Assembly (NCBI RefSeq): GCF_030316135.1
Contig: NZ_CP128185.1
Location: 806,001 to 870,000 of the forward strand
Length of the DNA: 64,000 bases
From: Aliiglaciecola sp. LCG003
Lineage (GTDB): Bacteria; Pseudomonadota; Gammaproteobacteria; Enterobacterales; Alteromonadaceae
Direction: 5' to 3'
The notes under the pieces are model-generated. The model did no database searches, had not been told where the DNA came from, and was given only the letters and a program-made list of their open reading frames with translations. The translations under genes were made by a program, and so were the position numbers. This document shows, piece after piece, positions 1 through 64,000 of this stretch (position 1 is the first letter of the stretch; every line of letters begins with the position of its first letter).

Positions 1-926
1 TACGCCCCGCTACCCAAACCCCACTTTCAGCATTGGCAATGGCAGAGCTAGCCGCTCGTGCGGGTATTCCCGCAGGTGTATTTAACGTAGTGGTGGGGAG
101 TGATGCCAATGGACTTGGCAAAGTGTTAACCGAGCATCCAGCGGTAGCAAAATTCACCTTTACTGGGTCGACGGCGGTAGGTAAAAAACTCATAGCACAA
201 TGTGCCAGTACGGTAAAAAAGGTCTCGATGGAGCTCGGTGGGAATGCGCCTTTTATTGTATTTGAGGATGCGGATTTAAATGCAGCGGTGCAGGGCGCGC
301 TGGTATCAAAATACCGCAATGCTGGCCAGACCTGCGTGTGTACCAATCGAATTTTAGTACATCAGGACATCTATCCACAATTTTGTGAAAAATATACTCA
401 AGCAGTCGCAGAGCTGAAATTAGGTAGTGGTCTGGATCAAGATACCCAGATTGGCCCTATGATTAGCGCGAAAGCTGCCCAAGACGTTGATGCTCTGGTG
501 CAGCAATCTATTGCACAAGGTGCAAAGCTTGTACTGGGCGGCTCATACGCCAAGCAAGGTGATAACTTTTATTTACCCACAGTGATGACTGATGTGACCA
601 ATGATATGCCCATAGCGTGCAATGAAATATTTGGTCCAGTGTCACCTATCATTCGTTTTTCTGATGAGCAGCACGCCATCAAATTGGCCAATGACACTCA
701 GTACGGACTTGCAGCTTACTTTTACAGTCGGGATATAGGCAGAATCTTTCGTGTTGCCGAAGCATTGGACTACGGCATGATCGGCATAAATGAGGGGCTG
801 ATTTCCAACGCAACGGCGCCCTTTGGTGGGATGAAACAATCTGGTAATGGTCGTGAAGGTTCACACTATGGCCTTGACGATTACTTGGAAATTAAATACC
901 TGTGCTTGGGTGGAATGGAGCAATAA
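1..926 (+). CDS. gabD: NAD(P)-dependent succinate-semialdehyde dehydrogenase, 5'-truncated by window edge
   Basis: Oxidises succinate semialdehyde (the product of GABA transamination) to succinate in the cytoplasm. The reading frame is already open at position 3 (codons RPATQTPLSALAMAEL), so the ATG at 33 is internal and the N-terminal Rossmann part lies outside the window. About 308 residues of the family's usual ~480 are present. They include the catalytic glutamate in VSMELGGNAPF and the catalytic cysteine in NAGQTCVCTNR, both ALDH signatures, and a C-terminus (GGMKQSGNGREGSHYGLDDYLE) typical of GabD. The stop codon is two bases before the start of gabT, so the two are one operon. Acceptance of longer omega-semialdehydes (glutarate or adipate semialdehyde) cannot be excluded from sequence. 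Family assignment is firm. Confidence 0.93.
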   Translation, partial: RPATQTPLSALAMAELAARAGIPAGVFNVVVGSDANGLGKVLTEHPAVAKFTFTGSTAVGKKLIAQCASTVKKVSMELGGNAPFIVFEDADLNAAVQGALVSKYRNAGQTCVCTNRILVHQDIYPQFCEKYTQAVAELKLGSGLDQDTQIGPMISAKAAQDVDALVQQSIAQGAKLVLGGSYAKQGDNFYLPTVMTDVTNDMPIACNEIFGPVSPIIRFSDEQHAIKLANDTQYGLAAYFYSRDIGRIFRVAEALDYGMIGINEGLISNATAPFGGMKQSGNGREGSHYGLDDYLEIKYLCLGGMEQ

Positions 927-928
927 TC

Positions 929-2263
929 ATGAACTTAGATAAACAAATCAACCAGCAGGGGCAAACTAATCAGGTCTTGCAGCAACGTAAATCCGCCGTT
1001 ATGGCAAGAGGTCAGGGCAATGTATATCCTGTGTTTGTCAGCCATGCAAAAAATGCCGAAGTGTGGGATGTAGAAAATAATCGCTACATAGATTTTGCTT
1101 CAGGTATTGCGGTGTGCAATACCGGTCATAGTCATCCCACGGTGGTTGAGGCGGTTAAGCAGCAAATGGATAAATTCAGCCATTCTTGCGTAATGGTTAA
1201 TCCCTACGAGGTTGCTGTTTCCTTAGCCGAAAAACTCGTCATGTTAGCGCCGGGTGAGTCACATAAAAAAGCGCTTTTTGTCAGCACAGGTGCAGAAGCG
1301 GTGGAAAACTGTATTAAAATCGCACGAGCTTATACTAAGCGTCGCGGCGTCATTGCCTTTAACGGTGGCTTTCATGGCCGCACTAATATGACCATGGGGT
1401 TGACCGGTAAAATCGCGCCTTACAAGAAAGATTTTGGGCCTTTCCCGGCGGACATCTTTCATGTGCCTTTTCCTAATGCGCTGCGGGGTATCTCAGTTGC
1501 CGATTCGCTAGAAGCACTAAATATCCTGTTTAAGGTGGATATAGCCCCACAAGATATTGCCGCGATTATTATCGAGCCTGTTCAAGGTGAGGGCGGGTTT
1601 TACCAAGCTCCAGCGGAGTTTATGCGTGCCCTTAGAGCGTTGTGTGACGAACATGGCATAGTGCTGATTGCCGACGAAATTCAAACTGGATTTGCCCGTA
1701 CCGGCAAGATGTTCTGTTGTGAGTATGCAGACGTTGAGCCGGATTTAATCACCATGGCCAAGGGTATAGCCGGTGGCCTGCCTTTGGCTGCAGTCGTTGG
1801 CAAAACCCATATTATGGATGCGCCATTACCCGGAGGCCTTGGTGGTACTTACGGCGGATCTCCAGTGGCGTGTGCCGCGGCATTAGCGGTGTTAGACGTA
1901 ATTGAAAATGAAAATCTGCTGCAACACTCTAATCAAATAGGCGCTGAATTTGCCCAGCGATTGGGTGAGCTTCAACGCAACTATCCCGGTTTTATCGCTG
2001 ATGTGCGTCAGGTTGGCGCAATGATAGCGATTGAGTTGATAAGTGATGGTGATATCAACAAACCCAATGCGCTGTTAACTCAGGGGATAATTGCTAAAGC
2101 TGCCGATTACGGCCTTATTTTGCTGGCCTGTGGTTTTTACGGTAATGTGATCCGTTTTTTACCCCCGCTGACCATACAGCAAGATATCCTGGCTGAGGGT
2201 ATTGCTAAATTTGAACAACTCTTTCAGGATGTAATACAACTGCAACAGGTAAAAACAGAGTAA
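929..2263 (+). CDS. gabT: 4-aminobutyrate (omega-amino acid) aminotransferase
   Basis: Class III PLP-dependent aminotransferase that moves the amino group of GABA or a related omega-amino acid to 2-oxoglutarate, giving the semialdehyde oxidised by the preceding enzyme. The open frame reaches back to 902, inside gabD, but the ATG at 929 is chosen because it follows the gabD stop by two bases and has GGAG ten bases upstream. This gives 444 residues, normal for the family. Visible features are the cofactor region STGAEAVENCIKIAR, the metal-independent class III motif ADEIQTGFARTGKMF and the Schiff-base lysine K278 in MAKGIAGGLPLA. Substrate preference within GABA, 5-aminovalerate or 6-aminohexanoate types is not decidable from sequence. 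Confidence 0.93.
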   Translation: MNLDKQINQQGQTNQVLQQRKSAVMARGQGNVYPVFVSHAKNAEVWDVENNRYIDFASGIAVCNTGHSHPTVVEAVKQQMDKFSHSCVMVNPYEVAVSLAEKLVMLAPGESHKKALFVSTGAEAVENCIKIARAYTKRRGVIAFNGGFHGRTNMTMGLTGKIAPYKKDFGPFPADIFHVPFPNALRGISVADSLEALNILFKVDIAPQDIAAIIIEPVQGEGGFYQAPAEFMRALRALCDEHGIVLIADEIQTGFARTGKMFCCEYADVEPDLITMAKGIAGGLPLAAVVGKTHIMDAPLPGGLGGTYGGSPVACAAALAVLDVIENENLLQHSNQIGAEFAQRLGELQRNYPGFIADVRQVGAMIAIELISDGDINKPNALLTQGIIAKAADYGLILLACGFYGNVIRFLPPLTIQQDILAEGIAKFEQLFQDVIQLQQVKTE

Positions 2264-2278
2264 CTGAATTATAAAATT

Positions 2279-4108
2279 ATGCTCAAACGACTGATCCACA
2301 TAGATACTTCCTTAGATGAAAGTCTGCAAAGCCAGATCCGTAATAAGCTGGTGGAAGGCATTTTGGTTGGTTCTTTTGCCTTGGGCAGTCGTTTACCTTC
2401 GTCGCGTAAATTAGCTGAACAATTAGGAGTGGCACGTAACACAGTGGTGTTGGTATATCAGACGTTGCAAGACGAAGGCTACATCATTAGCAAGGAGCGC
2501 AGCGGCATCTATGTGAATGAAAAGATTCATCAAGGATGGGTGAATGATAATGAATTGCACATGGCTTACCAACCCAAGGCCAGTGACAATCAACATCGCT
2601 TCAAGGGTACATTGCAAGTCACTAATGACACTGCCTGTCCGGCTGACTGGCAGAAATATAGTTATCCTTTTATTGATGGCAAATTCGATGTCTCTTTATA
2701 TCCGGTAAAAGAATGGCGTGATGCCAATCAACAGGCAAACGTAACCCGGGAAATAAACCAGTGGTCGCAATTGCAGGGGCTGGGTGATGACCCCATGCTG
2801 ATTGAGCAAATTCGTACTAAGGTGATCCCCCGTCGAGGAATTCAAGCCAGCAGTGATGAGATACTGATCACCGTTGGCACCCAACAGGCTTTGCATCTCA
2901 TCAGTCAGTTATTTGTCGATGATACGGTGACGGTGGCGGTGGAAGAGCCCGGCTACCCAGAAGTACGAGATTTATTGCAATACAGCGGTGCAAATTTGCT
3001 TTATCAACCGGTCGATGACAACGGTATGCAGGTCAATGAACAATTAGACCGATGCGATATCGTTTACACTACGCCCAGTCACCAGACCCCCACGAGTGTC
3101 ACCATGTCGATGACGCGACGTCACGAGTTGTTGGATAAAGCCAAAGCCCAAGACTTGTTGATAATCGAAGATGACTTTGAATTTGAAAGTAATTTCTTAC
3201 GCCAGCCCCATCCTGCACTGCGTAGTCTTGATTCAGGGAATCGGGTCGTTTACATATCGTGCTTATCGAAAGTGCTGGCATCAGGCATTCAAATTGGTTT
3301 TATCGTGGCCGACTCAGGGGTGATAAGCGAGCTGAAAAAACTGCGTAAAATGACCATGCGTAATCCGCCGTTAAATAATCAACGGGCAGTGGCCTACTTT
3401 CTATCTTTGGGCTACTACGATGCCTTTATGTTGCATTTGCATAAAGTGTTTTTTGAACGCTGGTTGACGCTGCGCGAGGCGCTAAATACCTATTTACCCA
3501 ACTGTATCGATACGGGTCCTATTCAAGGCGGAACGGCCTATTGGATAACTGGCCCGCCGCAACTTGATGGTGAAAACTTGCGTGAAAAAGCCGCCGAGTT
3601 AGGCATTTTAATTGAGCCGGTAAAACGCTACTTCGCCCAAAGCAAACACCCAGAGAACTGTTTTCGAATGGGGATCACCAGTATTCCCAATCATCGAATT
3701 CGAGACGGGGTCAGCAAATTAGCTGATCTTATCCATCAGTTGACAGAAGAGCATGAAGAAAAACTGGGAAATGCCAGTGGTAAGCTTTTGAATGATGAAG
3801 CGCTACGTAAGTGCTTACCAGGCGCACGGCTAGAATGCCAAATGGTTTATGGCGTGCCTTGTACCATAGACTTACTCCCTGACGGCAGTATGTCAGGTCA
3901 TACGGGTGGTATCGGTAGTGAAATAGATACCGGCCACTGGTGGATTGAGAACGGTATGTACTGGCGACAATGGAAATTATGGAGCTACGGCGAGGTGAAA
4001 GGATTTTATGTGATCATGGATGGCGATCAGATGAAATGGTTTGATCAAAATTACAGCTTCGTGCGTCAATTGGATTTAAAAGGTTATCCTGCGACACTGG
4101 ACCAATAG
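2279..4108 (+). CDS. MocR-family transcription regulator with extra C-terminal domain
   Basis: GntR-type winged helix (about residues 10-78, recognition region LPSSRKLAEQLGVARNTVV) fused to a class I aminotransferase-like domain (about 120-490) with the PLP lysine K331 in ISCLSKVLASG. This is the MocR/GabR/TauR architecture, in which PLP and an amino acid act as effector. The usual length is near 480 residues; this protein has 609. The extra ~105 residues (about 505-609) contain a GHWWIENGMYWRQW...FYVIMDGDQMKWF pattern that looks like a small beta-rich domain of the DUF995 kind (tentative). It starts 15 bases after gabT with no clear Shine-Dalgarno, so it is probably co-transcribed. Direct repeats fitting MocR operators lie right after it and before two later transcription units. 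It is probably the regulator of the whole 1-14.6 kb island. Confidence 0.9.
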   Translation: MLKRLIHIDTSLDESLQSQIRNKLVEGILVGSFALGSRLPSSRKLAEQLGVARNTVVLVYQTLQDEGYIISKERSGIYVNEKIHQGWVNDNELHMAYQPKASDNQHRFKGTLQVTNDTACPADWQKYSYPFIDGKFDVSLYPVKEWRDANQQANVTREINQWSQLQGLGDDPMLIEQIRTKVIPRRGIQASSDEILITVGTQQALHLISQLFVDDTVTVAVEEPGYPEVRDLLQYSGANLLYQPVDDNGMQVNEQLDRCDIVYTTPSHQTPTSVTMSMTRRHELLDKAKAQDLLIIEDDFEFESNFLRQPHPALRSLDSGNRVVYISCLSKVLASGIQIGFIVADSGVISELKKLRKMTMRNPPLNNQRAVAYFLSLGYYDAFMLHLHKVFFERWLTLREALNTYLPNCIDTGPIQGGTAYWITGPPQLDGENLREKAAELGILIEPVKRYFAQSKHPENCFRMGITSIPNHRIRDGVSKLADLIHQLTEEHEEKLGNASGKLLNDEALRKCLPGARLECQMVYGVPCTIDLLPDGSMSGHTGGIGSEIDTGHWWIENGMYWRQWKLWSYGEVKGFYVIMDGDQMKWFDQNYSFVRQLDLKGYPATLDQ

Positions 4109-4149
4109 CTTTACTAAAACTGGCCCTATATCTTCTGTTCTGGACCCAT
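4097..4149 (+). promoter_or_regulatory. Candidate MocR operator upstream of the amidase gene
   Basis: Direct repeats CTGGACCAAT (4097), CTGGCCCTAT (4120) and CTGGACCCAT (4140), with start-to-start spacing of 23 and 20 bp. The first box overlaps the stop codon of the regulator gene. The CTGGACC core with a second CTGG 23 bp later is shared with 5067 and 12232. CTGGAC-type direct repeats are known targets of MocR regulators such as TauR. Assignment to the adjacent regulator is inference. Confidence 0.6.
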
Positions 4150-4206
4150 TAGAGTTTCTTATTATCAAAGGCAAACAATCAGTGTTGCCCGAATGCGAGG
4201 AATGTA

Positions 4207-5064
4207 ATGAGTCATTTTGCCATTGCTGGTTTACAACTGGCCTCTTCATACGGAAATAATCTGCAGTCTATCGCTGAAGAAATTGAAAACTGTAAAAAGC
4301 GCTTTCCCTGGTTAGATATGTTGGTGTTGGGCGAGCTAAATAGCTTTGGACCAGAGAAAAAATACGCAGAGCCCATGCCCGGTCCCACCGAAACCTTTTA
4401 CTGCGATCTGGCCAAGCGGCTAGACATTTGGTTGATACCGGGTAGCCACTATGAACAAGATGGTGAGCAGATTTTTAATACTACCTCTGTGATCAATAAC
4501 CAAGGGCAAGTAGTGCGTCGTTACCGTAAAATATTTCCGTTTTGTCCCTATGAAAAGGGCGTAGATAGCGGCACCGATATTGTGGTTTTCGATGTACCTC
4601 AAGGCCGCATAGGTGTGGCTATCTGTTACGATTTATGGTTCCCCGAGCTGGCCCGCAAGATGGCCTGTGAAGGAGCCGAAGTCCTTATCTATCCCACCAT
4701 GACAGGCACTATTGATCGCGCCATTGAACTCAACTTAGCCAAAGCTACTGCGGCCATAAACCAATGTTATGTCATTGCTATTAATACCGCAGGTGAGCTT
4801 GGAAATGGCCAATCTATTTTTGTAGGTCCGCAGGGTAATGCAATCTATATTGCAGGGGATCAGCAAGAAGTCATACCGATTGAGATTGATTTTGCCCAGG
4901 TGCGTCGCGACCGCGAGCGGGGTTTACATAATCTGGGCCAGCCACTTAAGAGTTTCCGTGACAACCAGCACATAATTGCAGGTCTAGACAGTAACTCACC
5001 AAGCGAATTTTTAGACACACTGGGCCCTTTGAGCGTTCCTGACAAAGATGACAACTCAAAATAG
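4207..5064 (+). CDS. Carbon-nitrogen hydrolase (nitrilase superfamily amidase)
   Basis: Cytoplasmic hydrolase of C-N bonds in amides or N-carbamoyl compounds. The Glu-Lys-Cys triad is visible: E43 in VLGELNSFG, K108 in YRKIFPFCPYEKG and C140 in GVAICYDLWFPE. Length (285 residues) is normal for the branch. The ATG at 4207 is preceded by GAGGAA. No signal peptide is seen. The YRKIFPFCPYEKG stretch recalls aliphatic amidase/formamidase branches, but the substrate cannot be named. The gene has its own leader with MocR-type boxes and sits between the GABA operon and the TBDR. A plausible role, by inference, is release of an omega-amino acid or removal of an amide from an imported compound before GabT and GabD. 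Confidence 0.85.
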   Translation: MSHFAIAGLQLASSYGNNLQSIAEEIENCKKRFPWLDMLVLGELNSFGPEKKYAEPMPGPTETFYCDLAKRLDIWLIPGSHYEQDGEQIFNTTSVINNQGQVVRRYRKIFPFCPYEKGVDSGTDIVVFDVPQGRIGVAICYDLWFPELARKMACEGAEVLIYPTMTGTIDRAIELNLAKATAAINQCYVIAINTAGELGNGQSIFVGPQGNAIYIAGDQQEVIPIEIDFAQVRRDRERGLHNLGQPLKSFRDNQHIIAGLDSNSPSEFLDTLGPLSVPDKDDNSK

Positions 5065-5066
5065 TT

Positions 5067-5133
5067 CTGGACCAATAACTGGTTCCAATCTGGTACTACG
5101 AGTCAGGCTTGCTGTGCTCTAATCTGGAACAAC
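5067..5133 (+). promoter_or_regulatory. Candidate MocR operator upstream of the TonB-dependent receptor
   Basis: CTGG boxes start at 5067 (CTGGACCAAT), 5079 (CTGGTTCCAAT), 5090 (CTGGTACTAC) and 5124 (CTGGAACAAC). The spacings 5067 to 5090 (23 bp) and 5090 to 5124 (34 bp) are exactly those found at 12232-12298. The 23-bp pair also occurs at 4097/4120. The last box lies about 30 bp before the receptor ATG. Binding by the neighbouring MocR protein is inference. Confidence 0.65.
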
Positions 5134-5164
5134 ATAATAATAATACGATAACTGGAGTAACACT

Positions 5165-7591
5165 ATGCATTCTGTGAAGTTCAAACACCATTCCATTGCC
5201 AAAGCTATCGCCAGTGCTCTGGTGCTAGGTGCACCTGTATATCAGGCTTCGGCGCAGGAAGCCGGCGCGCAAGATGATAAAATAGTCGAGCGCATTGAAG
5301 TAACGGCCAATAGACGTACTCAAAGCATCCAAGACGTACCCTACAACATATCGGCGATGTCGGGTGAAGAGCTGAAGAATGGTAAAATTCTCGACTCTAC
5401 AGAGTTGCTGCGCAGTATTCCCGGCGCAACAGTGGTGGACCGAGGTTATCGTAATTCTGGTGTGATCAGCGGCGTCGTAATTCGCGGCATTAACGTAGAT
5501 AGCGGCGCACAAGGCGATGTAGCCTTGTCAGCTGTTGCAACAGTCGCGTCTTATGTTGATGACACGCCTCTGCATGCTAATTTTATTCTAAAAGACGTTG
5601 AAATGGTTGAGGTTTTACGAGGACCACAAGGCACCTTGTATGGCTCTGGTTCATTGGCAGGTACGGTCAAATATCGTATGAATAAAGCCGAAACCGATGA
5701 GTTTTACGGCAGTGCAGGCATGTCCTTTGGACAAACCAAAGGCTCCGAAGGCAACAGCCTGAATATGGATGTTATGGTTAACGTTCCTATTAGCGATAAT
5801 TTAGCCTTTAGAGCGAATATAGGCCGCATCGACAACGACGGCATTGTTGATTACACCAATGTGTATCAACTCGACAGTGCCAATTATGCACCCGCCGCGC
5901 AAGATAACGATCTGGCCGCAGGAGGTGTAAGTTTTCGCAGTGTTGAAGACGCCGATACCGTTGATATTGATTACGGACGTGTGTCGTTATTCTGGGAGGC
6001 AACTGAGGACCTGCGACTCAACCTTTCTTATCAAAAACAAAGTGATGAAATCGGCGGCCGTCGTCAAGTTACTCGCGGAACCAATTGGGTAAAGGGTACT
6101 GAACAGCAATATGGCGAGTACCAAAATGGTGCTGTGCTGCTGGAACCATCCGAGCGCGATGTTGACTTAACTGCGCTAGAAGCTGAGTGGGATTTGGGCT
6201 TTGCAACTCTTACCTCTAGCACTTCAAAGTACAATCATAGTGGCGATTCTGTCAGTGATAATACCGGCTTTTACGCCAAACAGAATTGGTTTGCGGACCT
6301 TTATTATGGCTCTCCTCGACCAATGGCACTGGCCGAACGTGGCTACGATGAAGAAGCTTTTGTACAAGAACTTCGCCTAGTATCGAATGAAACCCAAAAC
6401 AACATTGATTGGGTTATCGGTGCTTACTACATGGATCAAGATACTGTTGCTACTCAGGACAGCTATATGCCGGGTTATCAGGAATGGGCTGGTGCAGCAT
6501 TCCCGTGGTGGCCGACTATGGCCGATTTCGGCATGGTTTATACTGACAATGACTTTCATTATGTGCGCACCGAAAATTTCAAAGACAAGGCTATTTTTGG
6601 TGAGTTAACCTATCATTTCAGTGATGATCTGCGCACTAAAATTGGCGTGCGCCGATTTGATAATACCTTTGTCAACAATACCGAATTACTATTACCTATC
6701 TGGCCATTTTTAGGGGCAGAGCCAAGTTTTGAAACTTCAGAAAGTGACACCTTGTTTAAATTCAATATGTCTTATCATATAGATAAAGACACTATGGTTT
6801 ACGGTACGGTTTCAGAGGGTTACCGACGAGGTGGGGCAAATGCAGTACCCCTCAACGGCAGCCTTGCAGAACGACCAGAGTGGCAACAATATGACTCTGA
6901 TAGTGCGGTCAACTATGAAGTCGGGGTGAAAGGTTACTTGGATGGCAATAAACACAGTTATAGCCTATCAGCCTTCAGATTAGACTGGAGCGATCCACAA
7001 TTGAACACCGCATCTACGTGGGGCTTTTTTACTGTCGCTAACGGAGATTCGGCCCGCACCCAAGGTATCGAGCTTGAGTTGCAAGGCTATTTGAGTGACA
7101 ACATTCATTATGTGTTGGGTTATGCCAATGTTAACGCTGAATTAACGGCTGATTTCATTGTGCCGTCATCAGCTACGGCCGAAGCACCTACCCGAGTTCA
7201 GGCGCTAGACGGTGATAGATTACCGGCCTCTCCTAAGCATACTTTGAGTTTGGCCCTTGATTACACTTATGAGATGAGCAATGATTTATATTGGGTAACC
7301 CAAGTAAATACTTACTATCAGTCTGACTCACTCAATTACTTGGGTGATAGTGCTTCGTTGCAAACTGAAATTGGCGGTTTTTCATTGTGGAATATGACCT
7401 CCAGAGTCAGTAGCGAAGTGTGGGATGTGACCTTTTACGTTAAAAATATCTTTAATGAAGATGGTGTTACCGGCCAGTTGCCAGAAGCCTATATGGGAAC
7501 CGACCCTGCAGAGAACTTCTTGGGCAACTCTTCAAAAGATTACATCAGCTTACCCAGAACGGTTGGCGTAGCGTTTAATTATCGTTTCTAG
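5165..7591 (+). CDS. TonB-dependent outer-membrane receptor
   Basis: Outer-membrane 22-strand transporter energised by TonB. An N-terminal signal peptide (about 1-31, ending VYQASAQ) is followed by a short TonB-box-like segment (ERIEVTANRR), a plug domain (about 50-170, with LRGPQGTLYGSGSLAGTVKY) and a beta-barrel ending in the aromatic residue F808 (VGVAFNYRF). Length 808 is ordinary for catabolic TBDRs. The ATG is preceded by GGAG in ACTGGAGTAACACT. It has no iron-siderophore hallmark or Fur box, but carries a MocR-type repeat array in its leader. Import of an organic substrate for the amidase and GABA modules is therefore more likely than iron uptake (inference). A strong hairpin lies just downstream. 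Confidence 0.92.
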   Translation: MHSVKFKHHSIAKAIASALVLGAPVYQASAQEAGAQDDKIVERIEVTANRRTQSIQDVPYNISAMSGEELKNGKILDSTELLRSIPGATVVDRGYRNSGVISGVVIRGINVDSGAQGDVALSAVATVASYVDDTPLHANFILKDVEMVEVLRGPQGTLYGSGSLAGTVKYRMNKAETDEFYGSAGMSFGQTKGSEGNSLNMDVMVNVPISDNLAFRANIGRIDNDGIVDYTNVYQLDSANYAPAAQDNDLAAGGVSFRSVEDADTVDIDYGRVSLFWEATEDLRLNLSYQKQSDEIGGRRQVTRGTNWVKGTEQQYGEYQNGAVLLEPSERDVDLTALEAEWDLGFATLTSSTSKYNHSGDSVSDNTGFYAKQNWFADLYYGSPRPMALAERGYDEEAFVQELRLVSNETQNNIDWVIGAYYMDQDTVATQDSYMPGYQEWAGAAFPWWPTMADFGMVYTDNDFHYVRTENFKDKAIFGELTYHFSDDLRTKIGVRRFDNTFVNNTELLLPIWPFLGAEPSFETSESDTLFKFNMSYHIDKDTMVYGTVSEGYRRGGANAVPLNGSLAERPEWQQYDSDSAVNYEVGVKGYLDGNKHSYSLSAFRLDWSDPQLNTASTWGFFTVANGDSARTQGIELELQGYLSDNIHYVLGYANVNAELTADFIVPSSATAEAPTRVQALDGDRLPASPKHTLSLALDYTYEMSNDLYWVTQVNTYYQSDSLNYLGDSASLQTEIGGFSLWNMTSRVSSEVWDVTFYVKNIFNEDGVTGQLPEAYMGTDPAENFLGNSSKDYISLPRTVGVAFNYRF

Positions 7592-7605
7592 CCATTGGCG
7601 AGACA

Positions 7606-7635
7606 ATTTTGCAGGCTCGATAGGGCCTGCAAAAT
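7606..7635 (+). other. Intergenic hairpin after the TBDR gene (attenuator or processing site)
   Basis: Perfect 11-bp inverted repeat: ATTTTGCAGGC at 7606-7616 pairs with GCCTGCAAAAT at 7625-7635 around an 8-base loop. No run of T follows, so it is not a classic intrinsic terminator. Its position between the receptor gene and the lower-abundance enzyme genes suggests a partial terminator or mRNA stabiliser that sets expression polarity (inference). Confidence 0.6.
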
Positions 7636-7662
7636 ACTTCGTTTTCAAGGGGGGAGCTTGAT

Positions 7663-9297
7663 ATGCTTAACAGCAACAACCCAACCAGTGACAATGCACA
7701 TTTAATGACAAATACAAGCGCGCAAACAGCTGAGGATATACTTGAAGATATTCAGCGATTTATCCAGCTAAAACAGCTCGATAGTGCCCGTTCATTGAGT
7801 CTTCATCTATGTTCAGAACAGCCAGATTTCGCACCTGCTTGGCATGTTGCGAGTGTAATTGCGATGCTGCAAGACAAGCCCGCTCTTGCCTTGCAACATA
7901 TCCACCATGCGCTAACCTTGTTACCTGACAATCAACATTGGCAGTTACACAAAGCTCGCTTGTTATTTATCAATCGTCAGCGTGCTCAAGCTCGCGACCT
8001 GGCAATTACTCTATCCAACAATTCGCACACCTCGGCAGCCTTTTGTGCAGAGCTGGCCTTATTGCTGAATAAACTTGGTTTGCACCAATTATCCCTCGAT
8101 TGCTATGCACAGGCGGTGTCTCTTCAACCAGAAAATGCCCAGTTATTATTTAATTTGGCGTCATTGCAGCGGGTGATGGGAAAACTAACTGATGCTCAAT
8201 GCAGTTTAGACCGGCTAATCAAACTGAATCCTAGAGACAGCGAAGCTTGGCTATTACGGTCTAGTTTGATCAAGCAAACGCCAGAGCATAATCACCTGAG
8301 TGAATTAAATCAGGCATTGCAAAAACAACAACAGGGACCTATCGAACGGGCTCAGCTTTACTATGCACAGGCTAAAGAGCTCGAAGACTTACAGCGTTTT
8401 GATGAAAGCTTTACAGCATTACAGCAAGGTGCGTCGGTTAGACGAGGGAATATGCAATATTCACTCGACAATGATGTGCAATCACTGGAAAAAATAGCAC
8501 AGGTATTCGATGCCAGTGTTTTTGAACAATCCATCGCAGGGTGCCAGAGCCGCGAGCCCATTTTCATTGTTGGTTTGCCTCGTACAGGTAGTACCTTGGT
8601 CGAACGTATTATTGGCAGTCACACTGATGTGCACAGTGCAGGGGAGCTGAATAACTTTGCAATCGAGATGATGCAGCAGGTTCGAAAGACTCTGTCTAAA
8701 CCACCCTCGAATAAACTGCAATTGATTGAAGCAACTCGGCATCTGGATTTCAAGGCTTTGGGCAAGAGCTATATTGAAAGTACCCGCCCAGATACCGACG
8801 TTTGCCCTAGGTTTATTGATAAACTGCCGCTAAATTCGTTGTACATTGGGCTGATCCATCTGGCTTTACCGAATGCTAAAATTGTCTATGTACAGCGTAA
8901 TCCAATGGATACCTGTTTGGCCATTTTCAAGCAAATTTTCACCCAGGGTTATCCATTTTCTTATGATTTGGATGAGTTAAGTCGCTATCAAATCGCTCAC
9001 TACAAGCTTATGGACCATTGGCAACAGGTCATGCCCGGGAAAATTCACACCCTAAGCTATGAAGAATTAGTTGTAGATTTAGAAGGACAAACCAAAGCCT
9101 TATTGGCGTATTGCGATCTTCCTTTTCAAGCGCAATGTTGTGCATTTGAACAGAGCTCGGCAGCGGCCACTACCGCCAGTGCCGCACAGGTACGGCAACC
9201 GGTTTACACCAGCTCAGTGGGTAAGTGGAAACATTACACGGAACAATTGGCTTCAGTGCAAAAACGATTTGAGCAGGCGGGTATAAAGTGCAAATAA
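7663..9297 (+). CDS. Tetratricopeptide-repeat sulfotransferase family protein
   Basis: The N-terminal half (about 25-280) contains TPR-like helical repeats such as ALQHIHHALTLLPDNQHWQLHKA and LSLDCYAQAVSLQPENAQL. The C-terminal half is a sulfotransferase-type domain with the PAPS-binding loop FIVGLPRTGSTLVERII (about 302-318), and a second phosphate-contact region IVYVQRNPMDTCLAIFKQ near residue 410. No signal peptide is visible, so it appears cytoplasmic. The start at 7663 has a very strong GGGGGGAG Shine-Dalgarno. It overlaps the next gene by 10 bases. TPR-sulfotransferases often sit next to TBDR genes in marine proteobacteria and sphingomonads, but the acceptor is unknown. Family call is firm; function in this cluster is not. 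Confidence 0.88.
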   Translation: MLNSNNPTSDNAHLMTNTSAQTAEDILEDIQRFIQLKQLDSARSLSLHLCSEQPDFAPAWHVASVIAMLQDKPALALQHIHHALTLLPDNQHWQLHKARLLFINRQRAQARDLAITLSNNSHTSAAFCAELALLLNKLGLHQLSLDCYAQAVSLQPENAQLLFNLASLQRVMGKLTDAQCSLDRLIKLNPRDSEAWLLRSSLIKQTPEHNHLSELNQALQKQQQGPIERAQLYYAQAKELEDLQRFDESFTALQQGASVRRGNMQYSLDNDVQSLEKIAQVFDASVFEQSIAGCQSREPIFIVGLPRTGSTLVERIIGSHTDVHSAGELNNFAIEMMQQVRKTLSKPPSNKLQLIEATRHLDFKALGKSYIESTRPDTDVCPRFIDKLPLNSLYIGLIHLALPNAKIVYVQRNPMDTCLAIFKQIFTQGYPFSYDLDELSRYQIAHYKLMDHWQQVMPGKIHTLSYEELVVDLEGQTKALLAYCDLPFQAQCCAFEQSSAAATTASAAQVRQPVYTSSVGKWKHYTEQLASVQKRFEQAGIKCK

Positions 9298-10991
9298 TAG
9301 CCCTTTTAGTCTTACTGCTTTGCGTGCTCCCGGCATTTAGTACCCCCCTTGATGAGCTAATGGGTGGGGAATCATCTCTACCAAAACAGCCTCTACAAAT
9401 GGCCGAATTGGTGCCTGACCATGCTAACTCTGATTTACTTGCGGTAAGACAGGGAAAAGTAACACTGGTGATGCAAAAGCATACCGCTAGATTACGCCCA
9501 ATAAATTCGAGAAAGTTAGACTCCAGTGGACGTGAAGTTCTGCCTGATATGGTTATCAACTGGGCACAAAGTGAATTGGGCGAAATTATCCCTGATAAAC
9601 GGCACCTTATCTTGTCTGACAACCCTTATTGGGACTATTTCGTCGGTGTCGGTATGTTGTGGCCTGCACAGCAAAAAAATGGTGTTCGCAGAGTTTCCAT
9701 GCCCTTTGCTCTTGTCGAAAAAAACGAGAATTGTGTACACAATGGTGTTGTGGTGTTTGACATCGATGCAGCTAACAAAGCGCAGCACTTTTATTATCAA
9801 ATAAGCAGTGAAACCTGCGCCTATTTTAAAGCCGATTTTTGGGGAATAGGCGCGACTATTCAAACCCCTGAGGTAGAGCTCGATAGTAAGCAGATCATAG
9901 CGTCATATCATCATGCTAAGCAGCAACGTTTATTCACCCGTCCACTTCGCGCATTGACCGACAAAAACCCGAAGTTGGATGTGGAAAACTTCGGTTTGCC
10001 TAAGGCCGTCGCTGCTACAGATATGAGCGTATTCGGCTTGGTAATCGACGATGTCCATTATGTTTCAGATTGTCAGACACGAGCGGGTCTTTACCCTTTT
10101 TGCGAGCAAATGGTATTACCGTCTTATTCCACGGCAAAGACACTGTTCGCCGGAGTGGCCATGCTATACCTAGAAAAGCAATATGGTGATCTATTCGAAC
10201 AGCCGATTAATAAATGGGTAGCACAGTGCCAAGGAAGTAACTGGGAAGGGGTAACCTTTGCTCATTTGCTTGATATGAGTTCTGGTAATTTCGACTCTGC
10301 AGGTTATGCAGTGGATGAGGCATCGAAACAGAAATTGGCATTTTTCACCGCCAAGAGCAACCAGCAAAGATTGGATTTTGCCTGCAATCACTATTCACGT
10401 AAAAAACCGCCCGGTAGTACCTTTGTGTATCACACCTCGGAAACCTACTTATTGGGTGCAGGCTTGAATGCTTATATAAAGGAAAAGCTCGGTAAAGATG
10501 CGGATATATTTAATGACGTATTACATAAACAAATTTTTCAACCCTTGGGCCTAAGCCAGATAACCGCCGTCACCCGCAGAACCCAGGACAGCACTCAGCA
10601 ACCCTACAGTGGTTATGGATTGTTTTTCAGCCGCGATGACTTGGTAAGACTCATTCGTTTCATTGGGCTACAAGCCAATGCGTCCCAGCAATCTAGCTTA
10701 TTATCCTCAGTTCATCTGCAAGCAGGGTTACAACAAAACCCTGAGAATAGAGGCCTGACGACTGACTATGCCCATATTCGATATCAACACAGTTTTTGGG
10801 CTAAAAAATTCGATAAAAGGTCGGGGTGCAAAATACCATCTTGGGTGCCGTTCATGTCGGGCTTTGGAGGTATCACCTTGGCACTATTGGCCCATGGCAA
10901 TAGTTATTACTATGTAAGTGACAGCCATCAATATGATTGGTCTGAAGCCGTGCCTGAGCTTAATAAACTAAACTTAATTTGTGATAATTAG
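9288..10991 (+). CDS. Secreted serine hydrolase, beta-lactamase/transpeptidase-like fold (paralogue 1)
   Basis: Begins with GTG at 9288, overlapping the sulfotransferase end by 10 bases, with GGCGGG upstream (translational coupling). Residues 1-19 form a signal peptide. An N-terminal region (about 60-200, with PFALVEKNENCVHNGVVVF) precedes a beta-lactamase-like domain with S281-x-x-K284 (SYSTAK) and a Tyr-x-Ser motif in FVYHTSETYLLG. A third motif of the KTG type is not obvious; MSGFGGI near the C-terminus may occupy its place. The family includes class C beta-lactamases, DD-peptidases, esterases and 6-aminohexanoate-dimer hydrolase (NylB). Given the neighbouring GABA aminotransferase and amidase, hydrolysis of an amide- or ester-linked conjugate in the periplasm is a reasonable inference. 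A diverged paralogue lies at 12397. Confidence 0.85.
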   Translation: MQIIALLVLLLCVLPAFSTPLDELMGGESSLPKQPLQMAELVPDHANSDLLAVRQGKVTLVMQKHTARLRPINSRKLDSSGREVLPDMVINWAQSELGEIIPDKRHLILSDNPYWDYFVGVGMLWPAQQKNGVRRVSMPFALVEKNENCVHNGVVVFDIDAANKAQHFYYQISSETCAYFKADFWGIGATIQTPEVELDSKQIIASYHHAKQQRLFTRPLRALTDKNPKLDVENFGLPKAVAATDMSVFGLVIDDVHYVSDCQTRAGLYPFCEQMVLPSYSTAKTLFAGVAMLYLEKQYGDLFEQPINKWVAQCQGSNWEGVTFAHLLDMSSGNFDSAGYAVDEASKQKLAFFTAKSNQQRLDFACNHYSRKKPPGSTFVYHTSETYLLGAGLNAYIKEKLGKDADIFNDVLHKQIFQPLGLSQITAVTRRTQDSTQQPYSGYGLFFSRDDLVRLIRFIGLQANASQQSSLLSSVHLQAGLQQNPENRGLTTDYAHIRYQHSFWAKKFDKRSGCKIPSWVPFMSGFGGITLALLAHGNSYYYVSDSHQYDWSEAVPELNKLNLICDN

Positions 10992-11030
10992 GTGTCTGCA
11001 CCTGTGTCGCCAACTGCTATGGAGAAGTAA

Positions 11031-12215
11031 ATGACTAGCGAAAAAAGCGGCCACCATGCTCAATTAACCAAATGGAAAGTCTCTGCCAATGGAGTATTCG
11101 CCCGTATTTTTTTGGCCTTCTTAACTACCGCAGGGATTTTTTACATCAATATTATGCCTGCTTTGGTCAGTGGCTTAAAACAAGGTTTGAACTTTACCAA
11201 TCAGCAAGCCGGATTTGTCAGTTCAGCAAATTTGTATGGCGCTGCCGCTGGGGCACTTCTAGCGGTTTTTCTCGTTAAACACATTAACTGGAAAAAATGG
11301 GCTTATGTATTACTCATAGCGATTCTGGCCCTTGATTTTGCCAGTATTTTTATCAGCTCGTCGAATCTGATGATCTCAGTCAGATGTGTGCATGGATTGG
11401 TTGGCGGACTGCTGGTTGGCATTGGCTTCGCGGTGATTTCCCGTACCCAAGATGCGGATAAAACCTTCGGGTATTTGTTACTGATTCAATGGGGACTCGG
11501 TGGTTTAGGCATCATGTATCTACCGGCAATGGTGCCTGAGTTCGGCACCTCTGCACTGTTTGTGGCGCTGATGAGCTTCACCTTTGTTTCGCTATTGATG
11601 TTACCCTTTTTACCTGAGTATCCCGTGGCGGCGGTGGACCCTTTGGCATTGGTAAAAACCTCGGTTAGGCGCAAACCTTTGATACTCAATTTAACCGCAA
11701 TATTCTTGTTTCAGGCTGCCAATATGGGCTTGTTTGCCTATGTAATTGGTTTGGGCAGAGCGCAAGGATTGACGATGGAATTTATGAGTCCCGCATTGGC
11801 AAGTGCTAGTTGGGTAGCGTTATTTGGTTCTTTACTGGTGATCCTCATAGGCACAAAGTACGGTCGCGCGATTCCACTGATAGTAGCTATTCTATTAACC
11901 GCGTTGTGTAGTTGGGCGCTGATATATAGTGAAATTGCCAGCGTATACTTGCTAGCGAATGTGATTATCGGCATTACCTGGGCTTTCGTCTTGCCCTATA
12001 TGTTTGGTATCTGTTCTGAGCTTGATAAAGCTGGGCAATTGGCTGCGTTAGGCGGGTTTGCTTCAAAAATGGGCTTAGCCTCTGGCCCCATGGTGGCTGC
12101 ATTTATGTTAACCGAGGATGATTATCAACTAGTCATCTACGCCGCTGCTGGTGTGCTGATTGTCGCCGCTGCAATGGTATATATGCCTGCTAGGCTGTTA
12201 GATAAGTCCAAGTAA
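11031..12215 (+). CDS. MFS transporter
   Basis: Inner-membrane permease of the major facilitator superfamily, 394 residues with about 12 hydrophobic segments, short for the superfamily but within range. The loop after TM2 carries KHINWKKW rather than the canonical GxLaDrxGrk motif, so family assignment beyond MFS is uncertain. The start ATG at 11031 has GGAG eleven bases upstream and follows the serine hydrolase by 39 bases, so the two are co-transcribed. It sits between two secreted hydrolases and downstream of a TBDR. It probably imports the small product released in the periplasm (inference). Direction and substrate are not determined. Confidence 0.85.
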   Translation: MTSEKSGHHAQLTKWKVSANGVFARIFLAFLTTAGIFYINIMPALVSGLKQGLNFTNQQAGFVSSANLYGAAAGALLAVFLVKHINWKKWAYVLLIAILALDFASIFISSSNLMISVRCVHGLVGGLLVGIGFAVISRTQDADKTFGYLLLIQWGLGGLGIMYLPAMVPEFGTSALFVALMSFTFVSLLMLPFLPEYPVAAVDPLALVKTSVRRKPLILNLTAIFLFQAANMGLFAYVIGLGRAQGLTMEFMSPALASASWVALFGSLLVILIGTKYGRAIPLIVAILLTALCSWALIYSEIASVYLLANVIIGITWAFVLPYMFGICSELDKAGQLAALGGFASKMGLASGPMVAAFMLTEDDYQLVIYAAAGVLIVAAAMVYMPARLLDKSK

Positions 12216-12231
12216 TGCAGGGCTTTTATGG

Positions 12232-12298
12232 CTGGACCAAAGCAGGTCAAACAACTGGTTCTATGTTCTGATGGTTAAATTACCTATGCTGGATTGAG
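12232..12298 (+). promoter_or_regulatory. Candidate MocR operator upstream of the second serine hydrolase
   Basis: CTGG boxes start at 12232 (CTGGACCAAA), 12255 (CTGGTTCTAT) and 12289 (CTGGATTGAG), spaced 23 and 34 bp, identical to the spacing upstream of the TBDR at 5067/5090/5124. An imperfect CTGATGG lies at 12268. The precise repetition of geometry in two separate leaders argues against chance. The binding protein is inferred to be the MocR regulator at 2279-4108. Confidence 0.65.
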
Positions 12299-12396
12299 TG
12301 GATTTGTAGCAAGATTTAGCGCTTAAATCATAGGATGTGTTGGGCTGATGAATCTGTAAATCCTGTCAGCAACGATAATCGCACAGGTACATACTT

Positions 12397-14565
12397 ATGA
12401 TTAGCACAAAACAGTTCATACTACTTCTGGGGATACTCCTCAGTTGCCAAAGTAGCGCCGATATAATCTTCAATGATGACTTTCAAGACGGTAACTTCAG
12501 CGGATGGGTCATCAGTGGCTCAGGGAGTGCCGCCTATGCAAATAATTATGCCGGCAATTACTCTTTAAGACTGCGCAATAATAAAGCCGCCACACATACC
12601 TTTTCCACTGCCAATTTTACTGCAGTTTCAATCACTACCAGTATTGCTGCAGCATCCCTTGAGTCTGTGGAACAATGCGTTGCACAAGTTTCAGTTGACG
12701 GTGGTAGTAACTGGACAGCCATCAATACTGTGGTAAACGGCCAAGACGACGGAGTCACTTTGTACACTAACTCCGCGTCGCCAACGGGCATAGATAACAA
12801 CAGTCAAGTGGCTGTTCGTTTAAAAGCCCAAGGCAATAATAATTCTGATTACTGTTATTTCGATGACATTGAAGTTAGCGGCACCTCGAGCGCCACACCG
12901 CCTTCGTGTGATTACGATTGTTTGTCAGGTTCAGGCACGGTGTCGCGCTCTGAACTGAGTTATAGCACTTTGCAAAGCGCCGCAACGGGGACGTTAGTTG
13001 ACATGTCGGCTTTTACCTTACCGAGTAACGCAGCTAATCCGACTAATAACTTCCAGGGAAACCTGAATTTTACAGCGGTTGTGCGAGGCTGGGGGAGTGT
13101 TAAGGATAGTTACAATTATGCGGCTATTACTGATATCAAGAAGCTACCTGATTTTAGTTATGAGTTTGTTCAGCACGGCAGCCATCTAATTCCAGTCGAT
13201 CGAGGTTTGCAGATCACCAGTCATTACTTGTGGCAGCTTATTCTTGAACCCGGTCGCGTTTGGGACGAAAGTGCTGACAATGGTTACAGCCGAGCCAGTA
13301 TTCCTTTTGCCCTGCAAGAGTATGGTGCTAATTGCACCCACAATGGGGTATTAACTTTCCTGTTTAAATCAGACGGCTCTATGTCCAAAGTAGCCTACGA
13401 AATCGCCTCTGAAACCTGTGAATATTATCAGTTCAATTCGTGGGGTAGGTTAGATGCTAGTTATACACCCGCAGCGGTGACAAACGCAGGGCAAATCAAA
13501 AGCGACTATGAACAGGAAGTGTCTAATCGGATGTTGATTAAACCTCTTTCCGCTTTGGCAACCGATTACCCTAGCGCAGGCCTTAGCATAGCGACCCTTG
13601 GTAGTGAACAAACTGCGGCCAATCGATCGGCTTTTGGTGTTGCCTATAATGGAGTGAACTATGTGGCTGATTGTGACACCAGACAAGGTGTCTATCCCTA
13701 TTGCGAAGTGATGAGTTTGCCTTCCTATTCAGTGGCTAAGTCGACCTTTGGCGCTTATGGCCTGATGGCGCTGGAACAGCTATATAGCGGAGCGAAAAAC
13801 GCCAGTGTTGCCAGCTATGCGACAGGCTGCTCCAGTTCGCAGTGGACAGATGTTAGTTTGGAAAATGCGCTGGATATGGCAACGGGCAATTATACTTCTG
13901 CTGGTTTTGAAGTAGATGAAGCTTCTAGCGCTATGGCCAACGGCTTTTTTCTGGATTACACCGACAGTGGCAAGACATCTTTCAGTTGTAGTTACACACG
14001 ACAAGCTACGCCCGGCACCAGTTGGGTATATCACAGTAGCGATACCTATTTGCTTGGCAAAGCGATGGACCAATACTTGGGACAAGACACCTACAACTGG
14101 TTGGTCGACTATTTGTATAAACCTTTGGGATTGAGTCCATCAACTTATACTACGGTTAGAACCTTTGATGCAGCCAGTCAGGCCATGGCAGGGTTTGGAT
14201 TGACCTATCACGTGGATGACCTGGTTAAATTAGGTGAACTGCTGAATAACGACAATGGCAACATCGGTGGTACTCAGAAGCTTAAAGTGTCCATGGTGGA
14301 TGAAGTACTGCAAAATACTAGCTATCACGGCTTGAATGCTGGCACTAACGTCGATTCCTATGACAACGGCTTCTGGATTTGGAAAGCCGACGCAGCGCTG
14401 GGATGTAGCGGCGATTTATACATCCCTTATATGTCCGGATTTGGTGGTATAGGTGTAGTATTACTGCCGAATAATATGCTGTATTATTTTGTCAGTGACA
14501 ACAACGAGCACAGCTTCGTAAATAGTGTTGCAGAGTTAGATAAGCTAGGGGATTTTTGTAACTAA
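12397..14565 (+). CDS. Secreted serine hydrolase with N-terminal beta-sandwich domain (paralogue 2)
   Basis: Signal peptide (about 1-20, ending QSSADI). Residues about 22-168 form a Thr/Ser/Asn-rich domain (FNDDFQDGNFSGWVISGSG ... CYFDDIEVSGT) resembling jelly-roll binding modules. A short Cys-containing linker follows, then a region homologous to the hydrolase at 9288. Shared signatures are IPFALxExxxNCxHNGVLTF, FGVAYNGVNYVADCDTRQGVYPYCE, S445-x-x-K448 (SYSVAK) and WVYHSSDTYLLG. At 722 residues it is longer than its paralogue mainly because of the extra module. Its own leader carries the MocR-type repeats, and a terminator follows it. It is presumably periplasmic or extracellular and acts on the same or a larger substrate (inference). 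Confidence 0.85.
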   Translation: MISTKQFILLLGILLSCQSSADIIFNDDFQDGNFSGWVISGSGSAAYANNYAGNYSLRLRNNKAATHTFSTANFTAVSITTSIAAASLESVEQCVAQVSVDGGSNWTAINTVVNGQDDGVTLYTNSASPTGIDNNSQVAVRLKAQGNNNSDYCYFDDIEVSGTSSATPPSCDYDCLSGSGTVSRSELSYSTLQSAATGTLVDMSAFTLPSNAANPTNNFQGNLNFTAVVRGWGSVKDSYNYAAITDIKKLPDFSYEFVQHGSHLIPVDRGLQITSHYLWQLILEPGRVWDESADNGYSRASIPFALQEYGANCTHNGVLTFLFKSDGSMSKVAYEIASETCEYYQFNSWGRLDASYTPAAVTNAGQIKSDYEQEVSNRMLIKPLSALATDYPSAGLSIATLGSEQTAANRSAFGVAYNGVNYVADCDTRQGVYPYCEVMSLPSYSVAKSTFGAYGLMALEQLYSGAKNASVASYATGCSSSQWTDVSLENALDMATGNYTSAGFEVDEASSAMANGFFLDYTDSGKTSFSCSYTRQATPGTSWVYHSSDTYLLGKAMDQYLGQDTYNWLVDYLYKPLGLSPSTYTTVRTFDAASQAMAGFGLTYHVDDLVKLGELLNNDNGNIGGTQKLKVSMVDEVLQNTSYHGLNAGTNVDSYDNGFWIWKADAALGCSGDLYIPYMSGFGGIGVVLLPNNMLYYFVSDNNEHSFVNSVAELDKLGDFCN

Positions 14566-14647
14566 CTAGACTCAATATACTGCCGTGTGCTGATTTGAAC
14601 ACAAGGTATGCGGCTGAAGTCTCCCATAGACATATTTAGTGTGAAAG

Positions 14648-14677
14648 CTGACGAAAATTTTCCGTCAGTTTTTTTTT
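14648..14677 (+). terminator. Intrinsic terminator closing the + strand catabolic island
   Basis: Stem CTGACG (14648-14653) pairs with CGTCAG (14663-14668), extended inside by an AAAA/TTTT tract, and is followed directly by nine T residues. It lies 80 bp after the stop of the second serine hydrolase. Confidence 0.85.
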
Positions 14678-14787
14678 GAGCTTCAAATTTGTAGCAAGTA
14701 GTCTTTTCAAAACTGTTCATTTTTCACAAATTAGGGTTATCTCCTACTTGTCTTTCTACAACAGCCAATCCAGGCGCGTTCATCAGC

Positions 14788-16473
14788 CTATAGCTTAAAT
14801 TTAGCCACGATTGCACCTAGTTCACTTGCTTTGCTGCGTAGGGTTTCAGAAGTTTGATTATTCTGCCGTGCAATTTCACTTAGTCCTGAAGTTTGCTCGG
14901 ATATTTCAACTATCCGTCGACCAATGTCGCTGCCTACTAAACACTGCTCTTCGGATGCGGTTGCAATCTGAGCGTTCATATCGGTGATGATGCCTACGGA
15001 ATTAGCTATATCGCTTAATGAATTTGATGTTTCAACTACACTTTTTTCAGCGGCATCACTGCTTTTCATACTCCGCTCCATGGCATCAACCGCAGAGCGC
15101 GAGCCGGTTTGTAGTTTGTGGATCATTTGCTGTATTTCTTCGGTGCTCCCTTGGGTTTTGCTAGCCAAGTTGCGTACTTCATCCGCAACTACCGCAAATC
15201 CTCTGCCTTGTTCACCGGCTCTTGCTGCTTCGATGGCTGCGTTAAGAGCCAGTAGGTTAGTTTGCCCAGCAATACTTTCAATCACTTGCAATATAGCGCT
15301 GATATTTTCAACGTCGGTGCCGACGTCTTCTACGACCTTGCTAGCCTTGCCTATTTCATTCATTAACACACCCATTTCGGTGCTACTTTTGTTGACTTTC
15401 TCTAAGGCCACATCGCCATAACTATTGGCTTTACGGGCAGCTTCAGCGGCATTTTCAGCATTATGAGACACTTCTTGCGCAGATGAAGACATTTGGGTTG
15501 ACGCCGATGCAACCAATTCAATGGCATCGCGTTGCTGTTCACTCACCTGATTAATACTATCGGCTTGGGTGACTAGCAAATCAGTAGCTTGGTTTACATC
15601 CTTCGCCACCGAGGTAACGCGCAGCATATCTTGTTGAAGTGACGTTAAAAACCGGTTTAAATTTTCAGCCAACATACCGGTTTCAAATTTATCTTGAACA
15701 GGGACTCTTTGGGTTAGATCGCCGTTACCTACGCCTAGTTTCTGTATTGATTCAGACACGGTATTTAACGGCGTCAAAATTGAAGCAACGATATATATAC
15801 TGGCCACTATCATCAGAGCTATTACGATTAACGAGATAATAATCGTAGTGGTCATAATGCTAGTGCGCACTTCTTTGATCTTATGCTCAAAAACCTGTAC
15901 TTCTTTATCGATACTATCAATGTATATTCCTGCACCTATCATCAAGTCCCAGTTGGGCAAATAAATCGCATAGGATAACTTGGGGGAGGCAATCTTTTCA
16001 TCTTGACGCGGAAGGTGATAGGTAACGAACTCATTGCCACTACCGAAGCCATTTTTTCGACCGGCGCTGACTAGGTCATTAATTAAAAATACATTGTTTA
16101 CGTCTTTAAATTCTTTGTAACTTTTACCGATCCCGGCATCGCCACTACCGCTAAATACACGAACTGAGTCACCATCATAACCAAAAATATAGCCATCTGA
16201 ACCAAATTCCATTCTCTGCATCAGTTTGACTGCATCTTCACGGCTGCCTCCTGATTCATATATGGGCCTGATAGTTTTATAGGCCATATCAACCACGTTT
16301 TTAAGTTCCCCTTTTTTTGCATCTTTGAGCAAGGTAGTAGCAGATTTAACTTCGGACTCCACCAGATTACCAATTTCTATGAAGGTGACTGACAACAGCG
16401 CAATAGCAGTGATTAAAATAGGTACGATAGTACCCAAGAAGAGTCTATGACGGATAGATAGTTTATTTAGCAT
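14788..16473 (-). CDS. Methyl-accepting chemotaxis protein with periplasmic Cache domain
   Basis: Inner-membrane chemoreceptor feeding the CheA/CheW pathway. TM1 is at about 12-32. The periplasmic part (about 35-195) matches the single-Cache_2 pattern ([20 protein letters not shown] and [19 protein letters not shown]), a type often sensing small organic acids. TM2 is at about 205-230, then HAMP, then a long signalling helix bundle with the conserved tip region [20 protein letters not shown]. Length 561 is normal. No C-terminal CheR pentapeptide is visible. The upstream region is only 115 bp before the end of an IS21 element, which may have altered the promoter. The ligand is unknown. Confidence 0.93.
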
Positions 16474-16678
16474 ATATTTTTTGTACCCTTAGAGTGGTAT
16501 CTACAATGTTATCGGCCGAATTTGATTTGTCTGGAATTGGCTGAAGTTATTGTTTAATAGCGTTTTTAACTGATAGTCAAGGATAGACTGTTAATTTGTA
16601 CTTAAAACTGATCCACGATTTGCATCTAAAACTGATCCACCCAAGTAGTCTTATATGACCATAATCATGTTTTAGTTT

Positions 16679-17434
16679 CTAGCGCTTTTTCTCCTTTGAT
16701 TTTTTAGTCGATTCTTTAAATCTGTAGCTGTCATTCCCCGTTTCGATGATGTGGCAATGATGGGTTAACCTGTCTAGCAAGGCTGTTGTCAGTTTTGCAT
16801 CACCAAACACGTTTGACCATTCAGTGAAGTTCAGATTGGTGGTGATAAGTACGCTGGTTGTTTCGTAGAGTTTACTTAATAAGTGAAACAGTAAGGTGCC
16901 GCCTGCTTGACTAAAGGGCACGTAGCCTAATTCATCCAACACGACTAGATCACAATTCGCTAAACGATTTGCCATGCGGCCAACATGGCCCGCTTGTTTC
17001 TCTAACTCAAGCGTATTGACCAGTTCAATTGTGGATAAAAAGCGTACGCGATATTGATGGTGCTGAATGGCTTGCACTCCAAGTGCTGTCGCCAAATGGG
17101 TTTTTCCTGTGCCAGGGCCACCAACGAACACCGCATTTTGACAATCTTCAATGAACTCGCAACGATGTAAACCTCTGATGAGGTATTCATCGACTTCACT
17201 TTCGCTGAAGTCGAAGCCATAAATATCTCGGTAAACAGGGAATCTGGCCGTCTTCATTTGGTAGGCGATGCTACGCACTTCTCTATCGGCCACCTCGGCT
17301 TTTACGAGGGTATCGAGTATGGGTAAGGCTTGTTTATAGGCGGGTGAATCTTGCGAGGTTAACTCGGCAACACTGCTTGCCATGCCGTGTAGTTTAAGTA
17401 TTTTAAGAGTGTGTAATAAGGCTTCAGTGTGCAT
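16679..17434 (-). CDS. istB: IS21 helper ATPase IstB
   Basis: AAA+ ATPase related to DnaC that assists the IstA transposase in target selection. The Walker A motif is [13 protein letters not shown] (about residues 103-115) and the Walker B region is [14 protein letters not shown] (about 163-176). Length 251 is normal for IstB. It overlaps the 3' end of istA by 11 bases, the usual coupled arrangement. It lies inside the IS bounded at 16589 and 19045 and looks intact. Confidence 0.95.
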
Positions 17435-18941
17435 GACGTTTTCCTCTTAATGTGTCGTAGCGTGATGTGTCGCTGGTCGGTTCGGTGACTAATTGCAGGC
17501 CGTTAATAATGGGGACTGGCGCAGGGGCTGAAGGGGCAAGTAGCCGACTCAGGCAATTCATAACATGTTGTTTGGAAGGACATCCCACATCTAAGGCCAT
17601 TTCAACCGCCTTCACGACATCGGCTTCATCGTGATGTAATATCAGCGATAACACCTCAACCATCTCCTTATCTCCACGCTCACGTTGCAATAGAATGGAT
17701 TGCAGGTGTTTAAAGCTATCGGGCATGGTGTTGAACGGTGCGCCATTGCGAAGTGCGCCCGGTTTACGCTGCGCGACAAGCAAGTAGTGTTGCCAGTCAT
17801 ACACGACTTTCCCCGGTATATCATGGCTGCTCATGAACACGCGGTTGTGCTCCGCTATTTTCTGGCCCTGCGCAATGAAGGCAAGTCGGCCTGGATAAAC
17901 TTGCAGGCTGATACGCCGGTTAGCGAAGCTAGCGGGCACAGAGTATTTATTGCGGTCGAAGTTGACTAAGCAGGTGGAAGATACCTTTTTCGTGTGCTCA
18001 ATGAAGCCATCAAAGGGGGCATTCACCTTCATCAGCTGCCGCTGCTCCTGATACCACACATCCTCAATGGTGCTATCTCTAAACTGCGGGTGCTTGCGTG
18101 TTTGCCAGTCTTTTATACACGCATTCTCCAGCCAATCATTGAGTTCGGTGAGTGAGCTAACACGCGGCAGGCGTTGCCAGATAACCGAGCGGGCATCACG
18201 TACATTTTTCTCTACCTGGCCTTTTTCCCAACCCGCCGCCGGATTGCAGAAGTCAGCTTCAAACAGATAATGACTGACCATAGTCAGGAAGCGGCGATTA
18301 ACAATGCGCTCTTTCCCCCTTTGCACCTTATCAACCGCTGTTTTCATGTTGTCGTAAATACCACGCTCGGGCACGCCATTGAACACCCTAAACGCATGAT
18401 TATGGGCATCAAACAGCATTTCATGGCTTTGGGTAAGATAGGCTCGCAGGATAAAGGCTCGGCTGTGACTGAGTTTGAAATGAGCGACTTGCAGCTTGGT
18501 TTTACGGCCATCGATGAAGGCATAGTTTTCACCCCAATCGAATTGAAAGGCTTCACCTGCGGCAAACTCTAATGGCACGTAAACCTGATTAGATGCAGCT
18601 AGTCGCTGCTCTTCACGCCACTTGCGTGCAAACGCAGCAACCCTGTCATATGAGCCTGAATAGCCAAGCGGCAATAAGTCCTCATAAAGGTTTTTAACGG
18701 TTTTGCGCTCTTTCCTGCGCCGCCTGGCTTCACGTTTAAGCCAGCTAATAAGCAGTTCTTCGAACTCGTCGACTTTGCCCAAGGTCTGCCGCTTAGTGTA
18801 AACAGGCTCAGCAATGTCCTTTTTGAGATAACGACGTACTGTATTGCGAGACAATCCAGTGCGTTTAGTAATTTCTCGTTGGGACAGCCCATCACGAAAA
18901 TACCATCGACGCATAACACTTAATAATGACACATCTATCAC
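17424..18941 (-). CDS. istA: IS21-family transposase IstA
   Basis: DDE transposase that cuts and joins the IS ends. An N-terminal helix-turn-helix ([22 protein letters not shown], about residues 17-38) is followed by the rve-type catalytic core: first Asp in FQFDWGE (about 134), second in [12 protein letters not shown] (about 198), and Glu in [13 protein letters not shown] (about 240). Length 505 is ordinary. It begins with GTG at 18941 behind a GGAG-rich leader. No frameshift is seen, so the element may be mobile. Confidence 0.95.
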
Positions 18942-19222
18942 TCCACATTCTCCTGCTTAGAGGCGGCAGGAGGTATTAAATATGTGGATCAGTTTTAGAT
19001 GCAAATTAGGGGGTAAAGTGGATCAATTTTGGATGCAAATTAACAAATTTATTAACATCTTCACCATAACTTTTAATGTAACCGGTTTCAATTTATTTTT
19101 GATAAATAGTTAATCCGAATATTATAGGTCATATATAGTAGTAAAAATCAGATTTTATCGGTTGAAGAATTTAGTAACCGGTTTCTTTTCTTAGATTATT
19201 GTGAGTCTTAAAATTGAGCGGG

Positions 19223-22200
19223 CTAGAGTTCAATATCGAAGGATAAGGTCCACTTAACAACTTTTGCGACTAAGCTGGTAACTGAGATGGGTTTAGTTAC
19301 GTAATCACTCATACCTGCTTGCAGACACTTGTCCTTTTCACCTTTCATTGCGCTGGCAGTAACTGCGATTATGGGAATCAGCTTATAGGGCTCACCGGCT
19401 TTGCCTTCTCGAATAAGATTGCTGGCTTGATAACCATCTAGTATCGGCATTTGGCAGTCCATAATCACACATTGAATTGGTTGATTATCTTGCAATGATT
19501 GGATCAGTTTATGGATGGCAACTTTTCCATTTTCCGCTCGCTCAAAGGTCAAAGGTAGGTCTGACAATACACCTATTGCAACTTCAATATTGATTTCATT
19601 GTCATCAACAATTAATACTCTGGCACCGGCAACCTTAGCAATATCTTCAGCTGAGATGGTTTCAAGTTGTTCGGTTTGGGTCAAACTGCCGGGTAAGTCG
19701 TTTTGCTCTTGCCAATTTTGCTCTGAGACCTTCTGTAGAAGATGATTGAGCATGATTGGCTTGGAAATAAACACCGGAGAGATGTTTCTAAATACTCGTC
19801 TAGGCTCAGCGCTACGCTGTAAAACAACTATCTTAGCTATTTTATACTTAGCTTTTAGAAGGGACAAGCATAGATTGTCTATTTGATTGATGTGTCGGTA
19901 TTGAGCGTCAATAAAAATCAAGTCCGGCATATTACTGGGCGCGTCTTTACCGCTGGAAAGCCAGTCTTGAGTAGATGTTTCATCTACTACTAGACATCCA
20001 TTGGCTTGTAATATTTTACCCAGATTTTCTCTGACTTGGCTAAAAGGCGTTAAAATAACTGCGGTTTGATCTATCAGTTTTGGGACAGGTGTGAAAGTCG
20101 TCGTTTCAGTGACAGGCAACGCTATACTGAAGGTGAAAGTACTTCCGTGCTCTTTTTCAGATTGGAAAACGATATTGCCATTAAGCAACTCGACTAATTG
20201 TTTGCAGATCGATAATCCTAAACCAGTGCCGCCATATTTTGCCGCTACGCTGCTATCTTCCTGAGAAAATGCTTGAAATAATTTGCGCTGATTTTCCTCT
20301 GCAATGCCTATTCCCGTATCGCTGACAGAGCAATGCAATACTAGCTTTTGGTCTGCATCGACTTGAGTGCAGGCGGTAACCTTGACATATCCTTTGGATG
20401 TGAACTTAATAGCATTATTAATTAAATTCGTCAGGATCTGCGAATAGCGATGGGGATCACTAGTAATCCGTGTGCAGTGAACATCTACTAAATCTAATAT
20501 GAATTCCAAATCTTTTTCATTGGCCTTGACCGCCATACTTTCACACAATCGTTCGATAAGCACAGAGGGATTGAAGGATTGAATGTCGAGGTCCAACTTT
20601 CCTGCCTCTATTTTTGATAAGTCTAATACATCATTGATTAACACGGCTAAAGAGTTGACGCTAACTTCGGTCATGTCTAAATATTTCAATTGGCGTTTGG
20701 AGAGGGGCTCCTTTTTGATTAAATTTAAGGTACCAATAATACCGTTCAATGGGGTGCGCATTTCATGGCTAATATTTGAGATAAAGGCACTTTTAACGTG
20801 GCTTGATTTCTGTAACTCGGCGGTCCTAGCCGCGACTTTAGTCTCTAATTCTGTATTTGCTTGGCGTATTTTTTCATCCGCAAGTCTTTCATTAGTGACG
20901 TCTCTAATAATAATAGCAGCACCTTTAAATTGACGGTTATCCTCAAGAATTGGGGACATAGACAGGGCTAGGTATTTAATACTGTGGCTTGCATCTGAAA
21001 TGGTGGTTTCTGCAGACTGAGGCTCGCCTTTGGACAGCTTATCTATACGATTTCGGATATCAACATTTGGGAAAAGTGACAAATGCTCAATGGATTGACC
21101 GTGAACAAAGTCTGCTTCATAGCAAAACAAATTGCGCGCAGCCCTATTCCAGCTAGTTATATGACCATCTTTTGTCAGTCCAATTATGGCATCATTAGAC
21201 CCATCAACGATGGCGTCGGATTGAGCACGGGCTTCTGCTAATTCCTGGCTTTTGCGCATACTACGGTCAAATACTTTCAGCACGATCAGTAATATAATGG
21301 AAACAATCGACAAAAAAGCATAGACATTTTTCCGTCTTTCCATTGCTAATTGCCGTACATGGCTCTCTGGGGTCAATAAGTTGGCCAGTAAAAAACCATT
21401 TTCAATGTCTCCACTGAGCATGATTTTTTTATTATAAGAGTAGGCTTTGTGACCTGCATTGCTTTGCAATGCGACGCTGGAAAGTAAACTTTTCGGGAGT
21501 TTTTTGACTTGGTAGTAGTTGTTCCACGTTTTATCTGGCGAAAGGTCACGACTGAACAGCACTTCACTATTGGGATGGATCAAGAAAAATCCTTCACTAT
21601 CAGTCAAGATCAAAAAGGAGGGAGAAGCGGCAGTTTTATTCAATGACAGAAGTAACTCATTGACATTTACATTAACAATAATGAAGCCAAAACGGCTCAT
21701 TTGCTGATCAAAAATAGGTAGGGATAATCGTAACATTGGTCGGTATGGAAAATCGATTTTACCAAATTCTCTATTAAGCGAAATCGACGACATATAGATT
21801 TCACCATCAGAAAGCGCGGTGCTAGCGAAGTAATAATCTCGATCGCTTTTACTCTGAAGCTGGGCTTGGTGTGTTACTTTAACTCCCCCACCAGAGCGCT
21901 CTACTCTGATGAGCTCCATGCCTCGCTCATCAGCACTAACAACACGCAATTGTTCAACTTCAGAATTATTTTGAATGAAGGCGATAAAAATAGTTTCAAG
22001 TCTGTGCTTCCATTGTTCGTATGTCGTCTTGTCTTGTGGATCTATGCCCTCGTTGGCTTCAGCTCTGGGTAAGCCCGAAATCGGTGGGGTCGCATGGAGA
22101 AAGCGCAAATTGTCCCTATATTTAGCCAACTTCTGTTGAATTTGATTATTAATTTGTTCCGCACTGCCACTTAAATCAGCCTCGACTGAGGACATAACAG

Positions 22201-22333
22201 ACTGGTTTAATTGGGTTTCAAATAGGAAGACGGTGACTGAAAAAATTAAAGCAATTATCAGCAGAGCAGTGCTAAATAGATGGCGGCCATTGCCTAAATA
22301 TTTTTTAAAGTTTAATAGTGAATTCAACGACAC
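19223..22333 (-). CDS. Hybrid sensor histidine kinase (extracytoplasmic sensor, PAS, HisKA, HATPase, REC)
   Basis: TM1 at about 17-38 and TM2 near 340 flank a periplasmic sensor of about 300 residues resembling double-Cache domains. A PAS domain (about 365-480), HisKA with FISNISHEMRTPLNG (phospho-His near 523) and HATPase_c with NLINNAIKFT and GGTGLGLSIC follow. Then comes a degenerate receiver (about 760-870, DLIFIDAQYRH) and a C-terminal intact receiver (RVLIVDDNEINIEV; phospho-acceptor in VIMDCQMPILDGY near 959; conserved Lys in YVTKPIS). This is a BarA/GacS-like layout. It starts with GTG at 22333. No cognate regulator is adjacent. It is divergent from the STAND regulator at 22726. The signal is unknown. 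Confidence 0.92.
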   Translation of the reverse strand: MSLNSLLNFKKYLGNGRHLFSTALLIIALIFSVTVFLFETQLNQSVMSSVEADLSGSAEQINNQIQQKLAKYRDNLRFLHATPPISGLPRAEANEGIDPQDKTTYEQWKHRLETIFIAFIQNNSEVEQLRVVSADERGMELIRVERSGGGVKVTHQAQLQSKSDRDYYFASTALSDGEIYMSSISLNREFGKIDFPYRPMLRLSLPIFDQQMSRFGFIIVNVNVNELLLSLNKTAASPSFLILTDSEGFFLIHPNSEVLFSRDLSPDKTWNNYYQVKKLPKSLLSSVALQSNAGHKAYSYNKKIMLSGDIENGFLLANLLTPESHVRQLAMERRKNVYAFLSIVSIILLIVLKVFDRSMRKSQELAEARAQSDAIVDGSNDAIIGLTKDGHITSWNRAARNLFCYEADFVHGQSIEHLSLFPNVDIRNRIDKLSKGEPQSAETTISDASHSIKYLALSMSPILEDNRQFKGAAIIIRDVTNERLADEKIRQANTELETKVAARTAELQKSSHVKSAFISNISHEMRTPLNGIIGTLNLIKKEPLSKRQLKYLDMTEVSVNSLAVLINDVLDLSKIEAGKLDLDIQSFNPSVLIERLCESMAVKANEKDLEFILDLVDVHCTRITSDPHRYSQILTNLINNAIKFTSKGYVKVTACTQVDADQKLVLHCSVSDTGIGIAEENQRKLFQAFSQEDSSVAAKYGGTGLGLSICKQLVELLNGNIVFQSEKEHGSTFTFSIALPVTETTTFTPVPKLIDQTAVILTPFSQVRENLGKILQANGCLVVDETSTQDWLSSGKDAPSNMPDLIFIDAQYRHINQIDNLCLSLLKAKYKIAKIVVLQRSAEPRRVFRNISPVFISKPIMLNHLLQKVSEQNWQEQNDLPGSLTQTEQLETISAEDIAKVAGARVLIVDDNEINIEVAIGVLSDLPLTFERAENGKVAIHKLIQSLQDNQPIQCVIMDCQMPILDGYQASNLIREGKAGEPYKLIPIIAVTASAMKGEKDKCLQAGMSDYVTKPISVTSLVAKVVKWTLSFDIEL

Positions 22334-22725
22334 CTAACCATTTCTCCGCACTGCTCACTCACAACAGAGCAGTTGTGGTGAATTTACTGACCTTTAAGGT
22401 ATACCACATATTCTGGTTTTTCGCTCAAATCAGTAGTGGATGATGGCTAAGGTGATATTCATTTATCAGCTAGTGGCAAAGTTTGAGCAATTTGGTCATT
22501 ATCAGCTTTTAAGTATAGTTAAAAGGTTAACTTGGCCCCTTTAGCCGGCCGTATTTTTGAAGAAATTGATTTTTGGTGTGTAAAATTATCCAATTTAGAT
22601 TTTTATCTGTTTGATAACGCTCATTTAATGATAACTAGCTGAATATTCAGTATAGTGTTTTGAGTCGCGTCTTTTGATGCATAGAGTTGGTGAGCAAACT
22701 AGACATAGGCTGAGATGAGCAGTTA
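22334..22725. other. Divergent intergenic region (392 bp)
   Basis: Lies between the minus-strand hybrid kinase and the plus-strand STAND regulator, so it should hold both promoters. A short inverted repeat CACAAC (22360-22365) / GTTGTG (22372-22377) lies just before the kinase GTG. I see no clear operator or RNA gene. Confidence 0.6.
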
Positions 22726-25700
22726 GTGGATATCAATCAATTTTTTTTGGGTGACTGGCAAGTCTCTCCTGCAAGTAACAGTCTGCGTTTAGGCAAAACC
22801 GTTAATGTGGTTGAGCCTAAAGCGATGGATGTATTGTTACTGCTTTGTCAGAATTCTGGCCAAGTGCTAAGCGCTGATCAAATTGTGAATCAATGTTGGG
22901 GGAGTAGTGAAATGGGTGACAACCCGATTCACAAAGCTATTAACCAACTACGCAAAGCGCTAGGCGATAGCGCGGCAAACTCCATTTATATAGAAACAAT
23001 TCGTAAACGCGGTTATCGGGTCATTGCTGAGGTTGTGTTTCCCCATGATGACCAAAGTCGAGCCGAAAAAAGTAGCTGGCAGGGTAGCTCTCCTTTTATG
23101 GGCTTGAACGCTTATGAGCCTGGCGACTCTGCAATATTTTTTGGCCGCCAAGTACAAATCAATCATTTACTCACTCGTTTAACAGAACAGCTAGCGCGCA
23201 ATCGTACTTTTAGTCTTATTCTTGGTCCTAGTGGTTCGGGTAAGTCTTCACTAGTTAACGCCGGCGTTCTGCCGCGTCTGTTCAGTGACAAAGGCGTCAA
23301 TGGTATTGGGGTGCTTAGCTATGCCAGTATTGATTTCGCAAACATCAATAAAGGTCGACTCTGGATAGATATAGCCAGCTCATTATTGGATTGGGACGTG
23401 GGTGACGTGCCTGTTTTTGATGGAATGAGTGCCGATAACATCGCACAAACATTACAAAGTGATCCTCAATCGATAGCAACTCAATGTCTCAATGCCATAG
23501 AAAATTCAGTCTTGGCAAATAGATATGTTTACCCACGTTTGTTTTTATTCATCGACCGCTTGGAAGTGTTGATATCTTCACCATTGTTTGAGCCTGGCGA
23601 ACGTCAATCGTTATTGAATGCCATTGAACACTTAGCAGTGAGCGGTGCGGTGATTGTTTTCAGTGCCTGTCGAAATGATTTCTACCCATTAGTGGTAACT
23701 TATCCCGCTTTGATGGCAGGTAAAGAGCAGGGTGCCCATTTTGATTTAACTGCGCCATCTACGGCTGAGTTAAGCCAAATGATCCGTTTGCCGGCCATTG
23801 CAGCAAATCTGCAGTGGTCAAAAGATCCACAAAGTGGCATGCAATTGGATGAATTGCTTGTTATTGAAGCGGCTAATCATCCTGATTCACTACCTTTATT
23901 ACAATACACTTTACAAGAGTTGTATCTGCAACGCAGCGGCGATGAAGAGTTGCTGGTTGAAGTCTATCAAGACTTGGGAGGGATCGAAGGCGCGATAGGT
24001 AAAAAAGCGGAAGAGGTATTCGCCAGTTTCCAGCAAGATAATCAAGCCGAATTGGAATATGTTTTGTCTTTGTTAGTTACCCTTAGCCAAGATGGCGAAA
24101 ACCTTACAAGCCGAGCCGCTCGCTGGTCACAACTTGAGAATGAGCAGCAGACAAATTTCGTACAAGCCATGGTAGATCATCGATTATTTGTCTCTCATTT
24201 ACGTAATGCAGAGCCCTGTTTCAGTGTTGCGCATGAGGCACTATTGCGGCGCTGGTCTAGAGTGAAAGATTGGATTGGCAAACACAAAGAAAGTTTAGCG
24301 GTAAAAAGTCGCTTAACCGAGCAAGCCCAACGCTGGTTAGCTGAAAACAATAGCCCCGCTTACTTGCTCAGTGACGGTAAACCGCTCCAAGAAGCATTGT
24401 TACTAAAGCAAAGTAGCGAATTGATGTTGCAAGCTGATGAACTCGCGCTAATTGACGCGTCACAGTCTGTAGTTAAGCACAAGCGCTGGTTTAAACGTAG
24501 CGTGGTCCTGTTGCTTTGCATCCTAACTCTAGTCTCTATTTTTATGAGTTTCCGCAGTCAGCAAGCCGAGCAGCTCGCTCAACAAAAACGCGCAGAGGCT
24601 GAAAGTCTCTTGGGTTTTATGGTTGGTGAATTTGCCGACAAACTCCGCAGTGTAAAGCGGATGGACTTACTGGATGGAATTAGTAATAAAGCGATTGAAT
24701 ACTTTAGCCTCGATGAACCTATTGAGGGTAAAGGATTTCAGGCTCTTTTGGGTTCTCAAACCACCAACCTTAACAGCCATTTTCAACATGCTCAAACCCT
24801 GCATGCCATGGCGGAGGTGGCATATTCCAGACATAAATATGATGAAGCCAAACAGGGATTTCAGGCCGCTAAGCAGCGTTTGGAACAATTACTGCTGCAA
24901 AAACCTGAGGATTTAGAATTACTTAAAATGCTTGGAGCCAATGCATTTTGGTTGGGTCAAATTGATTATGATGACGATAAGTTTATCTCAGCCCAAACAT
25001 CGTTTCAGCAATATTTGACGTATAGCCAACAAATGGTGGAACTTGCCCCAGGGGATTTGGACAGCCTTCAAGAGCTTTCTTTTGCACATAATAGTCTAGG
25101 CTCACTGGCTATATCACAACGACAATATAATGAGGCTAAACAAGCATTTTCCCTATCTCTTGAGTTGAAAACCAAAGTACTAGGCCAAAACCCCGATGAC
25201 TTGACCCTGATAGCAGATAAAGCGGAAGCCCTATCTTGGCTAGCTAAAACATCTGAACATTTAGGTAAGCTCAATGAGGCCTTGGAATATTATTATCAAG
25301 GACAAAGAGAACTTGAGAGGGCGCTGCAATCGAGTGAAAATGATGCCTACGCTATTGAAAGTCTTATTTATATTCATTCCCACCAAACCAAAATTTTGCA
25401 ATATTTAGGTAAAAATACGCTAGCTTATGAACATAATTTATCTTCCCTTGGCTTGGTCAATAATTTATTGCAACAAGACCCAGAAAATAAATTCTGGCAG
25501 CAAGATAAGTTATTGGTTCAGTTGTCACAGTTACTCTTGGCTGAAAAGATGCAAAGCGAGGGTGAGTTGAATTCAACAGTTGATACGGCAGCACTTGCTG
25601 CCTATATCGAATCGCAAGTTACCGAGTTACCCACATTACGATTAGACTTAGCTGAATTTTATCAGAGCCGACAGCATTGGCAGAAAAGTGAAAACATTTT

Positions 25701-26004
25701 GCAAGGCATAAAATTGCAGCTAGCCAATGGTCCTGCTGGCGCACAAAACCCACAGGTTTTGCCCAAATTAGAGATGTTATTTGCTCGGCAAAGATGGGCA
25801 GCCCAAGACCTTAGTACTATGCATCAACATTGCATGGCGGCGATTAAGCAGCTCCAACCAATTGTTGATAAGAGTCTCGAGGCGCAATTTAATCTACTTT
25901 ATTTGCAAGCGCATCAATGTAGACAGGAAGAATTTAAAATTTCCAAATTGATACAAAATCTACAAAACATGAACCTTTATATACCAGCTAACTTTTTTCC
26001 TTAA
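22726..26004 (+). CDS. Winged-helix / STAND NTPase / TPR transmembrane regulator
   Basis: Four parts are visible. (1) An OmpR/CadC-type winged helix at about 5-105 (AMDVLLLLCQNSGQVLSADQIV ... YIETIRKRGYRVIAEV). (2) A STAND-type NTPase resembling nSTAND1 at about 120-550, with Walker A GPSGSGKSS at 167-175, an LFLFIDRLEVL Walker-B-like segment, and a winged-helix end CFSVAHEALLRRW. (3) A single TM segment at about 590-607. (4) A C-terminal part of about 480 residues with TPR-like repeats, presumably periplasmic. It uses GTG as start. This resembles CadC/ToxR-like membrane-bound regulators that use a large signal-sensing ATPase. A small gene of unknown function follows 18 bp later. Targets are unknown. 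Confidence 0.88.
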   Translation: MDINQFFLGDWQVSPASNSLRLGKTVNVVEPKAMDVLLLLCQNSGQVLSADQIVNQCWGSSEMGDNPIHKAINQLRKALGDSAANSIYIETIRKRGYRVIAEVVFPHDDQSRAEKSSWQGSSPFMGLNAYEPGDSAIFFGRQVQINHLLTRLTEQLARNRTFSLILGPSGSGKSSLVNAGVLPRLFSDKGVNGIGVLSYASIDFANINKGRLWIDIASSLLDWDVGDVPVFDGMSADNIAQTLQSDPQSIATQCLNAIENSVLANRYVYPRLFLFIDRLEVLISSPLFEPGERQSLLNAIEHLAVSGAVIVFSACRNDFYPLVVTYPALMAGKEQGAHFDLTAPSTAELSQMIRLPAIAANLQWSKDPQSGMQLDELLVIEAANHPDSLPLLQYTLQELYLQRSGDEELLVEVYQDLGGIEGAIGKKAEEVFASFQQDNQAELEYVLSLLVTLSQDGENLTSRAARWSQLENEQQTNFVQAMVDHRLFVSHLRNAEPCFSVAHEALLRRWSRVKDWIGKHKESLAVKSRLTEQAQRWLAENNSPAYLLSDGKPLQEALLLKQSSELMLQADELALIDASQSVVKHKRWFKRSVVLLLCILTLVSIFMSFRSQQAEQLAQQKRAEAESLLGFMVGEFADKLRSVKRMDLLDGISNKAIEYFSLDEPIEGKGFQALLGSQTTNLNSHFQHAQTLHAMAEVAYSRHKYDEAKQGFQAAKQRLEQLLLQKPEDLELLKMLGANAFWLGQIDYDDDKFISAQTSFQQYLTYSQQMVELAPGDLDSLQELSFAHNSLGSLAISQRQYNEAKQAFSLSLELKTKVLGQNPDDLTLIADKAEALSWLAKTSEHLGKLNEALEYYYQGQRELERALQSSENDAYAIESLIYIHSHQTKILQYLGKNTLAYEHNLSSLGLVNNLLQQDPENKFWQQDKLLVQLSQLLLAEKMQSEGELNSTVDTAALAAYIESQVTELPTLRLDLAEFYQSRQHWQKSENILQGIKLQLANGPAGAQNPQVLPKLEMLFARQRWAAQDLSTMHQHCMAAIKQLQPIVDKSLEAQFNLLYLQAHQCRQEEFKISKLIQNLQNMNLYIPANFFP

Positions 26005-26022
26005 CCTATAAGAGTTGATAAA

Positions 26023-26397
26023 ATGACCACAGACAGCAGAGTTCCACAGTTTAATTTTGGTGTTTCCGTTGATATCTCCACAAATACTTGGGTGATTTAT
26101 GACGAAAATGACACGCCCACGACTAAGCCAGTCACGGTAACAGTCGACAACACACAAATCATTTATACTTTACGACCTAATACTGAGTCTTTGATATTTG
26201 TTGATCCTAGCATCAAACATGGTCCAACCAACGACCTGAGTTATGGAATATCCCCTAACAACCAAGTCCTGACAGTGGTAGATTCTGATGCAGATTCAGG
26301 AGACATAGATCTGTACTTGGTAGTCGCGACTTCAAGTGATCCAACTAAGCATTACACTAGTCCTGATCCACAAATAAAGAATCGTCCTACAGAATAA
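26023..26397 (+). CDS. Small conserved-type hypothetical protein, partner of the STAND regulator
   Basis: 124 residues, no signal peptide or TM segment, acidic, rich in Thr/Asp/Asn and predicted mostly beta (VTVTVDNTQIIYTLRPNTESLIFVD). It starts 18 bp after the STAND regulator stop, with a weak GAG-type Shine-Dalgarno (AAGAGTTGATAAA), so it is likely co-transcribed. It may belong to the small DP-EP family of marine gammaproteobacteria, judged only from overall look and a PDPQ motif near the C-terminus; this is a weak guess. Function is not known. Confidence 0.65.
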   Translation: MTTDSRVPQFNFGVSVDISTNTWVIYDENDTPTTKPVTVTVDNTQIIYTLRPNTESLIFVDPSIKHGPTNDLSYGISPNNQVLTVVDSDADSGDIDLYLVVATSSDPTKHYTSPDPQIKNRPTE

Positions 26398-26724
26398 TTT
26401 AATAAATTCATTCGCCACTAACTTGGTTCTAAGTAATTCATCCTCGTTGAGTCTACATTTCAAAGGGGATGTGTTCGAGATTCCAGTTTATTTGTTCAGG
26501 CAAGTAATCGTTATCCGCATTCATCTCCACTTTTCACTTCCCAAGCGTTACCCGCACGAGAATTTTTCAGCCCCTCCTGTAAATAAATATTGCATTAAAT
26601 TCAATTAATACAATAACTTATAATTAGAAGGTTACCGGAAGGTTAAACCCGTAATATTTATTTAGACTTTCTACCATCAGAGCAAATCAACTACACAATT
26701 TTGTATAGGTAGCAGGTCTAAAAT
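26398..26724. other. Intergenic region (327 bp), no feature recognised
   Basis: Lies between the small hypothetical gene and the GGDEF protein. It becomes AT-rich after about 26580, consistent with a promoter for the downstream gene. A 61-codon frame at 26423 has no family resemblance or good ribosome site. No terminator hairpin was found. Confidence 0.5.
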
Positions 26725-27789
26725 ATGTTTAACGCAAAAATAAATTCAGATAATGACTGGGTAACAACACAGAGTTTTCAGACTAACTCTAACTTTGACC
26801 GTTATAATATGGCAGATAATTCTGGTGCGGTTAATTTAGATATGATTGGAGCATCTGTTTCATCTTGCTCAAATTCATCGGTCGAGAATGAAAGCAATCA
26901 AGCGCTATCCACCATGATAAATTGCATTGGGGAAGGTATCTTCATTACGGACTTCAATGGAGTGGTAGTCATGATTAATCCGGCAGCGGCAAAACTATTC
27001 GGTGAAAGTCGTGAGGCATTGATTGGCCAATCGATATTAAGTTTTATGCCTGACCGTCAAGTACGTGAATATATGTCTTTACTTGATTCAGCCAAACGGG
27101 AAGAAGATATTGCATTCAATCATGGTCCCAAAGAGCTAACCTTATGCAGAAAAGACAACAGTATGGTGGACACTGACTTATCGTTATCCAGTCTTCCAGA
27201 TATGTTTTGTGATACACAGCGTTTAATTATCGGTATTATTCATGACTTAACTAGTCACAAAGCAGAATTTGGCAAATTGAAACGACTAGCTCGGGTCGAT
27301 TATCTGACTGGGCTAGCCAATCGCCACGGTTTTGAAGAGTCTTTGAATACAGATTGGCAGAACTCAATACAAGAAGACTTGCCCTTGAGTTTAATGATCA
27401 TCGACGTAGATTTCTTTAAACAGTTCAACGATGAGCACGGGCACATTATTGGTGACAAGTGTCTGCAAAAAATCGCTCAGGTGATTGAGGCTTGCCTACC
27501 GTCACGAGAATGCCTAGCAGCTCGCTACGGTGGTGAAGAATTTGCAGTGGTGTTGCCTCGTTGTCAAAGTCAGGTGGCGCAATTGGTAGGAATACGGATA
27601 AAGCGTCAAATCCAAGAGTTATGTTTCCTAGATCTTGGTTTGAAAGATGAGGCTAGCGTAACCGTAAGTTTAGGCATTGCAACCCAGCAAAGGGGACTTT
27701 ATAGTAACACTGAAGGACTATTGAGTGCGGCAGACACCGCATTATATCGGGCCAAAGCGAATGGCCGTAATCGTATTTGTACTATCTAG
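26725..27789 (+). CDS. PAS-GGDEF diguanylate cyclase
   Basis: Makes cyclic di-GMP from two GTP. Residues about 65-185 form a PAS domain (NCIGEGIFITDFNGVVVMINPAAAKLFGES). The C-terminal ~170 residues are GGDEF, starting at DYLTGLANRHGFEE, with the active-site signature GGEEF at 269-273 and the metal-binding DVDFFKQFND segment. The allosteric I-site (RxxD five residues before the signature) reads SREC, so product inhibition is probably absent. No TM segment is visible, so it is cytosolic. The ATG at 26725 has AGGT upstream. Confidence 0.92.
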   Translation: MFNAKINSDNDWVTTQSFQTNSNFDRYNMADNSGAVNLDMIGASVSSCSNSSVENESNQALSTMINCIGEGIFITDFNGVVVMINPAAAKLFGESREALIGQSILSFMPDRQVREYMSLLDSAKREEDIAFNHGPKELTLCRKDNSMVDTDLSLSSLPDMFCDTQRLIIGIIHDLTSHKAEFGKLKRLARVDYLTGLANRHGFEESLNTDWQNSIQEDLPLSLMIIDVDFFKQFNDEHGHIIGDKCLQKIAQVIEACLPSRECLAARYGGEEFAVVLPRCQSQVAQLVGIRIKRQIQELCFLDLGLKDEASVTVSLGIATQQRGLYSNTEGLLSAADTALYRAKANGRNRICTI

Positions 27790-27888
27790 CGGCCCTATAG
27801 TCTGGACTTATAACCGCAGGGACGTGAACAACACTGATTTAGTCTAGGATATTACTTATGAGTAATTGCATATTTGAGGCTGTTCTGT

Positions 27889-28095
27889 ATGGATGATTCG
27901 TCCCTTATGGTATGGAGTGTGCTGTTTAGCGGCATTGGGATCGGCTTTTTCCTTTACGGCAAAAAGCAAAAAGCCGCGGTGCCTCTACTAACCGGAATTG
28001 CTTTGTGCGTATTTCCTTATTTCGTGCCCAGTGTCACTGTGTTACTTTTAGTTGGGCTGGTATTAATAGCGATACCCTACTTCTTCAGGTATTAA
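27889..28095 (+). CDS. Small membrane protein, function unknown
   Basis: 68 residues starting MDDSSLMVW at 27889, chosen over the upstream in-frame ATG at 27874 because GAGG lies ten bases before it. Two to three closely spaced hydrophobic segments are separated by a YGKKQKAAVP basic turn. Similar tiny proteins are widespread in Alteromonadales and Shewanella, sometimes labelled amino-acid transport protein without evidence. I assign no function. It is convergent with the LLM oxidoreductase gene. Confidence 0.7.
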   Translation: MDDSSLMVWSVLFSGIGIGFFLYGKKQKAAVPLLTGIALCVFPYFVPSVTVLLLVGLVLIAIPYFFRY

Positions 28096-28156
28096 CTGCT
28101 CAATAGTCTTCATGTTTAAAAACCGATAATGCTGTGCTTCGCATCTCAACTTCGAA

Positions 28157-29152
28157 TTAGTTTGATTGCAACGATCCTATGTCAGCCATTTGTTCCACAG
28201 TGTTTAGCCGTGCAGCCATATTGTGAACTGGGACAGACACGATTAGCTCATCAATCTGAGTTGCTTCGATAAAGCGCTGTAGCTTTGCTTCAACAGTCGG
28301 TTTGCTGCCTACTAGAGCATATTGCAGAGTGTGTTCTACCATAGCTTGCTCAGATGCGCTCCAGTATGGGGACATATCATCTACCGGTCGGGCAAACGGC
28401 TTGTTCAAACCTCGACGCATGTTAACAAACTGCTGCTGCACAGAGGTAAACAGAAATTTAGCTTCTTCATCAGTGTCAGCTACTACCGCCATTACACCTG
28501 CCATGACATAAGGTGTCTGCAACTGTTCCGATGGGCGAAAATGTTCTCTATACAAATTTATCGCCGTAATTAACTGATCTGGCGCGAAATGGGAGGCAAA
28601 GCTGTAAGGTAAGCCTAACTGAGCGGCTAGCTGCGCACTGTATAGACTTGAACCCAACAACCACAGTGGTATATGGGTGTCTATGCCCGGAATCGCAATG
28701 ATACTTTGCCCGGCTTGTCGGGTACCCAAGTAGCGTTGAAGTTGCTGTATTGCTGCAGGGTAGTCTTCTACCGCAGCATTTAAGTCACGATTCAATGCCC
28801 TTGCTGTCGCCATATCAGTGCCAGGCGCGCGGCCTAATCCCAAATCCACACGTTCAGGAAATAGCGCTGCTAAGGTTCCGAATTGCTCCGCTACAATTAA
28901 AGGCGAATGATTCGGCAGCATTATGCCACCCGAACCAATGCGAATAGTAGAGGTCGCAGCACCGATATGCGCTAGTACCACCGCTGTTGCGGAGCTGGCG
29001 ACGCCTTGCATGCCATGATGTTCAGCCAGCCAAACTCGCCTATAGCCGCAATTTTCGGCAGTAATGGCCAAGTGCTTGCTGTTTTCCAATGCTTGGGAAA
29101 TGGACGAACCTTCGGTAATGGGAGCAAGATCAAGAATCGAAAAAGGTGTCAT
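28157..29152 (-). CDS. LLM-class flavin-dependent oxidoreductase (luciferase-like monooxygenase)
   Basis: Bacterial-luciferase-fold TIM-barrel enzyme using reduced FMN or F420-like flavin. 331 residues, full length for the MsnO8/YhbW group. Diagnostic segments are SILDLAPITEGSS at the N-terminus, RRVWLAEHHGMQGVASSA, IRIGSGGIMLPNHSPLIVAEQFGTLA and RVDLGLGRAPGTD. It is a stand-alone gene with no flavin reductase nearby, and the substrate is unknown. Confidence 0.92.
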   Translation of the reverse strand: MTPFSILDLAPITEGSSISQALENSKHLAITAENCGYRRVWLAEHHGMQGVASSATAVVLAHIGAATSTIRIGSGGIMLPNHSPLIVAEQFGTLAALFPERVDLGLGRAPGTDMATARALNRDLNAAVEDYPAAIQQLQRYLGTRQAGQSIIAIPGIDTHIPLWLLGSSLYSAQLAAQLGLPYSFASHFAPDQLITAINLYREHFRPSEQLQTPYVMAGVMAVVADTDEEAKFLFTSVQQQFVNMRRGLNKPFARPVDDMSPYWSASEQAMVEHTLQYALVGSKPTVEAKLQRFIEATQIDELIVSVPVHNMAARLNTVEQMADIGSLQSN

Positions 29153-29448
29153 ATTCAGTATCTTTATTCAGTTTGGTTACTCTGGGTATGCTTAAATTAT
29201 TGGGGGAGATAGGCCAAATGCAAGGGGCTGAGCCAAACAATATCTATTCTAATTAATTCAAAGTGACGATAGCGTAACTGTTACCAAATATGCTTTTCAG
29301 GGACGAAACCGCTAAGGGTACACGGATGTATTCACCGTGTGTATGTATTCTGTTAACTGCCTTGGCATAAACTAGTTTTGTGTCATCTAACCAAGATAAA
29401 CTGGACGCCTTCCCCACGGTGTTTTAGTTCGTACATAAGACTGCGGCT

Positions 29449-30048
29449 TTAGGCCACCTTTTTACATACCGCTCCCATGCTGGCGCACAATGATTTAAGT
29501 GAGTCATAGTCGGCTGGTTCAATCGACAGGGTCAGCATTACATCATTGGTATAGCTGCAGTCCTCGACAACTCCTTGATGTTGTTCGGTCCAATGCCTAA
29601 GAAATTGCTCATCTTTGAACTGAGCAACAACGGTGACAGGTATCAATAACCGCATAGTCGTAGTTACGAGCTTCTCCATGACGAGTTGCGAAGATGTTGA
29701 GTATGCTCGGACCAATCCGCCTGCGCCGAGCTTAATACCACCAAAATAACGGGTAACCACCAATATTATGTCGCCTACGCCTTTATGTTGCAGTACGTTC
29801 AGTATAGGTTTACCTGCTGTACCGCTGGGCTCCCCATCATCAGACATAGCTGCACTTATGGGGGAGTCTGGGTTGCCTAATAAATAAGCCCAGCAATGGT
29901 GGCGGGCATCTGGGAACGCGGCTTTTATAGCTGAAAGGGCTTGTAATGCCTGCTCTCTATTGGTTACATAGGTTGCCATTGCAATAAATTTGCTTTTTTT
30001 GATTTCATACAGCGATTCAGCTGATTTTGCAGGAATAGGGTAAGTCAT
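29449..30048 (-). CDS. yigZ: YigZ/IMPACT family protein
   Basis: 199 residues with an N-terminal UPF0029/IMPACT domain (KKSKFIAMATYVTNREQAL, DARHHCWAYLLG, SDDGEPSGTAGKPIL, VTRYFGGIKLGAGGLVRAY) and the short C-terminal DUF1949 domain (about 135-199). These are widely conserved proteins linked to translation stress, with uncertain biochemical role. No operon partner is visible. Confidence 0.94.
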   Translation of the reverse strand: MTYPIPAKSAESLYEIKKSKFIAMATYVTNREQALQALSAIKAAFPDARHHCWAYLLGNPDSPISAAMSDDGEPSGTAGKPILNVLQHKGVGDIILVVTRYFGGIKLGAGGLVRAYSTSSQLVMEKLVTTTMRLLIPVTVVAQFKDEQFLRHWTEQHQGVVEDCSYTNDVMLTLSIEPADYDSLKSLCASMGAVCKKVA

Positions 30049-30362
30049 CGGTTAATTATACAAGGAATTTTGCACATGTCTTGCCTGCGCCTATGCACAA
30101 AATAATGTTTCGACTAACAGGGTGTTAAGACAACCGCCGACACTCATGTAACTTTTACCAACTGCCAGACAAGATTTCTCATTTACCGATATCTGATGGA
30201 GTGCTATTTATGCTCGTCAGATTAGTTTTTATTGTGACAGACGCTAGAGCCCCTTAAAAAACTAAAGGTTGAAGCCATTAGATTAGCTTATTTTCGATAA
30301 GCTCTTCCATTGGCCCTAATTTTGCTAAACTTTCAGCACACTCTATTTGCTAGTACATTAAT
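30049..30362. other. Divergent intergenic region (314 bp)
   Basis: Separates yigZ (minus) from the MscS-type channel gene (plus) and must contain both promoters. No strong palindrome, terminator or RNA gene was recognised. Confidence 0.5.
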
Positions 30363-31625
30363 ATGTTTAAAAAAATTAGCGGTTTTCTATTTATTTGTTG
30401 TTTGATGGCCAGTCCTGTTGGTGCTTCAATAGTTGTTCAATCAAGTCTTCTGGTTAGCCAAGCAAATTCAGCTGAAATAATGGCTATTGCTCAAACTGAT
30501 CAACCCAATGCTGCGCAAGACGACGATCTTGAGCCAATGTCAGTTGTTGAGCCACATTCCTTAGAGCAAGAAACCAGTATAATATGGCGCGAAGCAGAGC
30601 AATATTGGCAAGCCTTTTTGGCTTCTCTGCCTATGATAGTTATAGGTTTTGTTCTATTCGTAATTATATTTCTTGCTGCTAGGCCTTTGTCAGAGTTGCT
30701 GGTTAAGCCACTTCGCTTTGTTAGCAGCAGTCAATTGATCCAAGTTGTAGTCAGGCGCTTGGTTAGCATCTTGATTATACTCTTCGGTCTATATTTATTT
30801 TTACGCTTTGCCGGCTTGAGTGAATTTGCCGTAGCAATCCTATCAGGCACCGGAGTGATGGGACTAATCATCGGTTTTGCATTTAAAGATATAGCCGAAA
30901 ATTTTATTTCAAGCTTACTACTGAGTATCCAAAAACCTTTTAAAATTGATGATGTTATCGAAGTGGATGGTCGATTAGGTGTCGTTAAGCAAGTTACCGC
31001 ACGGGCAACTACTTTAGTCGATTTCGACGGCGATCATATTCAAATTCCTAATGCGACTGTGTATAAAAATATCATTCGTAATTTGACCGCAAATCCCAAG
31101 TCCAGAGGGAAGTTTGTAATTGGAATAGGGTACGACTCAAGCATTATCGAGTCACAAAAAATTGCCCTAACAGTGCTAAATAGTACCGAAGCTGTATTGG
31201 CAGACCCTGAGCCTCAAGTGCTGGTGGATGTATTAGCATCATCAACCATCAATCTTAAAGTGTATTTTTGGATCAATAGTCATGAACACAGTTTGCTTAA
31301 AGTGTCTTCATTTTTAATGCGAGCCATTATGCGCGAACTTGAGAAAAATGGTATCAGCATGCCTGATGACGCTAGAGAGATAATTTTCCCTCAAGGTATT
31401 ACGGTTCATCAAGCTGCTCCAGCGACTGAAACGCAAGGCAAAGACAATCCAGCCCAAATCAGACGTTCGCTAATTGACGAGGCCATCCTTGATGACACTC
31501 GACAAAATCTAGATGATTACGATGAAGATGACGGGGAGGGTGAGGATTTAAGCAGTGACGCAGAAGATATTCGTCAACAAGCCAAAGAGGCTCGTGATCC
31601 TGAAAAAGGTGAAAATATCTTATAG
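30363..31625 (+). CDS. MscS-family mechanosensitive ion channel
   Basis: 420 residues with signal peptide (about 1-22), a short periplasmic segment and three TM helices (about 92-112, 133-152 and 160-180). The third has the Gly/Ala-rich pore pattern FAVAILSGTGVMGLIIGFAFKD, followed by the beta domain (IDDVIEVDGRLGVVKQVTARATTLVDFDGDHIQIPN) and C-terminal alpha/beta domain. A very acidic tail (about 375-420, with YDEDDGEGEDLSSDAED) extends beyond standard MscS (~290 residues). Acts as an osmotic safety valve in the inner membrane. A bidirectional terminator follows. Confidence 0.93.
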   Translation: MFKKISGFLFICCLMASPVGASIVVQSSLLVSQANSAEIMAIAQTDQPNAAQDDDLEPMSVVEPHSLEQETSIIWREAEQYWQAFLASLPMIVIGFVLFVIIFLAARPLSELLVKPLRFVSSSQLIQVVVRRLVSILIILFGLYLFLRFAGLSEFAVAILSGTGVMGLIIGFAFKDIAENFISSLLLSIQKPFKIDDVIEVDGRLGVVKQVTARATTLVDFDGDHIQIPNATVYKNIIRNLTANPKSRGKFVIGIGYDSSIIESQKIALTVLNSTEAVLADPEPQVLVDVLASSTINLKVYFWINSHEHSLLKVSSFLMRAIMRELEKNGISMPDDAREIIFPQGITVHQAAPATETQGKDNPAQIRRSLIDEAILDDTRQNLDDYDEDDGEGEDLSSDAEDIRQQAKEARDPEKGENIL

Positions 31626-31662
31626 AGAAAAGCGTAGTTTTAAGGTAGATAGTGGGAAGGTC

Positions 31663-31687
31663 AAAAGGGTGTGTCCGACACCCTTTT
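31663..31687. terminator. Bidirectional terminator between convergent genes
   Basis: AAAAGGGTGT (31663-31672) pairs with ACACCCTTTT (31678-31687) around a 5-base loop. A/T tracts at both ends let it serve both the MscS gene (plus) and the 31703 gene (minus). Confidence 0.8.
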
Positions 31688-31702
31688 ATATCAGACCTAA
31701 AT

Positions 31703-32908
31703 TTACGGCCTGAATTTCGGTACTATTTTAGGTGGGTTCACTGCCAGCGGATTTTGTTCCTCTAACATGGCCATTTGTTGCTGATCATAAAGTCGAATAT
31801 TAGCTATTTTAAAGGGCTTTTTGACACCGGCATTGGCTATAATGTCCGGATTGAACATCAAAGGCAAGGTCGCTAAGCCTGGGTTTAGTGATTGGGCCAC
31901 ATGGGTTTCCATTACGGGTACCAGAGCGCCACTTGCATCAGTACCATACAGCACAGCTCTCACTTCAAACCGACTGTATTCATTGACCATAATACTAACA
32001 TGGGCTCCATTTATTTCGGTCTCGGGCAGTATGTTACTTTCGATTCTCGCAGTGGCTTTACTTAACGCAAATGCAAATTTCGCTTTGCGCTGAAATACTT
32101 TGCCTTTATGGCTCCCATTGGCTTCGACCAATAATTCATATAATCCCTCAATAGGGGAGATAATAGTTGATAGGTTAGGGCGCATGAAGACCAAGTTGCC
32201 GTTTTTGTATTCTGATTTTAGTTTAACTCTGGAGCCATCCACACCAATCAATATGCCTGTGAAATTCACCGGTCTTAACGCTCTTGGTCCACTTTTAAGT
32301 GTGTTGGGAAGTGTTACTGACACGCGGGCTAAAATATCACGTTGGGCATTAACACTTTGACTGTCGGTTTCAAGATTTAATATGTATTCACTATCTGGTT
32401 CCCTCACCATAATAAGAAAGTTTTCTTGAGGGCTTAAAGGTTGGTCAGTCTGTAACTTTAATGGACCTTGGTCAGGTGCATTTTTATCAGTAAATACGGC
32501 AGCCGAGCGCGAGAAAAAGCCAGTTTGAGCCAACTGCGCTTCTGATACCCCCTTGCTTAGCACCACTGCACCTTGTTCAGATAATAGTTTCATCTGACTG
32601 ACATCAAGTTGTGTGACAGGCTGAGCTGAAGAAGCTTGGTCCTGTGAATTTGAGTCTCGGGATTGGGACACTAACATTAATATTCTAGGGCTGGTGTTAT
32701 TCAGCGCTACACCTTTATTAAGTTGAGCTCCGCTGACTTTAAACCAGTATTCTTTACTTGCAACCGCCGCACTTCGGTCAAAATCTAAGACTTTACCTGT
32801 ATCTTTTATTGGAAGACTAAATTGATTTAAATCAGAGGCTTGAATACTCAAAGAAATAAAAACTAGAGTAATGGCTAGAATAAGTTTTATCGTTAATATA
32901 TTTTTCAT
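31703..32908 (-). CDS. Exported protein of unknown function (possibly DUF4785-like)
   Basis: The open frame starts with a GTG at 32917 right after the upstream stop, but the ATG at 32908 is preferred: GGTGG lies just before it and it gives a clean signal peptide (MKNILTIKLILAITLVFISLSIQA). Mature part about 375 residues, predicted beta-rich, with PVNFTGILIGVDGSRVKLK and SPIEGLYELLVEANGSHKGKVF suggesting Ig-like or bacterial-Ig domains. It may match the DUF4785 family of gammaproteobacteria; this is from memory and uncertain. It follows the secreted hydrolase gene immediately, indicating a two-gene operon and perhaps a complex or a shared secretion need. Confidence 0.75.
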   Translation of the reverse strand: MKNILTIKLILAITLVFISLSIQASDLNQFSLPIKDTGKVLDFDRSAAVASKEYWFKVSGAQLNKGVALNNTSPRILMLVSQSRDSNSQDQASSAQPVTQLDVSQMKLLSEQGAVVLSKGVSEAQLAQTGFFSRSAAVFTDKNAPDQGPLKLQTDQPLSPQENFLIMVREPDSEYILNLETDSQSVNAQRDILARVSVTLPNTLKSGPRALRPVNFTGILIGVDGSRVKLKSEYKNGNLVFMRPNLSTIISPIEGLYELLVEANGSHKGKVFQRKAKFAFALSKATARIESNILPETEINGAHVSIMVNEYSRFEVRAVLYGTDASGALVPVMETHVAQSLNPGLATLPLMFNPDIIANAGVKKPFKIANIRLYDQQQMAMLEEQNPLAVNPPKIVPKFRP

Positions 32909-32917
32909 GATAGCCAC

Positions 32918-33796
32918 CTATATATTGTTACGAATGATTTGGTCTAACCCAAAGCATGCACGACGAGATTGCTGATGACTAAGGGGTTCTGAGCCATTTA
33001 ACACTTGCTTGTCTCTAAACCAAACTGAGCCTGCAGCTTCTTGAGAACGACATTCAAGAAATCCATCGGAGCAGGAATCCAGCCAATTTTGGGTAAACTC
33101 CAAAGCAACCTGATTAGAATAGCCACCACAATAACTATCACCATCAAAAGGTGATGAATCTACATCGGTACCTGTAACCACTTTAAAAGGTACAGGTAAA
33201 CTTCTACCGTCGGTGCCTAGAAGCCAAAATTCATTGAAGTACTCCATCCATTCTACTTGTTGCATTTGAACAGCATCGCTTGCGTAACCTAATAACCAAC
33301 CTAGGCTTTGCTCGAATATATTGCCGTTAACAACGGCATTTGCTAGAGGTGTACCGCCGCTGGATGGTGCGATGGCGGTGACATTTTGTGTTGCAGTGAT
33401 AATAATAGGATAACGACTGTCCCAAGTTGGATTTGACAGTATCCACCTGACAACATTGGCGCCATTTGAATGGGTGATCAGGTAAAGCTCAGTGATTTGA
33501 TTTGCCAATCCCCAGCGATAAATTTGATCGGCAACACACACCGAAGCCCGCTCTGTCCAGATATATTGTTCAAAATCACAGTTTATTACCAAATGAGGAT
33601 TGTTGTTACCAGACATGATTGAATTGATAAAGTCACTTGTCCAATAATCATCTTCTGCATTTGTTTGATAACCTGTACCGTGAATAAAAACCACGCCCTT
33701 TACTGCCAGTGCTTGATGTGAAAAGCCCCCCAGAAACATGCTGATTATGAGCAGCATGCGCCAAGAGATGACCTTGTGAAAATTGAATTGAAACAT
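32918..33796 (-). CDS. Secreted alpha/beta-hydrolase (lipase/esterase-like)
   Basis: Signal peptide at about 1-32. The fold begins at GVVFIHGTGYQ (oxyanion HG motif) and has a nucleophile elbow LITHSNGANVVRW (serine near residue 110). The C-terminal part contains several cysteines (CGGYSNQ, DSCSDGFLECRS, RRACFG) consistent with disulfides in the periplasm or medium. 292 residues. The ATG at 33796 is preceded by AAGGA. It directly precedes the unknown exported protein gene on the same strand. The substrate is unknown; a lipid or polyester acyl ester is plausible. Confidence 0.8.
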   Translation of the reverse strand: MFQFNFHKVISWRMLLIISMFLGGFSHQALAVKGVVFIHGTGYQTNAEDDYWTSDFINSIMSGNNNPHLVINCDFEQYIWTERASVCVADQIYRWGLANQITELYLITHSNGANVVRWILSNPTWDSRYPIIITATQNVTAIAPSSGGTPLANAVVNGNIFEQSLGWLLGYASDAVQMQQVEWMEYFNEFWLLGTDGRSLPVPFKVVTGTDVDSSPFDGDSYCGGYSNQVALEFTQNWLDSCSDGFLECRSQEAAGSVWFRDKQVLNGSEPLSHQQSRRACFGLDQIIRNNI

Positions 33797-34064
33797 GGTG
33801 TTTTCCTTTGATGTTCAATGTAGTCAGGGTTGGGTATAGCTCACTAAGTGTAGACTAATTTTTGAACAATTCAGGTTTTGATGTGTTGTTAAACAGGAGG
33901 GTCTTAGCGGTTTAAGTTTAAATGTAGTTAATATCCATTAAAGCTATAAAAATAGCCGCACAATTGCAGATTAAGGGTCCAAATATGGGCGTTAGACCTC
34001 TGAACGTTTTAGCTAGCAACCTTTTGATTAGCGCAATGGATAATTCAATTCTGGCGCATAGTTA

Positions 34065-35219
34065 TTAACTTAACTTCTGAATACAATTTTGGGTCTGATA
34101 GATTTGCTTCCTGCGGTTGCGTCGGGCACTTTTTCGTTTGCTGTGGCGGTGAAACCACAAATAGAAGCCTGTGCCACCTAATACTATTGGCATTAATCCC
34201 ATTAGACACCAAAGGGTTTTAATCAGCAGCCCACCAAAATTGCCAAAATGTAGCCTGCGGAATGAGTCGATAGTTTGAGTACCTAATCCTTGTTCGCGAA
34301 TATCATAAGAAACAGTATGGCTACCTTGTTGAGCATCATAGCTAACAGTACTGGCATAGTTACTTAAAAGTGGATTAGTCGGTACTCGCCCAAAGAATGT
34401 AAAGGGCAAACCGGGTTCGTAGGGCATTAATAAGTAAGTGGCTCGAAACCCCTCAAGACGTTTACTACTATCCTCTAACAATGCTTGAAGAGACAAGTTG
34501 TCGTTGTAAAGTCGTTGCTGCATGATATGGTGCTCTGCACCTTCAGCGTGTTCCAGCTCTTCCATGACAAACATACTGATATTGAAATACCCGCCGGTGA
34601 TACCAAGTATAAGCAATACTGGCGATGCTGTTACACCCACCATTTTGTGTAGGTCACTAAAAAATACCATCATCTTTTTATCCCAACGCAGGGTCAAAAA
34701 TCGTTGCCAGAATTTACGGTATATTATCAAGCCACTTATGCCTAATAGAGTTAAAAAGATCGCAAAAAGGCTGGTGAACAACAAACCCAAATGTTCATTT
34801 AAACCATCAATGTCATTGAGTAGTAGGGTGTAATGCAATGATAAAAGCCAGTCAGTAATATAGTGGGTGGTTTCAACCGGTTGGCTGAGAACTTTTCCGG
34901 CATAGGGATCTAGGTGGGCTTTATACCATTTATCTGTGCCGCGCTTGATGACGAATATTCGGTCAGCTTCGTGGTGATCATCAAATAACTCCCAACTTCC
35001 CAACTCGTAATCTGGTAGGGTTTGATTAATCACTGCCAGTAGAGTATCCATGTCCTGCCGAGAGCCACTGGCGTCAATTATTGATGCTTTTTCGGGCATT
35101 AACCAAACATCAATTTCTTGCTTAAAAACCAACAAACTACCGGTTAGGCATATCACCAAAAAAGGTAGCAGCGAAAACAAGCCTAAATAGCTGTGGATTT
35201 TAAATAATTGTTTTCTCAT
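34065..35219 (-). CDS. PepSY-associated transmembrane protein (iron-regulated reductase-like)
   Basis: 384 residues from the ATG at 35219 (MRKQLFKIHSYLGLF), preferred over the upstream in-frame ATG at 35264 because it begins the conserved TM1. Four TM segments are visible (about 12-32, 140-165, 190-212 and 345-368) with the PepSY_TM pattern KIHSYLG...CLTGSLLVFKQEID and SDLHKMVG. Conserved His residues (HSYLG, LHYTLL, DLHKM, RRLHFGNFG) recall heme- or ferric-reductase-like iron-uptake proteins. The promoter at 35379-35407 is overlapped by a perfect Fur core, so expression under iron limitation is expected. A role in reducing ferric-siderophore iron is known for some relatives; here it is inference. 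Confidence 0.88.
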   Translation of the reverse strand: MRKQLFKIHSYLGLFSLLPFLVICLTGSLLVFKQEIDVWLMPEKASIIDASGSRQDMDTLLAVINQTLPDYELGSWELFDDHHEADRIFVIKRGTDKWYKAHLDPYAGKVLSQPVETTHYITDWLLSLHYTLLLNDIDGLNEHLGLLFTSLFAIFLTLLGISGLIIYRKFWQRFLTLRWDKKMMVFFSDLHKMVGVTASPVLLILGITGGYFNISMFVMEELEHAEGAEHHIMQQRLYNDNLSLQALLEDSSKRLEGFRATYLLMPYEPGLPFTFFGRVPTNPLLSNYASTVSYDAQQGSHTVSYDIREQGLGTQTIDSFRRLHFGNFGGLLIKTLWCLMGLMPIVLGGTGFYLWFHRHSKRKSARRNRRKQIYQTQNCIQKLS

Positions 35220-35579
35220 AACTGCTAGCTCTGGGTAATAGGTTGTAATTAAATAGACCTGCAAAGGTCTTTGGGTAAGTAATCTGATTTATAGATATTC
35301 GATATTGGTTAGCGCCGCAGTTGGATTATCAAGGGACAAAGTGCCTTCAAATGTCAGGATATAAATCGATTGGTTTAAATCTTAATGCAAATGATAATGA
35401 TTATCAAGTGGGTGGGTTTTTTTTGCTTCCATTCATGGAACCATGCTGGCTGTTGAATATTGCAAAATATTTGAACGCTAATCTCGCCCAACGGAAAGAC
35501 TGATGGAGGAAGGTTGAATTGACAAATTGCTACTAATTCACTTGCCGTACTAGGCTACCTACTGGTAAATCCAGAGTTG
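35220..35579. other. Intergenic region with iron-regulated promoter (360 bp)
   Basis: Leader of the PepSY gene and 3' flank of the 117-codon gene. It contains the Fur/sigma-70 promoter described separately. I saw no convincing coding frame. Confidence 0.6.
35379..35407 (-). promoter_or_regulatory. Sigma-70 promoter overlapped by a Fur box
   Basis: On the minus strand, -35 TTGATA (35402-35407) and -10 TAAGAT (35379-35384) are separated by exactly 17 bases. Within the spacer lies GATAAT-G-ATTATC (35393-35405), a perfect 6-1-6 Fur half-site palindrome. Repressor binding here would occlude polymerase, predicting iron repression of the PepSY gene downstream. Confidence 0.8.
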
Positions 35580-35933
35580 TTAATGGTCGGACGTCAGCCG
35601 CAGTTCAGTTGTATGTTGCTTATCATCAAGGTGTTCAGCTGTCTGGTGAATGCTGTCTCCTTCATTAGTTTGCATTTGTTTTGGCGCTCTGTTTGCGGAA
35701 CAAGCAGTAATATTACAATCCTCGATGGTGACTGTTTTATCACCATGTGGCAAAGCCGTTTTGTTGCTAGGCGAATCCGCCTTAACGCTGGCGCTGGTGT
35801 CGGGGGATAATTTTGGACTAGAAAAAATGTCGTTTTTCATCTGTGCTGAAGTGCCGAACCAGAATGTGCCTTGGGGCATGGCATGAGATAATATCAGTAT
35901 GATTACGGCACCAATAGTTGCAATAATATGCAT
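35580..35933 (-). CDS. Hypothetical small protein with N-terminal TM segment
   Basis: 117 residues beginning MHIIATIGAVIILILSHAMP, a single TM or uncleaved signal, then a hydrophilic Ser/Thr/Asp-rich tail with two cysteines in EDCNITACSANR. AGGA lies seven bases before the ATG, which supports translation. Overlapping plus-strand frames at 35577 and 35650 are less plausible. No family recognised. It lies between the Fur-controlled PepSY gene and a TlpA-like gene, so a link to metal or redox handling is possible but speculative. Confidence 0.5.
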   Translation of the reverse strand: MHIIATIGAVIILILSHAMPQGTFWFGTSAQMKNDIFSSPKLSPDTSASVKADSPSNKTALPHGDKTVTIEDCNITACSANRAPKQMQTNEGDSIHQTAEHLDDKQHTTELRLTSDH

Positions 35934-36229
35934 AAAAAATCCTGTTTAGAATCCATCTCGATAGATTGGTTCGGCTGATTAACTGCCTTCCTGTGCTTTC
36001 GGATGCCTTATATAGGATGAATAGATTCTAGTGAAATGGGAGTAAAATCAATTTATTATATGTAAATTAAGTAAGCATTTATGTCGCAGGAAACATTTTG
36101 TCATTTTTTTTGACCGGTGGGGTTAAAACCCAAATGCGCACTGCTTACCAATGATTCACGGATAAGCAGTGTTAAAAACTATGCTGATATTTTGTAAATA
36201 AACTCAATTCATTGATTTAGAAAGTATGT

Positions 36230-36733
36230 TTAGCTAGAAAGTTCACTATTCAATACGTTGATTATCTTATCAATCGATGACTCGCCGTAGCCGACATTTT
36301 GAAAAATCAATTTACCGTCTTTGCCCACAATAAACAGGTGGGGAATGCCTTCGACACCGAATTCATCACCAATTTGGCCGCGTACATCATGGGTCATGGT
36401 TAGTGATAAAGTGGATAGCTGCTTTCTTATCCGTCTATATTTCTTGCGGCTTTCTTTATAATTAATCGCAACCACATGAATTTTATCCTTGCCAATTTTT
36501 GACTGGATAGCTTCTAAGACTGGAAGTTCCTCTATACAAGGCGCGCACCAGGAGGCCCAAAAAGAAATAATGACCACTTTCCCTTTATTATTTTCCAAAG
36601 TGATCTGTTGGTCTTGACTATTGTTGCCGAGGTAATTAGGCGGGCTATCTCCGGTGTTTAACTGACCAAAGGCAAAATGCCAGGGCATCAGCGATAGACA
36701 TAAACAAGATAATAAAATGATTCGGCTAGGCAT
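36230..36733 (-). CDS. TlpA/ResA-like periplasmic thiol-disulfide oxidoreductase
   Basis: 167 residues, signal peptide about 1-23, thioredoxin fold with active site WASWCAPCIEELP, cis-Pro region GVEGIPHLFIVGKDG and a C-terminal helix. Proteins of this group reduce disulfides in the periplasm, for example in cytochrome c maturation. AAGGA precedes the ATG. No ccm genes are nearby. Family call firm, partner unknown. Confidence 0.92.
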   Translation of the reverse strand: MPSRIILLSCLCLSLMPWHFAFGQLNTGDSPPNYLGNNSQDQQITLENNKGKVVIISFWASWCAPCIEELPVLEAIQSKIGKDKIHVVAINYKESRKKYRRIRKQLSTLSLTMTHDVRGQIGDEFGVEGIPHLFIVGKDGKLIFQNVGYGESSIDKIINVLNSELSS

Positions 36734-36845
36734 TTAATTGATTCCTTTCAAACGTTAGTTGCTTTGTGGATAAGCAACAGATGTTACATTTTTTATCCAC
36801 AGAAGCGAAAACAGTTTTATTAGATTTACCCGTTATTCCTGCGCT

Positions 36846-38237
36846 TTAGTTAAAGCGTCCCGGCCAGTCGGCTGCTAATTTAACAAAAATTACCCAAGCT
36901 GCTACATTTTGGGCTAGTTCCTCAGGGACGATTTTATCAAAGGTATCATCTGGGGTGTGATGAATGTCGAAGTAGGGCGTAAAATCTTGCACTAAGCCAA
37001 CTGCTGGCATTCCGGCTCTCACCATAGGGCCAAAATCAGCCGAACCCGTGGCCTTGGCGCTACTGCGCACAACACCAAGAGGCGCCATAAGTTTTAGCAT
37101 TTCGTCAACCACATGCAAAGACTCGTGGCTGACCGAACTGGACAGAGCCAATACCTTTCCTGCACCACCATCTGATTCTGCTCCGATGATATGCTTGGCT
37201 AGTTCATCAGCATGATCTAGTGCGTACTGTTTGCCGCCGAAAACGCCAATTTCCTCAGCTCCAAACATTACCACCCTGATGGTCCGTTTAGGACGTTGCT
37301 GTTGGGCAATTAATTTTGCAGCTGCTACCGTAATACCTATTCCTGAAGCATCATCTACTGCTCCCGTACCTTGGTCCCAGCTGTCTAAGTGACCGCCTAT
37401 TGCAACAATCTCATCGGGACGTTCGCTACCGGTTATCTCACCGATCACATTGTAAGTGGTGGCATCGGGTAAAACTTCAGTTTGAATATTTAGCCGCATA
37501 GTCGTAGTTTTATTGTGAGCCAAAATTCGATCGAGTTGATCTGCATCTGGGTTGGATAAGGCCGCAGCAGGAATTTTAGTAACGCCGTCTTCATACGAAG
37601 TCACGCCAGTGTGGGGGGAACGCTGAGAGTCTGTGCCGATGGAGCGGATAACTAACCCAATAGCGCCCTTTTTTGCTGCGGAAGCTGCGCCGCGAAATCG
37701 AGCAGGACCTGCATCACCGTAACCACGTCCCGAACTGTGTTTTTCCATGCGTTTAGAGATATACACAATTTTATTGTTGGCAGAACCATCAGCAGAAGAC
37801 TCTAGCGCTTCAATGCTATCAAAGTGGATAATTTCTGCCTCTAAACCATTTTTAGGTGTGCTTACCGAGCCGCCCAATGCGCTTATAATTAAATTTTGTG
37901 GGAAGGGAGCAATCACCTCGGCACTTTCATGCAATCTTAACCAAACGGGAATACTAACGGGTTCTTTCCATACTTTATCAAAGCCAAGGGATTGTAACTT
38001 GGCCATACCCCACTCGACGGCTTTTTTATCAGCGTCGGTGCCGGGCAATCTGGCACCAACTTCGGTTGTTAGAGATGCCGTAATGTCCAAGGCCAGCGTA
38101 CTTTCAAGTGCTTGTTCGCGCAGTTGCTCTGCTTGTTGCAGTGTAAGCTCTGGCACCTCTTGAGATACCGCGTTTGATGATAAAGATAGCGTGGCGAGCG
38201 CCAACCCCAAAATGGATGTCCAAAACTGTTTTTTCAC
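36846..38237 (-). CDS. Secreted M28-family zinc metallopeptidase
   Basis: Starts with GTG at 38237, behind GGGAG, giving a proper signal peptide (VKKQFWTSILGLALATLSLSSNAVS) and 463 residues. The longer frame back to 38372 lacks one. A PA-type insertion (about 130-250) precedes the catalytic domain with zinc ligands in GGHLDSWDQGTGAVDDASG, GAEEIGVFGG, GAESDGGAG and DIHHTPDDTFD. The family contains aminopeptidases and carboxypeptidases such as PGCP-type dipeptidases. It is periplasmic or secreted. The gene stands alone. Confidence 0.92.
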   Translation of the reverse strand: MKKQFWTSILGLALATLSLSSNAVSQEVPELTLQQAEQLREQALESTLALDITASLTTEVGARLPGTDADKKAVEWGMAKLQSLGFDKVWKEPVSIPVWLRLHESAEVIAPFPQNLIISALGGSVSTPKNGLEAEIIHFDSIEALESSADGSANNKIVYISKRMEKHSSGRGYGDAGPARFRGAASAAKKGAIGLVIRSIGTDSQRSPHTGVTSYEDGVTKIPAAALSNPDADQLDRILAHNKTTTMRLNIQTEVLPDATTYNVIGEITGSERPDEIVAIGGHLDSWDQGTGAVDDASGIGITVAAAKLIAQQQRPKRTIRVVMFGAEEIGVFGGKQYALDHADELAKHIIGAESDGGAGKVLALSSSVSHESLHVVDEMLKLMAPLGVVRSSAKATGSADFGPMVRAGMPAVGLVQDFTPYFDIHHTPDDTFDKIVPEELAQNVAAWVIFVKLAADWPGRFN

Positions 38238-38442
38238 TTGTTTCTCCCGGGTAAGTAGAGCAACCAGTATATGCAACTTTATAGACCTGTACAGGGGGGG
38301 TATCTGATCCTGATTTAGGATAATTGATAAAAATGTCAGGGCTAGTTTCCAGAGTAGGGGCGACAGACTCACTTGGGGAAGTTGTCATTCAATGTACACC
38401 GCAAAGTGAGGTAGCCTGATTTAAATCAAGTTTCTAGGTTAA

Positions 38443-40290
38443 TTAATTTTTTGAATGTGTGGTTTTGTAGCCTAGGCCGTAACCAACCGGAAATCGTGTC
38501 GCATACAGTGGTGCATCTTGTGCCTGTTTAAGTGGCGGGTGTTGAGGCCAAGCAAAGCCCAAGGTTCCACTAAATGCATGATCACCGAAAAGTAGATCGG
38601 CAATCCCTTGTCCTTCTGAGCCGGGCAGCCAAGCAGCAATAAAACTATCCGCCAATGCAAGCTCCTCATCAACAATCAATGGACGGCCACTAAGCAGAAT
38701 GACAATCATCGGAATACTTTTCCCGTGAATCGCAGCTATCAAGGCTAGGTCTTCGGGATGCAGATACTGTAATTCCAAGGAATTCCTAGCCGATTCAATT
38801 AATTGTATTTGTCCATTCACTGCAAAGCCTGACTTGAACACTACATCATCATCATAGCGGATATCGCCCCTGCCTTCTGCATAGGGAGTCTCACCTATTA
38901 CGACAATTGCAGCGTCAAACATCTCAGGATTGATTGCTGGAATATCAGCTTGTTCGACGAGTTGTGACTGGGTCGCGCAGGATGCTATCCCTTGCCAAAT
39001 GGATGTGGCCGAAGGCAATTCATCGTTGCCAGACAAGCCTTGCCAGGTCACGGTAAATCCACCACATTGATGGCCTTTGTTGTCGGCATTTTTACCGCAT
39101 ACCAACAACCTAGCCCCTTTATTGATAGGAAGTAAATCGTTTTCATTTTTCAATAAAACTAAAGACTTTCTAACCGCTTCTCGGGCAAGCTGACGATGGG
39201 TATTCGAGCCAAAGCTTGGCGAGCCAGACAATAGTCGTTTTGAAGGACAAGGTTTTTCAAACAAGCCAAATGCCATTTTGACCGATAGGATACGCCTAAC
39301 GGCATCGTCTATTCGGGCCATAGGAACCGTACCTAATTCAACATGACTAACTAAATGTTCAATGAACTGCTGCCAATTATCCGGTACCATAAACATATCG
39401 ATACCGGCGTTTACCCCCTGCGCTACAGCGATATAAAAATCATCTGCTAAGTAGTCGATGCCCTGCATATCTGAGATGACTAAGCCGTGAAATTGCATAT
39501 CGTTTTTCAATACTTCGGTCAGCAAATACCTGTGGGCATGACATTTATCGCCATTCCAACTACTAAAAGAAACCATAATGGTCATCGCGCCCGCTTCTAT
39601 AGCGGCATGGTATGGCTGAATATGAGTTTTTTTAAGCTGTTGCCAACTGAGTTCAGTATTACCCTGATCGATGCCGTGGGTAGTTCCGCCATCGCCAATC
39701 CAGTGTTTAACACACGCCAATACCCCTGTTTCACTTAGATCGCCTTGTAAGCCGGTTACCATATGATGAGCAAATTGACTAACGGTTTCAGGATCTTGAG
39801 AAAAACTTTCGTACGTCCGGCCCCAATGATAATCCTGGGCCAAGGCTAAATTAGGCGCAAACACCCAATCTACACCCGCAGCGAGCACCTCTTGCGCAGT
39901 AGTGCGGGCAATACGCTCAATTAAGTTGAAATCTCTGCTCGCTCCTAGTCCAATATTGTGCGGAAAGATCACTGCGTTTTGAACATTATTATTGCCATGA
40001 ATAGCGTCTACACCATAGAGAATTGGAATACCTTGGTGGTGATCATCTTTAGTGGTTGAAGCCTGCCAATAAGCATCAGCCATTTGTATCCAGTCTTGCA
40101 ATAGGTTATCGCCCGGGCATGAGCCGGCTGCACTTAGCACTGAACCTAGGTGAAAGCGATAAACATCATCTGGCGTACATGTTGTGCGTTCAGCTTGGGT
40201 CATTTGGCCTACTTTTTGCGCCAAAGTCATTTTATCCAGAAGCGTCTGAACCGCATTGGAAATGGAATGGTTAAAGTGCTTTTTAGCCAT
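38443..40290 (-). CDS. GH3 beta-glucosidase, cytoplasmic (615 residues)
   Basis: Glycoside hydrolase family 3 exo-acting beta-glucosidase. It has the N-terminal TIM-barrel domain (KMTLAQKVGQMTQAERTT, VKHWIGDGGTTHGIDQGN) with nucleophile Asp in GLVISDMQGIDYL, and an alpha/beta sandwich (GARLLVCGKNADNKGHQCGGFTVTWQG, ILLSGRPLIVDEE). The GGFTVTWQG segment resembles barley-ExoI and ExoP-type glucohydrolases that take beta-1,3- and beta-1,4-glucans. No signal peptide is present, so it should act in the cytoplasm. The ATG overlaps the upstream GH3 stop by eight bases, so the two are translationally coupled. It is likely to finish laminari-oligosaccharides. Confidence 0.93.
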   Translation of the reverse strand: MAKKHFNHSISNAVQTLLDKMTLAQKVGQMTQAERTTCTPDDVYRFHLGSVLSAAGSCPGDNLLQDWIQMADAYWQASTTKDDHHQGIPILYGVDAIHGNNNVQNAVIFPHNIGLGASRDFNLIERIARTTAQEVLAAGVDWVFAPNLALAQDYHWGRTYESFSQDPETVSQFAHHMVTGLQGDLSETGVLACVKHWIGDGGTTHGIDQGNTELSWQQLKKTHIQPYHAAIEAGAMTIMVSFSSWNGDKCHAHRYLLTEVLKNDMQFHGLVISDMQGIDYLADDFYIAVAQGVNAGIDMFMVPDNWQQFIEHLVSHVELGTVPMARIDDAVRRILSVKMAFGLFEKPCPSKRLLSGSPSFGSNTHRQLAREAVRKSLVLLKNENDLLPINKGARLLVCGKNADNKGHQCGGFTVTWQGLSGNDELPSATSIWQGIASCATQSQLVEQADIPAINPEMFDAAIVVIGETPYAEGRGDIRYDDDVVFKSGFAVNGQIQLIESARNSLELQYLHPEDLALIAAIHGKSIPMIVILLSGRPLIVDEELALADSFIAAWLPGSEGQGIADLLFGDHAFSGTLGFAWPQHPPLKQAQDAPLYATRFPVGYGLGYKTTHSKN

Positions 40291-42505
40291 TGAGCAACTC
40301 GAATTCTGTACGTAGTTGAGTGGCTGAACTACCGCCTACCCAAAGGTGAAATTGCCCCGCCTCGACAATAAACTGCATATCGCGGCCATAAAACCCCAAT
40401 TCATCAGCCGTTAAGTGAAACTGCACTTGCTTGCTTTGACCTGGAAGTAACCTAATAGTAGTAAACTGTTTTAATTCTTTCACGGGGCGAGTGACATTTG
40501 CGACTAAATCTCGCACATACAACTGGGCGATTTCGTCCACTGCGTAGCGTCCTGTGTTGTGTATTTCTACACTTACAATTAGCACTTCAGTTGACTTTAT
40601 TTGCGACCGATTCAAGCTTAAGTTGTCATAGTGGATCAGTGAATAGGATAAACCAAAACCGAATTCGTATAACGGCGTAAAGTGGGTATCTAAGTGATTA
40701 GAAGCCATGCCTAATGAGGTCTGGGGAGAGCGAATTGCAATGTCATCAATGTATACAAACTGTGCTTCGCTGACAGGCTTGCCCGAGTGCTTATGGTTAT
40801 AGAAAATCGGAATTTGGCCCACTTTACGAGGAAATGTCACTGGCAGCTTGCCGCTAGGACTGAGCTCGCCAAATAACAATTCGGTAATCGCCGGGCCTGC
40901 CATGGTGCCCGGATGCCAGGCGTACAAAATGCTGTCGACCTTGTCGATAATAGGCTCAAGGGTTAGGGGCCGTCCAGCCATTATAATTAGCACAAGTGCG
41001 GTACCTGTTAATGCGAGCTGTTCGATTAACTGCTGTTGTGCACCGGGCAGGCCAATGTCCGCTCGACAATGGGCTTCCCCAGACAAGATTGATTCTTCAC
41101 CTAAAAATAGCAAGGCTACATCTGCTTGCTGAGTAAGCTTGATGGCCTCAGCAAAACCAGCGGTCGATGTGCTTCGTGTGGTTTCCAAGGCGCTAGCATA
41201 ATCAATATGTATGTCGTTTGGCAGATAGTCCCGTAATGCGTCTAAGCATGTGACACTTTGTTGCGCCTCACCATCAAACACCCAAGTCCCCATTTGTTCG
41301 TAACCATCGTCTGCGAGTGGACCAATAACTGCTATTCGCGACAGTTCTTTGGCCGCTAAAGGCAGTCGCTGCTGATGGTTTTGTAATAGCACACAACTTT
41401 TTTGCACCAGCGTTTTGGCCACGGCTAAGTGATCTGGCTGGTAATATTGGGGGATCTTTTGGATTTGCTGCAAGGGTTGGTCAAATAAACCTAACTGTTC
41501 TTTTAAACTGAGGATCTTTGCCACACTTGCATCTAGCTCTTCAGGGGAAACCTGTTGGATGTCGAGTAAATTGTGTAGATGATCATGATAAGTGCTGCTG
41601 ACCATCTCCATATCAATTCCTGCGTTGAACGCCTGGCAAGCAGAATCGCGATCATTGGCACTTATACCGTGGATCTGAAGTTGTGAAATTGATTCCCAGT
41701 CACTGACGACAAAACCAGAAAACTGCCATTCATCGCGCAAAATCGTTTTCATCAGCCAAGCATTGCCGCTAGCAGGAACACCATTTAGATCTGAAAACGA
41801 CGCCATAAACGTTGCTACGCCGGTCTTGGCCGCGGCATGAAATGGTGGTAGATACACATTTCTCAGCTCATGCTCTGGAATATTTGTGGTGGCGTAATCT
41901 CGTCCGCTTTCTACTGCTCCATAGCCGGCAAAGTGTTTCGCGCAAGCCGCGATAGCGCCAGCGCCAGACATATCGTCACCTTGAAACCCCTTTACCATAG
42001 CGTTTCCCAGCACCGAACATAGATAGGGATCTTCACCCAAACTTTCTGCAATTCTGCCCCAGCGTGGATCGCGGCTGATATCTATCATAGGGGCAAAAGT
42101 CCAATTTATTCCTACCATTGACGCTTCTTGGGCGGCAATCTTAGCCGCCTTTTCGACCCACTCTGGGGACCAACTGGCTGCTTGGCCCAATGGTATTGGG
42201 AAAATAGTTTTAAATCCGTGGATCACATCGCGGCCAATCAGTAGTGGTATCCCAAGGGGACTGTGCTGGATGGCTAATTGTTGTAAAGCTTTTACGATTT
42301 CGGGGTCGACTTCATTGATAACTGAACCCACTAATCCTTGCTTGACCCGCTGTTCCAGTGATTGACTGATTTTGCCCTCATTGCCACTAAGCTGACTCAA
42401 TTGTCCTATTTTCTGTTGGATGGTCATCTTGGCCAATAAATTCATCACTCTAGGTGAGTAAGGCCTTCCAAGAACCGATGTAACGGAAGATGTCTCGCTA
42501 TGCAT
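40283..42505 (-). CDS. GH3 beta-glucosidase, BglX-like (740 residues)
   Basis: Full three-domain GH3: barrel (KMTIQQKIGQLSQLSGNEGK, CAKHFAGYGAVESGRDY), nucleophile in GFVVSDWESISQL, alpha/beta sandwich (IAVIGPLADDGYEQMGTWVFDG) and C-terminal fibronectin-III-like domain (about 640-735, VEIHNTGRYAVDEIAQLYV). Periplasmic BglX carries a signal peptide; this protein does not, whether started at the ATG at 42505 (chosen, GGA nine bases before) or the upstream TTG at 42517. It is probably cytoplasmic. First gene of a coupled GH3 pair and divergent from a GPH symporter, forming the import-and-hydrolysis arm of the laminarin locus. Confidence 0.93.
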   Translation of the reverse strand: MHSETSSVTSVLGRPYSPRVMNLLAKMTIQQKIGQLSQLSGNEGKISQSLEQRVKQGLVGSVINEVDPEIVKALQQLAIQHSPLGIPLLIGRDVIHGFKTIFPIPLGQAASWSPEWVEKAAKIAAQEASMVGINWTFAPMIDISRDPRWGRIAESLGEDPYLCSVLGNAMVKGFQGDDMSGAGAIAACAKHFAGYGAVESGRDYATTNIPEHELRNVYLPPFHAAAKTGVATFMASFSDLNGVPASGNAWLMKTILRDEWQFSGFVVSDWESISQLQIHGISANDRDSACQAFNAGIDMEMVSSTYHDHLHNLLDIQQVSPEELDASVAKILSLKEQLGLFDQPLQQIQKIPQYYQPDHLAVAKTLVQKSCVLLQNHQQRLPLAAKELSRIAVIGPLADDGYEQMGTWVFDGEAQQSVTCLDALRDYLPNDIHIDYASALETTRSTSTAGFAEAIKLTQQADVALLFLGEESILSGEAHCRADIGLPGAQQQLIEQLALTGTALVLIIMAGRPLTLEPIIDKVDSILYAWHPGTMAGPAITELLFGELSPSGKLPVTFPRKVGQIPIFYNHKHSGKPVSEAQFVYIDDIAIRSPQTSLGMASNHLDTHFTPLYEFGFGLSYSLIHYDNLSLNRSQIKSTEVLIVSVEIHNTGRYAVDEIAQLYVRDLVANVTRPVKELKQFTTIRLLPGQSKQVQFHLTADELGFYGRDMQFIVEAGQFHLWVGGSSATQLRTEFELLNG

Positions 42506-42844
42506 GTGGAGTTCCAAATTTACTGACAGCTAGGCAAACAGTGGGGTTACATATCACAGTTACAAAAAACTCTGCTGCAATAACTTTAACTGCTGTGAAT
42601 AGCGATTCAAATTAAACAAGCTGAAATGGACCAGCGAAGAGATAGTGAGGAAGGGCAGTATTATTCCACGCTCTAAGTGTTGCAATAGGCTTCGACAGTA
42701 GCCGCTTCACCCCGTGGCATGGGACCGTTGGTCGCGTTGTCATTGTGAAGGAGATTTTTCATTGTATGGTCCTATGTTAACGCTTTGTTAACCGTCTATT
42801 TCTAACTTAGATTTTGACCTTGTCTACCTACGGAAGTTATCAAT
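42506..42844. other. Divergent promoter region GH3 pair / GPH symporter (339 bp)
   Basis: Holds promoters for both directions. The notable element is the GTTAAC repeat at 42776-42792. No coding frame or RNA gene is evident. Confidence 0.6.
42776..42792. promoter_or_regulatory. Candidate operator GTTAAC-N5-GTTAAC
   Basis: Two copies of the self-complementary hexamer GTTAAC separated by GCTTT, about 50 bp before the symporter ATG. A related arrangement (ACAAAGGTTAAC) occurs at 54186-54197 before the GH16 gene, and a TAACGCTT palindrome occurs at 50820. The regulator is unknown. Confidence 0.4.
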
Positions 42845-44290
42845 ATGTCATCCAGTGCACATCATGAAACCGCGGCAGAAGATAAAATTTCTGGTATCCA
42901 GAAATTCATTTATGGACTAGGTGCCTTGGTTAACAATCTGTTGGGCGCTGCGATAGGTGGCATGGTCATCGTGCTTAATTTGGGTTTGGGTATGAACCCG
43001 GCTTTGGTCGGATTGGTCAGTGCGTTGCCAAGATTAACCGATGCGATTACTGACCCGTTAATGGGTTATATCTCGGATAACACGAAATCGAAATGGGGCA
43101 GACGTCGTCCTTATATTTTTGTCGGAGCCATCGCAGCGGGTATTGTCTTCGCGCTGCTATGGCAACTTCCAGTGGGTCAGTCGGAAAACTTCTACTTTTG
43201 GTTGTTTCTGGCGGGCTCCTTGGTGTTCTATTTAGCCTACACGATTTTTGCCACACCTTGGGTAGCGCTCGGCTATGAGCTGACACCGGATTATCATGAG
43301 CGGACACGCTTGATGGCAACGCAAAATTTTATGGGCCAAATGGCTTATTTAATTGCGCCCTGGTTTCTGTGGTTTATGCAAAATGACATGCTGTTCGATA
43401 ACATGCTCGAAGGCGCTGGTTGGTTAGCTATTATCATAGGCGCCTTCACCATTTGTGTCGGTATATTGCCTGCTATCTTTTTGAAAGAACCGAATCAGCG
43501 TATCGTGACGCAGGCTGCGCCTACTGACACTGATACTTTCCCTGCTGGGATCAAAGGTTTCTTTCAAGGTTTCGCAACCACTATTAAATTTAAACCCTTT
43601 TTGTATTTATGCGGTGCCACATTTTTAGTCTTCAATGGCTTTATGATGGTGTCGTCATTCCAGTTCTATGTGATTATTTATTATGTGTTTGGTGGCGATA
43701 CCAGTTTGGGTTCTGAATACGCGGGCTACGCAGGAACCTTATCGGCATTTGCTACCTTTTGTGTGATATTTATAGTATCCAAATTATCCTCTTTGTACGG
43801 CAAGCGACGAGCATTCTTTTTTGCGATTGGCATGTCAATCTTAGGCTATGCATTGAAATGGATTTGCTATGATCCTGACTATCCACTGATGCTACTAGTA
43901 CCAGTACCCTTTATCGCATTCGGATTGGGCGGCTTGTTTACTCTGATGGGCTCCATGATCGCTGATGTGTGTGACTTTGATGAGCTGAAGACTGAAAAAC
44001 GTCGAGAAGGCATGTTCGGCTCTATCTATTGGTGGGTGGTGAAACTTGGTATGGCTGCGGCCTTGGCAACCGGAGGATTTCTATTGAACGCGACAGGATT
44101 TGATGTGGCGTTAAACGGCAATCAGGCTGAGTCGACTATCTTTTTGCTGCGTATATTCGATGCGCTTGTGCCTATCATCTGTTCGGTGATCGCCATTTGG
44201 CTAATTTACCTTTACCCCGTCACCGAGCAAAAAGCCAATGATATTCGGGCACAGCTCGAAGCCAAACGAGGCAAAGTGACAGCCGCATAG
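42845..44290 (+). CDS. GPH-family sugar:cation symporter (MFS fold)
   Basis: Inner-membrane importer of oligosaccharides, 481 residues, 12 TM segments. Diagnostic glycoside-pentoside-hexuronide signatures are RLTDAITDPLMGYISDNTKSKWGRRRPYIFVG in the first loop region and SMIADVCDFDELKTEKRREGMFGSIYWW in the second half (both conserved in MelB/GPH proteins). GGAAG precedes the ATG. Divergent from two cytoplasmic GH3 enzymes, so it is likely to bring in beta-glucan oligosaccharides. Confidence 0.93.
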   Translation: MSSSAHHETAAEDKISGIQKFIYGLGALVNNLLGAAIGGMVIVLNLGLGMNPALVGLVSALPRLTDAITDPLMGYISDNTKSKWGRRRPYIFVGAIAAGIVFALLWQLPVGQSENFYFWLFLAGSLVFYLAYTIFATPWVALGYELTPDYHERTRLMATQNFMGQMAYLIAPWFLWFMQNDMLFDNMLEGAGWLAIIIGAFTICVGILPAIFLKEPNQRIVTQAAPTDTDTFPAGIKGFFQGFATTIKFKPFLYLCGATFLVFNGFMMVSSFQFYVIIYYVFGGDTSLGSEYAGYAGTLSAFATFCVIFIVSKLSSLYGKRRAFFFAIGMSILGYALKWICYDPDYPLMLLVPVPFIAFGLGGLFTLMGSMIADVCDFDELKTEKRREGMFGSIYWWVVKLGMAAALATGGFLLNATGFDVALNGNQAESTIFLLRIFDALVPIICSVIAIWLIYLYPVTEQKANDIRAQLEAKRGKVTAA

Positions 44291-44299
44291 TCTTGCCTG

Positions 44300-44314
44300 G
44301 CGATAGGTTATCGC
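44300..44314. terminator. Weak hairpin between convergent genes
   Basis: GCGATA-GGT-TATCGC inverted repeat lying between the symporter stop and the cupin gene stop. There is no T-run, so terminator function is uncertain. Confidence 0.35.
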
Positions 44315-45324
44315 TAACGGTTAAGTTTATTGATTAGGGTTGCCCGTAATCTGCGGGCAGCAGCTTCATCTAAAGGTTTAAGTACACCTTGTTGTAGCTC
44401 AGGAATATGTGCCTGTTCGCGGGCAGAAAAGACATAATGCTCGAAAATATCCCGCCAAATATGACGCTGACTCTCCGGTAGGTCTCGAATGCTGAGTAAA
44501 GCGTGATTGAGTGCATCCATAGGAGAGCCTAAATAATTAGGCACTTGGCGCCACCAGTAATTCACCAACAAATTAAACTTCGCTAAGCTCTCGACATGGT
44601 GCCACCACATACTTGGAATAAAGATAGCGTCGCCAGGCTCAAGCTCTGCAACTTGGGCCTGCTCCAACGCCAGCTTAAATTTAGGGAAACGCTGAAAATC
44701 CGGTTGTTGAAAATCTACCAAACTGGCACTTTGCCCAGCCGGGGTAAAATCAATCGGACCTACATACAAATTATCTATTTGATCGGGCGGGAATAGAGTA
44801 AACCTGCGCCTGCCAGCCACCGTACAGGCAAGATTATCGGGGATATCATAGTGGGCAGCAATGCGCGATTGATTACCAAGCCATAGGCTGACTAAAGGTG
44901 CATGCTCTAAAGGCGCTAGCGGGTTTTGTTGACGAACACCGGGTAGAATGTGCTCTAAAGCCGTTGAACCCAAGTAAGTTGTGGGTGCAGAGTTATCTGT
45001 ACAATGCAATAACACATCTTCAATGACACCCTCTAAGGTGCTGGTTTTTGGCGCAAAGTTAAAGCCATCCAACTGAGCATTGTAGAAGTAGCGGCCGTTA
45101 TTAATCGCATCACTGCTGAAGGATTGCACCGGTTGTTGGTTGCTGAAACCACGTAAATAATCCACGATTGACTGGTCTGATTGCAAGCTCTTTTGCACCA
45201 AAGGCCAGTGCTTGACTAAGCCTCTGAATACCACAGGTTGATTAGCCGCGAGTAACTCTTGAGTCAAATCATCAGGCGTGGCCTGATGAATTTCACGAAT
45301 GGCTGAAACAGCTTTCACTTTCAT
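44314..45324 (-). CDS. Cupin-like (JmjC/FIH-type) Fe(II)-2-oxoglutarate dioxygenase-like protein
   Basis: 336 residues, cytoplasmic, cupin_8 family. The first metal-ligand pair is H158-x-D160 in RIAAHYDIPDNLACTVAGRRRFTLFPPDQ, and the distal His is near 243 in GDAIFIPSMWWHHVESL, the facial triad of FIH-like hydroxylases. GAGG precedes the ATG. Third gene after the halogenase and SapC genes, in the recurrent TBDR/SapC/cupin/tryptophan-halogenase group of polysaccharide-degrading proteobacteria. Substrate and role in that group are unknown; protein hydroxylation is one possibility. Confidence 0.88.
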   Translation of the reverse strand: MKVKAVSAIREIHQATPDDLTQELLAANQPVVFRGLVKHWPLVQKSLQSDQSIVDYLRGFSNQQPVQSFSSDAINNGRYFYNAQLDGFNFAPKTSTLEGVIEDVLLHCTDNSAPTTYLGSTALEHILPGVRQQNPLAPLEHAPLVSLWLGNQSRIAAHYDIPDNLACTVAGRRRFTLFPPDQIDNLYVGPIDFTPAGQSASLVDFQQPDFQRFPKFKLALEQAQVAELEPGDAIFIPSMWWHHVESLAKFNLLVNYWWRQVPNYLGSPMDALNHALLSIRDLPESQRHIWRDIFEHYVFSAREQAHIPELQQGVLKPLDEAAARRLRATLINKLNR

Positions 45325-45344
45325 ACCGGCCTCTGGATTTCTTG

Positions 45345-46067
45345 CTATAGGGTTGCGTTTTTCTTATCAATTAAGCTAGAAAGATTCGACATCGAGGCTT
45401 CCATCATATGGATCATTTGTAAGTAGCCCTTTTGATGCAATTCTTGTAAAACATCCCCTTGTAATGCCGCCACCTTTTCTTCGTTGACCGTATACAGGCT
45501 GGCTAACTCGTGCTGAGAATTATCCTTTAGTGTGACTTTGATATTGACCGATTCGATTAAATCCTTCTCAAGTAAAAAGGCGATGAATGCATTAGTTTGC
45601 TCATGTCCTAAATGAATGGCCTGCAGTAGCGAATTAATTTCTTGTAAGTACTCACTCTGGCCACCCATTTCTAAAAATACAGGTTGACCATCACTGCTGA
45701 CAATTCTGGGACTGTCCATATCGATAAATACAACCGGCTCCTGCTTTAGTACACCTTCGCTTTGTACGTTTTGGAAACCAATCAAAAAGGGCCGTCTGCG
45801 AATGCTCATGGGAATATAGTCGGCATGCCAGCCGCTATCCGTTAGATACAGATTTTCCTGCTGAGCAAATCCGAACATGGCGATAGCTTCAAACTGACCT
45901 GTCTCTGTGTGTTTGCGTAAAAATATCGGGTAATGTGCCTGTGCTTGACGAAACTCAGACACAAACACATTGGTGTAGCTGATATCGTCACCTAAATTGG
46001 GTTTAAACTCAGGGTTAACCTGAAGATCTTTATGAGTAATATTGTCCAGTAATTGATGATTTGCCAT
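45345..46067 (-). CDS. SapC family protein
   Basis: 240 residues resembling the SapC family, named from Campylobacter S-layer-associated proteins. Recognisable parts are HYPIFLRKHTETGQFEAIAMFGFAQQENLYL, YIPMSIRRRPFLIG and VFIDMDSPRIV. No signal peptide. AGGA precedes the ATG. It is embedded between the halogenase and cupin genes in the TBDR-linked set. The biochemical function of proteobacterial SapC proteins is unknown. Confidence 0.88.
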   Translation of the reverse strand: MANHQLLDNITHKDLQVNPEFKPNLGDDISYTNVFVSEFRQAQAHYPIFLRKHTETGQFEAIAMFGFAQQENLYLTDSGWHADYIPMSIRRRPFLIGFQNVQSEGVLKQEPVVFIDMDSPRIVSSDGQPVFLEMGGQSEYLQEINSLLQAIHLGHEQTNAFIAFLLEKDLIESVNIKVTLKDNSQHELASLYTVNEEKVAALQGDVLQELHQKGYLQMIHMMEASMSNLSSLIDKKNATL

Positions 46068-46126
46068 GCAAATTCCTAACTTATTATTGTTTGTGGTGCA
46101 GGGATAATATTGCTATCACCGGCCGC

Positions 46127-47683
46127 TTATATACGTTGCAATCCATATTGATGGATTTTATTGATCAGTTCTCGATTGGTGGGTAGGCCTTTCAATAACT
46201 TTGCTGTTAACTGTTGGTTTTGATTGAAACTTGCCTGAGCCACTGCCGGATCGGCTGATCGCTTGAGGGTAGCCGATGGCTGGGTTACAAAGCCCATCCC
46301 ATAAAGCACGTATTGATAACTGGCCGATGGAAACACTTCATCTATTTGGCTAAAGTCGTTGTGCCATGGCGAATGATATCGCCATAACTCTAATAATTCT
46401 TGCAAGCCTTGTGGAATACTTTGCGCTTCACAATTATCTATCCAGTATTGGCTATCGGTGCGTTTGGTTAGTACGTAATGGAGTTTCAAAAAATCAATAA
46501 TACGGTCCCAACGATACAAAAACTTATCATTGAAACGTTTCGCCACAATATCCATCACACTTCGCGTGGCCGGAAGTTGTTCACTGATCATGGCGGCTGA
46601 TAATTCTACCAGTACTAAAGCAGAGGCTTCTAGCGGCTCTAAGAACCCTGCAGCAAGACCCACAGCTACACAGTTTTTGTGCCAAAATAGCTGGCGATGT
46701 CCCGGTACTATGGGGATTTTACGCACGCTTAAATCATCGGCTTTATCACCAATGCTTTGACGAATATAGTGGCGTAAATCTATTTCCGCCTGCTCATCGC
46801 TGCTGTGCTGGCTGGAATATACATGTCCTACGCCCCGTCGACTTGGTAAACCAATATCCCAAATCCAGCCCGCTTGTTGTGCGGTCGAAATAGTATGGGA
46901 CGCAATCGGACTTTGCTCATCTAAATAGGGAACATGACAGGCTAATGCACTGTTATTAAACAAAATATGTTCTTTATCGACAAAGGGTATTTGGTAATGT
47001 TGGCCCAGTAGTAGCGATCTGAATCCGCTGCAGTCGATAAACAAATCACCGGCTATTTCACCGTTCTGTTTAGTAGTGAGGGATTTTATATCGCCATTGT
47101 CGTGACTGTTAATTGCCACCACAGTATCCAACACATGCTTAACCCCCAGCTTTTGCGTACAGTGCTGGGTGAGAAATTGTGAAAATTTGCCTGCATCCAG
47201 ATGGTAAGCATAATTCGCAACATGAGCATATTCTGGGGTAGTGTTTTGTTTCGGCGCCAGATGCTGTTCGCATAAACGTCCTTGAAAAGACACGGCATCG
47301 GCAAACGGCATATGTTCGGTGTTAGCTTGCCAAAAGGGAGCTAGATTGATTTTCTCGAACCCTTGGGGCAAGACTAAAGGATGGTAATAAGCATCGTCAT
47401 CTGCGCCGGTCACCCATTTTGCGAATTTAGCCCCTTGTTTGAAGGTTGCATCACATTGGCGAATAAAGTCCGTTTCGCTGATACCCATCTTACGCAAGGT
47501 GCCGCGCATGGTCGGCCAGGTGCCCTCACCCACACCTACCGGTTTAACATCAGGTGATTCAATTAACGTAACTGAAATACCTTGAGCTGAATTAGCCATA
47601 TGCTCGGCAGCAATCACCCCAGCGGTTAGCCAGCCTGCGGTACCGCCACCGACAATAATGATTTTTCGGATTGGATTAGTCAA
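46127..47683 (-). CDS. Flavin-dependent tryptophan-halogenase family protein
   Basis: 518 residues of the PrnA/RebH-like FAD halogenase family. The FAD-binding motif IIVGGGTAGWLTAG is at about 8-21. The lysine equivalent to catalytic RebH Lys79 is K82 in CDATFKQGAKFAKW. The Trp-rich signature reads GWIWDIGLP, a WxWxI variant with the proline shifted relative to WxWxIP. The start is a TTG at 47683 behind GGAG; no ATG is better placed. No indole biosynthetic genes are nearby. It belongs to a subgroup found beside TBDRs in marine and plant-associated proteobacteria (relatives such as BrvH halogenate free indoles in vitro), whose natural substrate is unknown. Confidence 0.9.
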   Translation of the reverse strand: MTNPIRKIIIVGGGTAGWLTAGVIAAEHMANSAQGISVTLIESPDVKPVGVGEGTWPTMRGTLRKMGISETDFIRQCDATFKQGAKFAKWVTGADDDAYYHPLVLPQGFEKINLAPFWQANTEHMPFADAVSFQGRLCEQHLAPKQNTTPEYAHVANYAYHLDAGKFSQFLTQHCTQKLGVKHVLDTVVAINSHDNGDIKSLTTKQNGEIAGDLFIDCSGFRSLLLGQHYQIPFVDKEHILFNNSALACHVPYLDEQSPIASHTISTAQQAGWIWDIGLPSRRGVGHVYSSQHSSDEQAEIDLRHYIRQSIGDKADDLSVRKIPIVPGHRQLFWHKNCVAVGLAAGFLEPLEASALVLVELSAAMISEQLPATRSVMDIVAKRFNDKFLYRWDRIIDFLKLHYVLTKRTDSQYWIDNCEAQSIPQGLQELLELWRYHSPWHNDFSQIDEVFPSASYQYVLYGMGFVTQPSATLKRSADPAVAQASFNQNQQLTAKLLKGLPTNRELINKIHQYGLQRI

Positions 47684-47723
47684 TCAGCTAAACTCCAAAT
47701 TAATATCCCATAAAAAGCATAAC

Positions 47724-47750
47724 AAAAAGCCGCTGACAAAGCGGCTTTTT
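47724..47750 (-). terminator. Intrinsic terminator after the large TBDR gene
   Basis: AAAAAGCCGCT (47724-47734) pairs with AGCGGCTTTTT (47740-47750) around a 5-base loop. Read on the minus strand the stem ends in a T-run, just after the TBDR stop and before the halogenase gene. Read-through would join the four genes at a lower level. Confidence 0.85.
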
Positions 47751-47766
47751 TCACACTTTACCCCGC

Positions 47767-50739
47767 TTAAAACGAGTATCGAGCGCCTAAATTATAACGT
47801 GTACCGTACTGGCGAGCAGCAAGGAACTGCTCTTCATAACGGCCATAAATTTCTTCAGTTTCATTGAATAGGTTTAAGCCCTCAAAAAACACTGTCAAAT
47901 TATCATTCACGTCATAGTTGATGCTCAAATCGGTTTGTGCAAATTCTTTAAAGAATTGCGGCGGTGCTTCTGCCGAACCCTGAGCTTGACCCACACCTAG
48001 CAAGTAATCATCACGCCATGCATAAGACAATTTAGCCGATAAACCATCTTTTTCGTAAAAAACTTGTAAGTTAGCCGAATCGCCTAATCCGGTTAAAGGA
48101 GACTGCACCGAGAAATTCTCAGTATCGTATTTGACGTCGCCATCTACCAAGGTCACGTTGAAGCCTGCGCCAAAACCACTGTCGCCAAACATATGCTGCA
48201 CGGCAAACTCGATTCCATCCACGGTTTTATCTTCGCCATTGGCTGGCTGGCTGACCAACCATTCTACCAGTGGGTCACTATCGTTTTGTTTGACTATCTG
48301 GGTCTCACAGCAAGAATCGTCTACGCCGCCGCCGTTAGCAATAATCTGCTCCCAGATTGCTGTGACGGTAGGTTGATCACCACGTGCCACTACATCGGCT
48401 TCAGCTTGAATAGCGCGAGGCCCAATGAAGGGGTCACGCAGACCATCCACAGTAATGGTATTAAAAGATGTTGAGATAAAGTTTTTCACGTCTTTGCGGA
48501 AGTAACCGATAGATATGTAACTTGCGTCGTCGTAATAATACTCAGCACTCAAATCAACATTGAAAGATTCAAAGGGCAGTAAATTGGTATTACCTGAACC
48601 ACCGGTGCGATTACCAGGTTTAGGACTGCCTGATAAAGAACGACCGCCTAATAGGTTTCCTAGTGGTGCCCGTGCAATGGTTTTACCCACCGAAAAGCGC
48701 GCCACTATATCTTCGGTTACTTCAAGTTTGATATTCAAATTGGGCAGGGTCACATCATGTTCACCTGTGGTGTTGAGAAATCCATCACCGCCCTCTTTAT
48801 AACGTAATTGCCACTCAGTGGGGTTGGACCATACTAAGAAGTCTTCCACATTTTGCCGTACATCACTGTTGACATCAGTTTTTTCATAGCGGATACCCAA
48901 ATTGATATCCAGTGGCATATCGGCGATTTCAAAAAACATATCACCAGAGAGGTAAACGCTCTGGGTTTTTTCTGTCACGTAACCTTCACTTAAGGTACCG
49001 AAGTTGGGATCTAACGGATCAGTTGAAAAGCCAAAGTACGATTCCATCCGCGCGATGGCTTCGGCGTAATCGAAGGAATAGTAATAGTCGGTGACTAGGT
49101 TGCCGCCACCATTGGAAAACTCATCCAGAAAATCGCCAGTGTTGTTACGGGTGAACATGCTATCAGGGAAGATAGCCTCATTCCCATTATAGCCATTGGG
49201 TCCAACATTACCGTTATCAGCAGAATAACCACCAAAGGTTTGCTCGGTATTAGCAAGGCCAAAACGCACACTCGTTAGGAAACTATCATTGGGGTTTATC
49301 CATTCGGCATCCAATTGGATTTGCTCGATGCTGGATTCACCTTCAGAACGATTAAATTGGGCAAATAGTGGGTCGAAATCCGCAGGTGACGCTTCACTTG
49401 CACCATTTGGCCACACCATATCAAACTGTGGGACCCCGCCTTGCGAGAAATCGTAGGTTTTAGTTACGATATTATTTGGGGCGAGGATAACGTTGCCTGA
49501 ATGACCTAAGCCATCATCAGCACCGTTGTCGGTGGTGGTTTTAGAATCGTGATAATCCAGCTCTACATGAATTTCATCGGTTGCCTGCCATTCGAAATTG
49601 AAGCCGATAGAATCACTTTCAACCAATAGGGTTTCAACATTAGCCGAGTGAGCAAAATCGTTATTTGATTCGGTAAAGCGAATGGCGGTGCCGCGCTCGT
49701 CCAATTCATAGGAATTAACGTTACCACCAAAGTTAAACCAGACACCAAAACCTAAACCCGAAGTGGCGGTTTCCGCCTCAGAATAAACATAATCCAAAGT
49801 GAAGGTCATGTTGTCTTTAGGCGCGTATTGCAAGGTAAGTTGGCTGTTTAAGCGAGAACGTTCAACATTGTTAATGTTGTATGAAATTTGACGAGGAAAA
49901 TAAGTGTGACCGGTTTTTCCATCGGCAGTGGCGCCGTCTTTTATATCATCATCTTCGCTAGCTGCATCGGGTCTTAAATCAACGAAGCTCGTGGCTGAAC
50001 CAAACGGGCCTTGATCAGCTTGCCAACCAGGCACATTGGCACTTTGTTGCTGGAAATCCCGCTCTTGTAAGGACACCGATACTGCTACACCAAAGGTGTT
50101 ATCAGCAAAAGTGTCGCTGTACAATGCTGACAATTCGGGCGTAACATCATCACCCTCAACATTCGATTGGTCATAAATACCTTTGCCGGAAATAACATAT
50201 TTCAATCCAGGAGAGGCTAGCGGCTTGGCTGTAACAATATTTACCGTTCCGCCCAAACCACCAGTAGGAACATGTGATACGCCGGTTTTATATACTTCCA
50301 GGGCACTGACACCATCAGATGACAAGTTTTCCAAATCATAAGAACGGGTATTACCGGTTCCCGGCATTTGGCGGCCATTGAGGGTCACTAAGTTTTTATC
50401 CGGGCCGAAACCGCGTATGGTAATTTGGCTACCTTCGCCGTTTTTACGGCTAATGGTAACCCCGGTAATACGCTGCAATGATTCAGCCAAGTTGGTGTCA
50501 GGAAATTTACCCATCTCTTCGGCTGAAATCGCATCTACAATGCCTTTGGCATTGCGTTTTATATCCATGGCACGGGCGAGGGAGCCCCTAATGCCTTTTA
50601 CTTGAATCGTTTCTATGTCATCCGTTGCTGTTGCCGCTTCCGCCTCTTCTTGCGCAAACGCAGGGGAGAGTATGGAGCTGCCCAATAGTAGCGAAATGGA
50701 TGCCGCAATATATTTTTTATTGAAGGTCATGTGTTTCAT
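47767..50739 (-). CDS. TonB-dependent receptor, TIGR01782-like (carbohydrate type)
   Basis: Outer-membrane transporter, 990 residues from the ATG at 50739 (MKHMTFNKKYIAASISL), chosen because AGGG precedes it and a signal peptide ending SPAFAQ follows directly; the frame is open further upstream to 50808. The plug begins IETIQVKGIRGSLARAMDIKRNAKGIVDAIS...SLQRITGVTISRKNGEG, the signature of the large Xanthomonas/Caulobacter TBDR group (TIGR01782) that imports plant and algal glycans. The barrel ends in ...LGARYSF. It is downstream of the GH16 lipoprotein gene on the same strand and followed by a terminator. Likely imports laminari-oligosaccharides. Confidence 0.93.
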   Translation of the reverse strand: MKHMTFNKKYIAASISLLLGSSILSPAFAQEEAEAATATDDIETIQVKGIRGSLARAMDIKRNAKGIVDAISAEEMGKFPDTNLAESLQRITGVTISRKNGEGSQITIRGFGPDKNLVTLNGRQMPGTGNTRSYDLENLSSDGVSALEVYKTGVSHVPTGGLGGTVNIVTAKPLASPGLKYVISGKGIYDQSNVEGDDVTPELSALYSDTFADNTFGVAVSVSLQERDFQQQSANVPGWQADQGPFGSATSFVDLRPDAASEDDDIKDGATADGKTGHTYFPRQISYNINNVERSRLNSQLTLQYAPKDNMTFTLDYVYSEAETATSGLGFGVWFNFGGNVNSYELDERGTAIRFTESNNDFAHSANVETLLVESDSIGFNFEWQATDEIHVELDYHDSKTTTDNGADDGLGHSGNVILAPNNIVTKTYDFSQGGVPQFDMVWPNGASEASPADFDPLFAQFNRSEGESSIEQIQLDAEWINPNDSFLTSVRFGLANTEQTFGGYSADNGNVGPNGYNGNEAIFPDSMFTRNNTGDFLDEFSNGGGNLVTDYYYSFDYAEAIARMESYFGFSTDPLDPNFGTLSEGYVTEKTQSVYLSGDMFFEIADMPLDINLGIRYEKTDVNSDVRQNVEDFLVWSNPTEWQLRYKEGGDGFLNTTGEHDVTLPNLNIKLEVTEDIVARFSVGKTIARAPLGNLLGGRSLSGSPKPGNRTGGSGNTNLLPFESFNVDLSAEYYYDDASYISIGYFRKDVKNFISTSFNTITVDGLRDPFIGPRAIQAEADVVARGDQPTVTAIWEQIIANGGGVDDSCCETQIVKQNDSDPLVEWLVSQPANGEDKTVDGIEFAVQHMFGDSGFGAGFNVTLVDGDVKYDTENFSVQSPLTGLGDSANLQVFYEKDGLSAKLSYAWRDDYLLGVGQAQGSAEAPPQFFKEFAQTDLSINYDVNDNLTVFFEGLNLFNETEEIYGRYEEQFLAARQYGTRYNLGARYSF

Positions 50740-50819
50740 AGTAGCCCTACTTTTATTTTCTTTGTTCTTCAATTTGGTCGGTATACGCAAGCCCAGAATC
50801 ATCATCAATATGTCTAGGC

Positions 50820-50836
50820 TAACGCTTGAAGCGTTA
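50820..50836. promoter_or_regulatory. 17-bp perfect palindrome upstream of the TBDR gene
   Basis: TAACGCTT-G-AAGCGTTA, 81 bp before the TBDR start and 24 bp after the GH16 stop. No T-run follows on the minus strand, and the hairpin loop would be very small, so an operator is more likely than a terminator. The shape fits LacI-family sites; the cognate regulator is not in the window. Confidence 0.5.
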
Positions 50837-50859
50837 TGCGTATCACCGAGCGCCTATTC

Positions 50860-53800
50860 CTACTGAGCCGTAATCACCGCATTGTCAATGCGATAAATAG
50901 CTCCTTCACCGGTACCCCATGCTGGGAATATCATCACCACATCAATGGCGCTGATGTCGAGTCCGGCGTCAGATAGGGTTAGTAAATCGAAGGTGTAAGT
51001 TTGCCATTGACCTACCACAGGATCTTGGCCTTCAATGCTAGTATTCAGATTCACTTCGGCAGCCGAAGTATTGCCATCAGCTTCAACTTTTAATAACCAA
51101 TCTGTGGCACCACCACTTGGTGCGCTAGTGATTTTCATACTAAAGCTGATTTTACCAGTGGTTAAATAGGCGGATGCATCAAAGGGGGCACCATCATCCG
51201 GTAAACGGCTATTGAAACCTAGTACGGAGGGCGTTGATCCTAGCGTGAACTCCGCTACATTGCCATGTTCAGCATCATCAGCAACTACCGCTGGTGTGGT
51301 GCCTCCACAGCAATCCCACAAAATCCACTGGCTATTTTGTTCTTCGCCAAAAAAAGTTAAAACGGCGTTAGGTACAGGAGCAGCGACGCTTGGGTTGCCG
51401 ATCACCACGTTGTCGACTCTGTAGGTTGCACCTTCACCTGTTTGCCATGTAGGAAATATCATGATCACGTCAATGGCGCTGATATCCAAGCCTGCATCTG
51501 ATAGATCGGATAGATTAAAGGTGTATGTCTGCCATTGGCCCACAACTGGTGCAAGGCCCTCATTGCTATCAGATAGCGCAACTTCTGCTGCAGAGGTATT
51601 GCCGTCAGCTTCAATTTTCAACAACCAGGTGGTTGCCGCGGCCGTAGGGGTCACTAGCTTCATATCAAAGCTTATGGTGCCACTAGATAACAATTCAGAT
51701 GCGTCAAAAGGAGCGCCGTCATCAGGTAAGCGACTGTTAAATCCTAATACAGTACCTACGTTATCTAAGATCTTAAACTCAACCACCGCGCCGTGATCTG
51801 CATCATCTGTCTCCACGGTCGGCGTGGTGCCGCCACAGCAATCCCATAGAGGCCAAGCTGTGTTGCTAGCATCTTCAAATACCGCCAATCTTGGACCGCT
51901 AGGAACATTGGTTGCGTTAGGGTTGAAAATCTTGGCGTTGTCGACGCGATAAACTGCTCCAGCACCGGCTCCCCAGGAAGGAAAAATCATTACAACGTTA
52001 ATTGCACTAATGTCTAAGCCTGCGTCGGATAGGTCTGACATGGTGAAAGTATAAGTTGCCCATTCGCCAGTGACAGGTGCATTTCCACCATTGCCATCAG
52101 CGAGTGGTAATTCAACGGCAGTTGGTCCATCGCCACCCTCAATTTTAAAGGTCCAAACTGCATTTGCATCCGTTGGTGCAGTGGTGACTTTCATATCAAA
52201 CTGCACGACACCTTCGGTCAAAAGCGCGGAAGCGTCAAAGCTAATCCCTGAATCATCTGCAGGTTTAAAACCTAATACTGTACCGTTGTTATCATTGATA
52301 CTGAATTCAGCTACTACGCCGTGATCAGCATCATCCATTTCTTCGGTAGGGGTAGTGCCAGCGCAGCAATCCCATAGTGCCCATTCCATATTCGCTTGGT
52401 CTTCAAACAATACAAGCTCTGGATAGGTGATATTACCAGGCTCTGCAATTTTCAGATTATCGACCCGATAAACCGCGCCTTCACCTGTTTGCCAAGCAGG
52501 AAATATCATAACTACGTCAATAGCGCTGATATCTAAACCAGCATCAGACAAAGATTGCAAAGAGAACGTGTATGTTTGCCATTGCCCAACTACAGGTTCA
52601 ACCCCTTCGTTGCTAGCAACCAATTCTACCTGCGCAGAAGAACTATTATTGTCAGCTTCGAGCTTCAATAACCAAGTAGTGGCACCAGAAGTGGGCGTAA
52701 CCACTTTCATATCAAATGACACACTACCTGTGGTTAGCATGGCAGATGCGTTAAAAGGTACCCCGCCTTCGGAAACATCTGTTCGGCTGTTGAAGCCTAA
52801 TACCGTGCCATTGTTATCCAAGATTTGAAACTCTGCCACAGCGCCATGTTCGGCATCATCGGTGACAATTGCAGGGGTTGTTCCACCACAGCAATCCCAT
52901 AATTTCCAGCCTGGATTCTCACCATCGGCAAAAATGGTAATAGGCACTGCTACCGGTGGTGTAGGAGGAGTGGGTGCGGGGGCTTTACCAATAACCAGTG
53001 CATCTTCTTCATCTTTATAACCAGCGCGAACGGTTTCGCAGCCTTTACCAGTCATAGGGTTGGTTGAACATTCGTACACCCGCACATAATCAATTTGATA
53101 GGCTTGACCATTCTCAAACGCGCTGGCATCGATGCCACCGTTGTTGACATTTTCAGGCCAATTGCCACCAACTGCTAGATTAAGCAGGATGTGAAAATCT
53201 TGGTCAAAGGGCGAGCTATCCCAATGCAACTCTTTTTCACCGCTTACTATGTCAAAGTATTCAGAAAACCAACCTCGGTGTTTTAAACCAACAGCTTCAT
53301 CTTTACTGTTATAGCGCACTTCTGATGCCATCTGAGTCGCATACAAATATCCATCCATGTACCAGCGGATCTCGCCTTCTTGCCATTCAATAGCATAAGT
53401 ATGGAAATCATCCGCTGGATTTGCCCCATCAGGCAATTTATGAGCCTTACCTGACGAATCGTTCCCTGGGTAATCACGACCGTAATGTAAGGTGCCATGA
53501 ATATTTGCTTCAACAACACCGTCTTCATCTGCAACTTTCAGGTTTACAGCTTCAAGAATGTCGATTTCCCCTGATTTGGGCCAACCTCCATAGACTTCAT
53601 CTGTAGGTAACATCCAGAACGCGGGCCAACTGCCTTGCCCTGATGGCAATTTAGCTCGCATTTCGAAGCGACCATAAGTCCAGTCACCTTTGTATTTGGT
53701 TCTCAACCGCGCTGAAGTATAAGGTAACTCAGCGCCGTCTTCGGCAGGCTTGGCAACAATATTGAGGTTACCGTCGGCTAAAAAAGAATTCTCTGGGGAG

Positions 53801-54057
53801 TCGGTATAGCATTGCTTTTCCTGGTTCCCGCCGCCGCTGCAGTTTACTTCATGGGACCACTTTGTAGCGTCAATTTCGCTGCCGTCAAATTCATCATTCC
53901 ACACCATAACCCAATCTGAAACCGGGGCTGACGTGTCGATCGCCTTTAAATCTGTGTCCGTGTTAGAACCGCCACAGCCAGCAAGGCCTAATGCTAAAGC
54001 CGCCCCTACTGATAGTGACAGGTTATGCGTCATATGTTTAACGCTCTTGATTCTCAT
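50860..54057 (-). CDS. GH16 laminarinase lipoprotein with four tandem C-terminal binding-type repeats
   Basis: Surface or periplasmic endo-beta-1,3-glucanase. Signal peptide with lipobox LGLAGC (Cys28). The GH16 domain (about 45-335) has catalytic E164-x-D166-x-x-E169 in SGEIDILEAVN and the flanking laminarinase motifs RFEMRAKLPSGQGSWPAFWML and LHWDSSPFDQDFHILLNLAVGGNWP. After a Pro-rich linker (APAPTPPTPP, near 360), four copies of a ~175-residue module follow, each with WDCC(G/A)GTTP and DISAI(D/N)VVMIFP(A/S)W. The total of 1065 residues is about three times a bare GH16. GGAG precedes the ATG. The modules are probably carbohydrate-binding jelly rolls. The gene lies directly upstream of the TBDR. 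Confidence 0.93.
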   Translation of the reverse strand: MRIKSVKHMTHNLSLSVGAALALGLAGCGGSNTDTDLKAIDTSAPVSDWVMVWNDEFDGSEIDATKWSHEVNCSGGGNQEKQCYTDSPENSFLADGNLNIVAKPAEDGAELPYTSARLRTKYKGDWTYGRFEMRAKLPSGQGSWPAFWMLPTDEVYGGWPKSGEIDILEAVNLKVADEDGVVEANIHGTLHYGRDYPGNDSSGKAHKLPDGANPADDFHTYAIEWQEGEIRWYMDGYLYATQMASEVRYNSKDEAVGLKHRGWFSEYFDIVSGEKELHWDSSPFDQDFHILLNLAVGGNWPENVNNGGIDASAFENGQAYQIDYVRVYECSTNPMTGKGCETVRAGYKDEEDALVIGKAPAPTPPTPPVAVPITIFADGENPGWKLWDCCGGTTPAIVTDDAEHGAVAEFQILDNNGTVLGFNSRTDVSEGGVPFNASAMLTTGSVSFDMKVVTPTSGATTWLLKLEADNNSSSAQVELVASNEGVEPVVGQWQTYTFSLQSLSDAGLDISAIDVVMIFPAWQTGEGAVYRVDNLKIAEPGNITYPELVLFEDQANMEWALWDCCAGTTPTEEMDDADHGVVAEFSINDNNGTVLGFKPADDSGISFDASALLTEGVVQFDMKVTTAPTDANAVWTFKIEGGDGPTAVELPLADGNGGNAPVTGEWATYTFTMSDLSDAGLDISAINVVMIFPSWGAGAGAVYRVDNAKIFNPNATNVPSGPRLAVFEDASNTAWPLWDCCGGTTPTVETDDADHGAVVEFKILDNVGTVLGFNSRLPDDGAPFDASELLSSGTISFDMKLVTPTAAATTWLLKIEADGNTSAAEVALSDSNEGLAPVVGQWQTYTFNLSDLSDAGLDISAIDVIMIFPTWQTGEGATYRVDNVVIGNPSVAAPVPNAVLTFFGEEQNSQWILWDCCGGTTPAVVADDAEHGNVAEFTLGSTPSVLGFNSRLPDDGAPFDASAYLTTGKISFSMKITSAPSGGATDWLLKVEADGNTSAAEVNLNTSIEGQDPVVGQWQTYTFDLLTLSDAGLDISAIDVVMIFPAWGTGEGAIYRIDNAVITAQ
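50866..52960 (-). repeat. Four tandem ~526-bp coding repeats within the GH16 gene
   Basis: The WDCC-coding dodecamers begin (plus-strand coordinates) at 52888, 52363, 51835 and 51307, so the unit is 525-528 bp (175-176 codons). Copies 1, 3 and 4 share WDCCGGTTP; copy 2 has WDCCAGTTP and a deletion around LGFKPADDSG. Divergence at synonymous sites shows old duplications rather than an assembly artefact. Confidence 0.9.
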
Positions 54058-54465
54058 TGTGTTCTCCGAAAAATCAAAATCTAGGTGATTTTGCCTGACG
54101 TTCGTCCCAGTGCTTCTGTGTTATTACTGCACAGTGAATCACTAAATTCTTAGCCAGATGTTAATTGCCTGTTCTAATGTGTAACACAAAGGTTAACAGT
54201 GAGAAGGTCAAATACGGCAAGGCGGGACTTTCAAGAGGTGGAATGGACTGAGGTTAAAAATCATGCTGAAAAGGCTGAAAGCTTATCTTTTTGACTGAAC
54301 AAAGCAAGATGACTTGTAAATGGTTTGTTGCAAATGAAGCCGGTAAACATTAAGGACTTCCTGCCGCAGTCGCAGTCCGTTTTAACTTGTTTGCATTGCT
54401 AGACCAGGCAAATGGATTATGTTTGTGAGTCACAGCGTTTAATTGAATCGCAAAAGAGTATTTGA
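54058..54465. other. Divergent promoter region between two GH16 genes (408 bp)
   Basis: Must contain promoters for the GH16 lipoprotein (minus) and the malectin-GH16 gene (plus). The candidate site at 54180-54198 is the only notable motif. No RNA gene or further coding frame was recognised. Confidence 0.6.
54180..54198. promoter_or_regulatory. Candidate operator TGTAAC-N6-GTTAACA
   Basis: Imperfect inverted repeat of GTTAC/GTTAAC half-sites, sharing ACAAAG(C)GTTAAC with the complement of the element at 42776-42792. About 120 bp upstream of the GH16 lipoprotein start. Regulator unknown; a shared factor for the locus is inference. Confidence 0.35.
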
Positions 54466-55860
54466 ATGAAAATAGTCCATGCAACATGCAACCTGCGGGT
54501 ATTGGTTATCCTGTTCTGCATTTTCCTCAGCAATGCCTGTACTTATGCCGACAAATCTACATCCATTTTTAGGGGGATGAAGCCACCAGTAGTGGCATCT
54601 AAATCCACTCCAGAAAGTTATACTGCTTCTATTGTTTATGCCTTAAATGTTGGAGGCGAAGATTATGTGTCCAGTGACAATATCCATTACCGAGCTGATA
54701 ACTTATCGATTTCGGCTGTTAAAGCAAGCTCTGTGGATAGTAAAGGAACGCAAGACATCCCGCTTTATCAGACGTATCGCCAAGGTGATATGCACCTTTC
54801 ATTGCCTATGCAAAACGGCCAGTATGCAGTCAAGTTTATGTTTGCGGAGCCAAAAAACACTGCGGTTGGCAAGCGCCTTTTTGATGTCAGATTAGAAGAT
54901 GAATTACATATACCCAGCTTAGATGTACGCGGTGAACGGGATGGTAAAACGCTGTCGGCGTTAGAACGCACTGTGATAGATGTGGAAGTACTCGATGGGC
55001 AACTGGATATAGTTTTAACTGGTGTAAAAGGTGAGCCTGTTTTGCATGCTTTGGTTGTACGTAAAGTCGATACTAAACAGACAGATTGGCAATTAGTTTG
55101 GAGTGACGAATTCAATTACGTCGGTCCGCCAGACCCAACTAAATGGAATTTTGATGTATGGCCTGCGCGCAAAGTGAATGATGAAGATCAGGCTTATACT
55201 GAGCGTTCGAAAAATGTCAGGGTCGACGGACAGCATCTCATTATCCAAGCCCATAAAGAGCAGTACGATAATGCCCAATACACCTCAGGCCGGATCCATA
55301 GCAAAGGCAAAGGCGATTTTTTGTATGGCAAAGCCGAGGTTCGTGCGCGCATTCCTGCTGGGCAAGGGGGTTGGTCGGCGATTTGGATGCTTCCCAGTGA
55401 TCCTTTCAAATATGCCACCAATTGTAAGGGCAATGATGAATGGCAAGGCATGGCTAATTGTGATGCTTGGCCCAATTCTGGCGAAATCGATATTATGGAG
55501 TATGTCGGCTATGATCCTACTACCATCCACGGCACAGTGCATAACAAAGCCTACTATTGGGTAAACTGGCAACAGCGTAAAGGCAGCATGCAAGTAGATG
55601 CCAGCGTTAATACTGAATTTCAAACCTACTCAATGGAGTGGGGGCCAGACTACATTTTTATCTCTTACAATGGCACACCCTATTTCTATTACGCCAATGA
55701 GCATCAAGGCTGGCAGTCTTGGCCCTATGACCATCCTTACCACTTGATTTTGAATTTGGCCATAGGTGGTGCTTGGGGTAGAGCGGGCGGCCCGATAGAT
55801 GATTCGTTATTCCCGTTGCAGATGGAAGTGGATTATGTCCGCATCTACCAACAACAATAA
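54466..55860 (+). CDS. GH16 family glycoside hydrolase with N-terminal malectin-like domain
   Basis: 464 residues. An N-terminal hydrophobic segment ends in FLSNAC, a weak lipobox (possible lipoprotein) or signal peptide. Residues about 48-205 resemble a malectin/CBM57-type di-glucose-binding domain (YALNVGGEDYVSSDNIHYRADN, FMFAEPKNTAVGKRLFDVRLE). The GH16 catalytic domain (about 210-464) has E340-x-D342-x-x-E345 in NSGEIDIMEYVGYD and ends DYVRIYQQ. Likely an exported beta-1,3-glucanase that complements the larger GH16 on the opposite strand. The phosphorylase-like gene follows 78 bp downstream on the same strand. Confidence 0.92.
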   Translation: MKIVHATCNLRVLVILFCIFLSNACTYADKSTSIFRGMKPPVVASKSTPESYTASIVYALNVGGEDYVSSDNIHYRADNLSISAVKASSVDSKGTQDIPLYQTYRQGDMHLSLPMQNGQYAVKFMFAEPKNTAVGKRLFDVRLEDELHIPSLDVRGERDGKTLSALERTVIDVEVLDGQLDIVLTGVKGEPVLHALVVRKVDTKQTDWQLVWSDEFNYVGPPDPTKWNFDVWPARKVNDEDQAYTERSKNVRVDGQHLIIQAHKEQYDNAQYTSGRIHSKGKGDFLYGKAEVRARIPAGQGGWSAIWMLPSDPFKYATNCKGNDEWQGMANCDAWPNSGEIDIMEYVGYDPTTIHGTVHNKAYYWVNWQQRKGSMQVDASVNTEFQTYSMEWGPDYIFISYNGTPYFYYANEHQGWQSWPYDHPYHLILNLAIGGAWGRAGGPIDDSLFPLQMEVDYVRIYQQQ

Positions 55861-55938
55861 AGATCCTCAGCTATTTCAGTTGGCTACTAACCAACCCGAA
55901 ACAGATATTTTTTATTTTGACAAAAACCGGCAAATCAC

Positions 55939-58900
55939 ATGAATACAACACAGAATATTAGCGGTGAGTTTGTCACCCTAAATGGCGAACGATTTTACAA
56001 AATCGTTAACGTCGACCAGATGCCAGCGTTCTTCATTAGCGTTGTGTCTAACAGCGATCACTGGCTATTTGCATCATCTAATGGTGGTTTGACTGCCGGT
56101 AGAGTATCTCCAGAAACGGCATTGTTCCCTTATGTCACCGTGGATAAAATCTATGAAAGTACTCCCCACACTGGCTGTAAAACGGTATTGCATGTCAGCC
56201 GTGGCAAACAAACAGTCACCTGGGAACCTTTTAATTACCAACGTCAGCATGACTTCCAATTACTGCGTAATTTATTTAAAAATACCTTAGGTAATAAACT
56301 CTGCTTTGAAGAGATTAATCACTCATTGCAGCTTATGTTTCGCTACACCTGGACCACAAGTGAAGAGTTCGGCTTTTGTCGTCAAGCGGAATTATGTAAT
56401 TTGTCCGATCAGCACTGCGAAATTGACATACTTGATGGTTTAATCAATCTTTTGCCAGCCGGCACGCCGCGATTCACCCAAACCCAATCTAGTAACTTGG
56501 TGGATGCTTATAAGTTCAACGAATTAGATGAAGCTACTGGTTTGGCAATGTTCACCTTATACTCTGGGATCACCGACCGGGCTGAACCCGCTGAGTCATT
56601 GCATGCAACCAGTGTGTTTACCTTAGGGCTAGAGCCTGAAGCCATTTTGTTGTCTGAGCAGCAGATCGCTCAATTCATTCATCAGCAGAGTGTTAACACT
56701 GAAAGCAGTTGTCGTGGCGTTCGTGGCGCTTATTTAATTCAAACAAGATTTAAGTTGAGGCCAAAAGACCATAAACAATGGTTCATCGTGGCAGACCTTG
56801 AACAAACTCAATCTCAGGTGAGTAAACGCATTGTGCAATTGAGTCAACCGGATGTGCTGCAAAAAGCCTTATTACAATCTGTTCAGCAAGGCAGCGATGA
56901 TCTCGCGCGCATTATGGCCAGCAGTGACGGTTTTCAGTATACCAACGAAGAAAACGTGACTGTACATCATTATGCAAACACCTTGTTTAATGTGTTGCGC
57001 GGCGGCATTTTTGACCAGCAATATCAAATTACAGCCAAAGACTTATGTTCCACAGTGTCGATGTTCAATCAGCCGGTATTTGCACAAAATCGCCAGTTTT
57101 TGCAAGCCCTGCCTGCCACCATGGAGATCCAGGCGCTATTGCAGAAGGTTTCACAACATGGTGATGGGCAGCTAGAACGCTTAGTCATGGAATATCTACC
57201 CATTACCTTTGGTCGCAGACACGGTGATCCTAGTCGCCCTTGGAACCAATTCGCTATAAATTTAAAAGACAAACAAGGAAACCCATTACTATCGTATCAA
57301 GGGAACTGGCGGGATATTTTCCAGAATTGGGAAGCCCTTACCTTTAGCTATCCGGATTTTATCGAGAGCGTAATTGCTAAGTTTGTCAACGCCTCCACTA
57401 TGGATGGGTATAATCCATACCGGATCACCAAGCAAGGTATCGATTGGGAAGTAGAAGAGCCGGATGACCCCTGGAGTTATATTGGTTATTGGGGCGACCA
57501 TCAAATTATCTACTTGCTTAAGATGTTGGAATTATCTAACCAATTTCACCCGCAAAAACTATCACAGTTGCTCTCGCAGCCGCTATTTAGTTATGCAAAT
57601 GTACCCTACAAAATCAAAGATTTTGACGACATTGTACTAAATGCAAAAAGCACCGTCAGCTACGATGACGCGCTGGCAGAGGTGATTGAAAAACGTGTAT
57701 CTGCCATAGGCGCTGACGGGAAATTGGTGTTAGATGGGAGTGGGCAGGTTTATCAAGTTAATCTGCTTGAAAAACTCTTAGTACCCTTACTGAGTAAGTT
57801 GAGTAACTTGGTGGTTGATGGCGGTATTTGGCTCAACACCCAGCGCCCAGAGTGGAATGATGCAAACAACGCCTTGGTTGGCCAGGGTTTATCAATGGTA
57901 ACCCTGTATTACATGCGTCGCTATGTGACTTTTCTGCAGCATTTATTGCAAGACACCGATCAATTATTCACTTTATCAAATGAAGTCAATCAGTGGTTGG
58001 TCGATATCAGCATGATATTAGCTGACGTTGCGCAGCAGTTAGATAATGCCCCGGTAACAGATTCGAAACGCTTCGAGATACTTGAGCGTCTCGGACGGGC
58101 GGGATGTCGTTATCGTCAGGCCATTTATCAGCAGCAAGGTTTCTCGGGTCAGGTTGAGGTGTCGGTGCAGTTGGTTAATCGCTGTCTTTTGCATGCAAAT
58201 GATGTGATCAACCATTCTATCAATATTAATCGAGCTGATGATGGCCTATATCAGGCGTATAACTTGTTGCAGCTATCGCAACACTCCGCCCATGTAAGTC
58301 ATTTGTATCCGATGCTGGAAGGGCAAGTAGCAGCCTTGAGTAGCGGTGCCATTACCGGCAAAGATGCGGTAAATGTACTTGAGGCACTGTTTAACAGTGA
58401 TGTTTTCAGAGCCGATATCAATACCTTTATGTTGTATCCTGACCGCAAGCAAACCCGTTTTTTAGACAAGAACGTTATTCCAGCCGATGGATTCAACGCT
58501 ATTCCGCTGTTGCAATTGATGCTTGATCGGGATGATAACCGCATTGTCAGCCAAGATTGCACTGGTCGCTATCGATTCAATTCAGAGCTAACAAACAGTG
58601 GCGATTTAACCACTCAACTACATTGTATTGGCCCAGATTATGCGCAACTCAATGATGTTAGCCAACAAGCTATATTGGACTTATACGAACAGGTGTTTGA
58701 GCATAAATCTTTCACTGGTCGATCCGGTGGAATGTTCGGATTTGAAGGCCTAGGAAGTGTTTACTGGCACATGGTGGCCAAATTATTATTAGCGGTTAAA
58801 GAGCAATACTTCTATGCCATTGACACTAAGTTAGAGCAGCCCATCATTCAACGCTTAGGAGAGTTATATTATCAGGTTCGAGAAGGGATTGGCTTTAACA

Positions 58901-59403
58901 AAACACCGCAACAATATGGTGCCTTTCCAACTGATCCCTATTCTCATACGCCCAAGCATGCTGGTGCTCAACAACCCGGCATGACAGGACAGGTAAAAGA
59001 AGAAGTCATGAGTCGCTTTGCCGAGTTGGGTATTCATGTTGCCAATGGACAATTGCAAATCAATCCGGCCTTACTGCGTGCCCAAGAGTTTTGTCAAAGC
59101 GCCGGTGAGATGACCTATTTGGATGTCGCCGAGCAATGGCAAACAATTGAGGTGCCTAGCCAAGGCTTAGCCTTTACTTGGTGCCAAGTGCCAATTGTTT
59201 ATCAGTTGGCAGGCTCCACTCAAAGCTCAGTGAGCGTTTATCTTAATGATGGTACGATGGAAAAAATCCAAATTAATGGATCACAAACCCTAGCGCTAAA
59301 TCATCAACTCAGTGAAGATATTTTCAAACGAAATGGCAGGGTGGTGCGTATTGAATGTCAGTTGAGTGCTGCAGTTTTATATCAGGAAAAAAACGAGTCT
59401 TAA
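55939..59403 (+). CDS. Large GH94-clan-like protein, putative beta-1,3-glucan phosphorylase (GH149/GH161-like)
   Basis: 1154 residues, no signal peptide, so cytoplasmic. The N-terminal part (MPAFFISVVSNSDHWLFASSNGGLTAGRVSPETALFPY) fits the beta-sandwich that opens GH94-type phosphorylases. The centre has GIDWEVEEPDDPWSYIGYWGDHQ (about 499-521), expected around an (alpha/alpha)6 barrel active site, and the C-terminal half has SFTGRSGGMFGFEGLGSVYWHM. Length and context (GH16, GH3, sugar porters) match beta-1,3-glucan phosphorylases of GH149 (1100-1200 residues), which release glucose 1-phosphate from laminari-oligosaccharides. The assignment rests on pattern and context, so the exact family is not certain. 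The Shine-Dalgarno is weak. A strong terminator follows. Confidence 0.7.
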   Translation: MNTTQNISGEFVTLNGERFYKIVNVDQMPAFFISVVSNSDHWLFASSNGGLTAGRVSPETALFPYVTVDKIYESTPHTGCKTVLHVSRGKQTVTWEPFNYQRQHDFQLLRNLFKNTLGNKLCFEEINHSLQLMFRYTWTTSEEFGFCRQAELCNLSDQHCEIDILDGLINLLPAGTPRFTQTQSSNLVDAYKFNELDEATGLAMFTLYSGITDRAEPAESLHATSVFTLGLEPEAILLSEQQIAQFIHQQSVNTESSCRGVRGAYLIQTRFKLRPKDHKQWFIVADLEQTQSQVSKRIVQLSQPDVLQKALLQSVQQGSDDLARIMASSDGFQYTNEENVTVHHYANTLFNVLRGGIFDQQYQITAKDLCSTVSMFNQPVFAQNRQFLQALPATMEIQALLQKVSQHGDGQLERLVMEYLPITFGRRHGDPSRPWNQFAINLKDKQGNPLLSYQGNWRDIFQNWEALTFSYPDFIESVIAKFVNASTMDGYNPYRITKQGIDWEVEEPDDPWSYIGYWGDHQIIYLLKMLELSNQFHPQKLSQLLSQPLFSYANVPYKIKDFDDIVLNAKSTVSYDDALAEVIEKRVSAIGADGKLVLDGSGQVYQVNLLEKLLVPLLSKLSNLVVDGGIWLNTQRPEWNDANNALVGQGLSMVTLYYMRRYVTFLQHLLQDTDQLFTLSNEVNQWLVDISMILADVAQQLDNAPVTDSKRFEILERLGRAGCRYRQAIYQQQGFSGQVEVSVQLVNRCLLHANDVINHSININRADDGLYQAYNLLQLSQHSAHVSHLYPMLEGQVAALSSGAITGKDAVNVLEALFNSDVFRADINTFMLYPDRKQTRFLDKNVIPADGFNAIPLLQLMLDRDDNRIVSQDCTGRYRFNSELTNSGDLTTQLHCIGPDYAQLNDVSQQAILDLYEQVFEHKSFTGRSGGMFGFEGLGSVYWHMVAKLLLAVKEQYFYAIDTKLEQPIIQRLGELYYQVREGIGFNKTPQQYGAFPTDPYSHTPKHAGAQQPGMTGQVKEEVMSRFAELGIHVANGQLQINPALLRAQEFCQSAGEMTYLDVAEQWQTIEVPSQGLAFTWCQVPIVYQLAGSTQSSVSVYLNDGTMEKIQINGSQTLALNHQLSEDIFKRNGRVVRIECQLSAAVLYQEKNES

Positions 59404-59436
59404 TGAGACTCGTGTAGCTATCAGTATCTCGTTATA

Positions 59437-59466
59437 TGCTCTAGGCAATGGATGTTGCCTAGAGCA
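59437..59466. terminator. Bidirectional terminator hairpin
   Basis: Perfect 12-bp stem TGCTCTAGGCAA (59437-59448) / TTGCCTAGAGCA (59455-59466) with 6-base loop, between the convergent phosphorylase-like and sugar-porter genes. T-rich but interrupted tail (GTTTAGTTTATTTA) on the plus strand. Confidence 0.75.
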
Positions 59467-59493
59467 GTTTAGTTTATTTATCCCCAGCTCAGC

Positions 59494-61095
59494 TTATTTA
59501 GCTAGGCTGGCTTCCAATTCTTCAAGTGTTTTTCCTTTCGTCTTAGGCAAGTAGATCAAGACAATAATCAATCCAACCAGTGCAAAAATGCCATACAGGG
59601 CGAAGGTTAATGTTGCACCCAAGTTGGCCAGTTCCCACGGAAACACTAGTTGTACCGTAAAGCTGGTGGCTGAATTAATCAATCCCACAAAGGATATTGC
59701 CAGCGCTCGAATTCGGTTTGGAAAGAGTTCTGAGAACAGTACCCACATAACCGGCCCTAACGAAACTGCGAAGCAAGCGACAAAAGCTAACAATCCAATT
59801 AATACAGCGGTTTGGTTGAGCTGTATTGCCGATGCAATGAAGAAGGACTCATGATTGACCGCCAGTTGACTGCCAAGGCTAGTCACTAGAGCGTGTTTGA
59901 ACTCAAGATCATTCGAGTAACTCACCCCTATCATTGGGCCAATGCTATCCGCATTGATTTGACTGGGTAACGAAGAAAGTACTTGAGTCGTCAACTCATA
60001 AGAGGCCAGATTAAACTGATAGGCCAACATAAACATACTTAATACAATGCCGCTCACGCCCGCTAACAACAGCACTTTGCGTCCGATACGGTCGATTAGT
60101 GCTATGGCTATAACGGTGAATACTATATTGATCAGACCTACTAAAATGGCCTGCATAAAAGCAGCGTCTGTACCAAACCCACTTTGTTCGAATATCATCG
60201 GTGCATAGAAAAACACCGCGTTGATGCCGGTGATCTGCTGCAATATCGCAATCGACACTCCGACTATCATGACCAAGCGCATTGCCGGTTTGAATAATTC
60301 TTTGATAGGCAAGCGGGCCTGCTTGTCTGTTGATGTTGATGCGATAACTATCTGCTTGATGGTTTCATCAACTTGCTGTTCATGGCTAACTTTTAGCATT
60401 ATCTGTTTGGCTTGCGCCACTTTGCCTTTCAATACCAACCAACGTGGACTTTCAGGGACCCAAAATAACGCAACGAAATACAGCAGGGCAGGCAAAGCTT
60501 CTAGTCCTAGCATCCAGCGCCAATTCCAGTGTTGCAGATTGAGCTGCTGAGTCCAAGGTTGGGCTGACTCGCCAAGGGTTAAAATCATATAGTTAGTGAA
60601 AAAAGCCACTGAAATACCAATAACGATATTGAGTTGATTGAGTGACACTAAGCGCCCACGATATTTGGCTGGAGCGATTTCAGCAATATACATAGGCGCG
60701 ATGATTAGCGCCGCGCCGACACCTAAGCCGCCTAACATTCTAGCTATGACTAAAATAGTAAAGCTCGGTGCTAATGCCGACAATACAGCGGACAATAAAA
60801 ACAACAGAGCTGCAATCTTTAGTACCGTTTTGCGGCCAAATTTGTCAGAAAGAGGTCCACTCACTAACATTGCGAAAGTTGCAGTGAGAGACAAAGACGC
60901 CACCGCCCAACCGAGCTGTAATTTAGTTAAATTAAATTCACTCTCAATGAATCCAACTACCCCAGAGATAACCGAGGCATCAAAGCCCATTAATAATCCG
61001 CCTAATGCTACAATTAAAGATACATAGCAGACATAGAATATTGAGTTGGAATAAGCACTGGGCTCGTTTTGTGATGTTGCTAAGGTATCTTGCAT
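59494..61095 (-). CDS. Sugar porter MFS transporter (XylE/GLUT-like)
   Basis: 533 residues, 12 TM segments, sugar-porter signatures DKFGRKTVLK after TM2, PESPRWLVLKGK at the end of TM6, DRIGRKVLLLAG after TM8 and PKTKGKTLEELE after TM12. It probably co-transports glucose or another monosaccharide with protons across the inner membrane. A large loop of about 60 residues between TM9 and TM10 (YELTTQVLSSLPSQINADS...) makes it longer than E. coli XylE (491). Divergent from the LytS/LytTR pair. Likely captures glucose released outside the cytoplasm. Confidence 0.93.
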   Translation of the reverse strand: MQDTLATSQNEPSAYSNSIFYVCYVSLIVALGGLLMGFDASVISGVVGFIESEFNLTKLQLGWAVASLSLTATFAMLVSGPLSDKFGRKTVLKIAALLFLLSAVLSALAPSFTILVIARMLGGLGVGAALIIAPMYIAEIAPAKYRGRLVSLNQLNIVIGISVAFFTNYMILTLGESAQPWTQQLNLQHWNWRWMLGLEALPALLYFVALFWVPESPRWLVLKGKVAQAKQIMLKVSHEQQVDETIKQIVIASTSTDKQARLPIKELFKPAMRLVMIVGVSIAILQQITGINAVFFYAPMIFEQSGFGTDAAFMQAILVGLINIVFTVIAIALIDRIGRKVLLLAGVSGIVLSMFMLAYQFNLASYELTTQVLSSLPSQINADSIGPMIGVSYSNDLEFKHALVTSLGSQLAVNHESFFIASAIQLNQTAVLIGLLAFVACFAVSLGPVMWVLFSELFPNRIRALAISFVGLINSATSFTVQLVFPWELANLGATLTFALYGIFALVGLIIVLIYLPKTKGKTLEELEASLAK

Positions 61096-61263
61096 AATGG
61101 GGCGAGTTCTATACAGTGATTAGTAAGTCTTAACGCTATCTGATTTGTCTTGTAACGCATTGAATTTACGATAGAACGGTTCTCTCGTGCGGTGTAACGG
61201 ATATCACAACTGGTTAGCCGTCACGCCAAGGTGTAGACTGGCATGATAATAATAAGGAATGCC

Positions 61264-62439
61264 ATGGAACAACGAATTTCCAATGCCACCAAACGATTTA
61301 TCGAGCAGCGCCCGAACCGCAAGTTCTGGTTATGGCAGACTGGTTTTTGGTTGTTTGTAAGCATGACTAGCTTTTTCACTTTAACACTTTGGTATGGCCC
61401 TTATTCTTGGCCTCATATTTTACATATTGTGCTGCAAGCTACCTTCGGACTAGTACTGTCTTTAGTACTCTATGTCACTTTTATGGGGATGTGGGACAAG
61501 TCTATTCTGTATCGGAGTCTCGTTGGACTAGCTAGCGTGATGTTAGTGTCCTTCGTTTGGACTTTGTCACGACTACAAATCTTTCTATGGCTAACCGCAG
61601 ACCCCAACGGCTGGGAGCAATTAGGTGGCTGGCATTTCGCCAGTATTTTCATTTTTCTTTGTTGGACAGGTTTGTTTCACGGCATTCGCTATTATGATTT
61701 ACTGCAAACCGAACACATCATTATGTTGCAGGCTGAATCCGACGCCCGAGAAGAACAAATCAAACGGATGAAAGCACAAAGCGTTGCCAGAGATGCACAG
61801 CTTAAAATGCTTCGCTATCAATTGAACCCACATTTTTTGTGTAATACCTTGAATGCCATTAATTCATTGGTAGAGGCGCGTGAGTCTGATAAAGCACAAA
61901 GTATGACGGTGCAGTTAAGTAAGTTTTTGCGCCACTCTTTGGATAATAATCCGGATACCAAGATTTCCTTGGAAAACGAGGTAAAAGCGCTAAACCTGTA
62001 TCTAGAGATCGAAAAAACACGATTTGAAGATCGTCTGAAACTGGACTTTAATATTGAAACTGAAGCCAGATTGGCGCTGGTGCCCAGTTTGTTATTACAA
62101 CCCATCATTGAAAATTCGATGAAACATGCCATTGCCAAAAGCGAAACCGGCGGCACAATTAGCCTGCATGCAAAGGTCTTTGAAGGGCAATTGATATTGC
62201 AGTTAAGTGATACTGGCTCGGGCAATAAAATTGGTAAAAGTAAGGTGCAAAGTTCTAATGGCAGAGGCGTCGGCTTGCGCAATACTGACGAGCGACTTAA
62301 AGCGTTATATCAACACAATTACCACGTTGGCATAAATATATTGCCCTCTGGTGGATTGAAAACCACGATCACGTTACCCTGTGAATATCATACTGATCAG
62401 CATCCCGTAACCTTTTTGGCCACTGAGCATTTAGCATGA
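61264..62439 (+). CDS. LytS/YehU-type sensor histidine kinase
   Basis: 391 residues from the ATG at 61264 (MEQRISNATKRF), chosen over 61243 because AAGGA precedes it. Four TM helices (about 22-142), a short coiled coil, then the His_kinase domain with phospho-accepting H190 in QLNPHFLCNTLNAINSLV and an HATPase with LLLQPIIENSMKHAI and GRGVGLRNTDERL. Signals to the LytTR regulator whose start overlaps its stop by four bases (ATGA). No extracellular sensor domain is visible, so the signal may be sensed in the membrane. Divergent from the sugar porter, probably its regulator. Confidence 0.92.
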   Translation: MEQRISNATKRFIEQRPNRKFWLWQTGFWLFVSMTSFFTLTLWYGPYSWPHILHIVLQATFGLVLSLVLYVTFMGMWDKSILYRSLVGLASVMLVSFVWTLSRLQIFLWLTADPNGWEQLGGWHFASIFIFLCWTGLFHGIRYYDLLQTEHIIMLQAESDAREEQIKRMKAQSVARDAQLKMLRYQLNPHFLCNTLNAINSLVEARESDKAQSMTVQLSKFLRHSLDNNPDTKISLENEVKALNLYLEIEKTRFEDRLKLDFNIETEARLALVPSLLLQPIIENSMKHAIAKSETGGTISLHAKVFEGQLILQLSDTGSGNKIGKSKVQSSNGRGVGLRNTDERLKALYQHNYHVGINILPSGGLKTTITLPCEYHTDQHPVTFLATEHLA

Positions 62440-63257
62440 ATACTTTAACCGCTATTATTGTTGATGACGAACCCCTCGCACTAAAATTACTGCGTTCGAA
62501 GCTTGATTCTTTTGCAAACGTTAAGGTGGTGGGAGAGTGCAAAAATGGTCGTCAAGCCATCGATATGATCATGGACCTCACTCCAGATTTAGTCTTTCTA
62601 GATATTCAAATGCCAGGCCTAAATGGCTTCGATGTGGTGAAAAATTTACAAAGTGATTTACTACCCTTAATCGTATTTACCACCGCATACGAACAGTATG
62701 CGTTAGACGCCTTTGATGTCCACGCCGTTGATTACATATTGAAACCTATTGATAAAGAACGTATCGAGCGGGCTATCGAAAGAGCCTTTGAACGCATGGC
62801 TGTTAGTGACCTACCAGATAACAAACCGCGGATAATTGGTGCAATAAATGCTATTAATATGCGAGAAAGTAGCGGTGACAATCTCTCCGAAAATTTCGCC
62901 CAGTCTCAATTTGCTGCCAATAGCATTGAGCGAAAAGTTGTCATTCGCGAACGGGACGAAATTACTCTGCTAAAACAAGCTGATATCCAATGGATTGATG
63001 CGGCTGGCGATTACGTTTGTCTGCATGCCGATGGTGAAACCCATATCAAACGCAGCACCCTAAAAGAGTTATTGGAAGAGCTCGATGACACGATTTTTAA
63101 ACGGGTGCATCGCTCTACCATCGTCAATCTAAATTTTATCGAGAAAGTCATACCCCATACCAAAGGTGAGTTTTTTTTACAGCTGGGGGAGTACGACAGA
63201 ATAAAAGTTAGTCGCAATTACAAAGAGGCAATTAAGGCATATCTGACTGAGCGCTAA
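62436..63257 (+). CDS. LytTR-family response regulator
   Basis: 273 residues. The receiver domain (1-120) has acidic pair D10-D11, phosphorylation site D56 in LVFLDIQMPG and Lys in YILKPIDKERI. A linker (about 130-165) precedes the LytTR DNA-binding domain (about 165-270: KVVIRERDEITLLKQADIQWIDAAGDYV...HRSTIVNLNFIEKV). Translationally coupled to the LytS-like kinase. LytTR proteins bind pairs of short direct repeats; I could not identify such sites with confidence in the window. Confidence 0.93.
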   Translation: MNTLTAIIVDDEPLALKLLRSKLDSFANVKVVGECKNGRQAIDMIMDLTPDLVFLDIQMPGLNGFDVVKNLQSDLLPLIVFTTAYEQYALDAFDVHAVDYILKPIDKERIERAIERAFERMAVSDLPDNKPRIIGAINAINMRESSGDNLSENFAQSQFAANSIERKVVIRERDEITLLKQADIQWIDAAGDYVCLHADGETHIKRSTLKELLEELDDTIFKRVHRSTIVNLNFIEKVIPHTKGEFFLQLGEYDRIKVSRNYKEAIKAYLTER

Positions 63258-63488
63258 TGTCCAATTGAACTCGATCTAGATACCAACTGCACTTTGTAAT
63301 AGCAGCCATAGCTTTTATTTTTCTTAGATTTAATAAAGCCCGTTATAACAGCAGGACAGGGAATTCCTGTATGCAGGTGCTTATTGGTTTATTTGCTTAG
63401 ATTAGTCGCTATATGGCGTGTGCCTTTGAAATCTAGCGATTAATCACTTACCATTCCGACGTCGTATTTACTCACCTAGGACGAACCG

Positions 63489-64000
63489 ATGTTAACAAGG
63501 ATGCTATTAGCACTGAGTGTGCTTCTTCTAGTGCCTACTGCAAATTCTACAGCCTACAGTGCGCAAAGTGTTCCCACTGATTACTTCAGTCGTTTACCTG
63601 CTTATGCCAAGCCTGGTTTATCCCCTTCTGGAAACAAAGTAGCCTTTATTCGCAACTTCGAAAAAGAGCAACTTGCTGTGTTAACCACTTTAGATATGGT
63701 AACGGGTGAAACCTTATATTTGCTCAAAACAGATAATGAGAAAATTAAAATTAAATGGTTCGAGTGGGCGAATGACAAGACCTTAATCGTCAGTGCAAAA
63801 TTTGCTTCAAAAAGAAAAAGAACGGCTACAATGGAGACGCGGCTAGTTGTCATTGACGCCACTGATGAGCGTGAGGAGGCTCGCCCACTAATCGGTCGCA
63901 GAGAGCATATCTCCCAGTTTCAAGATAATGTGATTGATTTTTTACCCGATGATCCAGAGCACATACTCATCGCGCTAGATCAAGATACAGTCAATTTACC
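63489..64000 (+). CDS. S9-type prolyl-oligopeptidase-family protein, N-terminal part (cut by window end)
   Basis: Open frame from the ATG at 63489 (AGGA nine bases upstream) to the window end, 170 residues. The signal peptide is about 1-25 (MLTRMLLALSVLLLVPTANST). It continues DYFSRLPAYAKPGLSPSGNKVAFIRN and WFEWANDKTLIVSAKF, the blade pattern of the N-terminal beta-propeller in S9 dipeptidyl/acylaminoacyl peptidases. The catalytic alpha/beta-hydrolase domain would lie beyond the window. Family call is based on the propeller only. Confidence 0.75.
   Translation, partial: MLTRMLLALSVLLLVPTANSTAYSAQSVPTDYFSRLPAYAKPGLSPSGNKVAFIRNFEKEQLAVLTTLDMVTGETLYLLKTDNEKIKIKWFEWANDKTLIVSAKFASKRKRTATMETRLVVIDATDEREEARPLIGRREHISQFQDNVIDFLPDDPEHILIALDQDTVNL

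Follow-up and report, generated by a model that had tools for sequence, protein, structure and literature searches.

A candidate two-box operator for a MocR regulator with a C-terminal extension at an uptake and hydrolysis gene cluster of Aliiglaciecola sp. LCG003

In a 64-kb stretch (64,000 nucleotides, hereafter the window) of the genome of Aliiglaciecola sp. LCG003, which is probably a marine bacterium, the leaders of an amidase gene, a TonB-dependent receptor gene and a serine hydrolase gene each carry two direct repeats 23 bp apart, with the consensus sequences WWCTGGNNCNAT and AAWCTGGYNCTA, which are candidate operators of the adjacent MocR regulator (Table 1). The explanation that we favor, and consider likely to be right as a whole, is that a MocR activator in the style of TauR acts on the two repeats to drive promoters lacking a -35 element, which serve an uptake and hydrolysis pathway. 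The box pair, its spacing, the position of the -10 hexamer and the link to the MocR clade are shown by sequence comparison; from these we infer MocR binding, activation and a ligand.

Table 1. Features of the MocR cluster, in positions of the window
Feature	Positions	Strand	Remarks
MocR regulator gene, 609 aa	2279..4108	+	GntR winged helix, aminotransferase-like domain and C-terminal extension
C-terminal all-beta extension of MocR	3776..4105	+	approximately residues 500-609; no Pfam match
Amidase promoter box 1, CTGGACCAAT	4097..4106	+	overlaps last MocR codons in this species
Amidase promoter box 2, CTGGCCCTAT	4120..4129	+	end overlaps -35 slot
Amidase leader extra box, CTGGACCCAT	4140..4149	+	20 bp past box 2, abuts -10; kept in four close genomes
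Predicted -10 (amidase), TAGAGT	4150..4155	+	
Amidase, carbon-nitrogen hydrolase family	4207..5064	+	putative regulon member; Pfam CN_hydrolase, 125.6 bits
TonB-receptor promoter box 1, CTGGACCAAT	5067..5076	+	
TonB-receptor promoter box 2, CTGGTACTAC	5090..5099	+	
Predicted -10 (TonB receptor), TAATCT	5120..5125	+	with the next GG, gives the CTGG at 5124-5127
TonB-dependent receptor	5165..7591	+	putative regulon member
TPR/sulfotransferase_3 protein	7663..9297	+	
Serine hydrolase 1, beta-lactamase fold family	9288..10991	+	Pfam Beta-lactamase, 46.5 bits
MFS transporter	11031..12215	+	
Serine hydrolase 2 promoter box 1, CTGGACCAAA	12232..12241	+	
Serine hydrolase 2 promoter box 2, CTGGTTCTAT	12255..12264	+	
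Predicted -10 (serine hydrolase 2), TATGCT	12285..12290	+	with the next GG, gives the CTGG at 12289-12292
Serine hydrolase 2	12397..14565	+	putative regulon member; homologue of hydrolase 1 (34.6% identity, residues 250-722)

The original prediction placed CTGG at 4097 and 4120, at 5067, 5090 and 5124, and at 12232, 12255 and 12289, and all of these positions were confirmed when rechecked in the sequence; its box list lacked the extra box of the amidase leader. Within the window, the pattern CTGGACC-N16-CTGGNNCTA matched three times, and 100 shuffles gave no match at all. Across the 4.4-Mb genome, the looser CTGGNNC-N16-CTGGNNC gave five matches, three of which are these leaders, and one in the reversed control. 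The composite motif CTGGNNC-N16-CTGGNNCTA-N21-TANNNT had exactly three exact matches, all at this cluster; the fixed 23-bp spacing common to the three leaders was confirmed. Scanning with the composite motif returned seven further matches, each with two mismatches, against three in the reversed control. The genome-wide match at 1048244 lies in an apparent coding region and was set aside.

To analyze related loci, 94 sites were used, these being 102 box-pair matches minus eight. Five of the eight, among rows of L041, L121, L122, L130 and L135, either had their nearest same-strand cluster gene more than 400 bp downstream or had no cluster gene; the others were another row of L135, one overlapping register in L130 and one match at the extreme start of L134. 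In clusters with the same MocR, the box pair was present upstream of the amidase and of the TonB receptor in 31 of 33 loci each. It was also found upstream of serine hydrolase 2 (19 of 24 loci), the MFS gene (9 of 32) and hydrolase 1 (2 of 11), and genome G172 has an unlinked site upstream of a hydrolase-2 homologue. Of 246 genomes of the family, 25 of the 35 with the MocR carried the motif, versus 6 of the 211 without it (p = 9.5e-21); all six of the latter lack the -10 hexamer, and four of the sites are inside open reading frames. Motif presence tracks the MocR tree. The regulator itself occurs in Alteromonadales relatives and in a small number of assemblies from Xanthomonadales, Woeseiaceae and alphaproteobacteria; one of the loci with the cluster, L138, is that of Colwellia piezophila. 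No site was found at L141 and L142, where the extended MocR is present, nor at L136. This comparison supports the proposal, made from the window alone, that 23-bp CTGG repeats tie a putative regulon to the adjacent MocR. Only 1 of 36 regions upstream of MocR itself matches the box pair (L120), so autoregulation through it is not general.

When CTGG spacings were counted in locus groups hand-picked by identity and matched range, 23 bp occurred 101 times in 44 loci and other spacings 1 to 15 times. The 23-bp spacing was also raised (count of 30) in 35 loci of relatives whose MocR lacks the C-terminal extension, and it was not raised (count of 5) in 34 loci of distant MocRs. The spacing count and the tree omit L137, L139 and L148, whose contigs, judged by their equal lengths, are identical to those of L109, L114 and L131. 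Also absent are L147 and L149 from both analyses and L151 from the count; these three, which need not be copies, have site pairs. As the box resemblance extends to relatives of the MocR clade, another regulator that shares this specificity could exist.

A TAnnnT hexamer, which played no part in choosing the sites, lies 52 to 54 bp past the start of box 1 in 87 of the 94 sites (72 of 76 after thinning), with no other offset exceeding 5. No consensus is seen at the -35 slot of the 94 sites, into which box 2 extends; none of them has at least five of the six bases of TTGACA at a spacer of 16 to 18 bp, which is no better than shuffles, and a sigma-70 promoter search of the three leaders gave no match. 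A fixed distance from box to -10 together with the lack of a -35 consensus is the pattern of an activator-dependent promoter. Neither a leader RNA (Rfam gave nothing between 3900 and 12500, and the boxes are upstream of the -10) nor a sigma-54 reading of CTGGCAC (no correctly spaced -12 element, judged by eye only) was retained.

It had further been proposed that a third CTGG, 34 bp past box 2, completes a three-box operator bound by MocR. This CTGG is present in two leaders as predicted, and the TonB-receptor leader at 5118-5133 resembles 5084-5099 (81% over 16 bases). Three direct boxes as such would not be novel for MocR factors: Table 2 of PMC5320631 lists four regulogs of this kind, with 18 regulons. 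However, CTGG occurs at +34 (offset 57 from box 1) in only 5 of the 94 sites, where it always comprises the end of the -10 hexamer plus GG (TAATCT-GG, TATGCT-GG), and at +33 (offset 56) in four more; all nine begin exactly 4 bp into the TAnnnT, shifting with the hexamer. It is missing from the amidase leader and from the TonB-receptor leader of the two closest congeners, and a spacing of 34 bp shows no enrichment (count of 6 in the same 44 loci). A MocR-bound 23 + 34 bp operator is therefore very unlikely. The comparison distinguishes the real operator code, of two boxes, from part of the promoter that looks like a third one and can mislead motif searches done by eye.

Other readings of the box pair were weighed against the same data. 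Chance or coding constraint could be suspected in this species, in which the last part of the MocR reading frame coincides with box 1 at 4097, but the frame stops ahead of box 1 in orthologue loci such as L037-L039, and the shuffle, whole-genome, spacing and co-occurrence counts all contradict this explanation, whose probability is negligible. It is scarcely more credible that another regulator reads the boxes, such as the LysR-like product of an open reading frame upstream of and divergent from gabD (L036, 4457-5371): the gabD upstream region has no box pair, sites remain where the fetched stretch shows no gabD (e.g., L110-L112, L115, L116 and L124), the same spacing recurs at loci of related MocRs with different neighbors, and the motif follows the MocR tree. 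Repression of the -35 region by MocR, released by ligand, is unlikely but deserves more weight, given the overlap of box 2 with the -35 slot, the additional box immediately next to the -10 in the amidase leader and the fact that MocR factors can also repress, EnuR being described as a MocR repressor (PMC8739950). Against this, a -35 slot that scores no better than shuffled DNA would leave little basal activity for MocR to repress; the two boxes both precede the -10, in a fixed phase, and TauR (PMC5320631) and GabR (by the titles of 4mgr and 4n0b) act as activators. The extra box at 4140 sits over the spacer and could repress.

The regulator has an N-terminal GntR winged helix (PF00392, 50.3 bits; cutoff, 27) and a fold-type I aminotransferase-like domain (PF00155, Aminotran_1_2, 37 bits; cutoff, 19.7). 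K331, which we take to be the PLP-binding lysine, and R463 are invariant in 34 orthologues. Using Foldseek, its predicted model matched GabR and PdxR structures. The C-terminal extension of about 100 residues is confined to this regulator among 60 related genomes. Modeled alone it was poor (pLDDT 51.8), and within the full-length model residues 501-600 had block pLDDT values of 76 to 94; no fold is claimed, the best Foldseek match, to the lipocalin-like 3hty, reaching only E 0.18 with the poor model. A doubtful idea is that MocR takes two inputs, the PLP domain sensing an omega-amino acid end product and the C-terminal beta domain a second ligand (e.g., an imported amide or oligomer), such that uptake by the TonB receptor would open only when both agree.

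MocR operators are reported in PMC5320631 to be repeated boxes with a TGG/TGT core at about whole helical turns, and the boxes described here have this form. The same source describes TauR as a MocR-type activator of taurine genes acting through direct repeats, CTGGACYTAA, and the resemblance to these boxes noted in the original prediction holds. On Sinorhizobium pSymB, a 36% identical MocR beside tauABC, which its neighbors suggest is TauR, has CTGGACTCAT and CTGGATATAA upstream of tauA, 22 bp apart as opposed to 23 bp here; this MocR (L217) fell outside the 45-row extended clade in a quick tree, paired with L180. The present system also differs from TauR in its C-terminal extension and in having no tau gene among the nine cluster genes. 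GabR of Bacillus subtilis and proteobacterial GabR/OapR share its domain layout, the PLP-domain fold and gabT/gabD as neighbors, but the GabR box is given as ATACCA (PMC4494728), and gabT and gabD are not targets here: the box pair was absent, within one mismatch, from 18 gabD and 19 measured gabT upstream regions, which removes gabD from the expected targets. The best NCBIfam model, NF052282 (327.5 bits; cutoff, 320), is that of PdxR, and the top Foldseek match is 7zla, which with 7zn5 represents PdxR of Bacillus clausii. However, none of the nine annotated genes is a pdx gene, the extension lies outside the matched range (16-481), and in place of PLP-biosynthesis control the three exact genome sites precede amidase, TonB-dependent receptor and hydrolase genes.

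Within the cluster, the TPR/sulfotransferase_3 gene has no box pair of its own (0 of 24 upstream regions within one mismatch) and is probably transcribed by read-through from the TonB-receptor promoter. Serine hydrolase 1 has a signal-peptide-like N terminus (by eye), and serine hydrolase 2 had no Pfam match at E 0.001. A nylon-oligomer (6-aminohexanoate) substrate was rejected, as no literature match joined MocR with 6-aminohexanoate and the hydrolase matches in the PDB were weak. No prior description of the regulon was found in a literature search of mostly open-access papers.

In the activator model, which is read from promoter geometry, a MocR dimer would occupy the two direct repeats, 23 bp being about two helical turns, with boxes centered near -62 and -39, counted from the transcription start that the -10 predicts. 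With box 2 over a -35 position without consensus and the TAnnnT at a fixed distance, the layout would be activator dependent and class II-like, and MocR with a PLP-linked ligand would hold RNA polymerase at a promoter with little strength of its own. Three promoters would be controlled, those of the amidase, the TonB receptor and hydrolase 2; read-through from the second of these probably also covers the genes for the sulfotransferase, hydrolase 1 and the MFS transporter. The pathway would run from outer-membrane uptake through secreted hydrolysis and inner-membrane uptake to cytoplasmic amide cleavage, its products feeding the neighboring gabTD under separate control; the ligand is perhaps an omega-amino acid freed from an amide-linked substrate.

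An uncharacterized MocR thereby gains a defined candidate operator, promoter layout and target set from sequence comparison. It is linked to TonB-dependent uptake and secreted hydrolases, which points to an amide-containing nutrient, and the regulator probably switches on the genes that import and degrade it.

The CTGG box positions given in the original prediction for the leaders of the amidase, the TonB-dependent receptor (TBDR) and the second serine hydrolase (hydrolase 2) were correct, with box 1 (offset 0) and box 2 (offset 23) forming a pair 23 bp apart. The sequence CTGGACC-N16-CTGGNNCTA has three matches in the window and none in 100 shuffles. When extended with a -10, as CTGGNNC-N16-CTGGNNCTA-N21-TANNNT, the composite has exactly three exact matches in the 4.41-Mb genome; the remaining seven matches carry two mismatches each, and the reversed control gave three. 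As all three exact matches sit in the MocR cluster, the predicted regulon of the source genome is local and comprises three promoters.

The search covered 36 loci (34 with a MocR carrying the C-terminal extension, 2 without), allowing at most one mismatch of the ten to twelve fixed bases. The box pair was matched at 102 places, 94 of which are followed by a cluster gene within 400 bp. It was present upstream of the amidase and of TBDR in 31 of the 33 loci having each gene, of hydrolase 2 in 19 of 24, of the MFS gene in 9 of 32 and of hydrolase 1 in 2 of 11. Upstream regions of MocR itself (1/36), the sulfotransferase (0/24) and gabT (0/19 measured) gave one match or none, and gabD, which the original prediction had named as a place to look, had none in 18.

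Coordinates of features in the window and in L036, a locus carrying the cluster
Feature	Position	Remark
C-terminal beta extension of MocR	window 3776-4105	invariant G/W/R positions
Extra CTGGACCCAT box	window 4140-4149	20 bp after box 2; abuts the amidase -10
Box-2-like stretch, TBDR leader	window 5118-5133	
Hairpin	window 7606-7635	13 pairs; directly 3' of the TBDR gene
Two adjoining ORFs	window 16679-18941	minus strand; by eye resemble an IS21-type ATPase/transposase pair
LysR-like gene	L036 4457-5371	divergent from gabD
Gap between LysR-like gene and gabD	L036 5372-5468	AT-rich, without CTGG
gabD, complete gene	L036 5469-6926	
Box pair without extended MocR	L225-L226, L158, L164, L165, L169, L172	

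The 94 sites were aligned on box 1, the -10 having played no part in their choice. The alignment showed WWCTGGNNCNAT at offset 0 and AAWCTGGYNCTA at 23, followed by T53, A54 and T58. TAnnnT starts at offset 52, 53 or 54 in 15, 63 and 9 sites, respectively (87/94), with at most five sites at any other offset from 36 to 75; after removal of similar sites it was retained in 72 of 76 (control mean, 1.5). Four of the six TTGACA bases at a 16- to 18-bp spacer were found in 11 of the 94 sites and five in none, the same as in shuffles. Because the -10 is fixed, TTGACA is no better than shuffled and box 2 ends in the -35 slot, the layout would fit a promoter needing an activator that touches the -35 region.

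A third box, proposed 34 bp after box 2 (offset 57), was not supported by this alignment. CTGG occurs there in 5 of the 94 sites and at offset 56 in 4, and all nine begin 4 bp into the -10 (57 with the -10 at 53, 56 with it at 52). Since its start tracks that of the -10, the third CTGG is TAnnCT followed by GG; it is also absent from the TBDR leader of the two closest congeners. A species-specific weak contact in the TBDR leader is conceivable, as the stretch overlapping this CTGG resembles the box-2 region (81% over 16 bases). The better candidate for an extra box would be CTGGACCCAT, found at offset 43 in only the amidase leaders of four close genomes (L036, L037, L038 and L108), where it may damp the amidase promoter. 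The TBDR leaders of L036 and L037 have a further CTGG at offset 12.

MocR contains GntR and aminotransferase domains and matches the PdxR and GabR structures. K331 and R463, which we take to be the PLP lysine and the carboxylate arginine, are invariant in 34 orthologues. Residues about 500 to 601 form an all-beta region in the predicted structure; no Pfam match (three proteins) or PDB sequence match (best E value, 0.42) was found for this extension, and its profile matches 7 of 60 related genomes, with a single match in each, where this MocR lies. The PdxR label is likely an over-call of automatic annotation, as the NCBIfam cut-off is passed narrowly (327.5 versus 320) with no PLP-synthesis gene nearby; the target genes do not support this identity either.

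The extension marks one clade, a group of 45 with support of 100 in a quick tree of 115 MocRs. In 44 loci with an extended MocR, CTGGNNC pairs at 23 bp numbered 101, versus 1 to 15 at each of the other spacings between 13 and 46 bp (6 at 34 bp). Relatives lacking the extension (35 loci) had 30 pairs at 23 bp and, next, 22 at 39 bp, probably a coding effect as 39 is a multiple of three; 34 loci of distant MocRs had five 23-bp pairs. The full composite was found in 38, 10 and 0 of these loci, respectively. Among the 45 extended MocRs, 37 have the composite within 4 kb, 2 the pair alone and 6 neither. Four of the six do have sites, either as pairs with one mismatch (L127 and L128) or farther off (L112 and L113); L141 and L142 have no site and count against the MocR-motif rule.

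Across 246 genomes of the family, a MocR relative (E value of 1e-100 or better) was found in 35 and CTGGNCC-N16-CTGGNNCTA in 31, with both in 25, the motif alone in 6 and MocR alone in 10 (Fisher P = 9.5e-21, kinship ignored). The motif has 46 matches in all, versus 5 for the reversed pattern. None of the six motif-only matches has a -10 at the customary distance, and four are inside ORFs. In genome G172 an unlinked site with a -10 precedes a hydrolase 2 homologue (43% identity), and the regulon there would therefore reach beyond the cluster; an unlinked site in G157, inside an ORF and without a -10, looks like chance.

The cluster comprises, in order, gabD, gabT, MocR, a carbon-nitrogen hydrolase, TBDR, a TPR/sulfotransferase gene, a beta-lactamase-family serine hydrolase, an MFS transporter and hydrolase 2. 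By the NCBIfam models, GabD qualifies as a succinate-semialdehyde dehydrogenase (678 versus 646 bits) and GabT as a GABA transaminase (573 versus 507 bits). Alongside this GABA-type pair, the cluster encodes a receptor for uptake, two hydrolases that look secreted, an MFS carrier and an amidase of the cytoplasm. Judged by family names and gene order, its substrate may be an amide-linked omega-amino acid compound, a class we hold to be doubtful. The gabDT genes may have their own regulator, separate from MocR, and the hairpin possibly thins read-through into the sulfotransferase gene.

The suggested likeness to the CTGGAC-type repeats of TauR holds for operator style, as TauR boxes are CTGGACYTAA according to PMC5320631, and in Sinorhizobium, where a MocR 36% identical to the one here adjoins tauABC, tauA is preceded by CTGG boxes at a spacing of 22 bp; the regulon is different. 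PMC5320631 also describes direct repeats as common in MocR operators, with three direct boxes in 18 regulons. In MocR relatives without the extension (Halomonas, Cobetia and Pseudomonas), the same box pair stands before other genes, often with a -10, which may point to a wider code.
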